A stretch of DNA of 64,000 nt. Source: Candidatus Krumholzibacteriota bacterium. GTDB taxonomy: Bacteria > Krumholzibacteriota > Krumholzibacteriia > Krumholzibacteriales > Krumholzibacteriaceae. Below the pieces are notes generated by a model. It ran no database searches and was not told the origin of the DNA. It worked only from the letters and a program-made list of their open reading frames with translations. The stretch is taken from positions 310,001-374,000 of the forward strand of contig JAFGCX010000010.1 in the NCBI GenBank assembly GCA_016932415.1. The letters run 5' to 3'. Positions 1 through 64,000 of the stretch are shown piece by piece (the first letter of the stretch is position 1; each line of letters opens with the position of its first letter). Both the position numbers and the translations under genes were made by a program.

Positions 1-196
1 TGAAGAGGTCTCCGCCAAGAGCGCCAAGGTGAAGATCCAGGGGATCATTGCCAAGGAAAATCCAAAAAAACCGCTGAGCGATCAGAAGATCGCCGATATC
101 CTGGAGAAAGACGGTCTGATCATAGCGAGAAGAACCGTCGCGAAGTACAGGGAACAGCTTGGAATACTACCAGCAAGGCACCGCAAGGAATATTAG
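1..196 (+). CDS. rpoN: RNA polymerase sigma-54 factor RpoN, C-terminal end (partial)
   Basis: Only the last 64 complete codons lie in the window, read from base 2 to a TAG at 194-196. The reading frame holds the RpoN box ARRTVAKYRE at about 125-154, the signature helix of sigma-54 that reads the -24 promoter element. It is followed by a short basic tail. Sigma-54 directs RNA polymerase to -24/-12 promoters that need an AAA+ activator. lipA follows 31 bp later and hpf comes after lipA; rpoN next to hpf is also the arrangement in Proteobacteria. The identification is near certain because the box is exact, but nothing can be said about the rest of the protein. Confidence 0.95.
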   Translation, partial: EEVSAKSAKVKIQGIIAKENPKKPLSDQKIADILEKDGLIIARRTVAKYREQLGILPARHRKEY

Positions 197-227
197 TAGA
201 TTTTACCAGTGGGGTATCTGACGATAA

Positions 228-1130
228 ATGATTCGATCTGTCGATGAGAATGCTACAAAAAGGCTTCCTTCCTGGCTGAGGAGGAAGATACCTCTTCTCA
301 GCGAATCGGCCCGTATCGAGGGAACGATCAGGAGAAGGGGCCTTCATACTATCTGCAGGGAAGGTCTGTGCCCGAACAGGGGCGAATGCTATTCAAAGGG
401 AAAAGTCACTTTCATGATGCTCGGTGATACCTGTACGAGAGGATGCGCTTTCTGTTCAGTGCGAAAAGGCATACCTTCCGATCCCGACCCGGACGAGCCC
501 GAGCGGATAGCCGATGCCGCCGGAGAACTCGGTCTGGACCACGTGATCGTGACGTCAGTGACAAGAGACGATCTTCCTGACGGGGGAGCCGCGGCTTATG
601 CCGATCTTATCAGAGAACTGAAAAAACTCGATCCGGTTCCCGTCATCGAGGTGCTTGTTCCCGATTTTCAGGGCAGGACCGGGTCTATCGAGACTGTCCT
701 CGACGCGGGACCGGATATTTTCTCTCATAACATGGAGACTGTTAGAAGGCTCTATCCAGAGGTAAGAAAAGGATCCGATTATGACAGATCATTGAATCTT
801 CTCAGGAATGTGAAAGACCGAAAGGAGGTCCTGACGAAATCGTCATTCATGCTCGGACTTGGAGAAACGTTCGATGAGGTGCTCGGCGCGATGGATGATA
901 TTCGTCGAGCAGGATGTGATTTTACCGCGATCGGACAGTATCTCCGGCCAGGCGTCAGACAGGTGCCGGTAAAGGAGTATATAGTTCCGGAGAGGTTCGA
1001 ATGGCTTGAAAAAAAGGGGTACGAGATGGGTTTTGCCGAAGTGTCGGCGGGTCCCCTCGTGCGTAGTTCCTATCAGGAAAACAGGCTCGATATGATACGA
1101 AAGCCTGGGCCGGATAAGACGGACATTTGA
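228..1130 (+). CDS. lipA: Lipoyl synthase LipA
   Basis: This 300-residue radical-SAM enzyme inserts two sulfurs into protein-bound octanoyl groups to make lipoate, the cofactor of GcvH and 2-oxoacid dehydrogenases. Both iron-sulfur sites are visible: the auxiliary cluster ligands C43, C48 and C54 (spacing Cx4Cx5C) and the SAM cluster ligands C69, C73 and C76 (Cx3Cx2C). The conserved C-terminal serine motif (RSSY, about residue 282) is also present. Length is normal for the family. The ATG at 228 has only a weak ribosome site, but no better start is evident. Its acceptor protein GcvH and a matching octanoyltransferase (LipM) are encoded about 51-55 kb further along in the window. Its position between rpoN and hpf is unusual. 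Confidence 0.95.
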   Translation: MIRSVDENATKRLPSWLRRKIPLLSESARIEGTIRRRGLHTICREGLCPNRGECYSKGKVTFMMLGDTCTRGCAFCSVRKGIPSDPDPDEPERIADAAGELGLDHVIVTSVTRDDLPDGGAAAYADLIRELKKLDPVPVIEVLVPDFQGRTGSIETVLDAGPDIFSHNMETVRRLYPEVRKGSDYDRSLNLLRNVKDRKEVLTKSSFMLGLGETFDEVLGAMDDIRRAGCDFTAIGQYLRPGVRQVPVKEYIVPERFEWLEKKGYEMGFAEVSAGPLVRSSYQENRLDMIRKPGPDKTDI

Positions 1131-1148
1131 TAGGAGGAGGAGTACACG

Positions 1149-1694
1149 ATGAATCTGACCACCACAGCAAGACATTTCGAGACAGATTCCATACTTATGG
1201 AGCATATTGAAGAGAGAGTATACAGGTTGAAAAGGTATTTCGATCAGATCCTTAACGTCGATGTCATCATGTCAGTAGAGAAATTCCGTCATATCGCCGA
1301 AATAAATGTCCATGTCAACGGTCATGATTTCAACGCCAAGGAAGAATCGAACGAGATGGCCGTCTCCATAGACAAGGCTACCAAAAACCTTGAGAGGCAG
1401 ATCAAGAAATTCAAGCAGAGGCTGAAAGCGAGCCATCAGAAGACAAAGCGACTGGAGAACAATATTAAACCGCAGGAACTGATCATCAAGGCGGACAGCA
1501 TAGGAAGCGAGAGCGGCATCGAAATAATGGAACCGATAGCTCATGACGTGAGAGAACTCTCCATCGAGGAGGCTATTCTTTCTCTCAAGAAGAGCGAGAT
1601 AGATTTTTCCCTTTTCAAAAACTCGCAAACAGGTAAAATGAACTTCGTCTATAAACGTTCAGACGGAGATTTCGGGGTGATCGATACTTCGTAA
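1149..1694 (+). CDS. hpf: Ribosome hibernation promoting factor, long form
   Basis: The 181-residue protein has the N-terminal HPF/YfiA ribosome-binding domain (about 1-100, with the conserved run of a VDV strand and a basic helix) and a separate C-terminal domain (about 125-181). The latter makes it the long form that by itself pairs 70S ribosomes into inactive 100S dimers in starved cells. The start is an ATG preceded by GGAGGAG at 1132-1138. It lies 18 bp after lipA and 34 bp before hprK, so it probably belongs to the same transcript. An hpf gene near rpoN and PTS genes is a known arrangement in many bacteria. Family assignment is firm; the dimerising role is inferred from length. Confidence 0.93.
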   Translation: MNLTTTARHFETDSILMEHIEERVYRLKRYFDQILNVDVIMSVEKFRHIAEINVHVNGHDFNAKEESNEMAVSIDKATKNLERQIKKFKQRLKASHQKTKRLENNIKPQELIIKADSIGSESGIEIMEPIAHDVRELSIEEAILSLKKSEIDFSLFKNSQTGKMNFVYKRSDGDFGVIDTS

Positions 1695-1728
1695 AGATGC
1701 CACTTTCAGGGAGAGATGGAGGGTTCAA

Positions 1729-2697
1729 TTGGTCAAGGAGCATTCTGTCAGGTCGTTCTATGAAGACAACAGGGAAGAATTCCATCTGGAAGTGCTGACG
1801 AAGGGGCTTGAAAGCAAGATCCCGATCACCACTTCCGATATACACAGGCCAGCCTTCGCTCTCACTGGATTCATGGAGAACTATCTTTACGAAAGGATCC
1901 AGATACTGGGAGAGACGGAGATACTCTATCTGCGATCGCTCCGGCCGATCGAGCATACAGCTGCTATCGAAAGACTTTTCTCCAGGACTCTCTGTTGTAT
2001 CATCGTGACAAAAAGCCTCGAAGTCCCCGATGATTTTCTTCAACTTGCCGAAAAGAACTCCGTTCCCGTTATCAGGACGGCGATGCAGACTACCGAATTC
2101 ATCCATGTCCTTACCGGACAGCTTGATTACGTCTTCGCTCCGAGGACGGTTCTTCATGGTTCGCTGGTTGATGTGTATGGGGTCGGGCTCCTTTTCTCCG
2201 GAAGAAGCGCTATCGGTAAGAGCGAGATAGCTCTTGATCTTGTCGAAAGAGGGCATCGCCTGGTGGCTGATGACGTGGTCGAAGTCTCAAAGCATGGAAA
2301 CATCCTTGTGGGAAGGGGACGGGACCATCTGAGGCATTTCATGGAAATCAGGGGAGTCGGTATTATAAACATGATGGATCTTTTCGGTATAAGGGCGGTC
2401 AGGATACAGAAACGGATAGAGGTTGTCGTAAGGCTCGAAGACTGGGATCCGGATAAAGACTGGGACAGGCACGGTCTCGACGATCACACCACCGATATTC
2501 TTGGCGTCGATATAAGGCAGCTTGTGATACCGATCTTTCCCGGGAAGAATATAACCGTGATCTCGGAAGCTATCGCTCTCAATCACATGCTCAAGGTATA
2601 CGGGATCGACGCGGCCCAGAGACTCGATCAACAACTCGGTAATGCCATGGAAAGCGACAAAAAAACGCGCAGATATCTTAAATATGACAATGAATGA
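1729..2697 (+). CDS. hprK: HPr kinase/phosphorylase HprK
   Basis: This 322-residue bifunctional enzyme phosphorylates HPr on Ser46 and removes the phosphate again, linking sugar status to carbon-catabolite regulation. The Walker A motif (GRSAIGKS, residues 158-165), the upstream conserved His143 and the HprK signature around MEIRGVGIINM (205-215) are all present. Start is TTG at 1729, chosen because GAGAGATGGAGGG lies just upstream. The gene overlaps the start of the EIIA gene. Its substrate is present in the same locus: HPr at 7350 keeps Ser46. HprK is best known from Firmicutes, but diderm versions beside mannose-type EIIA genes are established. Confidence 0.95.
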   Translation: MVKEHSVRSFYEDNREEFHLEVLTKGLESKIPITTSDIHRPAFALTGFMENYLYERIQILGETEILYLRSLRPIEHTAAIERLFSRTLCCIIVTKSLEVPDDFLQLAEKNSVPVIRTAMQTTEFIHVLTGQLDYVFAPRTVLHGSLVDVYGVGLLFSGRSAIGKSEIALDLVERGHRLVADDVVEVSKHGNILVGRGRDHLRHFMEIRGVGIINMMDLFGIRAVRIQKRIEVVVRLEDWDPDKDWDRHGLDDHTTDILGVDIRQLVIPIFPGKNITVISEAIALNHMLKVYGIDAAQRLDQQLGNAMESDKKTRRYLKYDNE

Positions 2698-3091
2698 AGA
2701 AAACGGGGAAATGCTCGGACTTATAGTGACTCATGGCGATTTTGCCAGGGAACTTCTCAACACGGCAAAACTGATAGTCGGTGATGTCCAATGTTGCCGG
2801 ACTCTATCCAATACCGGTCTCAGCGATGACGTTCTTATCGGGAAGATCAGGGATATACTTGACGAGGACAGGGAGCGCGACACTATAATCTTCGTCGATT
2901 ATTTCGGAGGCTCGTGTTCGATGAATTGTCTCAGAGCTGTCAAGGGGTACGACAGGGCATGGATCATTAGCGGGGTCAATCTTCCGATTATTCTTGATTT
3001 TATCACAAAACAGGGCACAATGGACCCGCAGCAGGTGATCGGGAACCTGATCAGGCGGGGGCAGGAAAGTGTCAAGGTCATAGATATGTAG
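2684..3091 (+). CDS. PTS mannose/fructose/sorbose-family EIIA
   Basis: A single-domain EIIA of the mannose family, about 135 residues if the ATG at 2684 is used. It receives phosphate from HPr on a histidine, here His17 in the motif LIVTHGDFA near the N-terminus, and passes it to EIIB. The rest (GLIV strand, then FVDYFGGSC loop and the terminal helix) matches the fold. The start overlaps the 3' end of hprK, suggesting coupled translation. The choice among ATG 2684, 2690 and 2711 is uncertain because none has a strong ribosome site, and family members usually begin right at the strand corresponding to 2711. Sugar specificity cannot be read from the sequence. Confidence 0.88.
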   Translation: MTMNEENGEMLGLIVTHGDFARELLNTAKLIVGDVQCCRTLSNTGLSDDVLIGKIRDILDEDRERDTIIFVDYFGGSCSMNCLRAVKGYDRAWIISGVNLPIILDFITKQGTMDPQQVIGNLIRRGQESVKVIDM

Positions 3092-3170
3092 TCTTCCGCA
3101 CTCTCAGCCGCCAGCGGAGCCGGTCAGGCAGGCCACCTTTCGCATTTTTATCCGGGATGGTCCGAAAGAT

Positions 3171-3644
3171 ATGCTTTTATTGTTCAGGATAGATGACAGA
3201 CTGGTCCATGCCCAGGTCGTCCTCGGCTGGGGCAGAAAGATCAGGCCGGAGAGGATAATCGTAGCCGATGACGAGGTCGCGGCCGACAAATGGGAAAGCG
3301 ATCTCTACCTGCTTGCCGCACCGCCAGGCGTGAAGATATCTCTCGTCACTCTCGTTGAGGCGGTCGACCAGTTCAATGGTGCCGTATTCGACAGCGAACG
3401 GGTCATCCTTCTTGTCAGGAACCCGGCCAGTGCTTTCAGGCTCATCAAACTGGGGCTCGGGGTCGGTGAAGTGAATGTCGGGGGGATGCACTATCATGAC
3501 GGCAAGGAAAAGATCCTTGATAATATATATATAGACGACGAAGACAGGAAAGCTCTCAGAGAGATGGTCAAGCTCGGGATCACCCTCGACGCGAGAGCAC
3601 TTCCTGACGATGAGAAGATCATCCTCAATTCCAGGATCGTTTAA
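3171..3644 (+). CDS. PTS mannose/fructose/sorbose-family EIIB
   Basis: The 157-residue protein begins with the EIIB hallmark RIDDRLVHAQV, whose His13 carries the phosphate taken from EIIA and given to the incoming sugar. Length and the downstream pattern (RIIVADDEVA, then EVNVGGMH) are typical of the mannose-family IIB domain. It is separate from EIIA rather than fused, with a 79 bp gap in which I see no gene. It is followed 15 bp later by the GH57 gene, which splits EIIB from the membrane subunits. It should act at the inner face of the cytoplasmic membrane with EIIC and EIID. Confidence 0.92.
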   Translation: MLLLFRIDDRLVHAQVVLGWGRKIRPERIIVADDEVAADKWESDLYLLAAPPGVKISLVTLVEAVDQFNGAVFDSERVILLVRNPASAFRLIKLGLGVGEVNVGGMHYHDGKEKILDNIYIDDEDRKALREMVKLGITLDARALPDDEKIILNSRIV

Positions 3645-3659
3645 AGAGAGAAGCTGGTA

Positions 3660-5801
3660 ATGAGTAATAAAACAAGGTTTATCCTGGGACTCCATAATCA
3701 TCAGCCGGTAGGCAACTTCGATCATGTGATAGAAGACGCCTATGTCAGGGCTTACCTTCCTTTCCTGGATGTGATGAAGGATTATCCCGACATCCCTTTC
3801 GCCCTGCATAACAGTGGCATCCTCTGGGACTGGTTTGAGCAGAGACATCCCGAATATCTCGATATGATATCGGCCATGGTCTCGGCCGGCCAGATAGAGT
3901 TGATGTCCGCGGGATACTATGAACCGATATTGACAGTCATACCTTCGAGGGACAGGTCGGGGCAGTTGTCGATGATGAGTGACTATCTGGAAAAACATTT
4001 CAGGATAAGGCCCCGCGGCTGCTGGTTGACTGAAAGGATATGGGATCCCCATATGCCGGAGACTCTCTCTGCCGCCGGTCTCGAGTATGTGCTGGTGGAT
4101 GACTCCCATTTCAAATCGACAGGATTCGAACCGGCCCAGCTGAAAGGTTATTTTCTTACCGAGGAAAACGGTTCGTATATCAAGGTCTTTCCGATCGACA
4201 AGAACCTCAGGTACCTGATTCCCTTTCATGATCCCGAAGAGACGATGACCTATCTTGGTTCGCTTTCCCGGGAAAGCTCCGGAGGGGAGATAATCGCGGT
4301 GCTTGCCGATGACGGCGAGAAATTCGGGTTGTGGACCGGCACAAATTCGCTCTGCTACGGAGAAAACTGGCTGCGAAGATTCTGCGACGCCCTCCGGGCG
4401 AACAACGATTGGCTGGAGACGACGACATTCAGCAGGGTCCTGGATTCGACCGTGGCAAGATCGATCGTATATCTTCCTACAGCTTCGTACGTGGAGATGA
4501 TGGAGTGGGCGCTGCCTGTCAGGGCGCAGGAATCGTATAATATCGCCAAAGAGGCGTTGGAAGCGAGCGGATCCTTTCCCGATCCGGCCGAAGCGCTCAG
4601 GGGAGGGTTGTGGCGTAATTTTCTGGTCAAATACGAGGAAAGCAACTGGATGCACAAGCGGATGATCCTCGCGAGCAAGATAGTGGATCAATACGCGGCA
4701 GGCCCGGGAAAAGTCAGTATCGCCGAATCGGCGAAGAGGCATCTCTATCAGGCCCAGTGCAATTGCGCATACTGGCACGGACTTTTTGGAGGATTGTACC
4801 TTCCTCACCTTAGAAGCGCTGTCTTCAGTCATATCATAGCCGCGGAAAAAATCATCGAGGATGAGACCCGCGGAAAGAAAGAATATATCGATCACGGGAT
4901 CAGCGATATCGACGGGGACGGGATCGAAGAACTGTCAGTATCGACCGGGAAGATAAAACTCTTCATGAAACTTAAAGGCGCGGTGCTGAGAGAGCTTGAT
5001 CTCAGGGAAGCGCGGTTCAACCTCACTGACACGCTTACGCGCAGGGAGGAGTATTATCACAGGAAGATCGCCGGGCTGGGCCGAGCGGCGGAAGGTGATG
5101 GAGCGATCAGCATACACGAGATGTCTACGGCCAGGGAAGAAGGACTTGAAAAAAGACTTTTTTACGACAGCGAGCCCCGGGCTTCGCTGGTCGATCATTT
5201 TATCGATCCTGCCGCCACCCTCTCTTCCTTCTCGAGATCGGAGTACAGCGAGAGGGGGGACTTCGCCACTGGAGATTATCTCCTTCAGGTCGAAGGACCG
5301 GTCGACCTTCCGGTCTTTCATTTCAGCAGAAAAGGGGAGGTGATCCAGGGTGAGGGGAGAGTCGATCTCTCCATTGACAAGAGGATCACTCTGCTCGATT
5401 CGGGCAGAACCATTGATGTGGAATATTCGATCAAGGCTGGCGGAAAACTGAAAACGCGGTTTGCCGTGGAAAACGTGATCTCTTTTCTTGCCGGAGATGC
5501 TCCCGACAGATTTTTCCTTTTTCCAGGGAGGGACGTCGAGCAGACGAATCTTGCCTCGACAGGTGAAGAGGCCGGCCTGGGTAATTTTGAGATGAGAGAT
5601 GAATACCTTCGTCTCGGGGTGATATTCGATTTCGATCCCGTGGCGCTTTTCTGGAGATTCCCGGTGGAGACGGTCTCCAATTCCGATTCGGGGTACGAGA
5701 GGGTCTACCAGGGTTCAGCACTTGTGCCTGTATGGGATCTGTCTTTATCAGAAGGCGGATCATCCACGATAAGGATCAGGATCCGGACCGGTACTCTCTG
5801 A
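3660..5801 (+). CDS. Glycoside hydrolase family 57, 4-alpha-glucanotransferase/alpha-amylase type
   Basis: The 713-residue enzyme acts on alpha-1,4-glucans such as maltodextrin or glycogen. The GH57 barrel occupies about residues 5-300: region I is HNHQP (12-16), the catalytic nucleophile is Glu125 in CWLTERIWDP, and the acid/base aspartate is in LADDGEKFG (215-223). These correspond in spacing to the archaeal Thermococcus 4-alpha-glucanotransferase. A middle helical domain and a C-terminal beta-sandwich (DUF1925/DUF1926-like, about 400-713) complete the family layout. There is no signal peptide, so it should be cytoplasmic. It lies between EIIB and EIIC of the PTS, overlapping neither. Transferase versus hydrolase activity cannot be decided from sequence alone. 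Confidence 0.9.
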   Translation: MSNKTRFILGLHNHQPVGNFDHVIEDAYVRAYLPFLDVMKDYPDIPFALHNSGILWDWFEQRHPEYLDMISAMVSAGQIELMSAGYYEPILTVIPSRDRSGQLSMMSDYLEKHFRIRPRGCWLTERIWDPHMPETLSAAGLEYVLVDDSHFKSTGFEPAQLKGYFLTEENGSYIKVFPIDKNLRYLIPFHDPEETMTYLGSLSRESSGGEIIAVLADDGEKFGLWTGTNSLCYGENWLRRFCDALRANNDWLETTTFSRVLDSTVARSIVYLPTASYVEMMEWALPVRAQESYNIAKEALEASGSFPDPAEALRGGLWRNFLVKYEESNWMHKRMILASKIVDQYAAGPGKVSIAESAKRHLYQAQCNCAYWHGLFGGLYLPHLRSAVFSHIIAAEKIIEDETRGKKEYIDHGISDIDGDGIEELSVSTGKIKLFMKLKGAVLRELDLREARFNLTDTLTRREEYYHRKIAGLGRAAEGDGAISIHEMSTAREEGLEKRLFYDSEPRASLVDHFIDPAATLSSFSRSEYSERGDFATGDYLLQVEGPVDLPVFHFSRKGEVIQGEGRVDLSIDKRITLLDSGRTIDVEYSIKAGGKLKTRFAVENVISFLAGDAPDRFFLFPGRDVEQTNLASTGEEAGLGNFEMRDEYLRLGVIFDFDPVALFWRFPVETVSNSDSGYERVYQGSALVPVWDLSLSEGGSSTIRIRIRTGTL

Positions 5802-5836
5802 CAGGAGCCGATTCGGACGGAAGGGGTTTGAAACTG

Positions 5837-6532
5837 ATGAATCCGGTCTTCGCGGTGGCCCTGACAGGTGGGATCCTTGCTCTTGATCAGAGGAGTTCGA
5901 TCAGGACGATGATCTCGCAGCCGATATCGGCGGGAATACTGATAGGATCTGTGCTGGGAGCCTGGACTGAAGGACTTCTTGCCGGTGCTCTTTTCCAGAT
6001 GATATTTCTCGGCCATGTACATTTGCGGGGTAAGGGAACTCCCGATATTCCTCTCGGTGGGATAGCTGTTTCGGCTCTTTATATACTTGGATCGCGTGGG
6101 CTCGGTGGCGACCCGTCAGCGGGCGGTTTTGTCCTTCTCGCCTCCATCCTGGCGGGGGTCCTTGTGGCGGGGGCGGGGCAGGCTTTCTACAGCTGGTGGG
6201 AAAAAGCATCTTCCGGCATCGTGCTGAAAGCAAGAGGCTGGGCCCTTGATGGCAGGTCGGGAACAGCCGCCACGATCCATCTATCGATGACGGTTATACA
6301 TTTTCTGTTTGCTTTTCTTCTGCTTTTCGCGGTCATATCGGCAGGTCCGCCGGTGGTCGGATCTATCGCGCTGCGCCTTCCCGGATCGGTCACGGGAGCT
6401 TTCGGACAGCTTCATCTTCTCATACCATTTATCGGGATCGGTTCGCTTCTGCGGCTGTATGCCGCCAGGTCGCAGGTTTTGTGGTTCGCGTCCGGTTTTT
6501 TACTGACTCTTCTTATCGTGACGGTGAGGTGA
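5837..6532 (+). CDS. PTS mannose/fructose/sorbose-family EIIC (membrane channel subunit)
   Basis: A hydrophobic protein of about 231 residues with the mannose-family IIC pattern: QPISAGILIG, then GLLAGALFQMIFLG, followed by a PDIPLGG stretch and several more membrane segments. IIC and IID together form the sugar-translocating membrane part. I start it at ATG 5837, which follows GGAAGGGG and opens with the expected NPVFAVALTGG segment. An upstream in-frame extension to 5732 overlaps the GH57 gene and looks non-coding. The GAALPP-type loop usual in IIC is replaced here by a RGKGTPDIP sequence. Family is firm; the transported sugar is unknown. Confidence 0.88.
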   Translation: MNPVFAVALTGGILALDQRSSIRTMISQPISAGILIGSVLGAWTEGLLAGALFQMIFLGHVHLRGKGTPDIPLGGIAVSALYILGSRGLGGDPSAGGFVLLASILAGVLVAGAGQAFYSWWEKASSGIVLKARGWALDGRSGTAATIHLSMTVIHFLFAFLLLFAVISAGPPVVGSIALRLPGSVTGAFGQLHLLIPFIGIGSLLRLYAARSQVLWFASGFLLTLLIVTVR

Positions 6533-6564
6533 TCCGGCCCGGGCATTCTCCGCGGTGATGGAAT

Positions 6565-7296
6565 ATGAAGAATAGAACGAGATTGAAAGTGATAGCTGGT
6601 ATATTTTTTCTTCAGAACTCGAGGAACAGCCGGATACTCGATGGTCTCGGGTTTTTCTGCCATCTCCTCCCATTTTTCCGCGAGATAAGTGATGACATGG
6701 AGTCGCTGAAGGAGATCTCAGGGCGGCATTCGGAGTATTTTAACGCCAATCCGATGATCGCTTCATATGTCTCCGGCGCTGTCATGAATCTCGAATCGAG
6801 AAGAAAAGCGGGCGAGGATATCCCTGCCGAACGTATAAAACGGGTAAAAGAGGCACTTTCATCCGTATTTACGGCAAAAGGGGATTATTTCTTCGAGATC
6901 GTGTTAATGCCGTTTGCGTTGACTTTCGGCAGTATTTTTGCTATGTATAGCTCGTACATAGGTCCGATGATCTTTCTGGTTATCTATAATCTCTATCATC
7001 TGAAGTTGAGGATCGGTGGTTGTCGGGTCGGATTGTTACTTGGTGAGGATGTCGGACGAGGATTCGCCACTACGCTTTTCAGGGAACAGAAGGTCATGCT
7101 CGGCGCGGGAGCTTTTGTCTCTGGAGTGTTTTCGGCCCTGGTCTTTACCCGGGCATGGAGTGCTGGCGGTTCGCGTTTTGTCTTATGGGGAGCGATCGTC
7201 GCTCTCGTTCTTATTCTGCTTCGCGGGAAGATAGATGTCCTGTGGACTGTTTTGGCGCTTTTCCTGGCCACAGCCGGTTTTCTGGTGATCGTTTGA
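6565..7296 (+). CDS. PTS mannose/fructose/sorbose-family EIID
   Basis: The 243-residue protein starts with the IID pattern (RNSRILDGLGFFCHLLPF), followed by a region corresponding to FNANPMIASYVSGAVMNLE, and ends in hydrophobic membrane segments. With EIIC it forms the transport complex. It is shorter than typical IID proteins (about 270-300). The usual GDxxFW...LRP motif reads GDYFFE...LMP, so conserved tryptophan and arginine positions are changed. It lies 32 bp after EIIC and 53 bp before HPr. The family call is good, but the motif differences leave room for altered specificity or a mainly regulatory role. Confidence 0.85.
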   Translation: MKNRTRLKVIAGIFFLQNSRNSRILDGLGFFCHLLPFFREISDDMESLKEISGRHSEYFNANPMIASYVSGAVMNLESRRKAGEDIPAERIKRVKEALSSVFTAKGDYFFEIVLMPFALTFGSIFAMYSSYIGPMIFLVIYNLYHLKLRIGGCRVGLLLGEDVGRGFATTLFREQKVMLGAGAFVSGVFSALVFTRAWSAGGSRFVLWGAIVALVLILLRGKIDVLWTVLALFLATAGFLVIV

Positions 7297-7349
7297 TTCG
7301 ATACCATGGATCTCCAGCTTCCAGACCGGGTCTGGCAAGAAGTAATAAT

Positions 7350-7619
7350 ATGATTTCAGGCAAGGTAAAGGTCACCAACAAGAGAGGGATCCATCTTCGG
7401 CTCGCAGGCGAGCTTGTCAAGATGGCAAGCAGGTTCAAATCAGAAGTGATGATCGGCAAGGATGAGGATCTGATGAACGCCAAGAGTATTCTCGGAGTGG
7501 CGGGACTTGGAGCCGAATTCGGGACTGAACTGCTGCTGAACGTCGATGGAGTGGATGAAAAAGAAGCTCTTGATACGCTGATAGACCTTATCGATAATAA
7601 ATTCTATATGGAAGAGTAG
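7350..7619 (+). CDS. ptsH: Phosphocarrier protein HPr
   Basis: This 89-residue phosphocarrier takes phosphate from Enzyme I on His15 and passes it to EIIA. His15 and Arg17 are in KRGIHLRLAG and the HprK target Ser46 is in NAKSILGV, at exactly the canonical numbers when translation starts at ATG 7350. An in-frame upstream extension from 7155 overlaps EIID and was rejected. The Pro normally found at position 18 is Leu. The gene sits between EIID and Enzyme I, 6 bp before the latter. Presence of Ser46 together with hprK implies dual phosphorylation control. Confidence 0.95.
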   Translation: MISGKVKVTNKRGIHLRLAGELVKMASRFKSEVMIGKDEDLMNAKSILGVAGLGAEFGTELLLNVDGVDEKEALDTLIDLIDNKFYMEE

Positions 7620-7625
7620 AATAGT

Positions 7626-9434
7626 ATGAAAAAGAAGACCGATGAAAAAAAAGAGATTATTTTTAACGGTATTCCCGCTGCTCCGGGCATAGCTTTCGGA
7701 GAAGTTTTCGTCGTGAATGTCGATGAACTCCCCGTTAATAATGAGTCTATCACGGACAAAGAGATCAAGGGCGAGATCGCTGAATTCGAGGATGCCCTCA
7801 GGCGTACCGGTGAAGAACTCGGCGAGTTGCATAAAGCGCTTGCCGCCGAGATGGGGGAAGACCACGCCAAGATACTCGATTCCCATATAATGATCCTTGC
7901 CGACGAGATGATGAAGGAAGAGACGAAAGAGTTGATCAGAGCGGAAAATGCCAATGCCGCCTACGCCTTTACCAGGGTGATAGACAAGACTCTCACCGCT
8001 TTTGAACATATGGAAGACCAGTACCTGAAGGAAAGAGCTGAAGATATAAAGGATGTGAAGAGGCGTGTCATTCGGAATCTGCTCGGGCAGAAGACCGAGG
8101 GGATCGCGAATCTGAGGAAGAAAGCGATAATAGTCGCGAAGACTCTTACTCCTTCAGATACGGTCGGATTCAAGAGAAAATATGTCCTCGCTTTTGTATC
8201 GGATACGGGAGGCAGGACATCGCACGCGGCGATAATAGCCAAATCGATCGGTATTCCAGCCGTAGTAGGGCTCGATCAGTTCAGCAGCCACGCCAAACCT
8301 TACGACCAGATCATCGTCGATGGTCTTACAGGTCAGGTAATACTCAACCCGACTCCGGAGACTGTCGAGCTTTACAAGGAAGCCCTTCAGAAATTCAAGG
8401 AGATCGAAAAAGAACTTCTGACGCTGAAGGATTACGCCGCTGTCACGCTCGATAACAGGACTATAGAACTCTCCGGCAATATCGAGATGGATGAGGAAGT
8501 CGAGAATATAATAGAACACGGCGCTAGAGGGATCGGGCTGTTCAGGACAGAGTATTTTTTCATGATGAGAGGTACGCTCCCTGGAGAGGAAGAACAGTAC
8601 AGGTACTACAGGAGCATAGTAAAGAAAGTAGCCCCTGATCCCGTACTTTTCCGGACTCTTGATATCGGGGGGGACAAGATAGCCAAATGGGTGGATGACA
8701 GTGTGGAGAATAATCCTTTCATGGGATGGCGCGGGATCCGTTTCACACTCTCTCGTAAAGATATATTCAGGACGCAGCTTCGCGCCATCTTCAGAGCGGC
8801 GGCTCACGGCAGGGCGAGGATAATGTTCCCGATGGTCTCGGTCGTTGATGAGGTCCGCCAGGCTATAGCGATCTGCGATGAAGTGAAGGATGACCTGAAA
8901 AGGGAGCGATACCAGTATGGCGATGATGTCGAGATCGGGATCATGATCGAGACTCCATCTGCCGTCGTCATGGCCGATGTACTGGCCAGGGAAGTCGATT
9001 TTTTCAGTATAGGTTCTAACGACCTTGTTCAGTATTCTCTCGCCGTGGACAGGGGGAACAGCAGGATATCATATCTCTACGACACCCTGCATCCGGCGAT
9101 CCTCCGCTTTATCAACAGCACCGTGACCGAGGCTCATAAAGCGGGGATATGGGTGGGGTTATGCGGAGAGATGGTAGCCGACGCAAGGGTGATCGGCACG
9201 ATACTGCTTATAGGGCTCGGACTCGATGAGTTCAGCGCCAGCGCGTACCTGATCCCGGAGATCAAGAAGATCATCAGATCGGTGACATATGATGAGACGA
9301 GGTCACTGGTAAGGAAAGCCCTGTTGATGTCGACTTCAGGTGAAGTCATTGAACTGGTAAACAGGTTTATCGAAGATAAACGTCCGGAACTCCTTGAGTA
9401 TATTCCGAAAGACCCGATCACGGAAAAAAGATAG
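7626..9434 (+). CDS. ptsI: PTS Enzyme I (phosphoenolpyruvate-protein phosphotransferase)
   Basis: The 602-residue soluble enzyme starts the phosphorelay by moving phosphate from PEP to its own His200 (GGRTSHAAIIAKS) and then to HPr. The N-terminal HPr-binding helical region, the swivelling phospho-His domain and the C-terminal PEP-binding barrel are present in order. The active-site cysteine motif GLCGEMVAD is near residue 512. Length is slightly above the usual 570-575 because of a charged N-terminal lead and C-terminal tail. With HPr, EIIA, EIIB, EIIC and EIID upstream, the locus encodes a complete transport PTS. Confidence 0.96.
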   Translation: MKKKTDEKKEIIFNGIPAAPGIAFGEVFVVNVDELPVNNESITDKEIKGEIAEFEDALRRTGEELGELHKALAAEMGEDHAKILDSHIMILADEMMKEETKELIRAENANAAYAFTRVIDKTLTAFEHMEDQYLKERAEDIKDVKRRVIRNLLGQKTEGIANLRKKAIIVAKTLTPSDTVGFKRKYVLAFVSDTGGRTSHAAIIAKSIGIPAVVGLDQFSSHAKPYDQIIVDGLTGQVILNPTPETVELYKEALQKFKEIEKELLTLKDYAAVTLDNRTIELSGNIEMDEEVENIIEHGARGIGLFRTEYFFMMRGTLPGEEEQYRYYRSIVKKVAPDPVLFRTLDIGGDKIAKWVDDSVENNPFMGWRGIRFTLSRKDIFRTQLRAIFRAAAHGRARIMFPMVSVVDEVRQAIAICDEVKDDLKRERYQYGDDVEIGIMIETPSAVVMADVLAREVDFFSIGSNDLVQYSLAVDRGNSRISYLYDTLHPAILRFINSTVTEAHKAGIWVGLCGEMVADARVIGTILLIGLGLDEFSASAYLIPEIKKIIRSVTYDETRSLVRKALLMSTSGEVIELVNRFIEDKRPELLEYIPKDPITEKR

Positions 9435-9471
9435 AACAGCATGGCGGAAAGCCATCTGCTGGAGGGTTTAT

Positions 9472-10548
9472 TTGAACGTCGAACATTCCGCAAGACACTA
9501 CAGCATCGACCAGGACAGGATGATCGACAAGGTCTTGTCCCTGCCGGACCAGATGGATGAAGCGTGGGGATCATCGCTCGATTTTGTCCGTGATATCCCA
9601 GAACCGCCATCCTCGTTCATAATCAGCGCAATGGGAGGATCAGCAATAGGCGGACAGCTGATGAAAGACCTGATAAGACCCGGTTGCCGCAAGAGCCTCC
9701 ATATCGAGCGGGGGTATTCCCTTCCTTCTTTTGCAGGAACCGACACGCCTGTAATCTGTATCAGTTACAGCGGCAACACGGAGGAGGTCATAAGCGCCTT
9801 CAGAGAGGCGATTGTCAAGGGATCACCCGTTGCGGTGATAACCTCGGGAGGTCTGCTTGCCGATGAAGCCGAGGCTGCGGGAGTCCCACTCCTTAAGATC
9901 CCCGGCGGCAATCCTCCCCGTGCTTCTCTTGGTTATCTATTCGCGCCGCTTGTCAGGCTGGCGAGCGAATGGAATATTCTCGATATAGATGATGAGGCGT
10001 TCGATTCGGTGATGCAAGGCACCAGGAGCCTCCTTGAAAAATGCCATCTCGAAGCAGACCTGGCTGGAAACAGCGCGATGCAACTCGCGAAAAGACTTTA
10101 CGGAAAGACGCCCCTGATCTACAGCGGAGACGGCCTTCTTGCCGGAGCCGCCTACAGGTGGAAATGCCAGTTCAACGAAAACAGCAAATCAATGGCGTTT
10201 TTCAACACTTTCCCGGAGCTTGGCCATAACGAGATCATGGCCTGGGATTGCCCGGAAAAACTCAGGCAGTATCTTTTTCTTATAATGCTTTGCGACAGGG
10301 ATGACGATCCCAGGGTGACGAAAAGAATGGAAGCGGCGTATTTACTTCTTGAGTCTCTGGCCGGTGGGGCGATAAAGATAGAGAGCTCCGGCGCTGCGGG
10401 AGCTGTGGGAAGGTTCGAGCGCCAGTTATCTGCCGTGGTCCTTGGAGACCTGACAAGCGTTTACCTGGCAGTCGAGTATGGAGTCGACCCCACGCCGATT
10501 AAAAAGATCGACGAGTTGAAGGACCTGACAAGATCGGAGTATCGATGA
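9472..10548 (+). CDS. Bifunctional phosphoglucose/phosphomannose isomerase (SIS domains)
   Basis: The protein (358 residues from TTG 9472) has the two-SIS-domain architecture of the archaeal-type PGI/PMI family, with SAMGGSAIGGQL and CISYSGNTEEV marking the sugar-phosphate site of the first domain. Such enzymes interconvert glucose-6-P, fructose-6-P and mannose-6-P. The TTG is preferred because GGAGG lies 7 bp upstream at 9461-9465; an earlier in-frame ATG at 9394 overlaps ptsI and encodes unlikely sequence. The 3' end overlaps the nucleotidyltransferase gene by 4 bp (ATGA). Its place after a mannose-type PTS suggests it channels imported hexose-phosphate into glycolysis or nucleotide-sugar synthesis. 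Confidence 0.88.
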   Translation: MNVEHSARHYSIDQDRMIDKVLSLPDQMDEAWGSSLDFVRDIPEPPSSFIISAMGGSAIGGQLMKDLIRPGCRKSLHIERGYSLPSFAGTDTPVICISYSGNTEEVISAFREAIVKGSPVAVITSGGLLADEAEAAGVPLLKIPGGNPPRASLGYLFAPLVRLASEWNILDIDDEAFDSVMQGTRSLLEKCHLEADLAGNSAMQLAKRLYGKTPLIYSGDGLLAGAAYRWKCQFNENSKSMAFFNTFPELGHNEIMAWDCPEKLRQYLFLIMLCDRDDDPRVTKRMEAAYLLLESLAGGAIKIESSGAAGAVGRFERQLSAVVLGDLTSVYLAVEYGVDPTPIKKIDELKDLTRSEYR

Positions 10549-11519
10549 AAGCAGTGATCCCGTTGGCGGGAATCGGGAAAAGGCTTCGTCCGCTGACATA
10601 TACGATCCCGAAAGCGCTTGTGACGGTTGCGGGCAAACCGATCCTAGGACATATCGTCGATTCCCTCGTCTCGATGGGAGTGACGGAGCTTGTTCCGATA
10701 ATCGGTTATATGGGAGATCAGATAAGGGAATACCTGACGGATAATTACGATATCGAAATGAATTTTGTCATTCAGGAAGAGCAGAAAGGGATCGCGCATG
10801 CCGTGTCGCTGACTTCGCCGTATGCTGATGATTCTGAACTGATAATAATTCTTGGAGATACCATCATCGATACCGATCTCTCGAAGGTCCCGCGCTCGGG
10901 GGACTGCGTTCTCGGAGTGAGAGAGGTCGAGGATCCGCGCAGGTTCGGTATATGCGAGGTTTCCGGCGGCAGGATCACCGGGATAGAGGAAAAACCCGAT
11001 CACCCGAAAAGCAATCTCGCCGTCGTCGGGCTCTATTATTTCAAAAACTCGTCGCTTCTTTACAGGTCATGCGAATACGTCATCGAAAATGATATCAGGA
11101 CGAGAGGAGAGTACCAGATCACCGATGCCCTTTCTCACATGATCGACAGTGGAGCCGTCTTTGTGCCATATGAGATAGATAACTGGTTCGATTGTGGCAA
11201 GGTCGAGACGCTGCTGGAGACTAACAGCACTCTTCTCAAGGGTAGAAAATCGAGCTATAGCGGAAAGAACACAATAATCATAGACCCATGTTTCATCAGC
11301 GACCGATCTGAGATCGTAGATTCCGTGATAGGTCCCGACGTTACTGTATCCAAAGGATGCAGGATCGAAGGTTCGCTGATACGAGATTCGATAATTAACG
11401 AGAATTGCCAGGTCGAAGGAGCAAATCTGGCCGGGAGCGTGCTGGGAAAAGGCGTGGTTGTCAAAGCAAGACCGGCGCGGCTTAATGTCGGGGATGATTC
11501 GCTTGTAGATTTGGATTGA
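10545..11519 (+). CDS. Sugar-phosphate nucleotidyltransferase (glucose-1-phosphate thymidylyl/mannose-1-P guanylyl type)
   Basis: The 324-residue protein begins with the NTP-transferase signature (PLAGIGKRLRPLTYTIPKALV) and ends in a left-handed beta-helix-like region (about 235-324) with alternating small and hydrophobic residues. This is the layout of RmlA-long/GlmU-like enzymes that activate sugar-1-phosphates to nucleotide sugars. The ATG is within the ATGA overlap with the isomerase gene, implying coupled translation. Substrate base and sugar cannot be fixed from sequence; dTTP/glucose-1-P or GTP/mannose-1-P are both plausible. It ends the PTS-linked sugar cluster. Confidence 0.85.
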   Translation: MKAVIPLAGIGKRLRPLTYTIPKALVTVAGKPILGHIVDSLVSMGVTELVPIIGYMGDQIREYLTDNYDIEMNFVIQEEQKGIAHAVSLTSPYADDSELIIILGDTIIDTDLSKVPRSGDCVLGVREVEDPRRFGICEVSGGRITGIEEKPDHPKSNLAVVGLYYFKNSSLLYRSCEYVIENDIRTRGEYQITDALSHMIDSGAVFVPYEIDNWFDCGKVETLLETNSTLLKGRKSSYSGKNTIIIDPCFISDRSEIVDSVIGPDVTVSKGCRIEGSLIRDSIINENCQVEGANLAGSVLGKGVVVKARPARLNVGDDSLVDLD

Positions 11520-11581
11520 TCGATAGAGAGAATGTAAGGAAATATACTGATGCGGTATAAATAATTCCAAGGAGGATGTAA

Positions 11582-12733
11582 ATGGCTGAGAAGCACCTTT
11601 TTACTTCAGAATCAGTTACAGAGGGCCATCCGGACAAGGTCGCCGACCAGATCTCGGACAGTATCGTCGACGCTATACTCAAAGACGATCCAATGGGAAG
11701 GATCGCCTGCGAGACTCTCGTCACGACGGGGATGGCTTTTATTTCAGGGGAGATACATACGACAGCTTATGTCGATATTCCAACGATAGTGAGATCGGTC
11801 ATCCATGACATCGGATATGACGAACCTTCTCTAGGTTTCGCCTCCCAGACTTCCGCAGTGATCACCGCTATTGACGAACAATCGGGTGATATCGCGATGG
11901 GTGTAGATACCGGCGGGGCGGGTGACCAGGGGATGATGTTCGGGTACGCGTGCCATCAGACCGATGTACTGATGCCGATGCCTATTCATCTGGCGCATCT
12001 CCTTGTAAAACAGATGGCTGCCGTAAGGAAAGACGGGACTCTAGGTTACCTCAAACCGGACGGAAAGTCACAGGTCACCATCGAGTACGAAGATAATTTT
12101 CCCAGGAAGATCGATACAGTCCTTCTTTCCACTCAGCACAGTGAAGATGTCTCGATCGACGAGATAAGAAAGGGACTGACGGAAAAGGTAATCGACCCTG
12201 TCCTTGCCCCTTTCGACATAGATAAGTCCGATTACAGGATACTGGTCAATCCGACCGGGCGATTCGTCAGGGGTGGCCCGATGGCCGACACCGGTCTTAC
12301 CGGCCGCAAGATAATCGTTGATACTTACGGAGGTTTCGGTAGTCACGGGGGAGGTGCCTTTTCAGGAAAGGATCCGACAAAGGTCGACCGTTCCGCGTCG
12401 TACGCCGCGAGGCATGTGGCAAAGAATATAGTGGGCGCCGCTCTTGCCGACGAGTGCGAGGTACAGATCGCGTACGCCATCGGTGTCGCCGAACCGGTAT
12501 CGGTGATGATCGAGACTTTCGGCACTGGAAAGATATCTGATGAGAAGCTTACAAAGATCGTCAGGGAACTCTTTGATCTTACCCCCCGGGGAATAATAGA
12601 GCGTCTTGATCTGCGACGGGATATCTACCGGCAGACGGCTGCTTATGGACATTTCGGACGCGAAGGATCTGATTTTACATGGGAAAAGCTCGACTATACC
12701 GATGCGTTGAAGTCGAAGCTCCAGGATCGTTGA
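11582..12733 (+). CDS. metK: S-adenosylmethionine synthetase MetK
   Basis: This 383-residue enzyme makes S-adenosylmethionine from ATP and methionine. The family signatures are intact: EGHPDK (with His16 and Asp18), the hexapeptide GAGDQG (112-117) and the glycine-rich GGGAFSGKD phosphate loop in the second half. Length is standard. A strong ribosome site AAGGAGG precedes the ATG. The 62 bp upstream gap is too short for a SAM riboswitch and I see none. It is followed 24 bp later by ahcY, so synthesis of SAM and disposal of S-adenosylhomocysteine are likely cotranscribed. Confidence 0.97.
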
Positions 12734-12736
12734 TAA

Positions 12737-14014
<1,278 letters not shown>

Positions 14015-14044
14015 TCCTGTACCGGGCGCAGACAGATGAAGACT

Positions 14045-14105
14045 GCCGCAGCAGGCGATCGGGACGGGAAGATATCTGTTCCGTCACCGGCTGCGGTTTT
14101 TTATT
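14045..14105 (+). terminator. Rho-independent terminator after metK-ahcY
   Basis: The arms CCGCAGCAGG (14046-14055) and CCGGCTGCGG (14087-14096) pair over ten positions with one mismatch. The loop contains a further GACGG/CCGTC pair, and the right arm is followed directly by TTTTTT. It lies 31 bp after the ahcY stop and overlaps the last codons of the convergent minus-strand gene. The T-run is on the plus side only, so it stops plus-strand transcription. Confidence 0.85.
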
Positions 14106-15720
14106 CAAGGATCGAAAAATTGCTTCGTTTTTCAGTCGTCTCCAGGGTCCTTCTGTCCATGATCGAGACGATCAGCTGGAATGTTCCCTTCCAGAGGTTT
14201 TCCGTGGCGATCTCAAGCCTCTGTATCTGAGTGGAACCAAAACCGGTAGTCTCGAATTTCGAACTGATCGCGGGAGGGGGTTCTTCAAGGACTGGTCCCT
14301 TTCTTCTTTTCGAAACGGGTATTATCCTGTAGTCGATCGTATAGTACGCGAGCCCATCCCGGTCCGTGTCGAGACCGTACATCTCGAAATAGAAAGTCAG
14401 GGGAAAAGGTATCCTGTAGGCATGCAGTGGATGAGGGACTACCTGAAGGTCTCCTTTCCGGAATTTCACCATGTCGTCCGTCTCGCTGATCGAACTGGCG
14501 AAAAGGATGTCGCTGAGCGAGAGTTTTCCATCCATCGAAGGAAGTTCTACGTTAGTCTGGAAGACGCCCTTCCGTCCGCTGCCGGTATCGGTGACTTCGA
14601 TACCGATACGATAATATCCCGGCTTGAGAGCCATCGCGAGCTGTCCCGGAATATATCCCGGTCCCTGCCATATCGTCCCTCCGGTCTGGGAAGCGGATAT
14701 GATGTCGCTCACCATGGCCACTTCGCGGAATTCGATATCCCTTACAAGCAGATCGAGCCTGACAGATGCGCTGAGGGTGTCCGCTCTCCGGTTGAACCTC
14801 ACTTCATCCGACGGTATCTCGAAATTGAGTTCTATCCTTATCGCTCCCTCGCCACCGCGGAACGAGAGGATATCAAAAAATACGGGAAGCCTGTCTCCAC
14901 GAAGCTCGACCGAATAGATGACGGGGTTTTCCTTCAGGTACTTGTGAAAATTATTCCTTCTCTTGTCGTTATTCTGGCTTTCGAGAGCTGATATCATATC
15001 CTGTCCGATCTCCGCCCTGACATCGGGATCAGCCATATAATCGATCTTGTCGGGATTCAGGCCGGATATCGCTTCGATACTTGCCGGTGGGACGTTGACA
15101 AGTATCTCGGCCGGAGTATTCGTCAGGTACTGGGAGATCGCTTTCAGCTTGTCGAGCTGTTCTCTCCCGGTAAGGCCATATATCTCGAAAGCGTAAATGA
15201 ATTCGCCGTTGAGGTTGAAATTCTGAAAAGCGACGATCATATCGAGTGACTTGTAATACCATATCTCGCCGGGAGGAATCATCCTGTAGAACCCAATATC
15301 GGCGGGGATCGATCTTCTCGTAGCCGGCATTCCCCACCGGATCAGAGTCTCGCCCCTTTTATCCCAACCCGGAGCTTTTTTCATGGCGAAGAGTTCCCTG
15401 GCCAGAGCGACCCTCGTCTCATGCTCGATCCTTCTCTCATTCGATGGTGTCGCTGGCGATGGATCGCGCTCGATCCAGAACCGGTCTATCCATTCAAGCC
15501 GTGCTTTGGGGCCGGGTTGCGACAGGAACTGCTTCATCTGGTGCCTGTTCATCGAATAGCGAAGCCCGAAATAAGTTACGAGTTCCCGGGTAGAGAGTTT
15601 TTTAAGGAGAGCGTTCTCGCCGTCGAATTCTTCTGCCCGAACCGCTGAGGGGATGAAAATCTGAAGAGTCAGAAGGAAAATCATCAGACAGGGAACCAAT
15701 CTGGGTAGATAACGCATCAT
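14101..15720 (-). CDS. GWxTD domain-containing secreted protein
   Basis: About 539 residues from the ATG at 15720, which is followed by a clear signal peptide (hydrophobic LVPCLMIFLLTLQIFI, then SAVRA). A longer in-frame start at 15777 overlaps the upstream permease gene and is less likely. The N-terminal half holds a GWxTD-type domain: an RFWIERDPSPATP segment, then PGWDKRGETLIRWG, where the canonical GWxTDRG reads GWDKRG. The family has no assigned biochemical role; the C-terminal half looks beta-rich. It is the last gene of an operon with two LptF/G permeases, overlapping the end of lptG if the long start is used. A periplasmic or outer-membrane role is inferred. Confidence 0.82.
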   Translation of the reverse strand: MMRYLPRLVPCLMIFLLTLQIFIPSAVRAEEFDGENALLKKLSTRELVTYFGLRYSMNRHQMKQFLSQPGPKARLEWIDRFWIERDPSPATPSNERRIEHETRVALARELFAMKKAPGWDKRGETLIRWGMPATRRSIPADIGFYRMIPPGEIWYYKSLDMIVAFQNFNLNGEFIYAFEIYGLTGREQLDKLKAISQYLTNTPAEILVNVPPASIEAISGLNPDKIDYMADPDVRAEIGQDMISALESQNNDKRRNNFHKYLKENPVIYSVELRGDRLPVFFDILSFRGGEGAIRIELNFEIPSDEVRFNRRADTLSASVRLDLLVRDIEFREVAMVSDIISASQTGGTIWQGPGYIPGQLAMALKPGYYRIGIEVTDTGSGRKGVFQTNVELPSMDGKLSLSDILFASSISETDDMVKFRKGDLQVVPHPLHAYRIPFPLTFYFEMYGLDTDRDGLAYYTIDYRIIPVSKRRKGPVLEEPPPAISSKFETTGFGSTQIQRLEIATENLWKGTFQLIVSIMDRRTLETTEKRSNFSILE

Positions 15721-15773
15721 TCCATCCTTATTATTGAATGCCTGAAATACCAGGGGATCGGTAATCGTCACGG

Positions 15774-16853
15774 TCATCGGTTAGCCTTGCGCAGCAGTAT
15801 TCCTCCGATCGAGATGAATATGATATTTCCGAACCAGGCGGCGATCGGTGGGGGGATCACTCCGCTATGGCCAAGCGACTGGCCGATCCTCAGGATACCG
15901 TAATAGGTAAAACTGATGAGCAGTGTAAGACCGAAACCTGTCGCCATCGATGTTTTCCTTTTCGCCGATGAAAGGGAAACTCCGATCATGGCAAATATAA
16001 AACTTGTAAAAGGAAAACTGAATTTAAAATAAAGATCGACCATGTATTTGTCAACAGAACCGCCGCCTCTTCTTACTTTCTCGATATAATCGCGCAGTTC
16101 GTTGAAGTTCATCTCTTCCGGTTCGATCGCGTTCTTGGCGAAGTCTTCGGGTTTTTCGGGGAAATCATCTATCTCGAGCCTGGTAAAAGGGGTGACATCC
16201 TCTCCCGCTTCCTTGAACATGCGTACGGCTCCATCGACGAATACCCAGCTTGTCCCGTTCCAGAAAGCTTTTCTCGCGTCTATCCTTTTTCTGAGATTGG
16301 ATCCTTCATATTCCTGGACGATGATATTGACCATCATGCTCATCGAGATATCATATCTTTCGGCATAATAAGTCCTGTTGTTCTCTCCCTGGTAGTGCAG
16401 GTCGAGTTTGTATCTCAGCGACGATTTCTGTTTGGTCTTTCTGATCTCGACTTCCATGATCTCTTCGGCCTTGCGTTTCGAGACCGGCACTACGAGATCG
16501 CTCATGACGATCGAGAAAGCTGTGATTATCAATGATGAGATGAATATAGGCCTGACCAGCCTGACAAGTGATGTCCCCGACGAGATAAAAGCGGTGAGTT
16601 CATTATCCCTTGAAAGTTTTCCCAGAGTGAATACCGACGCGAGAAGGACAGCGACCGGAGTGATAAGCATTATTATCCACGGGAGCTGGAAAAAGTAATA
16701 CGATAATGCCTGGAGGACAGTCGCGTCTCCATCGATGAATTTGTCGATCTTTTCGCTTATGTCGACAGTGATATAGATCGCGATAAAAGCGGCGATTCCG
16801 ATATATATGTTGCGCCAGAAGGTCGAAAGCATATACCTGTCATTTATCTTCAT
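15774..16853 (-). CDS. LptF/LptG-family permease (LptG-like)
   Basis: The 359-residue permease has three N-terminal membrane segments (about 14-31, 55-78, 100-119), a periplasmic domain (about 120-265) and three C-terminal segments. Between the second and third is the conserved SRDNELTAFISSGTSL coupling region. LptF and LptG form the inner-membrane channel that extracts lipopolysaccharide using the ATPase LptB. It lies 39 bp after the LptF-like gene and reads into the GWxTD gene. No lptB, lptA or lptC is in the window. Assignment to LptG rather than LptF rests on length and gene order. Confidence 0.88.
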   Translation of the reverse strand: MKINDRYMLSTFWRNIYIGIAAFIAIYITVDISEKIDKFIDGDATVLQALSYYFFQLPWIIMLITPVAVLLASVFTLGKLSRDNELTAFISSGTSLVRLVRPIFISSLIITAFSIVMSDLVVPVSKRKAEEIMEVEIRKTKQKSSLRYKLDLHYQGENNRTYYAERYDISMSMMVNIIVQEYEGSNLRKRIDARKAFWNGTSWVFVDGAVRMFKEAGEDVTPFTRLEIDDFPEKPEDFAKNAIEPEEMNFNELRDYIEKVRRGGGSVDKYMVDLYFKFSFPFTSFIFAMIGVSLSSAKRKTSMATGFGLTLLISFTYYGILRIGQSLGHSGVIPPPIAAWFGNIIFISIGGILLRKANR

Positions 16854-16892
16854 CTTACCGCTTTCAAAAGAGGTCCGGATCCGGTTCCGACC

Positions 16893-18296
16893 TTACAATA
16901 TAACGGCCCTTTTTTTCAGCCGCCACCTTTTACGCGGGTTGAACCTGTCCCAGTTTATTGTCTGTGATTCGCGCACTGTACTCCACAGGAGGAGCACCGC
17001 CGCGGAAAGGAGGATGAAGTTCGGAAGCCACATGGCAAGCCATGCTGGCATATACTGCCTGTCGGCGAATTTTTCCCCGCTGATGAGGAACATGTAGTAG
17101 ACGAGGAAGAACAGTATGCTGAATCCAATCGATGTAGTCATCCCCTTTTTGCCGGCCCTGATCGCGAGGGGGGCGCCGACAAGAACGAATATCAGGCAGC
17201 TGAAAGGGATCGAGAATTTCTTGTGTATCTCGACCTGGTATTTGCTGATCAGGCGCTGGCACCCATCTATGATCCTCGCCGCGCTCTCGATGTCATGTTT
17301 CGTCTTTTCAACAGATACCGTTTCCGTTCTGGACGGACTTGTTTCCCCTCCAGGGGTGGTGATTCCCGACTCCTGCTTTACCGGTGCGAGCAGTTCCTTC
17401 AATTCAGGCACGGCGAGTGAAAGTTTCGAGATCATCGCCTGGGCGGCGTCTTTGTTCATCGCCATCCTGTAGCCCGAGGCTTCTTCCTGTTTTTCGGCTA
17501 TCTTTTCCCGCATCATCCCCACATTCATTTCCCTGTCCGTTCTGTGCGTCCTTTCGGACCTGTCGAGACTTCTGTCGATGTCACGCATGTTGATGGTAAA
17601 GTTACTGAAGAGAGTCTTTCTGTACGTAGAGACATCTTTCGGGTCGGGCATCTCGTGAATTTCTCCATCCCTGAGTTCGAACCTCAGTACGTTGTCCTCA
17701 TCAATGAATGACATCTTTCCACTGTTGGCCACGATCGTCGTCGGGATCCCGCCCTTTTGTTTCTGAAATATCTGGACATCCTTTATCTCGCCGGTCTTGT
17801 CGTCCTTTTCCCTGACAAGGATGGTATACCCCTTGATAGCGTCGCTGAATATATTTTCCCTTATTTCGAGAGTAGGTTTCATTTTCTGGATATCGATATA
17901 AAGATTCAGACACTTGTGGTTTGTCTCCGGAAGGATCGCGTTGTTATAGTAGATCAGGGCCGCGCCGAGAATTATAGACGCGATGAGGACGGGGATAATC
18001 ATCCTGTAAAGGGAGATACCGCTTGACTTCATCGCTGTTATCTCGTTTTCCGAAGCGAGTTGCCCGAAAGCCATCATCGTGGCGGGCATTACCGACATTG
18101 GTATAATTAATGCGAACATATGACCGAGACTGAGGATAAAGAATTCGAGGACGACAAGAAAATCGACCCCCTTGCCGATGAACAGACTGAGGTATCGGAA
18201 GATAAAGTCCATAACGAAGACAAAGGTTATGATAGCCAGTCCAAAGAAGTAGGGAGGAAGATGAAGCCTCAGGATATATCGATCAAGAATATGCAT
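16893..18296 (-). CDS. LptF/LptG-family permease (LptF-like) with enlarged periplasmic region
   Basis: The 467-residue permease has the family plan: membrane segments near 15-35, 50-75 and 98-118, the ASENEITAMKSSGISLYR coupling region, a periplasmic domain and terminal membrane segments after about residue 370. The periplasmic part is unusually long. Residues about 235-360 form a charged, coiled-coil-like insertion with an SRTETVS linker before the last membrane bundle, making the protein roughly 100 residues longer than usual. It starts the minus-strand operon, divergent from sprA across a 328 bp spacer. It should pair with the following LptG-like protein. Confidence 0.87.
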   Translation of the reverse strand: MHILDRYILRLHLPPYFFGLAIITFVFVMDFIFRYLSLFIGKGVDFLVVLEFFILSLGHMFALIIPMSVMPATMMAFGQLASENEITAMKSSGISLYRMIIPVLIASIILGAALIYYNNAILPETNHKCLNLYIDIQKMKPTLEIRENIFSDAIKGYTILVREKDDKTGEIKDVQIFQKQKGGIPTTIVANSGKMSFIDEDNVLRFELRDGEIHEMPDPKDVSTYRKTLFSNFTINMRDIDRSLDRSERTHRTDREMNVGMMREKIAEKQEEASGYRMAMNKDAAQAMISKLSLAVPELKELLAPVKQESGITTPGGETSPSRTETVSVEKTKHDIESAARIIDGCQRLISKYQVEIHKKFSIPFSCLIFVLVGAPLAIRAGKKGMTTSIGFSILFFLVYYMFLISGEKFADRQYMPAWLAMWLPNFILLSAAVLLLWSTVRESQTINWDRFNPRKRWRLKKRAVIL

Positions 18297-18624
18297 TTTA
18301 TTAACTTACAAAGTTTTGTTTAAAAAGTTCCCGTTGTCCGGGCCGTCATTAAAATGCGCGATCTTCGTTCCTGAACCGGACGAGGCATCGCTCTCGGAAT
18401 AAAGAATCGCTTGTTCACCCCCCCTGGTCATCAAATCGAATCGGCCGGCAGGGGGAAGGTGTACTTGTACCTTTTTGTGGACAGGGAAAGGGAATTTTGT
18501 CTCTTTTTCGGGACATCGAGATCGTGATCAGCTACCCTTTGCCTTCCATTGTTTTGTTGAACGTAATCTAACATATTACCTTATCTTTGTGACAGGTTTT
18601 TCTGTGGACTGGCGATGAGGCTGC
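18297..18624. other. 328 bp divergent intergenic region between lptF-like and sprA genes
   Basis: No coding sequence is evident. It should hold promoters for both the minus-strand LptFG operon and sprA. It contains an inverted repeat (CCCCCTG at 18420-18426 and CAGGGGG at 18449-18455). Just after it is a small hairpin AGGTgTAC-tt-GTACCT (18457-18472) ending in five T residues. A TTGAAC at 18557-18562 could be a -35 element for sprA, but no good -10 sits at the right distance. Whether the hairpins are leader or terminator structures is unknown. Confidence 0.5.
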
Positions 18625-21600
18625 ATGAAGAAGACGGGAAAAATAATCGGCCGCGGAGATAGAAGGAGAGCGGCGGGAAAATATCTCTGCGTCCTGGCCC
18701 TCATTTTTCTGTCAGGTCCCGGAAGTACAGGTGCCCGTGCCCAGACTCTGAGGATCGATCTCTCGGAGGTCTCGAGACAGATAGAGATCCGCTACTACAT
18801 GCAGGAGCATGGGACTCTTCCCCCCGAATATATTCTTCTGAACGGTATAGCCCTGTATCCGAATTTTCTCCAGGGCAGATTTGATCTGAGAAAACGCAAG
18901 TTGGAATATGATCCCATGACCAGGACGCTTTTCAGCTATGACGTGCCTGGAGATCATGTTTTTACCGCCAGAGATGATCGCGACGGCCTCTATTTCAGGA
19001 GTTCCGAAAGGGATGTCAGGATACCCGGCATGAAGATCACTCCCTCCTCGATCGATGAAAGAGCTGAATCGATAAGGAGAAAGGGCTTCAGGAAAACATG
19101 GGTCGACGAGGTCAGGTATAACCTTGAGATAGAAAGGGAGACAAGAAGGGGCGGAGGACTGATCGATCTCAACATCCCGATAAAACTTCCAAAGCAGATA
19201 GAATGGCTCATAGGAGACGGAGAAGAGACGAGACTGACAGTCTCGGGAAAGGAAAAGATAACTATAGGCGGAACTTCAAGGTGGTGCGCCAACTGCCCCG
19301 TGACCGAGGGAAGGCCTTCGCAACAGAAATTTCCCGATCTTGACATGGAACAGCAACTGTCGGTCAACCTTCAGGGAAACATAGGAGAAAAGATACATGT
19401 GAAGATAGATCATTCCAGTATGGGCGGAGGAATGCAATCGACCAACAGGGTCAGCCTTCGATATATCGGGCTGGAAGACGAGATAATCAAATCGATAGAT
19501 ATGGGAGATACTGACCTCACTCTGAGCGGCGCGCAGCTGATCAGTCACTCGGGAGGATCAAGAGGCCTCTTTGGCGTAAAGGTGCAGGCGCAGATCGGGC
19601 TGATGGATCTGACAGTAATCGCGAGCAAGGAGGAGGGAGAGAACGCTTCCGGATCGTTCTCGGGTAGCGGGGGACAAAGCAGCGAATTCATGATCGCTGA
19701 TTATAACTATGTAAAAAGGCAATATTTTTATTTTGAGACGCCAGGCGTGTCTTTCGATACGCCGAATATCGGATTCGTCGGGCATCCGGTCAAGTATTTC
19801 CCCGTGTACGGCGGGACGTTCAATGACATGATCGAAGTCTTCATCTCGCTCAAGACGTATGAACTGGACAATTACCAGGGAGGGGCAAAATTCAAACTCA
19901 AGGCCTGCGTCGATCCGGAAAACAACGGAATTACCGGTAATGAGCCAGGGGCTTTCGAGGATTGGTACCGTCTCGCTAACGAAGGGGAGGATTATTCCCT
20001 TATAAAGTACATCGATTCAGCTTCGGAGTCGAAATATGTGGGGATAAGGCTCAATCAGCCTCTCGATACGGAAAGGTCTCTTGCCGTCCGGTATAAAAGC
20101 GATATGGGAACCTCTTCGACCGCTGATGACATATCTATCGGCGATTACGGTATCTATCCCTCAAACCCCGACCAGGTCCTCAGGGCGGAACTGATCTATC
20201 CTGTCGAGATGGATGAGGAAGACCTCACAGAGCCTCTTGAAAACAAGTTCCTTCATTCGACCTGGAACATGATGATGAGGAATGTCTATTCTCTTGGCTC
20301 GGCCGGTCTTGAGGGAGGAGCTTTGAAGGTCACTATAGAGAATGTCAGGACGATCGTGGGCACGAAGGATATCCAGGAGGAGACGGAACTGAGCTACCTG
20401 CGCATTTTCGGTCTCGACCAGGAGAATGTCGAGTCGCAAAGGATCCCGGACGGGTTGATCGACGACAGGAAGGGGATAATCGATTTCAACTACGGTTACG
20501 TGATGTTTCCCTGGTACGAGCCTTTCAACCTCAGGAGAGATGACATAGCCTATTTCCTCGGTACAGGCGTAGACGAGATGGGTTACGTGATCCCTGATTA
20601 TGTATCGGCCGATTCGGTGATGGCGCACCTTGTACTCAATGACGGGATATATTCCGATTATGACAGCAACCCGAAGCACGAGTATAATATCGTCGTCGAG
20701 GCGACCAGCGGCAACAGGACTTTCCAGCTGAACGCCTTCGATATAATCGAGGGTTCCGAGGTAGTCTCGGTAGATGGTGAAACGCTGATGAGAGGGAGCG
20801 ATTATGACATCGATTATATCGGAGGTACGGTGAGTCTCAAGGGAGACCGACTGCTTACGATGTCTCCCGACGCGAAGGTGTCGATCGATTATCAGCACAA
20901 GTCCCTTATAGGCGGAGGGAAGAGATCGCTCCTGGGATTCAGTTCGAATATGAACCTTTCGACGAATTCAAGGTTAAACGCTTCCTTTCTGTATAATTCC
21001 ATCGGATCACCGAAATACAATCCGCGGCTGGGCGATGAACCGACGATGAATATGGCCGGTGACGTAAATGGATCGTTTCAACTCTCACCCGACTGGATGA
21101 CTTCCGTTGCCAATCTTCTCCCGAGAGTCGATACCGACACGAGGAGTTCACTGAACGTCAACGCTGAAGTCGCCGTGAGCATCCCCAATCCGAACAGGAA
21201 GGGAGAGGCGTTCGTCGATGACATGGAAGGCGTGGAGGAATCAAGCCAGCTCAGCCTCATCAGGCGGATGTGGTATGAGGCGAGTCCTCCGGCAGATCCG
21301 GATAATCCCGGCGCATTCCTCGAATCTTTTGCCGGGGAGGATGAATTCTACTGGTATAATCCGGTACGCGAATCGACATCTCTCCAGTACAAACTGACGA
21401 CGAGTAAAAGGGATCTCAATCCGGGGCTGGATACGCGGGAGAACTCCAGCGTATCGTCCCTTTTCATAAAGGCGATCGATCCGCAGCCGGGCGAGTGGTG
21501 CGGTATCATGACCGGTATCCCCGGAGGACTCGATATCACGACGGCGCAGTATCTCGAGATATGGGTCAACGATTACAATACTGACCCCGACGAGAGGGCA

Positions 21601-24600
21601 GGCAGGCTCCATATAGATTTCGGAAGGATCGACGAGGATTTCCACCAGCCGGAACTCGGAGAGGGGGATGACGAGAAAGAGACCGACTGGACGATCGAAT
21701 ATGACACCGGTTTTCCCGCCGATGACCCCGGTCTCGTCTATCCGAAAGCATTCGATGGAAGTACGTGGGATTCCGTAAAAAAGATATACAGGGGTATCAA
21801 CTCGAGAGTAGGGAACAATTACCATGATACGGAGGACCTGAACCGCAACGGGCGTGTCGATGAGAGAAACGAATACTATTCTCTGGTCCTCGATCTTTCC
21901 GATGAAGCTCTTATAGACGTGCAGAGGGATTTCGACAGGGACAAATATTCCAGTTACTGGACAGACTCGGACAAGACGAGGGATGCCGGTGAGAATTACA
22001 GGATCAACGAAAAAAAAGCCTGGAGGATGTACCGCCTCGATCTGTCAAAGGTCAAACTTCCGACGGGAGTCGCTCCGAGGCTCGATGCGATCCAGCATTT
22101 CAGGATCTGGGTGGAGGACCCGCAGGAACTTCAGGCCCGTATCGAAGTGGACGGATCGATAGATCATCTCGTCGAGATCGCCGAGATGAAATTCATCGGC
22201 AACAGGTGGGAATTTGACAACATCAGGGATATCGCCGATGAGACCCGTATAATCCCGACTCCCGATATGCGTGTCAAGGTAGGGACGATAAACAACAAGG
22301 ACAATCCTTCGATATATTCATCTCCCTACAAGGTGCAGGAGGAGGATGGAATAGACATCAGGGAACAGTCGCTGCTGATCGAGGTGGAGAATTTTGAAAG
22401 GGAAAGATCTTTCAGGCTGATGAAACGCTTCTACGGACAGGGAATGGATTTTCAGCAGTACAGGGAGATAGAGTTCTGGATCAGGGGAAACCAGGATCTT
22501 ACCAGTCATGATGGCGATGTAGTCGATTTCTATCTTCAGTTCGCTTATGACAGCCTCAACTACTATGAAGTAGTCGTACCACTGACCAGTCAGAGGGCTG
22601 GCCGGTGGAACGCCGTCCACATAACTCTCAGCGATCTTACCAACATGAAACTCAATCCTTCTGGTGGCGATATCACCGAGATCCTGATACATGACGCCTC
22701 CGATCCATCAAAAAGTTATCAGGCTAGATTGAGGGGAGACCCTACCCTGTTCAATGTACGGTTTCTCTATTCGGGATTAAGGAACAGGACAGGTATCATG
22801 ATCCCGAGCGGAGAGGCATGGTTCAACGATATCGTAGTCGACAATGTGAGAAAAGACATTGACCACGCCGAGAGACTCAGCGTCTCGACAAACTTCGGAG
22901 GGATATTCTCTCTGTCAGGCAACTGGCAGCGCACCGGTCCGGAGTTCAGGTCGCTCAACCAGAAGAGGGGAAGCGGGGTGACGACCAACAGCTATTCGCT
23001 GAGCGCGAAGACAGAGGTCAATCATATCATCCCGACAGGGGGGTTCCAGCTTCCCGTGTCGCTGAAGTACGGAGCATCGACCTCGAAACCGAAGTATCTC
23101 CCGCAGAAAGATGTCGAGATAACCGATGCCGCTGTTCAGGACAGCCTCAGGTCGGTCAACAACAGTGTCAATTTCAGCGTCGCGATGAGCCGCCGGGGAT
23201 CGAAGAATATTATTATGAAGAATCTCTTTGATAATCTCAAAGCGGGGATGAGCTATTCAAAGAGCGCCAGTTTTTCGCCGACGGCGAAGGATACCTCCTG
23301 GACTCTCGCCGGAAACGCCACTTACCAGCTTCAGTTCAGAAAGGACAGGGAATTGAAGCTCTTCAAGGGGATAAAGTGGAGATACTGGCTTACAGATTTT
23401 TCGTTCAGGGCGTCAGGGGCGCGGTCTGTCAGGAGAGGGTATTCATATTCGAACAGCGAGTTTGTCAAGCGGCCCGATTTTTATTCATGCCACTGGGATA
23501 ACGAGATGAGTACCGTCTATCAGCCTTTTGAATCGATCAAATTCAACTACCGGAGGACGGAGAAACGCAATCTCGCCGTTGAAAATATGATGTACGGCGT
23601 CGATATAGGGATACTGACCTCGTTTATCCAGACCCTGAACATGAGCTATCAGCCCAAGGGTGGGGTCTTTCTGATCTCCCAGTTCAATCCGAGATTTGAA
23701 TATAACACAAAATACGAGGAAGACCTGAAACCAGGGATAAGACAGGCGGAAGATCCGGAAGGGACGAGGGATGTCTACGCGACGCGGGGAATCAATGTCG
23801 TGTTCGATGTCGATGTCGGCAAATACGCGATGGGATTCGGAAAGATGGTCAAGATTATCGGGCAGGAGGAGGAGATCTCGGCGAGAAAGGTGATGAACCA
23901 GAGGGCGTCCCACGAAGAGAGAAAATCCCAGTTCGAGGAGATGCTCAAGAATAAGAAGACAAGTTCGGACAAGGGCGTCGCCGGGGAACAGGTCTCTCTC
24001 GACCCGAATCCCGGTTCCACTCAGCCTGTCGATCCGACTGCCGCGGGAGGGCAGACAGCTGAGACTGAAGAGAAAAAAGGAACGTTTGCCGATCTCGGCC
24101 TTAAACGTCCGCGCGCCGGGCTGGGGGACAAAAAAGAAGCATCATCGCCGGACAGCATGGCGGTCGACAGCACTTTGACCGCGGACAGTAAAGAACAGGG
24201 AAAGAAGGCGGCTGACCCGATGCTTCTGTTCAGGCATCTTCTGCGGTTTCTCGGGCGGGTCGATCCGGTCAAGAGCACTTTCAAGATAGACAGGCGCAGC
24301 CAGTTCGAACGCCTTTACGAGAGGGCCGGTATGGGGTATCAGTTCGGATTCGCGTCGAGAAGCGGTACGGAAGGAGCGTTGGGAGGCCCGGACGCCGATC
24401 CTCTGAGGGAGAACACTGGCATCACTCTGAATCTCAGGTCGGGATTCGATATCACATCCAACCTCTCGGCCAATCTCAATTTCAATATGTCGAAACGCGA
24501 GGATATGTCATATTCAAGGAGATCGGAAGCGCAGGATCTGACATGGCCCGACGTGAACCTCAACTGGAGAGGTCTGCAGGAGTGGGCCATCCTGAGAAGG

Positions 24601-25107
24601 TATATTGAGAGAAGCGATCTGAATATCAGCTATATAGAGAGGACCTCGAAAAAACTCGGTGAAGAGACGAACGCCTTCCAGATCACTCCGAACTGGAATC
24701 TGAGATGGAAAAACAGCCTGACATCGAATTTCTCGGTGGCTTACTCGAAAAAAACCACCATTGACAGGGGTCAGGAACTGTGGGATAAAAGCTGGTCGGC
24801 TAATCTTGAACTGAAGTATGATATCAAGGGGACCAAAGGAATCGGAATGCCCCTGCCATTCCTCAATAAAAAGAAACTCAAGTTCGAAAGCGCCCTTACG
24901 ACGGTCCTCAACGTCAGCTACAGCAGGGCGGAAAGATATAACGTTCCTCCGACTTCGACTCTCTCCATCTATCCGAGATTCACTTATACATTCAGCAGGA
25001 ACGTGTCGGGAAACCTCGCTCTCGGTTACAAGAGGAGTGCTGGAGGTATCTACGGTTACATCAATCATGAGGTGAGCTTGCATGCCACGGCGGAATTTAA
25101 GTTCTAG
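18625..25107 (+). CDS. SprA-like giant outer-membrane protein (type IX secretion translocon family)
   Basis: At 2160 residues this matches the size of SprA/Sov, the outer-membrane translocon of the type IX secretion system in Bacteroidota. A signal peptide (basic N-region, LCVLALIFLS core, GARA/Q cleavage after residue 39) leaves Gln40 as predicted mature N-terminus. SprA-type sequence includes the GTSRWCANCPVTEG region near 214 and repeated stretches of alternating beta-strand pattern throughout, for example VHVKIDHSSMGGG-like segments and a beta-rich C-terminus ending in KF. A low-complexity Lys/Glu/Ser-rich insertion occupies about residues 1750-1870. The downstream M28 gene overlaps its last 26 bp. 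The family is confident; a working type IX system is not shown, as no PorV or other component lies here. Confidence 0.85.
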   Translation: MKKTGKIIGRGDRRRAAGKYLCVLALIFLSGPGSTGARAQTLRIDLSEVSRQIEIRYYMQEHGTLPPEYILLNGIALYPNFLQGRFDLRKRKLEYDPMTRTLFSYDVPGDHVFTARDDRDGLYFRSSERDVRIPGMKITPSSIDERAESIRRKGFRKTWVDEVRYNLEIERETRRGGGLIDLNIPIKLPKQIEWLIGDGEETRLTVSGKEKITIGGTSRWCANCPVTEGRPSQQKFPDLDMEQQLSVNLQGNIGEKIHVKIDHSSMGGGMQSTNRVSLRYIGLEDEIIKSIDMGDTDLTLSGAQLISHSGGSRGLFGVKVQAQIGLMDLTVIASKEEGENASGSFSGSGGQSSEFMIADYNYVKRQYFYFETPGVSFDTPNIGFVGHPVKYFPVYGGTFNDMIEVFISLKTYELDNYQGGAKFKLKACVDPENNGITGNEPGAFEDWYRLANEGEDYSLIKYIDSASESKYVGIRLNQPLDTERSLAVRYKSDMGTSSTADDISIGDYGIYPSNPDQVLRAELIYPVEMDEEDLTEPLENKFLHSTWNMMMRNVYSLGSAGLEGGALKVTIENVRTIVGTKDIQEETELSYLRIFGLDQENVESQRIPDGLIDDRKGIIDFNYGYVMFPWYEPFNLRRDDIAYFLGTGVDEMGYVIPDYVSADSVMAHLVLNDGIYSDYDSNPKHEYNIVVEATSGNRTFQLNAFDIIEGSEVVSVDGETLMRGSDYDIDYIGGTVSLKGDRLLTMSPDAKVSIDYQHKSLIGGGKRSLLGFSSNMNLSTNSRLNASFLYNSIGSPKYNPRLGDEPTMNMAGDVNGSFQLSPDWMTSVANLLPRVDTDTRSSLNVNAEVAVSIPNPNRKGEAFVDDMEGVEESSQLSLIRRMWYEASPPADPDNPGAFLESFAGEDEFYWYNPVRESTSLQYKLTTSKRDLNPGLDTRENSSVSSLFIKAIDPQPGEWCGIMTGIPGGLDITTAQYLEIWVNDYNTDPDERAGRLHIDFGRIDEDFHQPELGEGDDEKETDWTIEYDTGFPADDPGLVYPKAFDGSTWDSVKKIYRGINSRVGNNYHDTEDLNRNGRVDERNEYYSLVLDLSDEALIDVQRDFDRDKYSSYWTDSDKTRDAGENYRINEKKAWRMYRLDLSKVKLPTGVAPRLDAIQHFRIWVEDPQELQARIEVDGSIDHLVEIAEMKFIGNRWEFDNIRDIADETRIIPTPDMRVKVGTINNKDNPSIYSSPYKVQEEDGIDIREQSLLIEVENFERERSFRLMKRFYGQGMDFQQYREIEFWIRGNQDLTSHDGDVVDFYLQFAYDSLNYYEVVVPLTSQRAGRWNAVHITLSDLTNMKLNPSGGDITEILIHDASDPSKSYQARLRGDPTLFNVRFLYSGLRNRTGIMIPSGEAWFNDIVVDNVRKDIDHAERLSVSTNFGGIFSLSGNWQRTGPEFRSLNQKRGSGVTTNSYSLSAKTEVNHIIPTGGFQLPVSLKYGASTSKPKYLPQKDVEITDAAVQDSLRSVNNSVNFSVAMSRRGSKNIIMKNLFDNLKAGMSYSKSASFSPTAKDTSWTLAGNATYQLQFRKDRELKLFKGIKWRYWLTDFSFRASGARSVRRGYSYSNSEFVKRPDFYSCHWDNEMSTVYQPFESIKFNYRRTEKRNLAVENMMYGVDIGILTSFIQTLNMSYQPKGGVFLISQFNPRFEYNTKYEEDLKPGIRQAEDPEGTRDVYATRGINVVFDVDVGKYAMGFGKMVKIIGQEEEISARKVMNQRASHEERKSQFEEMLKNKKTSSDKGVAGEQVSLDPNPGSTQPVDPTAAGGQTAETEEKKGTFADLGLKRPRAGLGDKKEASSPDSMAVDSTLTADSKEQGKKAADPMLLFRHLLRFLGRVDPVKSTFKIDRRSQFERLYERAGMGYQFGFASRSGTEGALGGPDADPLRENTGITLNLRSGFDITSNLSANLNFNMSKREDMSYSRRSEAQDLTWPDVNLNWRGLQEWAILRRYIERSDLNISYIERTSKKLGEETNAFQITPNWNLRWKNSLTSNFSVAYSKKTTIDRGQELWDKSWSANLELKYDIKGTKGIGMPLPFLNKKKLKFESALTTVLNVSYSRAERYNVPPTSTLSIYPRFTYTFSRNVSGNLALGYKRSAGGIYGYINHEVSLHATAEFKF

Positions 25108-26014
25108 GAGATTTCCAGGCTTTCAGATGGCAGCTCTTTTTCTCTCTGCCGCGCTGGCGATAAGCGCGTGTGGAAGTAACGATCCTCCCGTGTTCGATGC
25201 CGATAACGCTTTTGATCTTCTCGAGCAGCAATGCGGGATTGGGCCCCGGTTTCCCGGAAGCCCGGAGCACAGGATGCTGCAGAGGTACCTGGCATCCAGC
25301 CTGGAAAGATACGGAGCGAATCTTTCGCTGCAGCCGTTCGAGGGGATCCTCAGCAGCGGAGATACTCTTCGACTGGTAAATATCATCGGTAACTACAATA
25401 TGAAATCAGGCAAGAGGATAATGCTTGGAGCCCATTATGATACAAGGCCTGTCGCCGACATGGATCCCGATCCGGCAAACAGGGATATTCCTATAACAGG
25501 AGCTAACGATGGGGCCAGCGGAGTCGCCGTTCTTCTTGAAATAGCGAGGCTTCTGGGTGAACACCCTCCTCCCGTCGGAGTCGATATTATACTTTTTGAC
25601 GGAGAAGATTATGGAGAAGCGGGAAAGGCGGAGGATTTCTGCCTCGGATCGGCATATTTCGCATCCAACACCCGTGGATACATGCCTTTCGCGGCGATCG
25701 TGATCGATATGATTGGAGATTCGGATCTTGTAATCAGGCAGGAGGGATTTTCGCGAGCGGCGGCGCCTGACCTGTATGAAGAGATATTCGCGATCGCTGA
25801 TGAGCTTGGCCTGCGGCAGTTCCGCAGGGAAAAGGGTCAGATGATCATAGACGACCACCTGCCGTTGATACAGGCGGGATTCAGAGCGGTCGACCTGATC
25901 GATTTTGATTACGATCACTGGCATACTCTCGAGGACACGCCGGACAAGTGTTCCCGGGAAAGCCTCGACGCTGTGGGAAGGGTCCTTATAGAGTTCATCT
26001 GGCGGCAGAAATAG
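25082..26014 (+). CDS. Lipoprotein M28-family peptidase, glutaminyl-peptide cyclotransferase type
   Basis: The 310-residue protein has a lipoprotein signal (lipobox ISAC, Cys30) and a zinc aminopeptidase-like fold. Predicted zinc and catalytic residues are Asp143 (GANDGAS), Glu175/Asp176 (FDGEDYG) and His281 (DHWHTLEDTPD). The HYDTRP motif (119-123) and the CLGSAYFA segment after the DGED motif are typical of glutaminyl cyclases, which turn N-terminal Gln into pyroglutamate, rather than true aminopeptidases. The ATG at 25082 follows GAGGTGA and overlaps sprA; ATG 25127 is an alternative. Location is probably periplasm, membrane-anchored. Adjacent SprA has a predicted N-terminal Gln. Confidence 0.82.
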   Translation: MPRRNLSSRRFPGFQMAALFLSAALAISACGSNDPPVFDADNAFDLLEQQCGIGPRFPGSPEHRMLQRYLASSLERYGANLSLQPFEGILSSGDTLRLVNIIGNYNMKSGKRIMLGAHYDTRPVADMDPDPANRDIPITGANDGASGVAVLLEIARLLGEHPPPVGVDIILFDGEDYGEAGKAEDFCLGSAYFASNTRGYMPFAAIVIDMIGDSDLVIRQEGFSRAAAPDLYEEIFAIADELGLRQFRREKGQMIIDDHLPLIQAGFRAVDLIDFDYDHWHTLEDTPDKCSRESLDAVGRVLIEFIWRQK

Positions 26015-26099
26015 GAAGACATATTAAAATCGCTTTCCAGGTCCGGTACGATTTCACTTGATTTTTAACACTTTTTCAACTAGGTATTAGTGGATGTTG

Positions 26100-26128
26100 A
26101 TGGGGCGGATGCCCCATTTATTTTTATA
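26100..26128 (+). terminator. Terminator-like hairpin between the sprA operon and rimP
   Basis: Perfect stem ATGGGGC (26100-26106) and GCCCCAT (26111-26117) with a GGAT loop, followed by TTATTTTTAT. It lies 86 bp after the cyclase stop and 29 bp before rimP. It is either the terminator of the sprA-cyclase transcript or an attenuator in the rimP leader; a TTGATT about 40 bp upstream might be a -35 element. Confidence 0.7.
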
Positions 26129-26156
26129 TGGCACTTTTTAATGGCTGGAGCCGTAG

Positions 26157-26660
26157 ATGGCAGACAAGGAACATCTGGTTGCGCTTCTCAACAGAGAAAT
26201 CGATGCTCTCGGTTTTGAACTTGTCAAACTCGACAGGTTTTCCCGGGGCAGAAGAGAGATCCTGCGCATTTTTATAGATGATGCGGAAAACGGAGTCACG
26301 ATTGACGATTGCGTGAAGGTGACGAAAGCTCTCGGGCTTGTCCTCGATGGAGACGAACTTCTGCCCGGTTCTTATAACCTCGAAGTGTCCACTCCCGGCA
26401 TGAACCGTCCGCTTACGAAAAGGGAGCATTTTGTGCGGTTCACGGGAAAGTCTGCGAGAGTCGAGTATCTCGGCGGTCAGGGCGAGAAGTCATCTTTGAT
26501 CGGTGAGATAGAGGGGCTGGAGGATGACTGCCTTCTTCTTTCGAAGGCGGGGATCAGTGAGAAGATAGAATTTGACAGGATCGTCAAGGCAAATCTTCAT
26601 GGAGAAAAATGGGGGACATCGGCCGAAAAGAAAAATTTAAAAAGCAGAGGAAGAAAATAA
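26157..26660 (+). CDS. rimP: Ribosome maturation factor RimP
   Basis: This 167-residue factor assists assembly of the 30S subunit. The two-domain RimP pattern is clear: GFELVKLDRFSRGRREILRIFID in the N-terminal domain, followed by the signature VSTPGMNRPL near 79-88. The C-terminal SH3-like domain ends with a basic tail. Length is normal. The gene begins the rimP-nusA-infB translation cluster found in most bacteria. A strong-looking promoter lies between it and nusA, so nusA may also be transcribed separately. Confidence 0.95.
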   Translation: MADKEHLVALLNREIDALGFELVKLDRFSRGRREILRIFIDDAENGVTIDDCVKVTKALGLVLDGDELLPGSYNLEVSTPGMNRPLTKREHFVRFTGKSARVEYLGGQGEKSSLIGEIEGLEDDCLLLSKAGISEKIEFDRIVKANLHGEKWGTSAEKKNLKSRGRK

Positions 26661-26676
26661 AATTATAGAAAACATT

Positions 26677-26705
26677 TTGACAGCAGGGACAGTCTGGAAT
26701 AAAAT
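26677..26705 (+). promoter_or_regulatory. Predicted sigma-70 promoter upstream of nusA
   Basis: TTGACA (26677-26682), a spacer of exactly 17 bases, then TAAAAT (26700-26705). The match to the consensus is 6/6 at -35 and 5/6 at -10, in the 81 bp gap between rimP and nusA. It would start transcription around 26712, giving nusA a short leader of about 30 bases. Confidence 0.7.
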
Positions 26706-26741
26706 AAACAGTCTTACATCGATTGAGGGGAGTATTTAAGG

Positions 26742-28403
26742 ATGAATTCAGGATTTATCGAGGCGTTTTCGCAGATCATAAGAGTAAAGAGAGTCGACAA
26801 GAATACTCTCGTGGAAACAATTAAAGCGAGCCTCGTATCGGCGGCAAGACGCAAGCTTGGCCAGGAGGCTGAGATCGAGGTCCATCTGGACGAGGCCAAG
26901 GGACAGCTTGAGATATTCCGTGTTTACAAGGTAGTCGAAGAGGTGGAAGACGAGGCTGTGGAGCTTCTTCTTGAGGACGCGAGACTGATAGATGAAAAAG
27001 CCGTGATCGGTTCCGAGGTCCATGAAGAGCTCACGCTCGAGGAATTCGGACGGAACGCGATTCAGACGGCGAAGCAGATACTGACGCAGAAGGTCCGGGA
27101 GGCTGAACGCGACAGGATATACGAGGAATACAAGGACAAGATTGGCGTGATCATCTCCGGGACTGTCCGCCAGATAGACAGGGGAAATATACTGCTTAAT
27201 CTCGGCAGGGCGGAAGCTTACCTTCCGATGCGGGAGCAGATCCGCAAGGAGCGGTACAACCAGGGTGATACGATAAGAGCATGCGTGACCGAGGTCGACA
27301 GGGAGACGAGAGGTCCGCAGATAATAGTGTCGAGGGCCGGCAACCAGTTCCTCTTCAAGCTGTTTGAACAGGAAGTGCCCGAGATATTCGATGGTGATGT
27401 CGAGATCAAGAGTATAGCCAGGGAACCTGGCGGCCGTTCGAAGATAGCTGTCTATTCGAGAAGCGATAAGGTTGACGCGGTCGGTTCCTGCGTTGGGATG
27501 AAGGGTTCGCGCGTACAGGCCGTGGTTAACGAACTTCATGGAGAAAAAATAGATATAGTCAACTGGAGCGAAACGACAAACGAGTTTGTGTCACGGGCTC
27601 TTTCCCCGGCGAAAGTATCAGCGCTTCGATTCAACGAGGCTGAAGGTGTCGTACTCGCTATCGTCGAGGATGATCAGCTTTCTCTCGCCATAGGAAAAGA
27701 TGGCCAGAACGTACGCCTCGCTTCGAAGCTGACAGGCTGGAAGATCAACCTCACGACGGTCAAAGAAGTCGAGAAGAGGGATAAGCTCGAGCAGAGGCTC
27801 CAGATGGATATTTCCGAGATGGTCGGAGTCTCGGCGAAGATGGCTCAGAAACTCAAGAGCGTCGGGATCCTGACTGTCCAGAAACTCTACAAGACCACGC
27901 TCGAAGAACTGCTTGAAGTCGAGGGAATAGGCAGGAAGACTGCCGAGAGGGTCAAGGTACTTGCTTCGGAGACGATGGAAGAACTCAACAAGGCTCTTGA
28001 AGACCTTCTTGAGAAGGAAAAAGAAGCTGAAGAAGAAGAGGCGAGCAAGCCTCTCTTCGACGAGGATTCCCTGGCTCCAGAGGAGGAGAAGAAGGAAGAA
28101 GAGCCTGTCATGACGGAGGAAGCTCTTTTTGGAGAGCTTGCCGGCGAAAAAAAGGATAAGACGTCCGATTCAGAAATGGATGAGGATGATCCGGATAGTG
28201 AAGAATCCTCGATCGATGAACCGGAAGATGGATCCGATGAAGATTTTGATGACGAACAGGATGATCAGTCCGATGACGACTTCGATGATGAACCGGATGA
28301 TCAATCCGACGACGGATCGGAAGATGAACCCGAATTTGATGACAGTGAGGCTGCTGACGAAGATATCGACGAAGAAGAGCCTGACGAAGATACTGAGAAA
28401 TAA
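26742..28403 (+). CDS. nusA: Transcription termination/antitermination factor NusA with long acidic tail
   Basis: The 553-residue protein has the NusA order: N-terminal polymerase-binding domain (1-125), S1 domain (about 130-200), two KH domains (about 205-345) with conserved SSxxxAIGKDGQNVRLAS-type sequence, and helix-hairpin-helix repeats (about 350-415). The last 130 residues are almost entirely acidic and contain a 12-residue tandem repeat (about 502-525). NusA binds RNA polymerase and controls pausing, termination and antitermination. An acidic C-terminus replaces the alpha-subunit-binding repeats of enterobacterial NusA. Start ATG 26742 follows GGGGAG. infB begins 25 bp after it. Confidence 0.97.
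   Translation: MNSGFIEAFSQIIRVKRVDKNTLVETIKASLVSAARRKLGQEAEIEVHLDEAKGQLEIFRVYKVVEEVEDEAVELLLEDARLIDEKAVIGSEVHEELTLEEFGRNAIQTAKQILTQKVREAERDRIYEEYKDKIGVIISGTVRQIDRGNILLNLGRAEAYLPMREQIRKERYNQGDTIRACVTEVDRETRGPQIIVSRAGNQFLFKLFEQEVPEIFDGDVEIKSIAREPGGRSKIAVYSRSDKVDAVGSCVGMKGSRVQAVVNELHGEKIDIVNWSETTNEFVSRALSPAKVSALRFNEAEGVVLAIVEDDQLSLAIGKDGQNVRLASKLTGWKINLTTVKEVEKRDKLEQRLQMDISEMVGVSAKMAQKLKSVGILTVQKLYKTTLEELLEVEGIGRKTAERVKVLASETMEELNKALEDLLEKEKEAEEEEASKPLFDEDSLAPEEEKKEEEPVMTEEALFGELAGEKKDKTSDSEMDEDDPDSEESSIDEPEDGSDEDFDDEQDDQSDDDFDDEPDDQSDDGSEDEPEFDDSEAADEDIDEEEPDEDTEK
28245..28316 (+). repeat. 36 bp tandem repeat, two copies, in nusA acidic tail
   Basis: Two consecutive units, 28245-28280 and 28281-28316, both encode a phenylalanine followed by an acidic stretch (F-D-D-E-Q/P-D-D-Q-S-D-D-D/G). 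Copies differ at several third codon positions, so the repeat is old rather than a recent slip. It lies within a longer region of GAT/GAA codons. Confidence 0.8.
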
Positions 28404-28428
28404 ATGTTCTGAAGGGAGTTGAATTCAT

Positions 28429-30594
28429 TTGGCAAAGGTCCGTGTATACGAGCTTGCTAGGAAATATGAGATCTCGAGCGAGGCTCTCAGAAAGATACTT
28501 GTTAAGGAAGGCATTACTGTCAAGAGCCATATGAGTACTGTCGAAAGCCGGGTAGAGATACTCATTCAGCAGCATTTGAACAGAGTCAAGGATGCAGCTT
28601 CCGCTAAAGTAAAGCAAAAGGAAAAAGAAAAGGATAAGGATAAGGATAAGAAAAAGAAAGTCGGAAAACCTGTCATCAGGCCGCCGAGACAGAAAAAATC
28701 AAAAAAACCGGTCAAGCGCGTCGAGGCGGATCAGAAAGCAGTACAGGAAAGCGTAAGGCGCACGCTGGCGAAACTGGAAGTCACGAGAAAAACCAAGAGA
28801 AGAAGACGCAGGGATGAAGTCGAAGAGATAATGGAAGAAGAGAATGCGATCAAGCTTCCTGAATTCTCCACGGTCGCCGACCTTGCCGAACAACTCGAAG
28901 TCGATCCGACCGAGATCATCGGGAAATGCCTGAAACTGGGCCTGATGGTGTCTATCAACCAGAGGCTTGACAGGGAGACGATCGAGATGATCGCCGATGA
29001 GTACGGCTTCAGCGTCAAGTTCGCTTCGACGTATGGCCAGGATATTCTCGATGATTATAAGCAGATAAAACCGGAACGCCTCTCGCACAGGCCGCCTGTC
29101 GTAACGATAATGGGTCATGTCGATCACGGAAAGACATCACTTCTCGACAATATCAGGCAGAGCAACGTGATCGCCGGTGAAAAGGGAGGTATCACCCAGC
29201 ATATCGGCGCCTACGCGGTGAAGTTAAACGGAAGGAATATCACCTTTATCGATACGCCCGGTCATAAAGCTTTCACGGCGATGAGATCAAGAGGAGCGAA
29301 ATCTACAGATATAGTAATAGTCATAGTAGCCGCTGACGATGGAGTGATGCCTCAGACTATCGAGGCGATAAATCACGCCAGGGCCGCCGACGTTCCGATT
29401 ATTATAGCAATAAACAAGATCGACCTTCCGAACGCCGATCTTGACCGCGTTAAGAACGGGCTTATTCAGCAGAACATAGTCCTTGAGGAGTACGGTGGTA
29501 ATATCATGTGCGCCGAGATATCGGCGAAAAACGGTATCGGGATAGACAAGCTTCTGGAGATGATACTTCTTCAGGCTGAGATGATGGAACTCAAGGCGGA
29601 TCCACAGGCGCAGGGAAGAGGTATCGTCATTGAGGCGAAGAAGGAAGAAGGCCGCGGGATAGTAACGACCGTCCTCGTTCAGCAGGGGACTCTGAATATC
29701 GGCGATATCTTTATTACGGGCAATTATTTCGGGCGCGTGAGAGCTCTGCTGAATGAACGGGGAGAACAGATCGAGTCTGCTCCTCCATCGACGCCGGCGG
29801 TGATCCTCGGATGCACCGGGGTCCCACAGGCGGGAGACGCTTTCATCCAGGTCGATGATGAGAAGACGGCGAGGGAAGTCGCGTCGAGAAGACAGCAGTT
29901 CGCCAGGGAGAAGGACCGCCGTACCGTCCACAGGATATCTCTCGAAGAGCTTTATACGCAGATCCAGGAAGGGACTGCCAAGGAACTTAACCTTATAATC
30001 AGGGCTGATACGGACGGATCCATAGAAGTCCTCAACGAGAGCCTTTCTTCCCTCAGCACCGGTGAAGTAAAGGTAAACGTGATACACAAGGCTGTCGGGA
30101 TAATCAGTGAAAGCGATATACTGCTCGCTTCCGCTTCGAACGCGGTAGTCCTGGGATTTCACGTAAACGTCACTCCCGATGCATCGAGGATAGCAAAGGG
30201 AGAGAGGGTCGATATAAGGTTCTACGATGTCATATATCAGGCGATCGATGATATCAAGGCTGCGATGTCTGGACTCCTCGATCCCGATATCGTCGAGACT
30301 GAACTCGGCATAGCCGAGGTCCGCCAGGTCTTCCGCGTCTCGAAGATCGGTTCTATAGCCGGTTCATACGTGAAGAGCGGGGTAATACAGAGGAACGCGC
30401 TTGTAAGGGTCCTGAGAGAGAATGAGATCATCTACAAGGGTTCCATCAACTCTCTGAAGCGATTCAAGGATGACGCCAGAGAAGTACAGGCAGGATTTGA
30501 ATGTGGTATAGGAGTCAGCGGCTTTGAGGACCTCGTAGAGGGAGACATCCTCGAAGTATACAAGGAAGAGGAGCATTCGAGGACTATCGACTAG
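28429..30594 (+). CDS. infB: Translation initiation factor IF-2
   Basis: The 721-residue GTPase brings fMet-tRNA to the 30S subunit. Start is TTG at 28429 after GAAGGGA. The N-terminus begins with the IF2 motif VRVYELARKYEISSEALRKIL, then a lysine-rich linker (about 58-128). The G domain starts near residue 225 with GHVDHGKT (229-236), followed by DTPGHKAF and NKID. Domains II to IV complete the protein. Length is close to the Gram-positive form, with a short N-terminal extension compared with enterobacterial IF2. The gene order nusA-infB-rbfA-truB is conserved. Confidence 0.98.
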   Translation: MAKVRVYELARKYEISSEALRKILVKEGITVKSHMSTVESRVEILIQQHLNRVKDAASAKVKQKEKEKDKDKDKKKKVGKPVIRPPRQKKSKKPVKRVEADQKAVQESVRRTLAKLEVTRKTKRRRRRDEVEEIMEEENAIKLPEFSTVADLAEQLEVDPTEIIGKCLKLGLMVSINQRLDRETIEMIADEYGFSVKFASTYGQDILDDYKQIKPERLSHRPPVVTIMGHVDHGKTSLLDNIRQSNVIAGEKGGITQHIGAYAVKLNGRNITFIDTPGHKAFTAMRSRGAKSTDIVIVIVAADDGVMPQTIEAINHARAADVPIIIAINKIDLPNADLDRVKNGLIQQNIVLEEYGGNIMCAEISAKNGIGIDKLLEMILLQAEMMELKADPQAQGRGIVIEAKKEEGRGIVTTVLVQQGTLNIGDIFITGNYFGRVRALLNERGEQIESAPPSTPAVILGCTGVPQAGDAFIQVDDEKTAREVASRRQQFAREKDRRTVHRISLEELYTQIQEGTAKELNLIIRADTDGSIEVLNESLSSLSTGEVKVNVIHKAVGIISESDILLASASNAVVLGFHVNVTPDASRIAKGERVDIRFYDVIYQAIDDIKAAMSGLLDPDIVETELGIAEVRQVFRVSKIGSIAGSYVKSGVIQRNALVRVLRENEIIYKGSINSLKRFKDDAREVQAGFECGIGVSGFEDLVEGDILEVYKEEEHSRTID

Positions 30595-30609
30595 AATCGG
30601 AGCTCCACC

Positions 30610-30891
30610 ATGTTTGTGGCGTCCCTGACAATCCAGTTCCACTTGCCGGGTTGCACTTCCCTCAAGGAAAAGAGATTTGTACTGAAGAGTCTCAAGGACA
30701 GGCTTCGTAACCGATTCAATGTCGCTCTCTGCGAGACCGGCTATCAGGATAAATGGCAGAGGAGCGAGATATCTGTCGTGACAGTCGCCGGTTCAAGAAA
30801 AGGCCTCGACAAGAGTATGCAATCGATCATTACCTATATTGAAAAGGAAGAAAGAGCTGTTCTGATCGAGATAGAGAAGGAGATATACTGA
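30610..30891 (+). CDS. DUF503 family protein (YlxP-like)
   Basis: This 93-residue protein opens with FVASLTIQFHLPGCTSLKEKRFVLKSLKDRL, the conserved beginning of the DUF503 family. The family commonly sits between infB and rbfA, as here, 15 bp after infB and 15 bp before rbfA. A role in ribosome assembly is inferred from this position, not from any known biochemistry. No signal peptide or membrane segment is present. Confidence 0.9.
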   Translation: MFVASLTIQFHLPGCTSLKEKRFVLKSLKDRLRNRFNVALCETGYQDKWQRSEISVVTVAGSRKGLDKSMQSIITYIEKEERAVLIEIEKEIY

Positions 30892-30906
30892 TAACGGAGT
30901 GGATCG

Positions 30907-31314
30907 ATGAATGATAATAAGCATAAGGGCAGGATAGAGGAGACGATTCATCAGCTCGTTGCAGACCTTCTGGTCAGAAGAGTGAAGGATCCGAGGGTCG
31001 AGAATGTCTCTATAATCCGGGTGAGCGTCTCGAGGGATTACTCAGTGGCGAAACTCTATTTCAATATCATAGGGGGAAGCGACGATCTCGAGCAGGTCGA
31101 AGTGGGACTCAAAAGCGCCAGGGGATATATCAGGAACAGTATCAAAAAGAAGCTCAGGCTCAGGGTGATCCCCGAACTCATCTTTATTTATGATTCGTCC
31201 CTGGACAAAGCTATGGCTCTCGAGGAAATAATAGTCAAAATGCACGAGGATGAACCCGGTGATGAGGACGATTCTGCCGAAGAGGAAGACCTGGAAGGGG
31301 ATACGGATGAATAA
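30907..31314 (+). CDS. rbfA: Ribosome-binding factor A with acidic tail
   Basis: The 135-residue protein has the RbfA KH-like fold: RIEETIHQLVADLLVRRVKDPRV, then VSRDYSVAKLYF and the terminal RVIPELIFIYDSSLD. RbfA binds the 30S subunit late in 16S rRNA maturation. After residue 112 the sequence becomes a run of Glu and Asp to the end. The gene's last bases overlap the start of the DHH phosphoesterase by 8 bp (ATGAATAA), implying coupled translation. Confidence 0.95.
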   Translation: MNDNKHKGRIEETIHQLVADLLVRRVKDPRVENVSIIRVSVSRDYSVAKLYFNIIGGSDDLEQVEVGLKSARGYIRNSIKKKLRLRVIPELIFIYDSSLDKAMALEEIIVKMHEDEPGDEDDSAEEEDLEGDTDE

Positions 31315-32287
31315 AGACCGTTTCGATCCTCAATTTGAAAAAGCAAAAGGACTTGTCGACAGTCACCAAAGGTTTCTCGTGATAGGACATGTCGATCCGG
31401 ATGGCGATTGTATCGGTTCGATGCTTTCGCTGGCTCTCTTTTTCCGTTCGAGGGGGAAAGAGGTCATATGTTTCGCCCCGGGCGACAGGTCCGAACTCTT
31501 TGACAGGCTGCCGGGGGCGGAAATGCTCGGCTCCTGGGAGGATGTCGCGGTTTTCGGACACGACCTTGTAATCACCGTGGACCTGGCCACTATGGAACGT
31601 TCAGACGGGTTGCTGACTCCCGATCAGAAGCACCCTGTCATCAACATCGACCATCACCCTTCAAACGAGAGATATGGCGCCATCGATATCGTCGACGAGA
31701 ATGCGGCGGCGACTACTATCCTTGTCCTTGGATTTCTTCTCGCCATAGACCGGTCCGGCATCACTCCTGAAATAGCGACATGCCTCTATCTCGGGATCCT
31801 CATGGATACGGGAGGATTCAGGTTTCATAACACCGATGCCGAAGCGATGCACGCGGCAGGCACTCTGATCGAACTTGGCGCCGATTCATACGGCCTGACG
31901 CATGATTTTATCTATACCAAGAAATACTCCACACTGAAACTTCTTGCTCCGGTCCTGGAGACTCTTGAAATACTCGACGGTGGTAAAATAGCTGTAATGA
32001 AGATCACGAATGAGATGCTTGAGAAGACCGGGGCCACCTTGAAGGATTCCGAGGGATTCATCGATTACGGTGCCACGATCGACGACGTGGAACTGATAGC
32101 CCTTCTCAGGGAGACCGGGCCGGGCAGGACGCGTATAAGCCTTCGATCGCCGGGGGATCATGATGTGGCTTCCCTGGCAAAAAGATACGGAGGCGGCGGT
32201 CACAGTAAAGCAGCCGGACTTACCATGGACACCGATATTTTCGAAGCGGAAAAGATGATCGTGAAAGGCCTCAGGAGTCTTCTCTGA
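31307..32287 (+). CDS. nrnA: DHH-family bifunctional oligoribonuclease/PAP phosphatase NrnA
   Basis: About 326 residues from ATG 31307, placed there because GGAAGGGG lies just upstream and the family begins at the ERFLVIGHVDPDGD-type strand. The DHH motifs are visible: GHVDPDGDCIGSM (first metal site), NIDHHPSNE (DHH) and the C-terminal DHHA1 motif GGGGHSKAAG. NrnA removes nucleotides from very short RNAs and hydrolyses 3'-phosphoadenosine-5'-phosphate. It lies between rbfA and truB, the same place as in many Gram-positives. A longer in-frame start at 31250 lies wholly inside rbfA and was not used. Confidence 0.94.
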   Translation: MNKDRFDPQFEKAKGLVDSHQRFLVIGHVDPDGDCIGSMLSLALFFRSRGKEVICFAPGDRSELFDRLPGAEMLGSWEDVAVFGHDLVITVDLATMERSDGLLTPDQKHPVINIDHHPSNERYGAIDIVDENAAATTILVLGFLLAIDRSGITPEIATCLYLGILMDTGGFRFHNTDAEAMHAAGTLIELGADSYGLTHDFIYTKKYSTLKLLAPVLETLEILDGGKIAVMKITNEMLEKTGATLKDSEGFIDYGATIDDVELIALLRETGPGRTRISLRSPGDHDVASLAKRYGGGGHSKAAGLTMDTDIFEAEKMIVKGLRSLL

Positions 32288-32336
32288 TTCAGGTAGAGCA
32301 AAGGTGCTTTTCGATATTTACACCGGAGAATATGAC

Positions 32337-33257
32337 ATGACGGAAAAAATGGAAAACCTTGTCATTCCGGTCAACAAGTCCGCGGGGTTGTCCACGTATG
32401 ACGTAATAAGACGCTTCAAAAAAACAATAAAGCCCACCAGGGTAGGTCATTCCGGGACTCTTGATCCGGCGGCGACGGGACTTGTCCTTCTGTTGACCGG
32501 GGCTGCCACGAAACTTTCCGGTTACCTGATGGATCTGCCCAAAAGTTACGTGGCTGATATAATGCTGGGGATCTCGACAGATACGCAGGACGGGGAGGGA
32601 AAGGTGGTCAGGAGCGCGGATGTGGGACATATAACCCCGGACCATATAGAGGATGTGCTGAAACAGTTTATCGGCAGGCGTATGCAGACTCCACCGATGT
32701 ATTCCGCTCTCAAGCATGAAGGACTTCCCCTGTACGTCTACGCGAGAAGGGGACAGGATGTGGAGCGCCTCCCGAGAGAAGTCGACACGTACGATATAAG
32801 TCTGGTCAAGTGTTCGCTGCCGGAATTCACGATCGAGATTCATTGTTCGAGAGGGATGTACGTCAGGACTCTTGCCGAGGAGATAGGAGACGCCCTTTCC
32901 GTGCCCGCATATCTTTCAGGACTGGTCCGCACGGGGATCGGACATTTTAATCTCGAATCCTCGATAGCCGATAGTGATTTTGAAAACCTGGAGGGGATGG
33001 AAAATCCCGGATATTCACTCTCCGATGCTCTCAGTCATCTTCAATCTGTCACGCTTTCGCGGAAACAGGCAAGGGAACTCGAAGACGGGATCGCGCCATC
33101 AGTCACGGGGACTCTGCCTGCCACGGGAACCTGCGTCAGGCTTATCCGTGATGAAGGGTCGCTCGGGGCTATCGCCGAAGTCGGTCCGGCGGGGATCATC
33201 ATCCTCAGGAAGGTATTTCCTTCAGGCGCGATAAGCAGGTTTCGGGATGCCGGGTGA
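32337..33257 (+). CDS. truB: tRNA pseudouridine synthase B (TruB)
   Basis: About 306 residues from ATG 32337, preceded by CCGGAGAA. The catalytic Asp43 is in the motif GHSGTLDPAATGLV, and a conserved CSRGMYVRTLAEEIG segment follows at about 180-195. TruB makes pseudouridine-55 in nearly all tRNAs. A GTG at 32304 is an alternative start after AGGTAGAG. The 3' end overlaps ribF by 4 bp (GTGA). The final 60 residues look like the C-terminal PUA-related extension. Confidence 0.95.
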   Translation: MTEKMENLVIPVNKSAGLSTYDVIRRFKKTIKPTRVGHSGTLDPAATGLVLLLTGAATKLSGYLMDLPKSYVADIMLGISTDTQDGEGKVVRSADVGHITPDHIEDVLKQFIGRRMQTPPMYSALKHEGLPLYVYARRGQDVERLPREVDTYDISLVKCSLPEFTIEIHCSRGMYVRTLAEEIGDALSVPAYLSGLVRTGIGHFNLESSIADSDFENLEGMENPGYSLSDALSHLQSVTLSRKQARELEDGIAPSVTGTLPATGTCVRLIRDEGSLGAIAEVGPAGIIILRKVFPSGAISRFRDAG

Positions 33258-34222
33258 AAGCCATGACTGAAGTAATAAGATCCGATGATCTCCTCGATCT
33301 GAATATTGTTGATTCAACGGTGACTGTCGGTGTCTTTGACGGCGTGCATGTCGGCCATCGAAAGGTGATCAGCAGCCTTCTCGAAACGACGGAAAAGTCG
33401 ACCGGGCGCAAATCAATACTTTTGACCTTCGATCCTCATCCATTGAGCGTGACCCACCCCGATCGCAATCCACAGCTCCTGACGACGATCGATGAGAAGA
33501 TATCACTTCTGAAAAAGCTCGGGATCGATATCATCGTGATCGAAAGGTTCGACGAGAAGCTCTCTGCCATCGATTACAGGGAATTCATTTCGAACAGGCT
33601 TATCGGCAGGCTGGGAATGAGGCACCTGGTGATAGGGTATGATTTTCACCTGGGGAGAAACCGCACGGGTGACCACGAACATCTCTGCCGGGAAGGCAGG
33701 GAATCTGGATTTGCAGTTACGGTCGTGCCTCCGGTCATAATAGACTCTGAAGCAGTCTCGAGCACGAGGATCAGGGATGATGTCAGGGAAAAAAGACTTC
33801 GGGAAGCGGCGCGGCTTCTTACCAGGCATTATTTCTTCGATGCCGATGTAGTCCATGGAGAAGGTATAGGTAGGAAGCTCGATTTCCCGACTGCCAACGC
33901 CGTGATCACTCACCGGGAGAAGCTTGTGCCTCCTGCCGGAGTATATGCCGTCAGGATAGAGGTGGAAAAGAATATCTTTGATGGAATGATGAATATAGGT
34001 TCCGCTCCTACTATCCGCAGCGATGGCGACGAAAAGATCGAGGTGCATCTTTTCGATTTTTCGGGAGATCTTTACGGCCGCAGGCTGAGGATACATCTTC
34101 TCGAATATCTCCGGGATGAAAAGAACTTCGCCAGTTGCGGCGAGCTTCAGGCACAACTTTTGCGGGACAGGGAAAAAGTCCGCAAGATTCTTGAAAAGAG
34201 TATTGACTTTATCGATAAGTAG
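33254..34222 (+). CDS. ribF: Bifunctional riboflavin kinase/FAD synthetase RibF
   Basis: The 322-residue enzyme makes FMN and FAD. The N-terminal adenylyltransferase has [11 protein letters not shown] and TFDPHPLSV, and the C-terminal kinase has [14 protein letters not shown] followed by GVYAVRIEV. It starts at GTG 33254 in the GTGA overlap with truB, or at ATG 33263. ribF between truB and rpsO is a widely conserved arrangement. The promoter-like TTGACT-N16-TATGTT for rpsO is in its last codons. Confidence 0.96.
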
Positions 34223-34230
34223 TGTATGTT
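34203..34230 (+). promoter_or_regulatory. Possible promoter for rpsO-pnp
   Basis: TTGACT (34203-34208), a 16-base spacer and TATGTT (34225-34230). The -35 matches 5/6 and the -10 4/6. It lies in the last codons of ribF, about 105 bases before rpsO, leaving room for a leader. Confidence 0.4.
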
Positions 34231-34249
34231 TATGAATTACGTACTAACT

Positions 34250-34313
34250 GGCAGGCAGTTATCAGGCGGATCGGGCATCCTGCCCTTTCTGCTGCCATCG
34301 TGTTTTCAACACG
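34250..34313 (+). promoter_or_regulatory. Structured leader upstream of rpsO, candidate S15 autoregulatory element
   Basis: The gap between ribF and rpsO contains GGCAGG (34250-34255) pairing with CCTGCC (34279-34284), a competing small hairpin GGGCA-tcc-TGCCC (34273-34285), and a perfect CGTGTT-ttc-AACACG hairpin (34299-34313) ending 7 bases before the AAGGAGG ribosome site. S15 represses its own mRNA through leader structure in several bacteria. The structure seen here is compatible, but no specific match to a known S15 element is claimed. Confidence 0.4.
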
Positions 34314-34335
34314 GATATTGAAGGAGGTAGTTACG

Positions 34336-34605
34336 ATGGCACTGCAAAAGAACGAGAAAAAAGAGGTAATCAGCAAATTCAGGCTTCACGATCTGGATTC
34401 GGGTTCTCCCGAAGTTCAGATCGCGCTTCTTACCGAACGCATCAACATTCTTACTGATCATTTCAAGGTCCATAAGAAAGATTTTGCTTCCAGGCGAGGG
34501 TTGCTGAAAATGGTTGGCCGACGCCGTAAGCTTCTTGATTACCTGAAGAAGAACAGGATCGAAAAATATCGCAGCCTTATTAAGGAACTTAATCTCCGCA
34601 AGTAA
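34336..34605 (+). CDS. rpsO: 30S ribosomal protein S15
   Basis: The 89-residue protein is full length and carries the S15 pattern: [22 protein letters not shown], then [25 protein letters not shown]. It starts at ATG 34336 after AAGGAGG. An in-frame extension to 34222 has no family support. S15 is an early binder of 16S rRNA and also organises the h21-h22 junction. rpsO followed by pnp is the standard order. Confidence 0.98.
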
Positions 34606-34694
34606 CCTTTTGCCCCTCTAAGCGATGCAACAAGGGGTCAGAGGGTAGCTATGTTCAATAAAAGCTGCAATTGGAGGAATGAGAGGAAGAGGAT

Positions 34695-36767
34695 ATGATC
34701 AAGAAAAAGATGGACCTTGATGGTCGAGAGTATATTGTCGAGACAGGGAGGATGGCGCGCCAGGCTGACGGTTCGGTGCTTATAACCGAGCAGGGAACTA
34801 CAGTGCTTATCACAGCCGTCGCCTCAAAGGGAGCTGAAAGCGACAGGGGGTTTTTCCCTCTCTTCGTTGAATACAGGGAGAAGTTCTATGCGGCAGGGAA
34901 GATCCCCGGAGGATTCTTCAAACGCGAGGGACGCCCCAGCGAAAGCGAGACTCTCAGCTGCCGGCTTATCGACAGACCGATCAGGCCGCTTTTTCCCGAA
35001 GGGTTCAATTATGAAGTCCAGGTAGCGGCGACAGTCCTCAGCAGCGATCAGCAGCATCAGGCCGATGTCCTCGGTATCACTGGAGCTTCTCTCGCGCTGA
35101 ACCTGTCCGATATTCCGTTTGAAGGAATCATAAGCGGAGTCCGCGTGGGAATGAAAGAGGACGGGTTTATTCTTAATCCTACCTTCGAGCAGATGCAGGA
35201 CGGCGGATTCGAGCTTGTGATAGCCGGATCAGATGACGCGATAATCATGGTGGAAGGCGGAGCGGATGAGGCATCCGAAGAGAAGATAATGGAAGCTCTC
35301 GACTTCGGGCATGAGAAGATCAGGGAGCTGAACGCCTTTCAAAGGGAATTTCTCGCTGAATGCGAGATTCCGGAAAAAAGGAGCTTTACGCCAAAGGAGA
35401 TCGATGAATCTCTCAAGACCAGGCTGGTCGAAGAATATACAGGCGAAGTAGACCGCAGATGCAGGTTGAAAGGAAAGCATGTCAGGGGAAACGCTCTTGC
35501 CGCCCTTACCGACGAAGCGATTCTGAAATATGAAGATGAATTTCCTGAATCATCGGGAGATATATCAGCGATAATGCACGAGATAGAACGCACTGTCGTA
35601 AGAAAGATGATACTTGACGAGAAGGTCAGGACTGACGGCAGGAAGTATGACGAGATAAGAGATATTACCTGCGAAGTAAGCGTCCTTCCGAGAACTCACG
35701 GAAGCGCTCTTTTCACAAGGGGAGAGACGCAGAGTCTCGTAGTGACCACCCTTGGGACATCCCAGGATGAACAGAGGATCGACGCTCTGGATGGAGAGTC
35801 GTGGAAAAAATACATGCTTCATTACAATTTTCCCCCTTACAGCGTAGGCGAAGTAGGATTTTTCAGAGGAGCCGGGCGCAGGGAGATCGGTCATGGCGCT
35901 CTGGCCGAGCGGGCTATAAGACCTGTCCTTCCCAAGGAAGACATATTCCCATATACGATCAGGGTCGTCTCCGACATCATGGAATCGAACGGTTCAAGTT
36001 CAATGGCCTCGGTCTGCGGAGGATCCCTTTCGTTGATGGATGCCGGAGTACCCGTCATCGGTCCGGTAGCGGGCGTGGCGATGGGAATGATACTCGAAGG
36101 TGAAAAATACGCGATCCTTACCGATATTCTCGGTCTTGAGGATCACCTGGGAGATATGGACTTCAAGGTGACAGGGACTTCAAAGGGAATAACCGGCTTC
36201 CAGATGGATGTAAAGATCATGGGGATATCCCGCGATGTGATGAAGGAAGCGATCGGACAGGCCCGCAAGGCGAGATTGAAGATACTGGATATCATGGCTG
36301 AAGTGATGCCGGAGCCGCGCGAGGAAATATCCCCGTTTGCCCCGAAGATCGTCCAGATCAAGATTCCGGTCGACAAGATAAGGGAGATCATCGGCCCGGG
36401 GGGCAAGATGATCAGGCATATCCAGGACACGACTGGTGCCAAGATAGATATCGATGATGATGGTACAGTCGCAATCGCCGCGGTAGACCAGGCTTCGGGA
36501 GACAAGGCTCTTGAGATGATCAATCTTATTACCGCCGAACCGGAACTGGACAAGATATATAAAGGCACGGTAAAGAGCATCGTCACCTTCGGCGCTTTCG
36601 TTGAGATACTTCCCGGTAAGGATGGACTTCTGCATATATCAGAGATCGATAACAAGAGGATCAATAATGTGGAAGACGTACTTAAACTCGGGCAGGAGCT
36701 TGAAGTTAAAGTCATCGGTATAGACAGGGAAGGGAAGATACGGCTGAGCCGTAAGGTCCTTCTTTAA
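34695..36767 (+). CDS. pnp: Polynucleotide phosphorylase
   Basis: The 690-residue 3'-5' exoribonuclease uses phosphate to degrade mRNA and can add nucleotides in reverse. Two RNase PH domains (about 5-215 and 310-540) flank a helical linker; the active-site region includes GDMDFKVTGT. A KH domain (IPVDKIREIIGPGGKMIRHI region, about 557-610) and an S1 domain (GTVKSIVTFGAFVE, about 620-688) follow. Length is normal. The 89 bp leader has CCCCTCT and AGGGG/AGAGGG stretches that can pair in two ways but no T-run. Confidence 0.97.
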   Translation: MIKKKMDLDGREYIVETGRMARQADGSVLITEQGTTVLITAVASKGAESDRGFFPLFVEYREKFYAAGKIPGGFFKREGRPSESETLSCRLIDRPIRPLFPEGFNYEVQVAATVLSSDQQHQADVLGITGASLALNLSDIPFEGIISGVRVGMKEDGFILNPTFEQMQDGGFELVIAGSDDAIIMVEGGADEASEEKIMEALDFGHEKIRELNAFQREFLAECEIPEKRSFTPKEIDESLKTRLVEEYTGEVDRRCRLKGKHVRGNALAALTDEAILKYEDEFPESSGDISAIMHEIERTVVRKMILDEKVRTDGRKYDEIRDITCEVSVLPRTHGSALFTRGETQSLVVTTLGTSQDEQRIDALDGESWKKYMLHYNFPPYSVGEVGFFRGAGRREIGHGALAERAIRPVLPKEDIFPYTIRVVSDIMESNGSSSMASVCGGSLSLMDAGVPVIGPVAGVAMGMILEGEKYAILTDILGLEDHLGDMDFKVTGTSKGITGFQMDVKIMGISRDVMKEAIGQARKARLKILDIMAEVMPEPREEISPFAPKIVQIKIPVDKIREIIGPGGKMIRHIQDTTGAKIDIDDDGTVAIAAVDQASGDKALEMINLITAEPELDKIYKGTVKSIVTFGAFVEILPGKDGLLHISEIDNKRINNVEDVLKLGQELEVKVIGIDREGKIRLSRKVLL

Positions 36768-36775
36768 AATGCCTT

Positions 36776-38032
36776 ATGCTTAAATTGCCCCGGCCTCAGA
36801 GAATTGTCCTTGAATCGGGCGCCAGGCTGCTCTATCAGCGCAATCCCGTATCTCCGACAGTAGCATTCGGTGTCTGGATCACCAGGGGATCGAGAGATGA
36901 GAAGTCCTCTGAAAGGGGATATTCACATCTTCTCGAACATATGGTATTCAGAGGTACCGTGGCGCGGTCTGCTCTTGAGATAGCTCTCGACCTCGAGACG
37001 ATCGGAGGGCAATGGGACGCGTATACGGGCAAGGAGGAGACCTGTTATCACGGCAAGGTCCTCGAGGAGAATTTTGAGAGCCTGGCCGATATTTTCGCTG
37101 ATATAGTCCTATATCCCTCGATTCCGCTGGAAGCCCTTCCCATTGAGAAAAAGATCATAATGGAAGAGATCAGGTCCGTTGCCGATTCGCCCGAAGAGAG
37201 CGCCTATGAGTATTTCTTTCAGAATCTATATTATGGCAACCAGCTTGGTTATCCAGTGACGGGAAGTATCGAAGACGTTGCCGGTTCAACGAGGAGAAGA
37301 CTGATCTCCTTCCGCCGCAGGACATATAACGCTCAAAACGCAGTCCTTGTCTTTATAGGCAATATTCCGGTCAATAAGGTAGTCTCCATTCTGGACAGGA
37401 GATTCAGGTTCTCCCCGGGAGCGGCCGCGGCCGAAAGGAAGCTTCCCCGGTTCAAACAGAAACGTTCAGTGCATGTGAGACGTTCGGATCTTTCGCAGTC
37501 GCATATCTGCGCCGGTGTAAGAGTCGGTTCGGCCTCTGATCCTGAAAGATATCCGCTTCTCGTCCTTTCGAATATTCTCGGCGGAGGAGTATCATCAAGG
37601 ATGTTTCAGTCACTCAGGGAAGAGTCGGGGCTCGCCTATTCGATCTTTTCAAGCGTGAATTTCTGGAAGGATACGGGAGCTTTCTCCACATTCTTCTCCG
37701 TCGATCCGAAAAACCTTTCCCGGGCTGTCGATCTTTACAAAAGGGAGACAGTAAAGATCATGAGCGACGGCCTGAGGAAAGAAGAACTCGAGAGCGCTAT
37801 AGCGCAGATAAAGGGGTCTGTCATTTTCGGTATCGAAAGCGTCGACAGCAGGATGTTCAGACTCTTTCATAACTATTTTCATTATGACAGGTATCTCTCA
37901 CTGCCTTCCCTGATAAAGAGTATTGAAGAAGTCAGCCTGGACGATCTGATGCGGGTCGCTGAGAAGTACCTCGGTGACGAGAATCATATCTACGTCAATG
38001 TCGGACCAAAAAAACTGAAAGGGATCGCGTAA
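36776..38032 (+). CDS. M16-family zinc metalloprotease (processing-peptidase type)
   Basis: The 418-residue protease has the inverted zinc motif HLLEH (51-55), with the third ligand Glu131 exactly 76 residues later. This is the HxxEHx76E arrangement of the pitrilysin/MPP family. The C-terminal half forms the second, non-catalytic M16 domain. There is no signal peptide, so it should be cytoplasmic. Placement after pnp and before dut is a frequent bacterial arrangement (YmxG/PqqL-like). It ends by overlapping the first base of dut. Natural substrate is unknown. Confidence 0.92.
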   Translation: MLKLPRPQRIVLESGARLLYQRNPVSPTVAFGVWITRGSRDEKSSERGYSHLLEHMVFRGTVARSALEIALDLETIGGQWDAYTGKEETCYHGKVLEENFESLADIFADIVLYPSIPLEALPIEKKIIMEEIRSVADSPEESAYEYFFQNLYYGNQLGYPVTGSIEDVAGSTRRRLISFRRRTYNAQNAVLVFIGNIPVNKVVSILDRRFRFSPGAAAAERKLPRFKQKRSVHVRRSDLSQSHICAGVRVGSASDPERYPLLVLSNILGGGVSSRMFQSLREESGLAYSIFSSVNFWKDTGAFSTFFSVDPKNLSRAVDLYKRETVKIMSDGLRKEELESAIAQIKGSVIFGIESVDSRMFRLFHNYFHYDRYLSLPSLIKSIEEVSLDDLMRVAEKYLGDENHIYVNVGPKKLKGIA

Positions 38033-38499
38033 TGACTCCCGACCCGCTTAAGGTAAAGGTGTCGATCAGGTATCTTCCCGGACATGACGGGTTGCCTGCC
38101 GTAAGGCGGATGACCGGCGGGTCGAGCGGATACGATATATGCGCCGCGTGCACGGAAGAGATCGTCATACCTCCTGGAGAGGCCGCCGTCATCCCTTCAG
38201 GGTTCGAACTGTCGATACCAAAAGGTTTTGAGGCGCAGATCCGTCCACGGAGCGGACTTGCCCTCAAAAAGAGGATCGGTCTTCTGAACAGCCCCGGTAC
38301 GATAGACAGCGACTACAGGGGAGAAGTCGGAGTGATCCTTTACAATTTCGGAGACGAGGATTTTACGGTACGCCGCGGAGACAGGATAGCGCAGATGGTC
38401 TTCTCTGTTTTGCCCGAAGTCGAGATGGAAGGCGTCGACAGCCTTGACGAGACAGGCAGGGGCGAAGGGGGTTTTGGACATACCGGGCAGGGAGGATAG
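38032..38499 (+). CDS. dut: dUTP diphosphatase
   Basis: The 155-residue enzyme hydrolyses dUTP to dUMP, keeping uracil out of DNA and feeding thymidylate synthesis. All five trimeric dUTPase motifs are present: GSSGYDI, RPRSGLALK, GTIDSDYRGEVGV, RGDRIAQMVF and GRGEGGFGHTG (the P-loop-like C-terminal motif). The last normally reads GGFGSTG, so one residue differs. It starts 1 bp inside the M16 gene and ends 1 bp before the deacetylase start. Confidence 0.96.
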   Translation: MTPDPLKVKVSIRYLPGHDGLPAVRRMTGGSSGYDICAACTEEIVIPPGEAAVIPSGFELSIPKGFEAQIRPRSGLALKKRIGLLNSPGTIDSDYRGEVGVILYNFGDEDFTVRRGDRIAQMVFSVLPEVEMEGVDSLDETGRGEGGFGHTGQGG

Positions 38500-38500
38500 G

Positions 38501-39382
38501 ATGTCGTGGTTTCTGGCTCCTGTCCTGATCGTCATCACCGTTCTGGCGGTCTTCTGCACCTGGAAAATCAGGTGGGGGCCGCCGCGCGTCGATATTCCGA
38601 AGGTCCTCGCGTTTCACAAGGTCACCGGTTTTGAACTGGGCGGTACCTGGATCACAAGGAAAAGATTCGCATCGTCGCTCGATTTTCTTCTCGATTCAGG
38701 ATTCACGTTCATAGGTGAGGATAGTTATCTCGATGCCGTTACAGGTCGAAGGGTCTCGAGCGGACGTGAAGTGCTGCTTACATTCGATGACGGCTACAGG
38801 ATGATACTCGACAATGCCATTCCAGCTCTTGAAGAGCGGAATATCCCCGCGCTGATATTTCTTGTCACTTCCTATGCCGGCAGAGAGAACAGATGGGAGC
38901 TTCAGCTTCCCGGAAGAAAATTCGATCATATGGGTTGGGATGAGGTATCCGATCTATACAAAAGAGGTTTTTCTTTCGGTTCACACGGACGGTCGCACAG
39001 GGATCTGACAAGGCTTGGAGTCGATGATCTCAGGCAGGAACTTTCAATCTCGAAAAGTGTCATTGAGGAAGTGACCTCAGGAAAAGTCAGGACTCTGTCA
39101 TATCCGTTCGGAAGAAGTAACGCCATGGTGAGGGAGGAGGCGAGAGAGGCGCGGTATGAAGCCGCTTTTACTCTTTATCCTTCAGGCAGGAACAGTGAAA
39201 TAGACCGTTTTGATCTCAGGCGCGAGGGAGTCTGGATAATCGATTCCAGAAGGTCGATCGGCAACAAGCTCGGACTGGGGAGCCTGTTCTGGCTGGAAGA
39301 TCTGAAAGGAAGATCGATCAACAGTGTCGCCTCGCTGACTCCCCTGTTAAAGGGAGATTCTCCATTTAAGAAAATTTGCTGA
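38501..39382 (+). CDS. Membrane-anchored polysaccharide deacetylase
   Basis: About 293 residues from ATG 38501, preceded by GGGAGGATAGG. A hydrophobic N-terminal segment (residues 3-21) acts as a signal anchor. The NodB-homology domain includes LTFDDGY (the catalytic Asp-Asp) near residue 88 and the metal motif GSHGRSHRDLTRL. Such enzymes remove acetyl groups from cell-wall or capsular polysaccharides on the outer face of the membrane. The start in dut's 3' end (38444) in the same frame would put the anchor far inside and was not used. Substrate is unknown. Confidence 0.88.
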   Translation: MSWFLAPVLIVITVLAVFCTWKIRWGPPRVDIPKVLAFHKVTGFELGGTWITRKRFASSLDFLLDSGFTFIGEDSYLDAVTGRRVSSGREVLLTFDDGYRMILDNAIPALEERNIPALIFLVTSYAGRENRWELQLPGRKFDHMGWDEVSDLYKRGFSFGSHGRSHRDLTRLGVDDLRQELSISKSVIEEVTSGKVRTLSYPFGRSNAMVREEAREARYEAAFTLYPSGRNSEIDRFDLRREGVWIIDSRRSIGNKLGLGSLFWLEDLKGRSINSVASLTPLLKGDSPFKKIC

Positions 39383-39434
39383 ACCGCGATCGGAAAGAGT
39401 CTGACCCCCCGGGGACCGATCTGTCATCTGCCGG

Positions 39435-40580
39435 TCAATTCCTGACAAGCGAATACGATCTTCCGCTTTCGTTGGTCTTATAGATCATCCCTGCCTGCTG
39501 GACCCTGTCAATGATCCTTCCAGGGATGATCTTTCGAGCGGCCAGGACCTCGAGCGTGAACGGGTACGTTCCGCTTGTGGCAGCGTATTCTTCGAGAGCC
39601 TCGATGACTTTCGCTTCAAGCAGGCGCATTTTCAACTCGGTCATATTTTCCGCTGATTCAAGCCCCATATTTTTACCGGTCTTCAACGGCATGGTGACGC
39701 TCGCTGCCGTCCAACCTGGAGGGCTCAGAAAGGGGACGAGGTACTCTCCGATGGCGAAACCGGCGATCAGTACTACCAGCGTGACGAAGGTGGGCATTAC
39801 TGCGGATCTGTTTTTGACTTTCAACTCGGGGATATGCTCACTCACTTCGATCCTGTCAGCGGCGTGATCTTCCTTGATTTCAAGCATCCCTTTTTCAAGA
39901 AGCAGCTTGAGCGATTCATATGTAGTGAATCTTGCCATCCTCGAGTTGGTTATAAGATATTCAAGCGTCCTCTCCGTTTCAAGAAGCTCATAGAGCACTT
40001 CCTCGTTTCTGGAGATCGAGAATCCTCTTTCGGCGGGAAACGGAAGGCGACTGAACCTCATAGATTCGCTTGAGAATATCCTTTTCATCTCGGGCATCTC
40101 GTCGATCCTCCGCATGCTCTCCATAAGCACGCCTTCTACCTTGATTGCCGAGAACGACCTGACTCCTGACAGGATATTCTTTCCAATGATGAATTTGTAG
40201 TGACTCCTGGGCCAGCTGAGGACTTCCTGTACCGATTCATATATCTGTTCGGTAAATATCTCGGTAAGTTCATCTTCTGAAAAATATTTTTCCGACAGCA
40301 ATATCTCCGTGAGGTCCATATTCGATTCCGACTGGATCTGCTGCAGATTGTTCATCTTGTCCCTGCTGATGAATCCGTATTTGAGGAGATAATCTTTCAG
40401 CGGATCCTTTGAGCGGTTCCGCCTGTCCCTGGTAGATATTATCAGTCCGTCCTTGAAGAATATCGCGGCGTTACTGTCGGCGTTTACCGAGAGCATACCC
40501 GATTTTTTCTGGATCGATATCAGCTGAAATATCTCACTCAGTCCAAAATCTTTTGCGTTTCCCTCAAGGGCCATCTCCAT
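39435..40580 (-). CDS. DUF4388-domain protein with transmembrane segment
   Basis: The 381-residue protein opens with a DUF4388/PATAN-type domain (about 3-130) containing the usual LSEIFQLISIQKKSGMLSV start and a DGLIISTRD motif. Residues about 263-285 form one membrane segment, followed by an external or periplasmic domain of about 95 residues. DUF4388 proteins are often linked to type IV pili or two-component regulation, but the function here is not known. It ends the minus-strand operon, 6 bp after the TPR gene. The plus-strand neighbour upstream is convergent. Confidence 0.75.
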   Translation of the reverse strand: MEMALEGNAKDFGLSEIFQLISIQKKSGMLSVNADSNAAIFFKDGLIISTRDRRNRSKDPLKDYLLKYGFISRDKMNNLQQIQSESNMDLTEILLSEKYFSEDELTEIFTEQIYESVQEVLSWPRSHYKFIIGKNILSGVRSFSAIKVEGVLMESMRRIDEMPEMKRIFSSESMRFSRLPFPAERGFSISRNEEVLYELLETERTLEYLITNSRMARFTTYESLKLLLEKGMLEIKEDHAADRIEVSEHIPELKVKNRSAVMPTFVTLVVLIAGFAIGEYLVPFLSPPGWTAASVTMPLKTGKNMGLESAENMTELKMRLLEAKVIEALEEYAATSGTYPFTLEVLAARKIIPGRIIDRVQQAGMIYKTNESGRSYSLVRN

Positions 40581-40586
40581 GCCTCT

Positions 40587-42539
40587 CTATAGTGAATCGA
40601 GGAATGCCTCGAAATTCTCCCGGCCCGCCCCGGTCTTTTCTTCGACCGTGTCTTCAGCCATAGCGTTCTTTTTGCTTTCCTGCTTTTCTTCAGGCAGGAA
40701 TTCGGGAGGTAGTATCTTGAAGTTCTTCTGATCCTGGACAGGTCTTATTCTCAGAGTCGTCAGGTAACTCAGGGTCAGTATGATTACGGGGAGAGCTATC
40801 CTTATGACCGGGGAAGGGGCAATGAGCACGCGCGGATCCTTGAAATAGAAACCGGACCAGACGAGAGTGAGGATCGCGGCGGAATCAACGATCATATGGC
40901 ATATGCCCGAACCTGTTCTGCCGTACCAGATGCGGGCAGCGCCTGGGATGATCATCACTTTCCATCCCGCCTTGCTGCCTCCCGATGGTCCGATCTTCTG
41001 TCTTCTGTGTCTAAGGAGAGCTTCCATCACCTTTACGCTAGAGAGTCCGTTGATCAGGTTTGTGCAATCGCCGCAAAGGGAAAGTCCGGTATCCTGATTC
41101 GAGCAGGATGGACAGGTCGCCGTTGAGCAGTTAGCGCATCTGAATACTTTCCAGTCACCCGATATCCGGCCGCTGATGAAAATACCGAGAAATATCGAAC
41201 CGCCCAGCAGGTACCCCAGCCATCTGAATGGAAAAAGCAGCCAGGGCCTGAAGAGTTCTCCTATCAGGGGAGTATCGTAAAGAGCAGCTTCATCCTTTGC
41301 CATCGACCACAGGTACCGGTTAGGGAAGGATTGGTCATAGACCGAAAGATCTCTCAACCTGGTCGATGGGTGATAATCCCTGAATTTCTCGATCCCGTGC
41401 GAACTGGCCTGTTTCAGCGCTCTGCTTGATTCGGCGAAGAGCATCTTGTTGATATACGCCTGACCTATATTGAAGTGAGCGACCGCGTTCGTCGAATCGA
41501 TCGCAAGGACGTTCTGGTACCCGGCCAGCGCCTTGTTATAATCCGCCTGCATGAAATAGACATTTCCCAGGTTCAGATAGGCGGGAGCGAAACTTCCGTC
41601 GGCAGAGACCGAAGCAAGCAGATGTGTCCTTGCTTCTTCGTATCGTCCGATCCTGTACATCAGCGTTCCGAGCGCGAACTCTTTCGCTCCTTCGAACCGC
41701 GCGCCTTCGATTTTGTCGATCGAATCGATGAGCCCCTGGTTTCCGCCCGATTCGTTCAGAAGGGCCAGCCTGCCGGTTATGCTGTTCCGGTCGATCGCCG
41801 GTATTGCCATGTTGGAGAGTGGAGCAGTGACGGAGATGATCCCTGTGACTATGACGAGGAAAGTAACAGCGGTCTTTTCCCTTCTTGTCATGAACATCCA
41901 CAGAGTGCTGATAAGTATAGCTATATAGATCGCCGCTCCGAGCCGCATCACCAGCAGCGAGATGATGATCAATATCCCGATATATTTCGAAGGAGGGAAT
42001 GAATATTTTTTCGAATACGCTTCCTGCGTCTTGTGATTTATGAATTGCCAGTATTTGAAGATCATTATGACCAGCGTCAACGCGAGCGCTATTAGAGCCG
42101 AGGCGGCGAGATGTATCGCGAGGTTGAGCGCGAGAAGTCCCTGGTTGCGGAGACTCCAGGCCTGATGTTTAAACCCTTCGATAAGGTGGAACAGAAAATC
42201 GGGTGAACCTCGCAACAGTTCCACCCGGGCGAGAGTGAAGAAAGGATCCGGATTGCTCCCGGAGACAGAGCCACTAAGGATCAGCAATCCTTTGGCTTTT
42301 TCATAATTTCCAGCGTCGAGTTGTCTTACCGCTTCGCTGTATATCACCCTTGACGCTGTTTCAAGAGAAGGCGCACCCTCCTGAAGCCGCTCTGCCGAAT
42401 ATTCTCTCAAGACAGGGTTGGATATATTTTCCAATGAGTTAGCGAAAATATTATCGCATAATGCACTGCAGAGAAATACGCAGATAATAGCGGTGACTGT
42501 CCTTCGCGCCATAACTTGTTGTACCTTAATGCCTTTCAT
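40587..42539 (-). CDS. TPR and multi-pass membrane protein with cysteine-rich segment
   Basis: About 650 residues. A signal-like hydrophobic stretch (ARRTVTAIICVFLCSALC) is followed by TPR-like helices, several membrane segments (about 150-240), more TPR repeats (about 300-400) and a second membrane region. Around residues 465-490 is a cysteine-rich segment (CANC...CPSC...CGDC) that could bind zinc, then membrane segments near the C-terminus. I do not recognise a named family. It shares an operon with the DUF4388 gene and, possibly, with a small upstream ORF. ATG 42539 or ATG 42512 may be the true start; TTG 42545 is also in frame. Confidence 0.7.
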   Translation of the reverse strand: MKGIKVQQVMARRTVTAIICVFLCSALCDNIFANSLENISNPVLREYSAERLQEGAPSLETASRVIYSEAVRQLDAGNYEKAKGLLILSGSVSGSNPDPFFTLARVELLRGSPDFLFHLIEGFKHQAWSLRNQGLLALNLAIHLAASALIALALTLVIMIFKYWQFINHKTQEAYSKKYSFPPSKYIGILIIISLLVMRLGAAIYIAILISTLWMFMTRREKTAVTFLVIVTGIISVTAPLSNMAIPAIDRNSITGRLALLNESGGNQGLIDSIDKIEGARFEGAKEFALGTLMYRIGRYEEARTHLLASVSADGSFAPAYLNLGNVYFMQADYNKALAGYQNVLAIDSTNAVAHFNIGQAYINKMLFAESSRALKQASSHGIEKFRDYHPSTRLRDLSVYDQSFPNRYLWSMAKDEAALYDTPLIGELFRPWLLFPFRWLGYLLGGSIFLGIFISGRISGDWKVFRCANCSTATCPSCSNQDTGLSLCGDCTNLINGLSSVKVMEALLRHRRQKIGPSGGSKAGWKVMIIPGAARIWYGRTGSGICHMIVDSAAILTLVWSGFYFKDPRVLIAPSPVIRIALPVIILTLSYLTTLRIRPVQDQKNFKILPPEFLPEEKQESKKNAMAEDTVEEKTGAGRENFEAFLDSL

Positions 42540-42702
42540 GATCAAAAAGCGCCATTTCCAGCAGTAGTATCTGCCTCACAGGTCCTTTTGATTCCACATC
42601 GGCAATTATCATGCCGTAAGGGGAGACGACTGAGATAATCATCGACTGTGGTATTTCATCATTTACACCGGCCTCTCCGGGTGTTACATAGATATATAGC
42701 AT
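42526..42702 (-). CDS. Possible small ORF (58 residues) upstream of the TPR membrane protein
   Basis: This open frame on the minus strand starts at ATG 42702 and ends at TAA 42526, overlapping the start region of the TPR gene by 14 bp. It reads [13 protein letters not shown], then a run with [15 protein letters not shown] and LLLEMALF, so it is hydrophobic but not a clear membrane helix. No ribosome site precedes the ATG (AT-rich sequence instead), and no homolog is recognised. It may be a coupled leader peptide, a small regulator, or chance. The opposite strand is the asnS upstream region. Confidence 0.3.
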
Positions 42703-42754
42703 ATTTATATATATTGACTGTTCGTGTTGTTTTGACAGAAAGAGGGATAAGGCG

Positions 42755-44050
42755 ATGCAGCCGGCAGAGATTTCAGGAATAAGCAGATTCAGTGGTCAGG
42801 AAGTACTTCTCAAAGGCTGGGTATATAATTTTCGTTCCAGCGGCAGCATAATCTTCCTTCAACTCCGCGACGGGACGGGTGTAATCCAGTGCATAGTGGA
42901 AAAGACTCTTGTCGGTGATGAGCAGTTCGAGGCGGCGAAGACGATCACGCAGGAATCGTCGATCGAGATAAAAGGCATGGTTCGCGAGGATTCAAGGGCG
43001 CCGGGGGGTTTTGAGCTTGGAGTGACGGGTCTTTCGATCATCCAGGTGGCGGAGGAGTACCCGATCACCCCGAAGGAACATGGCAGCACTTTTCTCATGG
43101 ATAACAGGCATCTCTGGCTGAGGAGTTCGCGGCAGAACGCGATTCTCAGGATCAGGGCAAGCCTCATCCGGTATATAAGGGATTTTTTCGACAACCGGGG
43201 CTTTATCCTCTGCGATACGCCGATATTCACCCCGAACGCCTGCGAGGGGACGACGACCCTTTTCGAGACCGATTATTTCGGGGACAAGGCGTATCTTACT
43301 CAGAGCGGGCAGCTTTACAACGAAGCGACTGCGGCCGCTTTCAGAAAGGTATACTGTTTCGGTCCCACGTTCAGGGCGGAGAAATCGAAGACGAGAAGGC
43401 ATCTGATAGAATTCTGGATGGTGGAGCCTGAAGTCGCTTTTGCCGATCTTGACGATATCATGCAGCTTGCCGAGGATTTTATAGTCGATATAGTCGGCCG
43501 TGCCCTCGAGGATCATCGCTCCACGCTCGTCGATGTTCTTGAGAGGGATGTTACTCCTCTGGAAAAGGTCCAGCCGCCGTTTCCCAGGGTCTCATACATG
43601 GAGGCGGCTGCCATCCTCAAAAAGAAAGGGGTCGAATTCCAGACCGGAGGAGACTTCGGGGGGAATGACGAGACCGTACTGACAGAGGATTACGACAGGC
43701 CATTTTTTGTCCACCGTTTCCCGGCGGCGATCAAGGCGTTCTATATGGAACAGGATCCCGATGACAAGGATCTCAGCCTTTCCGTAGATCTTCTGGCGCC
43801 GGAAGGGTACGGGGAAATAATCGGTGGAGGCCAGAGAGCGTACGATCTCGATTTTCTCAGGAAAAGGATCAAAGAGCACGGACTCCCTGAAAAGGCGTTC
43901 GACTGGTATTTCGATCTCAGAAGATACGGCACCTTTCCTCATTCAGGTTTCGGCCTCGGTGTCGAAAGGACGCTCGCCTGGATATGCGGGATCAAGCATG
44001 TAAGAGAGACGATCCCATTCCCAAGGCTGATCAACAGGCTTTCTCCGTAG
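42755..44050 (+). CDS. asnS: Asparaginyl-tRNA synthetase
   Basis: The 431-residue enzyme charges tRNA(Asn). It has the N-terminal anticodon-binding OB fold (about 12-100), a class II catalytic domain with motif 2 ([15 protein letters not shown]) and motif 3 ([15 protein letters not shown], near 408-422). Overall length and the [10 protein letters not shown] motif favour AsnRS over AspRS. The start at ATG 42755 follows AAAGAGGGATAAGG. Upstream 209 bp is AT-rich. Confidence 0.96.
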
Positions 44051-44131
44051 CCGATGGCGTCAGGCGCGCCAGCCGGACCGCCAGGTGACTCCTTCCGGCG
44101 GGAGAAAGGTCGGGTCGGCGCAGCTTCCCTG

Positions 44132-44160
44132 TTGACCTTGCAGGGCCCATCTGCTAATTT
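44132..44160 (+). promoter_or_regulatory. Predicted sigma-70 promoter for the 1210-residue TPR gene
   Basis: TTGACC (44132-44137), a 17-base spacer and TAATTT (44155-44160), about 45 bases before the TTG start of the TPR gene. Matches are 5/6 and 4/6. A TAATAC at 44164-44169 is another possible -10. It lies in the gap after asnS, so the TPR gene may start a separate transcript. Confidence 0.55.
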
Positions 44161-44206
44161 ACTAATACTTTTTTAGTTTTTCTTCCTCTTTCAAGGAGGA
44201 ATTTCT

Positions 44207-47200
44207 TTGAATGGACGATCTTTGAACGGGTTTCACGCAGCGCTGCTGCTGTTTTTTATTCTGCCACCCCTGACCTCCGCGGTAAAGGCTGGAGAGACGG
44301 ATGATTTCCGTTTTGCCAGCCGGCTTCAGCGCGACGGGATGTATATCGCCGCGGCGGAGGAATATATCCGTTTTTCAGAGAAATACCCCGGAAGCGTCCT
44401 CAGGCCGGACGCCCTGTTCAACGCGGGCGAATCGTGGATGAAGGCCGGAAAAGCGAGCGAAGCTCTCGATGTCTTTGAAACGATGCTCACTTCATACTCA
44501 GGCCATAAAGATGCGTGCAAGGCAAGGTATTACAGGGGCGACATCTTCAAGGTATTAAAAAGATACAGGGAATCGGCTGACGAATTCCTGATGATAGATG
44601 AAGTATATCCCGATTGTCCGCTGGTAGGCCAGGCTCTTCTTTCCGCCGGAGAGTCGATACTGATGGCGGGAGAGCCGCATGAAGCGGCCTCTGTCCTGAG
44701 AAGACTCACCGACTCGAAGGATTTCCCCGGACTTCAGCCGAGAGCCCTTTACAACCTTGCCGCCTCTCTTCAGGAGATCGGAAGGGACCTCGAAGCTGCC
44801 TCGGTACTGGAGAGACTTACCTCGGAGTATTCAAAATCACCGGTAGCAGCCCTGGCTTTTATGCGGCTGGGGGAAGACGCGTTCGCCAGAGGAGAGTATC
44901 CTGCCGCGGGGAATTTTTTCAAGGAAGCCGCCGGTCGTTACAAGGAAGATATCCTGAGGGAAAAGGCTGTTCTGAGAATCCTTGATGTGACTGGCGCTGA
45001 GGGAAACATCCCTTCTTTCCTCAGGGAATCGGAACATTTTCTGAACGATTTCCCCGATTCGCCTTCGCGTCCGGATGTGTACAGAAAAGCGATTGAATCG
45101 GCCTGGGAGCTGGGAGAAACTAAAAAAGCGCTTACTCTCATCGACAGATGGAGAGGAGAGGGGACGGGGCAGGACTCGACGGGAGCAGTAAGTCTTCTGA
45201 GGGGAAAGATCCTTGCTTCCCGCGCGGAGAAAGGGAAAGCCCTCGAGGAGCTCAGGGAATTCAGGCACCGGTGGAGCAGTTCGCCTCTGCTCGTGGAGGC
45301 GTTGCGACTCGAAGCGAAGCTCCTTATCGAGGACGGACGCGGTGAGGAAGCAGAGGCAAGGTTGCAACTCGCTCTCATCGAGGACGCCAGGCGCGCCGAA
45401 CATGGTTCGATCCTCAACCAACTGGCTTCACTGGCGATAGAGGGATCAGGCGATACCTTGTCGGCACTGAGATACTGGGATATGGTCATCGCGCTCGAAG
45501 ATGGTCTGGAGACTCATGAGGAAGCTCTGTGGAGATCTGCGAGCACGCTCGACGGGATCGGGGACGCGACAAGGGCACTGGACAGGTTCGATCAGCTGCT
45601 GAGTGTATTTCCCGATGGAAGATATTCCGGAGAAGCTAAAGAGCGGATGGCGATACTGCGGCTGCGCGACCGTAAAAGCGGAGATCCGATATCGGACCTG
45701 GCACGGATCGCGGCAGGATCCGCCTCGATAACGGAGAGGTATGTCGATGTCGGAATAATCCTTCTCGATAAGGCGGACAGGCCTGAGCATGCATTCGCGT
45801 TTTTCGACCGGCTGAAAGAAACGGACCTGCCCGATTCCCTATGGATGAAGGTGGCTTATTACAAGGGAAAATCAAAAAAAAGGATCTATGAGAAATCTCT
45901 CCTCGCTGGAAAGGAAGAGAAAAGACTCCTGGGTGACGCGGTCGGATTCTGGTCGAAAGTAGCAAGCCGGGCACCAGGCACATACTGGGGAGGCCTGTCC
46001 CACAGGGCTTATCTGGAAAACAGGCTCGGAGACTGGAATCTTGAAGACCAGATAAAGAGACTCGATGAATTTACGGGGTATTACCGCAGCGGGGAGAATA
46101 TGTGGTGGGCGGTCTCGACTAAAGCGGATCTTCTCTATGACAGAGCCAGGTCCGGAGAAGGATGGGCTGTCGACAGTTCGCTCGTCGTCTTCAGCAGTAT
46201 ACTTCAAGGCGATCCGCCGGCTTCTTTCAGAAAGGAAGCCCTTCTTAAGACAGGGTACCTGTTGAGGATGAAAGGGCAGCAGGAAGCGGCGGCCCGGGCT
46301 TTGACCTCCTTTGTCGACGAAAACAGCGGCGATGAAAGGACAGCCCCTGTCCTGTACGATCTTGGAGAGCTCTTTCTCTCGATGAGGGAGTACAAAAAGG
46401 CGCTCGACTCCTATTCGAGGTCTCTCGATTCCCCGTCACCCGGTCCGATAAGGTCGAAGTGCCAGTTGAGGATCGGGGATTGCCTCTATTACCTGCAGGA
46501 TTTCACTGGAGCGAAAGAGGCATACAGTTTTCTGGGAAGCCTCTACCCCGAAAGTCCGCTTGCCGATGAAGCGGCCTACAGGGAATCGATCACTCTTCAG
46601 AGGCTCGGAGAATATGACCGCAGCGACTCGATCCTCGTATCCCTGTCGACTGACGAAAACCTGTCAAAAAGCCTCCGAGCGAGGGTCCTCTCCAGGCTTG
46701 GCGAGAATCTCCTCGCCGGGGGAAAAGCCGAAGAGGCGAGGGTCCTGATAGAAGAGCTGGTAAAGATCGAAAGAAAAGGGATCAATCAGGTGCTTTATGG
46801 CGAAGTCCTGTATGAGACAGGTGATTACGCCGGTTCCATAAAAGCTTTTTCAGACGCGATTAGATTCGAAGGGATCGATACGTGCCGCGTGCTGACCGGA
46901 ATGGCAAGCGCCCGGTTCCGCGATGGAAATATTAAGGAGGGATCGAGGGATCTCCAGCGTCTTCTTGAATATTCTCCGGGATGCGAAGGGATATCCGCCG
47001 TAATGCTCGAGAAGGGAAAGATGGAAGCTGCCAACGGCCATTGTGACAAGGCCGGAGAGACTCTGGAGCTTTTAAGGAGCAGGTTTCCGGGAACAGGACC
47101 GGCCGCTGAAGCGCTCTATCATATCGCAGTCTGTGATCTGAAGCGCGGCGGAAACGCCGAAGCGATAGATAAGCTCAATCTGTTCCTCAGGGAATCCCCC

Positions 47201-47839
47201 AACACGCCGATTCTTGACAAAGCTTACTTCAAGCTGGCATCGGCTCATTACCAGTCGGAAAATCTCAATCTCGCCGCGCAGAACTACTCGCTTGCGGCGG
47301 AAGCGTCCAGGGACGACGCGTTCGTCTTCATGGCGCTTAAAAATATGGCGATGATAAACCAGGAGCTCGAAGAGTGGGGAAAAGCCGGTGAAGCATGGTA
47401 CATGTTGTGCGAAAGATTCCCCGGACATAAAGATATTGTCGAACTCTTCTTCAACCTGGGATTCTGTTACTCACAATCGGGCAGGTTTGAACTGGCAAGG
47501 GAAGTATATGTCAGGATACCGGGGATCGCCGCGAATGAAGAACAGAGAGGCCGAGCGCATTACTGGGCGGGGATCAGCCTGAAGAACCTTGACAGGTGCG
47601 AGGAAGCAGTCAGAGAATTTCTCAGGGTCCCGTACCTGAGGACAGGTGGTATGTGGGGGATCACCTCCAAGCTGGAGGCGGCTATTTGTTACGAGAGGCT
47701 TGGGCAGACCGAACAGGCGGTTCAGATATATGAGAGGATAGTCAATGCTCATGGTGAGAACTCCGATTGGGGCTCCATAGCCAGGAAAGCGCTCGACAGG
47801 ATCAATGGCGTGGAAAAGAAAGACGAGGCCGGAGATTGA
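44207..47839 (+). CDS. Large secreted tetratricopeptide-repeat protein
   Basis: The 1210-residue protein has an N-terminal signal peptide (AALLLFFILPPLTSA core, cleavage near residue 29) and is otherwise almost entirely TPR or similar helical hairpins. Examples are GRDLEAASVLERL, GEYPAAGNFFKEAAGRY and GEYDRSDSILV, repeated along its length. Start is TTG at 44207 after AAGGAGGA. Such proteins serve as periplasmic or surface scaffolds; the end of the protein (RCEEAVREFLRV) is still TPR, with no outer-membrane anchor seen. I do not recognise a specific named family. uvrA starts 42 bp after it. Confidence 0.78.
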   Translation: MNGRSLNGFHAALLLFFILPPLTSAVKAGETDDFRFASRLQRDGMYIAAAEEYIRFSEKYPGSVLRPDALFNAGESWMKAGKASEALDVFETMLTSYSGHKDACKARYYRGDIFKVLKRYRESADEFLMIDEVYPDCPLVGQALLSAGESILMAGEPHEAASVLRRLTDSKDFPGLQPRALYNLAASLQEIGRDLEAASVLERLTSEYSKSPVAALAFMRLGEDAFARGEYPAAGNFFKEAAGRYKEDILREKAVLRILDVTGAEGNIPSFLRESEHFLNDFPDSPSRPDVYRKAIESAWELGETKKALTLIDRWRGEGTGQDSTGAVSLLRGKILASRAEKGKALEELREFRHRWSSSPLLVEALRLEAKLLIEDGRGEEAEARLQLALIEDARRAEHGSILNQLASLAIEGSGDTLSALRYWDMVIALEDGLETHEEALWRSASTLDGIGDATRALDRFDQLLSVFPDGRYSGEAKERMAILRLRDRKSGDPISDLARIAAGSASITERYVDVGIILLDKADRPEHAFAFFDRLKETDLPDSLWMKVAYYKGKSKKRIYEKSLLAGKEEKRLLGDAVGFWSKVASRAPGTYWGGLSHRAYLENRLGDWNLEDQIKRLDEFTGYYRSGENMWWAVSTKADLLYDRARSGEGWAVDSSLVVFSSILQGDPPASFRKEALLKTGYLLRMKGQQEAAARALTSFVDENSGDERTAPVLYDLGELFLSMREYKKALDSYSRSLDSPSPGPIRSKCQLRIGDCLYYLQDFTGAKEAYSFLGSLYPESPLADEAAYRESITLQRLGEYDRSDSILVSLSTDENLSKSLRARVLSRLGENLLAGGKAEEARVLIEELVKIERKGINQVLYGEVLYETGDYAGSIKAFSDAIRFEGIDTCRVLTGMASARFRDGNIKEGSRDLQRLLEYSPGCEGISAVMLEKGKMEAANGHCDKAGETLELLRSRFPGTGPAAEALYHIAVCDLKRGGNAEAIDKLNLFLRESPNTPILDKAYFKLASAHYQSENLNLAAQNYSLAAEASRDDAFVFMALKNMAMINQELEEWGKAGEAWYMLCERFPGHKDIVELFFNLGFCYSQSGRFELAREVYVRIPGIAANEEQRGRAHYWAGISLKNLDRCEEAVREFLRVPYLRTGGMWGITSKLEAAICYERLGQTEQAVQIYERIVNAHGENSDWGSIARKALDRINGVEKKDEAGD

Positions 47840-47881
47840 CGCAGGGGCCCACGCATCGCTTCCGGCAAGAGGTAGGACAAG

Positions 47882-50779
47882 ATGACCGGTGAATACCTTG
47901 TTGTCAAGGGAGCCCGCGAACACAACCTGAAGAATCTTACCCTCAGGATGCCGAGGGGCGCTTTTATCGTAATAACCGGCCTGAGCGGTTCAGGAAAATC
48001 ATCTCTCGCGTTCGACACGATATATGCCGAAGGCCAGCGCAGGTATGTCGAGTCGCTGTCCAGTTACGCCAGGCAATTTCTTGAACAGATGGAAAAACCC
48101 GACGTCGATTCCATCGAGGGATTATCTCCGGCAATATCGATCGACCAGAAGACGACCTCGCGCAACCCCCGTTCCACCGTCGGCACTATTACCGAGATCC
48201 ATGATTATCTGAGGGTCCTCTTCGCGCGCACCGGTACTCCCCACTGCCCCGGTTGCGGCCGGACGATTTCCCGGCAGACGGTATCACAGATAGTAGACAG
48301 GATCATGGAAAGCCAGGAAGGTTCCGCCCTTGTCATCATGGCTCCGGTCGTCAGGGGACGAAAGGGAGAACACCGGGCTCTGCTGAGCAAACTGTCGAAA
48401 GATGGTTATACGCGCGTCAGGGTCGATGGAAAGGTATTCGGCCTTGACGGAGACGATATAAAGATAGATAAAAACAGAAAACACGATATAGAGGTCATAG
48501 TCGACAGGTTGAAGATCAGGCCGGGGATCGAACGGAGGCTCTCCGATTCGGCGGAGACCGCCGCGGTGGCTGGAGGCGGCGTGATACTCGTCGAGCAGGG
48601 AAAAGATGAGACCCTGTACAGTCTCGAATATTCATGTCCATGGTGCGGAGGGGGACTCGGGGAGATATCGCCAAGGATATTTTCCTTCAATTCTCCTTAT
48701 GGAGCGTGTGAGGGATGTCACGGTCTCGGAACCACGATCGATTTTTCCATGGAGCTGGTCGTCCCGGACAGCTCGCTCAGTATCCGCGAAGGTGCGCTCG
48801 CCCCGGTCGGGCTGATAAAGGATAACTGGTTCAGGCTCAGGCTTGAAGCTCTGAGCAAGCTATTCAGGTTTTCTCTCGATACTCCTTTCGAGAGGTTGTC
48901 GAAAAAAAACAGGAAGATCATCCTGGAAGGTTCCGACGACGAGATCACTGTGCACTATGATTTTAAAAAGGGAAGGGGTGAATACACGACCCGGTGGGAA
49001 GGGATCATACCCAACCTGAGGCGCAGATATCATCAGACAGGTTCCGAGGCGGTCAGAAAATGGATTGAGACATACATGATATCGGCCGATTGCCGTGAAT
49101 GCGGAGGAAGCAGGCTTCGCAAAGAGAGCCTTTCCGTCCTTGTGGCCGGCAGGAATATAGCCGAAATATCCCACCTTACGATAGACAACGCGGCAGAATT
49201 CTTTTCTGACCTTAAATTCAGCGGGAATGACAGCATAGTCGGAGAACCTCTTCTGAAAGAGATCACTTCAAGACTTGATTTTCTGAAGAATGTCGGACTT
49301 GATTATCTTGCTCTTGACAGGTCGGCCGGTACTCTCGCCGGAGGAGAGGCTCAGAGGATCAGGCTTGCAACGCAGATAGGATCGAAGCTTGTCGGAGTCC
49401 TCTATATTCTCGACGAACCATCGATCGGTCTTCACCAGAGGGATAACGCCCGTCTCATAGCTACTTTGAAGGAACTGAGGGATGCGGGAAATACCGTTAT
49501 TGTGATAGAGCACGACAGGGAGACGATCCTGGCCGCCGACCACGTGATAGATCTCGGTCCCGGCGCGGGTGAGCATGGAGGGTATCTCGTGGCCGCCGGT
49601 TCTCCGGAACAGATAATCGAGACTGCCGGAAGCCTCACTGGCAGGTTCCTGCGGACCGATACCGTCTCAGACTCCGGCCCGCCGTTGAGGGAAGGAAGCG
49701 GTGTCGACCTGGTCCTCAGGGGAGCGAGAGCGAATAACCTGAAGAATATTGACGTTGCCTTCCCGATCGGAAAACTTATATGCGTCACTGGCGTCTCCGG
49801 CTCGGGAAAAAGCACCCTGGTCAACGATATACTCTTCAGGGCGCTGCACAGAAGATTCTTCAGAAGCAGGAAATTGCCCGGTCCCCATGACGGAATCGAC
49901 GGCGCGGAAAATATCGACAAGGTGATCAATATAGACCAGTCCCCCATAGGAAGGACCCCGAGATCGAATCCGGCTACCTATACAGGAATCTTCGGGCCTG
50001 TTCGAGATCTTTTTTCACGGCTTCCGGAATCGAAGATCAGGGGATACAGACCGGGACGGTTCAGTTTCAACGTAAAAGGGGGCAGGTGTGAAGTCTGTAG
50101 CGGGGACGGGATGATAAAGGTAGAGATGCATTTCCTGCCGGACGTCTACGTGCACTGCCAGGAATGCAAGGGTAAAAGATACAACAGGGAGACGCTCGAG
50201 GTCTTCTTCAAAAACAGGAATATTGCCGAAGTACTGGAATTGACCGTTGACGAAGCGATAGATTTCTTTGAGAATATCCCTTCTGTAAGACGCAAGCTCC
50301 AGGTCCTTCAGGATGTGGGGTTGGGATATATAAGGTTGGGACAGCCTGCGACTACTCTTTCGGGGGGCGAGGCGCAGAGAGTGAAGCTGTCCTCGGAACT
50401 AAGCAAGGTCGGAACGGGCAAGACCCTTTATATTCTCGATGAACCGAGTACCGGCCTGCACTTCGAGGATGTCAAACTCCTTATGGCTGTTCTGGGAAGG
50501 CTTGTTGATCGGGGGAACACGGTTCTTGTCATAGAGCACAATCCCGATATTATCCGGCATGCCGATCATATAATCGACCTTGGCCCCGAGGGGGGTGAGC
50601 GCGGAGGAGAAGTGATATACGCGGGAGCTCCGGCTGGAATAACAGGATGCGACAGTTCCTGGACAGGAAAGATGCTGAAAGACCAGCTCAGGCCTGTCAA
50701 TAGAGCGGGGCAACAGGATCAGGCTGTCATTTCCGGAAGAAAGGCGGAAGCAGCAGGGAATAAAAAAGGGAAGCACTGA
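47882..50779 (+). CDS. uvrA: Excinuclease ABC subunit A
   Basis: This 965-residue DNA-damage sensor of nucleotide excision repair has two ABC ATPase halves. Walker A motifs are at residues 33-40 (GLSGSGKS) and near 637-645 (GVSGSGKS). Zinc modules have CPGCGRT, CPWCGGG...CEGCHG and CEVCSGDG...CQECKG. ABC signature LAGGEAQRIRLATQIGS and LSGGEAQRVKLSSEL segments are present, with the conserved DEPS(I/T)GLH sequence. The protein is slightly longer than the usual 940 because of a basic, Gln-rich tail. No uvrB or uvrC is in the window. Confidence 0.98.
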   Translation: MTGEYLVVKGAREHNLKNLTLRMPRGAFIVITGLSGSGKSSLAFDTIYAEGQRRYVESLSSYARQFLEQMEKPDVDSIEGLSPAISIDQKTTSRNPRSTVGTITEIHDYLRVLFARTGTPHCPGCGRTISRQTVSQIVDRIMESQEGSALVIMAPVVRGRKGEHRALLSKLSKDGYTRVRVDGKVFGLDGDDIKIDKNRKHDIEVIVDRLKIRPGIERRLSDSAETAAVAGGGVILVEQGKDETLYSLEYSCPWCGGGLGEISPRIFSFNSPYGACEGCHGLGTTIDFSMELVVPDSSLSIREGALAPVGLIKDNWFRLRLEALSKLFRFSLDTPFERLSKKNRKIILEGSDDEITVHYDFKKGRGEYTTRWEGIIPNLRRRYHQTGSEAVRKWIETYMISADCRECGGSRLRKESLSVLVAGRNIAEISHLTIDNAAEFFSDLKFSGNDSIVGEPLLKEITSRLDFLKNVGLDYLALDRSAGTLAGGEAQRIRLATQIGSKLVGVLYILDEPSIGLHQRDNARLIATLKELRDAGNTVIVIEHDRETILAADHVIDLGPGAGEHGGYLVAAGSPEQIIETAGSLTGRFLRTDTVSDSGPPLREGSGVDLVLRGARANNLKNIDVAFPIGKLICVTGVSGSGKSTLVNDILFRALHRRFFRSRKLPGPHDGIDGAENIDKVINIDQSPIGRTPRSNPATYTGIFGPVRDLFSRLPESKIRGYRPGRFSFNVKGGRCEVCSGDGMIKVEMHFLPDVYVHCQECKGKRYNRETLEVFFKNRNIAEVLELTVDEAIDFFENIPSVRRKLQVLQDVGLGYIRLGQPATTLSGGEAQRVKLSSELSKVGTGKTLYILDEPSTGLHFEDVKLLMAVLGRLVDRGNTVLVIEHNPDIIRHADHIIDLGPEGGERGGEVIYAGAPAGITGCDSSWTGKMLKDQLRPVNRAGQQDQAVISGRKAEAAGNKKGKH

Positions 50780-50835
50780 AACTTGTCCGGCGCCGCACGG
50801 TTCGCGCGAAGCCGGTCTTACAACGGGAGTGACTT

Positions 50836-51945
50836 ATGGCGCTAAAAACACCGATTTACCAGTCGCACGTCGATTCGGGAGGAAAGATAGTCGATTTTGC
50901 CGGTTTTATGATGCCTGTTTCTTTTGAAGGGATCGTCGCCGAACATGAGAGGGTGAGAAACAAGGTAGGATTCTTCGACGTCAGCCATATGGGCGAGATC
51001 GAGATAACGGGTGAGTCAGCCCTCGAATTTGCCGATTTTGCCGTTTCAAATAATGTTTCAAAGCTTGACGACGGGCAGATATGTTATACGGTATGTTGCA
51101 ACGAAAAGGGAAAGGTACTTGACGATCTTCTCGTCTACCGGTTTTCCTCGTCGAGGATCCTCTTTGTCGTCAACGCGGTCAACGCGGGAAAGATATACCA
51201 GCATCTGCTCGGGATACAGAAAGGCGACGTAAGGATCGAAAACAGATCGAGCGGTTACGGACAGATCGCTGTCCAGGGGCCGGCTTCAAGGGATCTCCTG
51301 CTTGGCAGTTCCTTCTGTGCTCCCGTTTCGGCAAAGCTTGCCGGACTGGGGTATTACCGGTTTTTTACCTTCGAACATGAAGGCAGCGAGATCATTCTTT
51401 CGAGGACCGGGTATACGGGAGAAGTCGGCTACGAGATATATCTGCCCTGGGATATGACGGCATCTGTCTGGGACCTTCTACTTGAGGAAGGTGGTGAATA
51501 CGGGGCGGCGCCGATCGGGCTCGGCGCGAGAGATACGCTGAGGTTCGAGCCATGCTACTGTCTCTACGGGCACGAGATAGACGAGGATACTTCGCCTCTT
51601 GAGGCGGGGCTTTCCTGGGTCGTCAAATTGAAAAAGGATGATTTTGTCGGGCGCGGAGCCCTTGTTGCCGAAAAAGAAGCCGGTTCGGGGAGGAAACTGA
51701 TCGGGCTTGAGCTTCAGGGCAGGGGTATTCCGCGGCAGGGTTACAATGTTCTGCACGATGGAAAAGTAGTTGGAAAAGTCACGTCGGGGACTTTTTCTCC
51801 AACGTTGAAAAAGGGGCTGGCGATGGCCCTGGTAGAGCGGTCGCTTCCGAAAGATGCTTCGGGCCTGGCTGTTGAGATCAGGAACAGACCGGTCAGTGCC
51901 GCGAGGGCCAGGATGCCGTTTTACGCGAGTCACGTGAACGATTAG
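50836..51945 (+). CDS. gcvT: Glycine cleavage system T protein (aminomethyltransferase)
   Basis: The 369-residue enzyme transfers the methylene group from lipoyl-GcvH to tetrahydrofolate, releasing ammonia. The N-terminus has TPIYQSHVDSGGKIVDFAGFMMPV and DVSHMGEIEITG, and the C-terminal half carries GARDTLRFEPCY and the final ARARMPFY segment. Length is typical. It opens the gcv operon. The 56 bp gap after uvrA is too short for a glycine riboswitch and none is seen. Confidence 0.96.
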   Translation: MALKTPIYQSHVDSGGKIVDFAGFMMPVSFEGIVAEHERVRNKVGFFDVSHMGEIEITGESALEFADFAVSNNVSKLDDGQICYTVCCNEKGKVLDDLLVYRFSSSRILFVVNAVNAGKIYQHLLGIQKGDVRIENRSSGYGQIAVQGPASRDLLLGSSFCAPVSAKLAGLGYYRFFTFEHEGSEIILSRTGYTGEVGYEIYLPWDMTASVWDLLLEEGGEYGAAPIGLGARDTLRFEPCYCLYGHEIDEDTSPLEAGLSWVVKLKKDDFVGRGALVAEKEAGSGRKLIGLELQGRGIPRQGYNVLHDGKVVGKVTSGTFSPTLKKGLAMALVERSLPKDASGLAVEIRNRPVSAARARMPFYASHVND

Positions 51946-51972
51946 AAGGTGAAGAAGAAAGGATGGTGGAAT

Positions 51973-52356
51973 ATGGTTCCGGAAGAATGCCTGTACACAG
52001 AGGACCATGAATGGGTTTTTATCGAGGATGAGATAGCGACGATAGGGATCAGCGATTATGCGGCGGGCGAACTCGGGGACATAGTCTACGTAGAACTTCC
52101 AGAGGTCGATTCGGAGATAAGGCAGACAGACCCTGTAGGCACTATCGAAGCGGTCAAGACCGTCGCCGAGCTATTTTCACCGATCAGTGGAAAGGTGATA
52201 GAGGTGAACGGGGACCTTATCGACGATCCCGAGATCATAAACAGGAGTCCTTACGAGGATGGCTGGTTCATCAAGGTAAAGATGAGCGATATGAGTGAAC
52301 TCGACAACCTGCTGGACCACGAGAAATATCAGGAATTTCTTGGTGAGAGTCAGTAA
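51973..52356 (+). CDS. gcvH: Glycine cleavage system H protein
   Basis: A 127-residue lipoyl carrier protein that shuttles the aminomethyl group among the other glycine-cleavage components. Lipoyl-acceptor Lys62 sits in VGTIEAVKTVAELF. ATG 51973 is preferred because it begins at the conserved YTEDHEW region and follows AGGATGGTGGA; an in-frame ATG at 51949 adds eight residues. The lipoate is likely installed by LipM/LipA encoded at 55 kb and 0.2 kb. Confidence 0.97.
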   Translation: MVPEECLYTEDHEWVFIEDEIATIGISDYAAGELGDIVYVELPEVDSEIRQTDPVGTIEAVKTVAELFSPISGKVIEVNGDLIDDPEIINRSPYEDGWFIKVKMSDMSELDNLLDHEKYQEFLGESQ

Positions 52357-52388
52357 ATACAGAAAAGCTAAACCAAGAGGATGAGCAG

Positions 52389-53744
52389 ATGAGCTATGTT
52401 CAGAATACCGACCGTGACAGAAAAGAGATGCTCGGTTATATAGGGGTCTCTTCTTTCGATGAACTTATCGAGCCGGTCGCCAGAGAACTCAGGGTCAAAG
52501 GCGATCTCAAGCTGGGTCTTCCGATGAGCGAGGCTGAAGTAGTCAGCCATTGCGCCGCTCTCGCGCGCCGAAACAGTCCCGCTTCGGAGATGGCCTCCTT
52601 TCTCGGAGCGGGGATATATGACAGATATATTCCCGCGACGGTAAGATATGTCCTGTCGAGGAGCGAGTTCTACACATCGTATACTCCATACCAGGCTGAG
52701 GTCAGCCAGGGCACCCTTCAGGCGATATATGAATACCAGACGATGATAACAAGGCTGACGGCGATGGACGCGGCGAATGCCTCGATGTACGACGCCGCGA
52801 CCTCCCTGGCAGAGTCACTGCTGATGGCCTGCGCGATCAAGAGGACCGACAGGGTGCTCGTTCCCGCGGCGCTTTCGCAGAGGATCCGCCGGGTACTTGA
52901 AAGCTACTCGGCAGGCCGCCATATAACGATCGAGAGTATACCATGGAAGGATGATGGTACTGTTGATCTTGATGAAGCAGAGAGGCTTCTTTCGGAAAAA
53001 GCCGCGGCGGTAATCCTCGCTCAGCCCAATTATTTCGGCCTGCTTGAAGATGCTTCAGCCGTATCGTCCCTGGCTCATGGAAAAGGTGCGTTGCTGATCG
53101 CGCTCGTCGATCCGGTATCGCTCGCCCTGGTAGCTCCTCCGGGTGAATATGAAGCCGATATAGCGGTCGGAGAAGGGCAATCACTCGGTATTCCCCAGTC
53201 GTTCGGAGGTCCCCTGCTCGGTTTTATGGCTACAAGGAAAGAATATATCCGCAAGTGTCCCGGGCGCCTGATCAGCGCGACCGTCGATTCCGAGGGAAAA
53301 AGAGGATATGTGATGACCCTTCAGACTCGCGAGCAGCATATCAGGCGTGAGAAAGCGACGTCGAATATCTGTACCAACGAGGGATTATGCGCCCTCGCCG
53401 CAGCCGTCTATCTCTCCACCATGGGGGACGACGGATTCAGGGAAGTGGCTCTTCAGAGCGCGGCAAAGAGCCACAGACTCTATGAGATGCTCTCAGGCCT
53501 CCCCGGCGTGACACTTCCGTTCGGCAAACAGTTCTTTCAGGAATTTGTCGTCCGCTTCGACGGTCCCGCATCTCGATTTCTTTCCAGGGCGAAGAAATCG
53601 GGGATACTCGGAGGCGTTTCGCTTGAAGATGATTTTCCCGAACTGGGGAAAGGGGCCGTTCTGGTCGCGGTGACTGAAAAACGTTCTCTTGCAGAGCTTG
53701 AACTTTTCCGCGACATAGCGGCAGGGAAGGAGGTCCGGGTATGA
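52389..53744 (+). CDS. gcvPA: Glycine decarboxylase P protein subunit 1
   Basis: The 451-residue N-terminal half of split P protein has the conserved start region (IGVSSFDELIEPVA), FLGAGIYDRYIPA, and YTPYQAEVSQGTLQAIYEYQT segments. It lacks the PLP lysine, which is in subunit 2. Together they form the decarboxylating subunit. The split form is common in Gram-positives, thermophiles and many FCB bacteria. It overlaps gcvPB by 4 bp (ATGA). Confidence 0.96.
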   Translation: MSYVQNTDRDRKEMLGYIGVSSFDELIEPVARELRVKGDLKLGLPMSEAEVVSHCAALARRNSPASEMASFLGAGIYDRYIPATVRYVLSRSEFYTSYTPYQAEVSQGTLQAIYEYQTMITRLTAMDAANASMYDAATSLAESLLMACAIKRTDRVLVPAALSQRIRRVLESYSAGRHITIESIPWKDDGTVDLDEAERLLSEKAAAVILAQPNYFGLLEDASAVSSLAHGKGALLIALVDPVSLALVAPPGEYEADIAVGEGQSLGIPQSFGGPLLGFMATRKEYIRKCPGRLISATVDSEGKRGYVMTLQTREQHIRREKATSNICTNEGLCALAAAVYLSTMGDDGFREVALQSAAKSHRLYEMLSGLPGVTLPFGKQFFQEFVVRFDGPASRFLSRAKKSGILGGVSLEDDFPELGKGAVLVAVTEKRSLAELELFRDIAAGKEVRV

Positions 53745-55183
53745 GCAGAACGATCTTTGAGAGATTCTACGAAGGAAAAAGCGGTTCGTTCATTCCCCGG
53801 AACGACTGTCCGGTCGAGGGGCTCGATATGCTTCTGACGAGGAAGACGCCGACCTCGCTTCCCGTTGTCGGCGAACAGGAGGTAATAAGGCATTACGTAG
53901 AGCTTGCCTCGAAGAATTACCATATCGACAAGGGGATGTATCCCCTCGGCAGCTGTACCATGAAATACAATCCCGTCGTCAATGAAGAGATAGCCGGACT
54001 TTCAGGCTTCACGGGACTTCATCCCCTGCAGGACGAGACGGACGTGCAGGGAGCCCTGCAGCTGATCTACGATCTGGAATCATCTCTCTGCGAGATAACG
54101 GGAATGGATCATTTCAGCCTTCAGCCTGTCGCCGGGGCGCACGGCGAACTGACCGGGATGATGATAGCGCGCGACTATTTTCGCGACAGGAAGGAAGATA
54201 GAAAGACTGTTCTTGTCCCTGATTCCGCTCACGGGACGAATCCGGCGAGCGTGGTGATCTGCGGATTTACCCCGAAAACGATACCGTCGGGCGATGACGG
54301 ACTGGTAGATATCGAGGCCCTCGAGCGCGAAATAGACGACAAGACGGCTGTCTTCATGTTGACTCTGCCGAATACCCTGGGTCTTTTTGAGAAAGAGATA
54401 AAAAAGATCATAGGGATCGTCCACAAGGCGGGAGCTCTCGTCTATATGGACGGGGCGAACATGAATGCTCTTCTGGGAATCGTTAAGCCGGGAGATATTG
54501 AGATCGATATAATGCATCTTAACCTCCACAAGACATTTTCCACCCCTCATGGTGGTGGAGGCCCCGGGTCTGGTCCCGTTGGCGTGAGAAGCCATCTCGG
54601 AGATTTCCTGCCGGTGCCGAGGGTGCTTAAGGAGGGGGAAAGATATACCTTTTTCTCGGATATGGAAAAAAGCGTGGGGAAAGTGCACGCGTGGTACGGC
54701 AACTTCAATGTCCTGGTCAAGGCTTACGCTTATATAATCGCTCTGGGCGCTACCGGTATAAGGGAGGTCGCAGAGAACGCGATAATCAACGCTAATTACC
54801 TGATGAAAAAAATCAGCAGGCACTACGATCTTAAATATCCGGGTCCGTGCATGCATGAATTTGTCGCATCCGGCAGGAACCTCAAGCAATACGGCGTGCG
54901 CACGACCGACGTCGCCAAGAGACTGCTTGATTACGGGATTCATGCTCCGACCGTCTATTTTCCACTGATCGTCGAAGAGGCTCTGATGATAGAACCTGTC
55001 GAGACTGAAAAAAAGGAGACTCTCGATCATTTCGCCGATGTAATGGAAAAAATAGCCGGTGAAGCGAGGAATAATCCCGGGATCCTGCACGAAGCGCCCG
55101 TTACCACTCCGGTAAGGCGTCTCGACGAGGCGGCAGCGGCAAGGAATCCCGAGCTATGCTGGCCGCTTGAAAACAGTGAATGA
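53741..55183 (+). CDS. gcvPB: Glycine decarboxylase P protein subunit 2 (PLP-binding)
   Basis: The 480-residue catalytic half of the split P protein. PLP-binding Lys264 is in the motif NLHKTFSTPHGGGGPGSGP. The N-terminus has FIPRNDCPVEGLDMLLTRKTPTSLP-type sequence and YPLGSCTMKYNP is conserved. It decarboxylates glycine and passes the aminomethyl group to GcvH. It overlaps gcvPA by the ATGA at 53741. The lipoate-transferase gene follows it. Confidence 0.97.
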   Translation: MSRTIFERFYEGKSGSFIPRNDCPVEGLDMLLTRKTPTSLPVVGEQEVIRHYVELASKNYHIDKGMYPLGSCTMKYNPVVNEEIAGLSGFTGLHPLQDETDVQGALQLIYDLESSLCEITGMDHFSLQPVAGAHGELTGMMIARDYFRDRKEDRKTVLVPDSAHGTNPASVVICGFTPKTIPSGDDGLVDIEALEREIDDKTAVFMLTLPNTLGLFEKEIKKIIGIVHKAGALVYMDGANMNALLGIVKPGDIEIDIMHLNLHKTFSTPHGGGGPGSGPVGVRSHLGDFLPVPRVLKEGERYTFFSDMEKSVGKVHAWYGNFNVLVKAYAYIIALGATGIREVAENAIINANYLMKKISRHYDLKYPGPCMHEFVASGRNLKQYGVRTTDVAKRLLDYGIHAPTVYFPLIVEEALMIEPVETEKKETLDHFADVMEKIAGEARNNPGILHEAPVTTPVRRLDEAAAARNPELCWPLENSE

Positions 55184-55218
55184 TATTGCTCCGGGCAGGC
55201 ATCGCGAAAAGGAACCTG

Positions 55219-56019
55219 ATGAATCGATGGTATCTTCTTGACGATCCCCCTTCTACCGGGGCTGCCAATATGGCGGTCGACGAGTATCTCCTGGATAACC
55301 GCGGTAAATGGGGGAAGTGCCCGGTCCTGCGGCTCTATTCTTTCGATCCTCCGGCAATCACCGTTGGATTCCACCAGGATATCGCGCGGGTCGTCGATCT
55401 CGAAGCAGCCAGGCGCGGCCGGGTAGATGTGCTTAAAAGGATAACAGGTGGCAGGGCTCTTCTTCATGACGGCGAACTCACCTACTCAGTGACAGCGCCG
55501 CTTGGCGGTGTCTTTTTCCCGGCAGGGTTGCAGGAGACATTCCTTGGCATTTCTTACGCCATCGTCGACGCGATCCGTCTCTTCGGCGTCGAAGCGAGGA
55601 TATCGGGAGGAAGGTCCTTTAAAAGGGATAAGGAAGGGGTCTCTCCCTGTCTGGTCTCTACAAGCAGGCACGAGATCACCGCCGGGGGAAGAAAGATAGT
55701 GGGGAGTGCGCAAAGAAGACGGTCCGGTTCTTTCCTCCAGCACGGATCGGTCCTGCTCGGGCCGGGCTCGGAAAGGATCGTGGAATATCTGCCGGGAGAT
55801 CTTCCACCCCTTGACTCTGTAGTGACGAATATCGAGGAGGAGACGGGAAGAAGGCCCGCTCGAGGAGATTTTGCCGCGGCGATGATCGATGCTTTTCGGA
55901 AGAGATTCGAGATCGTGTTTGAACCACTTGTCTTTTCAGAGGAAGATATCAGAGTGATCGCTTCGATGACGGAAAAAAAGGCCACCGGGTCCCTTTCCCC
56001 GGCGGGAAGCGGGGTGTAA
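55219..56019 (+). CDS. Octanoyl/lipoate transferase LipM/LplA family
   Basis: About 266 residues from ATG 55219, preceded by AAAAGGAAC. The cofactor transferase (BPL/LplA) fold shows KRITGGRALLHDGELTYS (73-90) and a cysteine (Cys144 in SPCLVSTS) followed by GGRKIVGSAQRR, where Lys159 is the conserved lysine. The cysteine with GSAQ context is typical of LipM-type octanoyltransferases, which act with LipA to modify GcvH, rather than of ATP-using LplA. It follows gcvPB directly and oppB starts 5 bp later. An alternative start at 55180 overlaps gcvPB. The LipM versus LplA distinction is inferred. Confidence 0.85.
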   Translation: MNRWYLLDDPPSTGAANMAVDEYLLDNRGKWGKCPVLRLYSFDPPAITVGFHQDIARVVDLEAARRGRVDVLKRITGGRALLHDGELTYSVTAPLGGVFFPAGLQETFLGISYAIVDAIRLFGVEARISGGRSFKRDKEGVSPCLVSTSRHEITAGGRKIVGSAQRRRSGSFLQHGSVLLGPGSERIVEYLPGDLPPLDSVVTNIEEETGRRPARGDFAAAMIDAFRKRFEIVFEPLVFSEEDIRVIASMTEKKATGSLSPAGSGV

Positions 56020-56024
56020 CCAGG

Positions 56025-57005
56025 GTGGGAAGGTTCATAGCCGGCAGGTTGCTTCAATCGGTCCTTCTGGTCGTTATCGTGCTGACGATCACATTTTTTC
56101 TTATGCATCTCGCGCCCGGCGATCCGATGGCGAAATATGACGATCCGGATATTTCTCCCGAGACGGTCCGTATGATGAGGGAGCAGCTCGGCCTCGACAG
56201 GCCCCTGTTGGAACAGTACTTCAGATGGATGAACAGTTTTATCAGGGGAGATTTCGGAGTGAGCCTGAGATTCAACAGACCTGTAAGGGATCTCCTGTCC
56301 GAGGCTATTCCCAACACGCTGAGATTGACGGTGGCCGCTCTCTCCCTGTATATAGTCATCGGCATGGCACTGGGCATGATATCGGCGGTAAGAAGATATA
56401 CGCTTTTCGACAGGCTGAGCACTGTCGGGGCGTTATTCGTCTATTCCATACCTTCGTTCTGGCTCGCTCTTATGATGATCCTGCTCTTCTCGCTGAAGTT
56501 CGAGATCCTTCCCTCATCGCATATGCAATCGATAGGTGTCTCTGATCCAGGTGGTTTCGCCCTTTTCGTCGACAGAGCCGCTCACCTCATCCTCCCCGCG
56601 TTTGTTCTCGGAGTAGCGTCAGCGGCGGGGATGGCCCGGTATATGAGGGGCAGCATGCTCGATGTCCTGCGAGAGGATTATATCAGGACCGCCAGGGCCA
56701 AGGGGCTGCCCGAGAAATCAGTCTATCTGAAGCACGCCTTCAGGAACGCCGCTATACCTGTCGTCACAATAATCGGTATGAGCCTGCCCTTTCTTCTCGG
56801 AGGAGCGGTAATAATAGAGAAGATCTTTTCATGGCCCGGGATGGGAGCCCTTATGGTCGATTCGATCTTTTCGAGGGATTATCCCGTCGTTCTTGCGGTG
56901 AATTTTGTCGTCACGGTGATGGTGATCCTGGGAAACCTCGCCGCCGATGTCGGATACGCCGTTCTCGATCCGAGGATAGCTTCGGGGAAAGGTTCAGGCC
57001 GATAG
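56025..57005 (+). CDS. oppB: ABC transporter permease (OppB/DppB-like)
   Basis: The 326-residue permease starts with the conserved GRFIAGRLLQSVLLVVIV helix, followed by APGDPM and a membrane-spanning pattern of six segments. The coupling (EAA) region has GLPEKSVYLKHAFRNAAIPVVT. It forms the translocation channel of a peptide/nickel-type importer with OppC. Start is GTG at 56025, 5 bp after lipM, suggesting continuation of the gcv transcript. Substrate is unassigned. Confidence 0.92.
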   Translation: MGRFIAGRLLQSVLLVVIVLTITFFLMHLAPGDPMAKYDDPDISPETVRMMREQLGLDRPLLEQYFRWMNSFIRGDFGVSLRFNRPVRDLLSEAIPNTLRLTVAALSLYIVIGMALGMISAVRRYTLFDRLSTVGALFVYSIPSFWLALMMILLFSLKFEILPSSHMQSIGVSDPGGFALFVDRAAHLILPAFVLGVASAAGMARYMRGSMLDVLREDYIRTARAKGLPEKSVYLKHAFRNAAIPVVTIIGMSLPFLLGGAVIIEKIFSWPGMGALMVDSIFSRDYPVVLAVNFVVTVMVILGNLAADVGYAVLDPRIASGKGSGR

Positions 57006-57045
57006 GAAATGGACCACCGGCGGGGGGCAGGGGAGACCCGCGGTA

Positions 57046-57933
57046 ATGGAGAGTTCGCGAGGATCAGATATGAAAAGGAAAAAAGGGAAGAGTCTGTGGT
57101 CGTCGGGATGGATCCGATTCAGATCGAACCCGATGGGGATGGCAGGAGCAGTGATAGTGCTCACGCTCTACCTTGCCGCGATCTTCGCGCCACTCATAGT
57201 GACCGGCGATCCGGTAAGCCACGGTGATCTTCCTTCGATGCGGCATCTTCCGCCGGGAAGCGGTCATCCGCTCGGAACTGATAAATTCGGAAGGGATATC
57301 CTCGCCCGCGTCCTTTACGGATCGCGGATATCGCTAACGATCGGATTCGTGGCTGTCGCCATCTCCGTGCTGATAGGAACGGCGGTAGGAGCTCTCGCCG
57401 GGTATGCCGGAGGTGTAGTCGATTCGATAATAATGCGGATCGTTGACGCGTTGATGGCGATACCGAGGCTCTTTCTCCTCCTTACATGCATCGCTCTTTT
57501 TTCGCGTTCCATCTGGCTGATCATTATACTTCTGGGCGCGACAAGCTGGATGGCGACTACAAGGCTTGTGAGGGCGCAGATACTGACTGTCAAGGAAAAG
57601 GAATTCGTGGCGGCCGCCGAGGCGCTAGGCGCGGGAAAAAGAAGGATCATTCTGCGACACCTGATACCTAATACGTTGACAGTGATAATAATTTCAGCCA
57701 CTCTCCGGATCGGAGGGATAATCCTTGCCGAGGCGGCGCTGAGTTTTCTCGGCCTGGGAGTCCCGCCCCCCGCTCCCAGCTGGGGTCAGATGGTCTTCCA
57801 GGGCCGCGAGGTCCTGCTCGATGCCTGGTGGGTCTCTACATTTCCAGGTCTCGCTATAATTATAACGGTCATCGGATACAACCTCCTCGGAGACGGGCTC
57901 CGGGACGCGTTCGATCCGGTCCAGTTCACCTGA
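57046..57933 (+). CDS. oppC: ABC transporter permease (OppC/DppC-like)
   Basis: The 295-residue second permease of the peptide-type importer has a first membrane segment followed by the periplasmic PLGTDKFGRDILARVLYGSRISL motif and the EAA loop AAEALGAGKRRIILRHLIPNT. It lies 40 bp after oppB. ATG 57046 or ATG 57070 may be the real start; the first eight residues are not conserved. It ends 12 bp before oppD. Confidence 0.91.
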   Translation: MESSRGSDMKRKKGKSLWSSGWIRFRSNPMGMAGAVIVLTLYLAAIFAPLIVTGDPVSHGDLPSMRHLPPGSGHPLGTDKFGRDILARVLYGSRISLTIGFVAVAISVLIGTAVGALAGYAGGVVDSIIMRIVDALMAIPRLFLLLTCIALFSRSIWLIIILLGATSWMATTRLVRAQILTVKEKEFVAAAEALGAGKRRIILRHLIPNTLTVIIISATLRIGGIILAEAALSFLGLGVPPPAPSWGQMVFQGREVLLDAWWVSTFPGLAIIITVIGYNLLGDGLRDAFDPVQFT

Positions 57934-57945
57934 CGTGGGGACGAT

Positions 57946-58923
57946 ATGGACAGACTGCTCGATGTAAGGGAATTGACGACCGAATTCCAGACGTACGAGG
58001 GACGGGCCAGAGCGGTAGACCGCTTCTCGTTTCAGGTCGGCCATGGAGAGACGGTCGGTCTTGTGGGAGAATCGGGATGCGGTAAAAGCGTCACGGCACT
58101 TTCGATAATGAGGCTGATCTCCGATCCTCCGGGAAGGATCACCGGAGGCTCGATATTTTTTGAAGGAAAAGACCTCCTGTCGATCCCGGAAAAGGAAATG
58201 AGAAAGATCCGGGGAAACGATATCGCCATAGTATTCCAGGAACCCCTGACCAGCCTCAATCCGGTTTTCACCTGTGGAGAACAGATACGCGAAGCGATCG
58301 GCCTTCACCAGCGGCTGGGAAAGAGGGAGTCGCGCGCGAAGGCTGTGGAGATGCTCCGGCTTGTCAGGATCCCCGATCCCGATCGGAGGTATTCGAGCTA
58401 TCCTCATCAGATGAGCGGGGGGATGAGGCAGAGAGTAATGATCGCGATGGCCCTGAGCTGTCAGCCGAAACTCCTGATAGCCGATGAACCGAGCACGGCC
58501 CTGGATGTCTCCGTCCAGGCGCAGATCATGGAACTTCTAGTCGACCTGAGGGAGAGGATGTCGATGGCGGTTCTGCTGATCACGCATGATCTTTCGGTAG
58601 TCGCTCAGATGGCCGAGAGGGTGATTATCATGTACGCCGGTACGGCGGTCGAGGAAGCGCCCGTTACCGATATCTTCTCCGATCCGAGGCATCCCTACAC
58701 GGAGGGGCTTCTTGCTTCGATCCCAAGGATTGAAGCCGGGAAGGCGAGGCTCAAGGTGATACCCGGCCGCGTTCCCGATCCGATGAACCTTCCATCGGGA
58801 TGCAGGTTCAGCGACCGTTGCCCGAAAAGGGAGGAGAGATGTTTTCTGAACGACCCGCCACTGTTCATGACGGGTGAAAAACACTTCGTAAAATGCTGGC
58901 TTTCCGAGGGGGAGGCAAGATGA
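57946..58923 (+). CDS. oppD: ABC transporter ATP-binding protein (OppD/DppD-like)
   Basis: The 325-residue ATPase has Walker A (GESGCGKS, near residue 38-45), signature [14 protein letters not shown], and Walker [13 protein letters not shown]. The C-terminal oligopeptide extension contains a cysteine-rich segment ([15 protein letters not shown], then KCW) that may bind an iron-sulfur cluster, as in other OppD/DppD subunits. It overlaps oppF by 4 bp (ATGA). Confidence 0.94.
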
Positions 58924-59942
58924 TCGATCGTGCCGGAATGGGTACAGGGGAACCGCGCGCGCAGAAGGCCGTTGAAGAAGAACCGGTACTGAGGGCTTCG
59001 GGGATAAAGAAATATTTCAACGTTTCTTCCTCTTTCTTTCTGAACAGGAAAGTCGTGATCAAGGCGGTGGACGGAGTGGACATCTCCCTGATGAAAGGAA
59101 AGACACTTGGACTCGTCGGCGAATCCGGTTGCGGGAAGAGTACTCTTTCGAGGGTTCTTCTGAGGCTTGAAGAACCGGACGAGGGGTCGATAGAGATCGA
59201 CGGGACGGATTTCCTCGCGCTGAAAGGCGGGCATCTGCGCAAATCGAGAAGAAAGATCCAGATGATATTCCAGGACCCGTATTCATCCCTCAATCCGAGG
59301 CTTACCGCCGGAAGTACGATAGGCGAGGGTATAAGGATACACAAGCTCGCTGGCGGCAGTGAGATAAAGAGAAAAGTGGAGTCGCTCCTTCAGAAGGTCG
59401 GTCTGCCCCTTTCCGCAGCTGGAAAATATCCTCATGAATTCTCCGGCGGGCAGAGGCAGCGCATCGGTATCGCGAGGGCTCTTGCCGTCGAACCGAAGAT
59501 CATCGTCGCTGACGAACCTGTCTCGGCCCTCGACGTCTCGGTCCAGGCCCAGATAATCAACCTGCTGAGGGATCTTCAGTCGACTCTCGGGCTGACGTAC
59601 CTTTTCGTGGCGCACGATCTTGGAGTTGTCGGACACATCAGCGACTCGGTCGCCGTGATGTACATGGGTAAGATCGTCGAATCAGCCTCTTCCGAAGATC
59701 TTTTCTCCGAGCCGCTCCATCCCTACACGCAGGGATTGCTTGCCTCGATTCCATCGATCAGGCCGACCGGCAGGAAGATCAGGGCGGCTATCAGGGGAGA
59801 CCTGCCAAGCCCCGTGGATATTCCCGCTGGATGCGCCTTTCACACGAGGTGTCCCCACGCGATGGATCGATGCCTCGTGGAGATGCCGGATCTCAAGACC
59901 GGCGAAGATGGCAGATCGGTACGATGCTGGCTCCATTCATGA
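58920..59942 (+). CDS. oppF: ABC transporter ATP-binding protein (OppF/DppF-like)
   Basis: About 340 residues from ATG 58920 within the ATGA overlap, after GGGGGAGG. Walker A (GESGCGKS), signature [14 protein letters not shown] and Walker [13 protein letters not shown] are present, as is the oligopeptide C-terminal [14 protein letters not shown] segment. An in-frame extension to 58893 lies in oppD. It completes an oppBCDF importer with no substrate-binding protein gene in this operon or elsewhere in the window. Confidence 0.94.
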
Positions 59943-60015
59943 CGATCGTCGATTACGTAAGCGATTTCACTCAATAAAAACAGCGTAACAACCGAAGAAG
60001 ACAGGTACGGGGAAG

Positions 60016-60032
60016 TCTGACCACTGGACAGA
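60016..60032. promoter_or_regulatory. Palindrome upstream of the EAL-HDOD gene, possible operator
   Basis: TCTGACCACTGGACAGA: outer TCTG/CAGA and inner CCA/TGG arms are symmetric around the central C, with one mismatch in each half at the A residues. It lies 40 bp before the EAL-HDOD start. It is too tight to fold as a hairpin, so a dimeric protein-binding site is more likely than an RNA structure. Regulator unknown. Confidence 0.3.
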
Positions 60033-60071
60033 TGCGTTGGTACTACCCGGTTTTTTCGTCAGGGGAAGGCA

Positions 60072-61274
60072 ATGACCGAGATATTTGTCGGCAGGCAGCC
60101 GATATTCGACAAAAAACTGAATGTCATCGGGTACGAGCTTCTTTACCGGGCCAGCGAGGAAGATCTGCACGCCTGTATAACCGATAATAACGATGCTTCA
60201 TCGCAGGTCATTCTGAACACTTTCATGTCGATCGGGCTCGAGCGGCTTGCCGGCGACAGGCTCGTTTTCATAAATCTCTCCGAAGGATTTTTCAGGGGAG
60301 ATTTCCCCTTTCCCCTCGATCCTGAAAAGATAGTCGTCGAGATCCTTGAAGGAATGACGCTTGACAAGAGCCTGGTCGATTCGATAAGGGATTTCGCGGC
60401 CAGGGGGTACAGGCTGGCTCTTGACGACGTGGTCGACATCGACCACATCAGCAACCTGATCGATATCGCCGAGATCGCAAAAATAGATATAAGGCAGATA
60501 AGACCGGGCCGACTGGTCCTCCTGGTCGAGAAACTTAAGGAGCGGGGTCTGAAGATAGTCGCCGAGAAGATCGAGACGATGGCGGAATACGAGTATTGTT
60601 ATAAACTTGGCGTCGATTATTTCCAGGGGTTCTTTTTTGAAAAACCGAATACTGTAAAGGGAAAACGGATGCCGTCGTCATCGGCCTCGATAATGCGCCT
60701 TCTCGCCAGGCTCCATGATCCCGACGTGACCGTCACGGAGATCAAGGAGATAATAAGCCATGACGTGTCGATCAGCTATAAACTTCTCAGGTTGATGAAT
60801 TCGGCGAGTTTCTCGTTATCGAGGAAGATCGAATCGATCCACGAGGCTGTCGTGATGTTCGGGTTTGAGAGGATCAGATCATGGCTATCCCTTCTGCTTC
60901 TCTCGAAGATCGAGGAATCGTCGGGTGAATTGATGACAGTCGCCATGATCAGGGGAAAGATGTGCGAGATCATCACCGAAGACCTCGATCCCGAATCAGC
61001 GGAACGCGGTTTTATCACGGGACTCTTTTCAGTTCTCGACGCGCTTCTTTCGGTGCCTATGGGCGAGATACTTCCCATGCTGCCCCTTGCCGACGAGATC
61101 AAGGATGCCCTCCTTATCAGGAAAGGCTTTCTGGGTAATTCCCTCGCTTCAGTCATCGCCCACGAGAGATGGGAATGGAATGAACTCGGTGGCGGTGAGA
61201 TCAGCGAAGAGCTTTTAAACAGCGCATATCTTCGCGCGCTCGACTGGACGACTGAGATACTGGCCGGCAAATAA
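60072..61274 (+). CDS. EAL-HDOD signalling protein (YuxH-like)
   Basis: The 400-residue protein combines an EAL-like domain (about 1-205) and an HDOD domain (about 205-400). EAL features are degenerate: the start FVGRQPIFD and GYELLYR (the EAL position reads ELL), INLSEG, VVEILEG, LDDVV in place of DDFG, AKIDIRQI and YFQGFFFEKP. Several metal-binding positions are changed, so c-di-GMP hydrolysis is unlikely and binding or protein-protein signalling is more plausible. The HDOD half has ISHDVSISYKLLRLMNS and lacks the HD catalytic pair. It lies alone between the opp operon and the ATPase operon. Confidence 0.85.
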   Translation: MTEIFVGRQPIFDKKLNVIGYELLYRASEEDLHACITDNNDASSQVILNTFMSIGLERLAGDRLVFINLSEGFFRGDFPFPLDPEKIVVEILEGMTLDKSLVDSIRDFAARGYRLALDDVVDIDHISNLIDIAEIAKIDIRQIRPGRLVLLVEKLKERGLKIVAEKIETMAEYEYCYKLGVDYFQGFFFEKPNTVKGKRMPSSSASIMRLLARLHDPDVTVTEIKEIISHDVSISYKLLRLMNSASFSLSRKIESIHEAVVMFGFERIRSWLSLLLLSKIEESSGELMTVAMIRGKMCEIITEDLDPESAERGFITGLFSVLDALLSVPMGEILPMLPLADEIKDALLIRKGFLGNSLASVIAHERWEWNELGGGEISEELLNSAYLRALDWTTEILAGK

Positions 61275-61400
61275 TGTAACAGCGCGGCCGATTATCAGGT
61301 TGTAGGAATCCAAGCCCTTGTGCTACTTTGTCGATGTCAGTCGCAATTATTATCTCAAGATTTTTTTTTGACTGGACGAATATCTGGTATGTTGTATTAT

Positions 61401-61415
61401 CCGGATTCAATCCGG
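61401..61415. promoter_or_regulatory. Palindrome overlapping the presumed start of the ATPase operon
   Basis: CCGGATTCAATCCGG is a perfect 7+1+7 palindrome immediately after a -10-like TATTAT (61395-61400), 55 bp before the first ATPase gene. TTGACT lies at 61368-61373, but the spacer to TATTAT is 21 bases, so this is not a canonical promoter pair. An operator or a 5' mRNA hairpin is possible. Confidence 0.35.
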
Positions 61416-61469
61416 AGGGACAGATCGAGAGGCAAACTGTCCGACGATATCTGTAAGCGGGAGCGATAG

Positions 61470-61787
61470 ATGGTAAAAGAACATCTGCAGGAGATACGTT
61501 CCAGGGAACAGAGAGCCAGGGATTCCATAGCGGAAGCCCGGATACAGGCGGAGAAGAATGTCGAGGATGCTAAGGCTGAAGGGGAAAGACTCCTGGAGGA
61601 GACTCAGATCGAGGGAAATGAACTGAAGCGGTCGATGATCGCCGAAGCAAAAAAGACAGCCGAAGCGAAGATCGATCTGCTTCGCGGCGATAGTGAAAAG
61701 ATCATTTCCACCCTGGAACAGACGGCGGGGAAAAAGGTCGAAGAAGTGATCGACATTATCATAGAGGAATTTCAAAAAGGTATCTGA
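61470..61787 (+). CDS. V/A-type ATPase stalk subunit H-like (G/E-type coiled coil)
   Basis: The 105-residue protein is one long charged coiled coil (SREQRARDSIAEARIQAEKNVEDAKAEGERLLEE) with a short C-terminal end. This is the form of the peripheral-stalk subunit AhaH/NtpF (G-type) of archaeal-type ATPases. It begins the ATPase operon, 46 bp before the I subunit. The pattern alone is weak, but position makes the call likely. It belongs to the cytoplasmic stalk that links I to the head. Confidence 0.8.
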   Translation: MVKEHLQEIRSREQRARDSIAEARIQAEKNVEDAKAEGERLLEETQIEGNELKRSMIAEAKKTAEAKIDLLRGDSEKIISTLEQTAGKKVEEVIDIIIEEFQKGI

Positions 61788-61833
61788 CGGACGAGTATGA
61801 GATTGGCCCCAGCAGCCACGGAAGGAGTTCGGC

Positions 61834-63807
61834 GTGGCAGTAAGCCGGATGCTGAAGGTCCAGATCCTCGGACACACAGCGCTCAAGGATGAGATAAAAT
61901 CGTATTTAAGAGAGACCGGCGTGGTCGAGATCACGGACGTCTCTTTCGAAGACGGCGATTCTTCACCCCGACAGGAAGATCTCAGGGAGATCCAGGCGAA
62001 ACTCGAGCAGGCTGAATCTGTGATCGAATTCCTTGATCGATACTCAGAGCCGCTTACATTCTTTGAGAAGGTGGCAAGGGTGCCACTGGAGATATCCGAA
62101 GGTAAGCTTGCCGACCTGGCGGAGAAAGTGTCGGTGGAGCAGGTCTACGAAGAGTGCAATACGCTCCAGGGAACGATACGCTCGATGAGCGATTCCCTGG
62201 CGAGGAGCGCCGAGCTTGCAGGGTCCCTGACTCCGTGGAGGGATCTTGACGTTCCACTCGAGGATCTTAAGACCGAAGGGTATAATGTCCAGTTCTGGAC
62301 GATCCAGGACAAGGTGGCCGATCGGAACCTTGAACGCTTCAGGGAGAGATTTGAATTCTGCGATTGCTCTGAATTTCACAGGGAAAACGGTAAATCTTAC
62401 ATTGCGGTGATCGTTGCCAACGAGTTATACGCGGAAGTGATCGAGGCGATGAAGGAGACAGGGGCGCATCATCACGGGTTTGAAAAACTGGAAGGGACCC
62501 CCGCCGCGATAATAGACGCCCAGGAGGGATTGCGTTCGGAATACAGGGAGAATATAGCCCGGGCCGAGGAACGCGCCCGTGCTCTTGCCTCGCGGCGCGA
62601 CGAGATCTGCCTGCTTGCCGATCACTATCGGGAAATGATCGGCCTCTCATCGGTCGAGGAAAGATTCTATTATACTGACAGTACATTCATCCTGGAGGGA
62701 TGGGTAAGGGCTCTTGACAGAAAACGGCTTGAAAAAGAGTTCCTGAAGAAAGTGGACGAGATCGAAGTGGTTTTCCGCGAGCCGCTTAAAGACGAAGAGC
62801 CTCCGATTTGTCTCGATAACGGCAGAGCCTCGCGGCCTTACGAGTTCGTCACGACTCTCTACGGCCGTCCGATATACAGGGAGGTCGATCCGACACCCCT
62901 TCTTGCTCCGTTTTTTATCCTCTTTTTCGCGATGTGCCTGACAGATGCGGGGTACGGATTGACTCTTGCCGCGCTGACGGCGGTAATAATAATGAGATTC
63001 AAGCCATCAGGCGGAGCGGGTCTTCTGATGAGAGTCCTTTTTGTCGGGGGACTTGTGACGGCGGGAGTCGGGATCATAGCTGGAGGCGTATTCGGGTTGA
63101 ACGCTAGTGTTTTCCCTCCCTGGCTGCAAAAATTTGTTTTCATCGATCCCCTCCGGGAACCGATGAAGATGCTCAATATCTCGTTTATAATGGGACTTGT
63201 TCATATGATATTCGGCATGGGAGTAAGATTCGTTGCCAATATCAGAGCGAAACTCTTTTCCGACGCGGTCTTCGACGACCTGGTCTGGATGCTTTTCCTG
63301 ATCGTCCTTGCTCCGCTTGGATATACCGGTATCCTCAATGGATCACTTCCCGATCAGGTGATGGAAGTGAGCAAGTGGGGATCGGTCGGCCTTGCCGCTG
63401 TCATCTTCCTTACCGGCGGACGCAGACAGGGATCTTTCGTAAAGAAAATCCTGACCGGCCTGGTCAGGTTCTACGATGTAATAGGGTATTTCGGGGATGT
63501 GCTCTCTTACGCCCGTCTTCTGGCGCTTGGCCTGGCGACAAGCGCTATCGCGATCGCCGTAAATGATATCGCGGCGATGGTCAAGGGGATGCCTTTTTAT
63601 ACCGGTTATATAGCCATGATACTTATATTGATCGGCGGCCATACATTCAATCTGGCCGTTAACACTCTCGGCGCCTTTGTACATTCGGGCAGGCTTCAGT
63701 ACCTCGAGTTCTTTTCAAAATTCTTTACCGGCGGAGGCAGGGAGTTCAGGCCATTCAAGAGTGAAAGAAAATTTTCTGTGCTTAAAAAAACGGATAACAG
63801 ATCATAA
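61834..63807 (+). CDS. V/A-type ATP synthase subunit I
   Basis: This 657-residue membrane stator (subunit a homolog) has a long soluble N-terminal half (about 1-345) with coiled coils, then from about residue 352 (PTPLLAPFFILFFAMCLTDAGYG) a bundle of membrane segments. The proton-channel region includes GDVLSYARLLALGLATSAIAIAVN, carrying the conserved arginine. Start is GTG at 61834 after GGAAGGAG. It works with the K ring encoded next and with head subunits that must lie beyond the window. Confidence 0.95.
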   Translation: MAVSRMLKVQILGHTALKDEIKSYLRETGVVEITDVSFEDGDSSPRQEDLREIQAKLEQAESVIEFLDRYSEPLTFFEKVARVPLEISEGKLADLAEKVSVEQVYEECNTLQGTIRSMSDSLARSAELAGSLTPWRDLDVPLEDLKTEGYNVQFWTIQDKVADRNLERFRERFEFCDCSEFHRENGKSYIAVIVANELYAEVIEAMKETGAHHHGFEKLEGTPAAIIDAQEGLRSEYRENIARAEERARALASRRDEICLLADHYREMIGLSSVEERFYYTDSTFILEGWVRALDRKRLEKEFLKKVDEIEVVFREPLKDEEPPICLDNGRASRPYEFVTTLYGRPIYREVDPTPLLAPFFILFFAMCLTDAGYGLTLAALTAVIIMRFKPSGGAGLLMRVLFVGGLVTAGVGIIAGGVFGLNASVFPPWLQKFVFIDPLREPMKMLNISFIMGLVHMIFGMGVRFVANIRAKLFSDAVFDDLVWMLFLIVLAPLGYTGILNGSLPDQVMEVSKWGSVGLAAVIFLTGGRRQGSFVKKILTGLVRFYDVIGYFGDVLSYARLLALGLATSAIAIAVNDIAAMVKGMPFYTGYIAMILILIGGHTFNLAVNTLGAFVHSGRLQYLEFFSKFFTGGGREFRPFKSERKFSVLKKTDNRS

Positions 63808-64000
<193 letters not shown>

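Follow-up and report, generated by a model that had tools for sequence, protein, structure and literature searches.

The window (the whole 64,000-nucleotide stretch of Candidatus Krumholzibacteriota DNA that was analyzed) contains on its forward strand an sprA-like gene (positions 18625–25107), whose 2160-aa product belongs to the family of outer-membrane translocons of the type IX secretion system (T9SS). The product scores 470 bits (1.8e-140) with TIGR04189, the NCBIfam SprA/Sov model (curated cut-off, 200 bits), matches the solved F. johnsoniae SprA (PDB 6h3i) at 9.8e-32, and is the only full-length SprA match in the window's own genome. A 39-aa Sec signal peptide ending in ARA (18625–18741) is predicted from the sequence by our in-house site scorer, and Gln40 (18742–18744) would then form the N-terminus of mature SprA. 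This placement of Gln at +1, made in a preliminary description of the locus, holds as a prediction: ARA/Q was the top-scoring site in two later in-house scans, the first scan having put the site two residues earlier (GA/RAQT).

The next gene (25082–26014, forward strand) codes for a 310-aa lipoprotein of the M28 fold, a homologue of type II (animal/bacteroidal) glutaminyl cyclases. The two open reading frames were confirmed, and with them the previously noted 26-bp overlap (25082–25107). A Shine–Dalgarno-like AGGTGAG (25070–25076) is located within the 3′ end of sprA, ahead of the overlapping ATG, and a GAGGT-like motif is found at the equivalent place in relatives. In ten relatives read for this feature, which belong to different genera, the cyclase likewise starts 25 bp before the sprA stop codon (ATG in nine, GTG in one). 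Between the cyclase gene and rimP (26157–26660, forward strand; identified by its reading frame and a profile match), which begins the downstream rimP-nusA-infB cluster, there is a weak terminator-like hairpin followed by a T-rich tail (26099–26118, forward strand); the number of such sites was not above that in shuffled sequences. Upstream, sprA adjoins the divergent genes lptF (16893–18296, reverse strand; Pfam LptF_LptG, 1.5e-82) and lptG (15774–16853, reverse strand; profile matches). The divergent lptF/lptG pair (15774–18296) is kept beside sprA across several phyla (loci L018, L019, L026, L028, and L034), and lptG overlaps by 4 bp the gene of a GWxTD-domain protein (TIGR04514; 14101–15777).

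Elsewhere in the same genome, which is metagenome-assembled, there are 11 PorV-family matches and a PorU match of 542 bits, and the type IX C-terminal signal (CTD) is matched 76 times. TIGR models, which could miss distant homologues, detected no GldL or GldM over cut-off in four Krumholzibacteriota genomes, while a Bacteroidota control (G080) was positive for GldK, GldL, and GldM. GldK-domain matches in Krumholzibacteriota were weak, reaching 80 bits in the genome of the window where the cut-off is 350. GldL and GldM were also not found in SprA-bearing examples from Balneolota, Calditrichota, Fidelibacterota, and Latescibacterota.

Identity of the M28 enzyme

The product of the second gene matches Pfam M28 at 2.6e-32, and its best solved relatives are the Bacteroides, Porphyromonas, and Tannerella glutaminyl cyclases (4fuu, 7d1d, and 6qql; 1.3e-60 to 1e-54). 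An AF2 model built from 28 sequences (pLDDT 87.6) had bacteroidal cyclases as its best Foldseek matches in the PDB, with TM scores of 0.8–0.9. Type II cyclases from outside Bacteroidota are already present in the PDB (7d1b and 7d18). The sequence contains a predicted lipobox with Cys30 (LAISAC/GS, cut ISA/C; codon at 25169–25171). Most of the sprA-linked cyclases of family f6 (L104–L118) have no lipobox and resemble substrates of signal peptidase I. In Calditrichota and Fidelibacterota (L034, L037, L042, and L045) the cyclase is apparently cut before Gln (AAQ), and may thus be its own substrate.

The preliminary description had named loss of catalytic residues on structural modelling as something that would refute its proposal; in the alignment they are intact. 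The zinc ligands D143, D176, and H281 correspond to D149, D183, and H299 of the P. gingivalis enzyme (PgQC), and the catalytic residues E175, D209, and D257 correspond to PgQC E182, D218, and D267. W280 (PgQC W298) and the cyclase-type Asp-Gly (PgQC 149–150) are also present. In an alignment, all these positions were kept in every Krumholzibacteriota row with one exception at H281 (a frame with a stop was left out of one realignment). The equivalent of PgQC Trp193 is Phe186; since Phe or Tyr occupies this position in 43 of the 44 Krumholzibacteriota rows, and 45 of the 74 rows from elsewhere have Tyr, Trp193 is not a strict criterion for a cyclase.

The plant-type cyclase family PF05096 was not found in the window's genome, which makes the M28 enzyme the only glutaminyl cyclase of known type found there. 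Three near-complete genomes devoid of an M28 cyclase (G003, G006, and G079; loci L097, L099, and L121), which are all the genomes of this kind whose sprA region was read, carry PF05096 on another contig; neither cyclase type was detected in the near-complete genome G067 or in G073. PF05096 was present in three of four high-quality genomes without the M28 cyclase vs. four of 42 with it (p = 0.009), and in 4/8 vs. 8/69 when all genomes were counted (p = 0.018). The greater frequency of PF05096 where the M28 enzyme is missing suggests that the activity being kept is glutamine cyclization.

Glutamine at +1 of exported proteins

To estimate how often Gln follows the predicted signal peptidase I site, twenty 20-kb stretches of the genome were sampled together with the window (ca. 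15% of the genome), in addition to twenty short N-terminal pieces. Sites were called with an in-house procedure, which is rough, was developed on small samples, and had its weights altered after results had been seen. In the reported version (version 4), −3/−1 weights are fixed and distance is counted from where the hydrophobic stretch ends. At its strict setting, Gln was at +1 in eight of 44 predicted signal peptidase I substrates (18% [8–33%]) against a background of 2.6%; both this share and the corresponding p value (1.7e-5) are indicative, because the weights were tuned on output. In other genomes, version 4 gave 7/22 (G074), 5/15 (Calditrichota), and 0/11 (G042, an f6 genome, whose cyclase thus has few visible substrates), and in the comparison groups 16/30 (Bacteroidota), 10/18 (Balneolota), and 0/16 (E. 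coli). With 18% in the window's genome vs. 53–56% in Bacteroidota and Balneolota, Gln does not reach a majority at +1 here.

Version 1 gave 7/44 (16%), missed some sites that were plausible by eye, and cut SprA two residues early; version 2, with revised weights, gave 9/53 (17%); and version 4 at a threshold of 3.3 gave 4/24 (17%). A looser setting gave 7/66 (11%), with 1/21 in E. coli and 20/42 in Bacteroidota. Version 3, an unsupervised EM procedure with +1 masked, was abandoned after collapsing onto the hydrophobic core. The order of the groups (Bacteroidota and Balneolota above the window's genome, and the latter above E. coli) was the same in all working versions. Among type IX cargo N-termini located by coordinate in the window's genome, Gln was at +1 in six of 20 sampled, one of these being a tied site. 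The PorV beside PorU has LSA/QGE by eye, though the scorer favored another site.

The preliminary description had cautioned that the three other predicted substrates in the window have Glu, Asn, or Gly at +1, and had proposed +1 statistics across the genome as a check. The caution applies within the window itself; the wider sample indicates that predicted Gln +1 is enriched in this genome and yet confined to a minority of substrates. In Bacteroidetes the mean frequency of Gln at +1 is 71%, and a continuum beyond that group has already been noted (PMC5837995).

Gene order in relatives and the SprA N-terminus

By cyclase sequence, the closest named relatives are Candidatus Krumholzibacteriota. 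In this phylum sprA was found in 80 of 80 genomes searched, and a cyclase match at 1e-10 in 74, a few of these being weak M28 matches (e.g., G003 and G006). Forty regions were read, three of them without cyclase and the others picked because sprA and cyclase shared a contig. In 35 the cyclase immediately follows sprA on the same strand (in two of these, the sprA frame is broken), a rate that is biased by this selection; in the remaining five it is ca. 4.7 kb from sprA (two) or absent (three). In G075, a single-contig genome, the two genes are far apart. The same order occurs in loci from Calditrichota, Fidelibacterota, KSB1, Zixibacteriota, and TA06, and was not seen in the Bacteroidota, Balneolota, Cloacimonadota, and Latescibacterota loci examined. 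The adjacency reported for the window is kept in relatives and recurs in several related phyla. At four loci that at first appeared unlinked, the SprA frame ends just upstream of the cyclase, making them linked. The cyclase tree groups by phylum, and the linkage label changes 10 times along it vs. ca. 38 in shuffles, a count made with these four loci still labelled unlinked. Full-text literature searches found no paper connecting sprA with a cyclase, and a plasmid search found nothing.

Mature SprA is predicted to start with Gln in eight of 12 readable f1/f2 genomes (by eye) and at the majority of linked loci from other phyla. In the 15 f6 regions, judged by eye, its first residue appears to be Asp in at least 12 and Gln in one, and the cyclase gene still adjoins. 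Linkage also persists where the predicted first residue is Gly, Ala, or Arg, and in the f4 genome G005, where it is Asp. Unlinked SprA examples from Balneolota, Cloacimonadota, and Latescibacterota are predicted to begin with Gln as well. Thus, Gln on SprA and linkage of the two genes do not go together.

Probable function of the cyclase and comparison with known systems

We consider it probable that the enzyme is a general periplasmic glutaminyl cyclase that gene order couples to sprA and that serves a partial Q-rule outside Bacteroidota. sprA and the cyclase gene would make up a short operon with coupled translation. The cyclase, a predicted lipoprotein facing the periplasm, would convert the Gln left at the N-terminus by signal peptidase I to pyroglutamate. 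In the window's genome its substrates would be a considerable minority of the exported proteins, with SprA, PorV, and some of the type IX cargo among them, and the enzyme would serve the type IX-bearing envelope in general, with no specificity for SprA. By analogy with P. gingivalis, where protection from aminopeptidases has been described (PMC10653852), pyroglutamate may shield substrate N-termini from these enzymes.

Other readings of the locus were weighed against this one. Family membership, weak matches to generic aminopeptidase models, and the change of Trp193 to Phe would fit an M28 aminopeptidase, which we nevertheless regard as very unlikely: the top sequence and fold matches are cyclases, the single-zinc Asp/Asp/His set, the Asp-Gly, and the Trp298 equivalent are kept, and three near-complete genomes devoid of the enzyme carry a plant-type cyclase. 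The single-zinc set, the Asp-Gly, and W298 are among the marks that tell cyclases from aminopeptidases (PMC7948796). Still more improbable is a cyclase dedicated to SprA, as the preliminary description had suggested. That suggestion included co-expression outside Bacteroidota, which is supported at the level of gene order; conserved linkage and the Gln start of SprA in f1/f2 genomes and most linked loci of other phyla agree with it. Its dedicated part is not supported, given the linked genomes whose SprA is predicted to start with another residue (f6 and G005 among them), the unlinked SprA proteins with a predicted Gln start, and the other exported proteins with predicted Gln +1 in the window's genome. 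Furthermore, no second cyclase of known type was found there, and the plant-type enzyme of the three relatives without the gene is not linked to sprA.

A general cyclase whose place behind sprA is inherited gene order, with no functional coupling, is an unlikely though credible account. Linkage follows phylum, plant-type cyclases replace the enzyme without adjoining sprA, the f3 genomes have their cyclase 4.7 kb away, and the divergent lptF/lptG genes beside sprA are likewise conserved. Against this account are the retention of linkage across several phyla and the overlapping start common to ten relatives of different genera, but the ATG falls within codons for conserved C-terminal residues of SprA. 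A wider proposal, that a motor-less T9SS outside Bacteroidota has cyclization of N-terminal Gln built into it, with an sprA–cyclase operon ancestral to several FCB phyla and with capping of translocon parts and cargo needed for secretion, appears rather doubtful. On the favored reading, that of a general cyclase coupled to sprA, one putative operon would unite a type IX translocon with a candidate type II glutaminyl cyclase and a partial Q-rule, in phyla to which the Q-rule has been said not to apply, and would hint genetically at a connection between N-terminal pyroglutamate and type IX secretion. A generic role in type IX targeting was not found in the founding study of the Q-rule, despite co-occurrence (PMC5837995).

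Compared with known systems, the locus combines shared and divergent features. Like Bacteroidota SprA/Sov, the window's SprA exceeds the TIGR04189 cut-off and is accompanied in its genome by PorV, PorU, and CTD cargo; unlike F. johnsoniae SprA (6h3i), with which it aligns partially, it comes from a phylum other than Bacteroidota. The genome differs from one with a complete Bacteroidota-type T9SS in having no GldL/GldM motor detectable by the models and a GldK match below cut-off. As in the Q-rule of Bacteroidetes (PMC5837995), Gln is enriched at +1 of predicted signal peptidase I substrates, in about a fifth of them here vs. the 71% mean there. Finally, whereas the window's cyclase differs from PgQC and BtQC (B. 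thetaiotaomicron) in its coupling to sprA, in having Phe in place of Trp193, and in probably serving a partial Q-rule where theirs is a majority one, it shares with them the M28 fold, the Asp/Asp/His zinc set, the catalytic Glu and Asp, and the predicted lipoprotein anchor (PMC5837995, PMC7948796).
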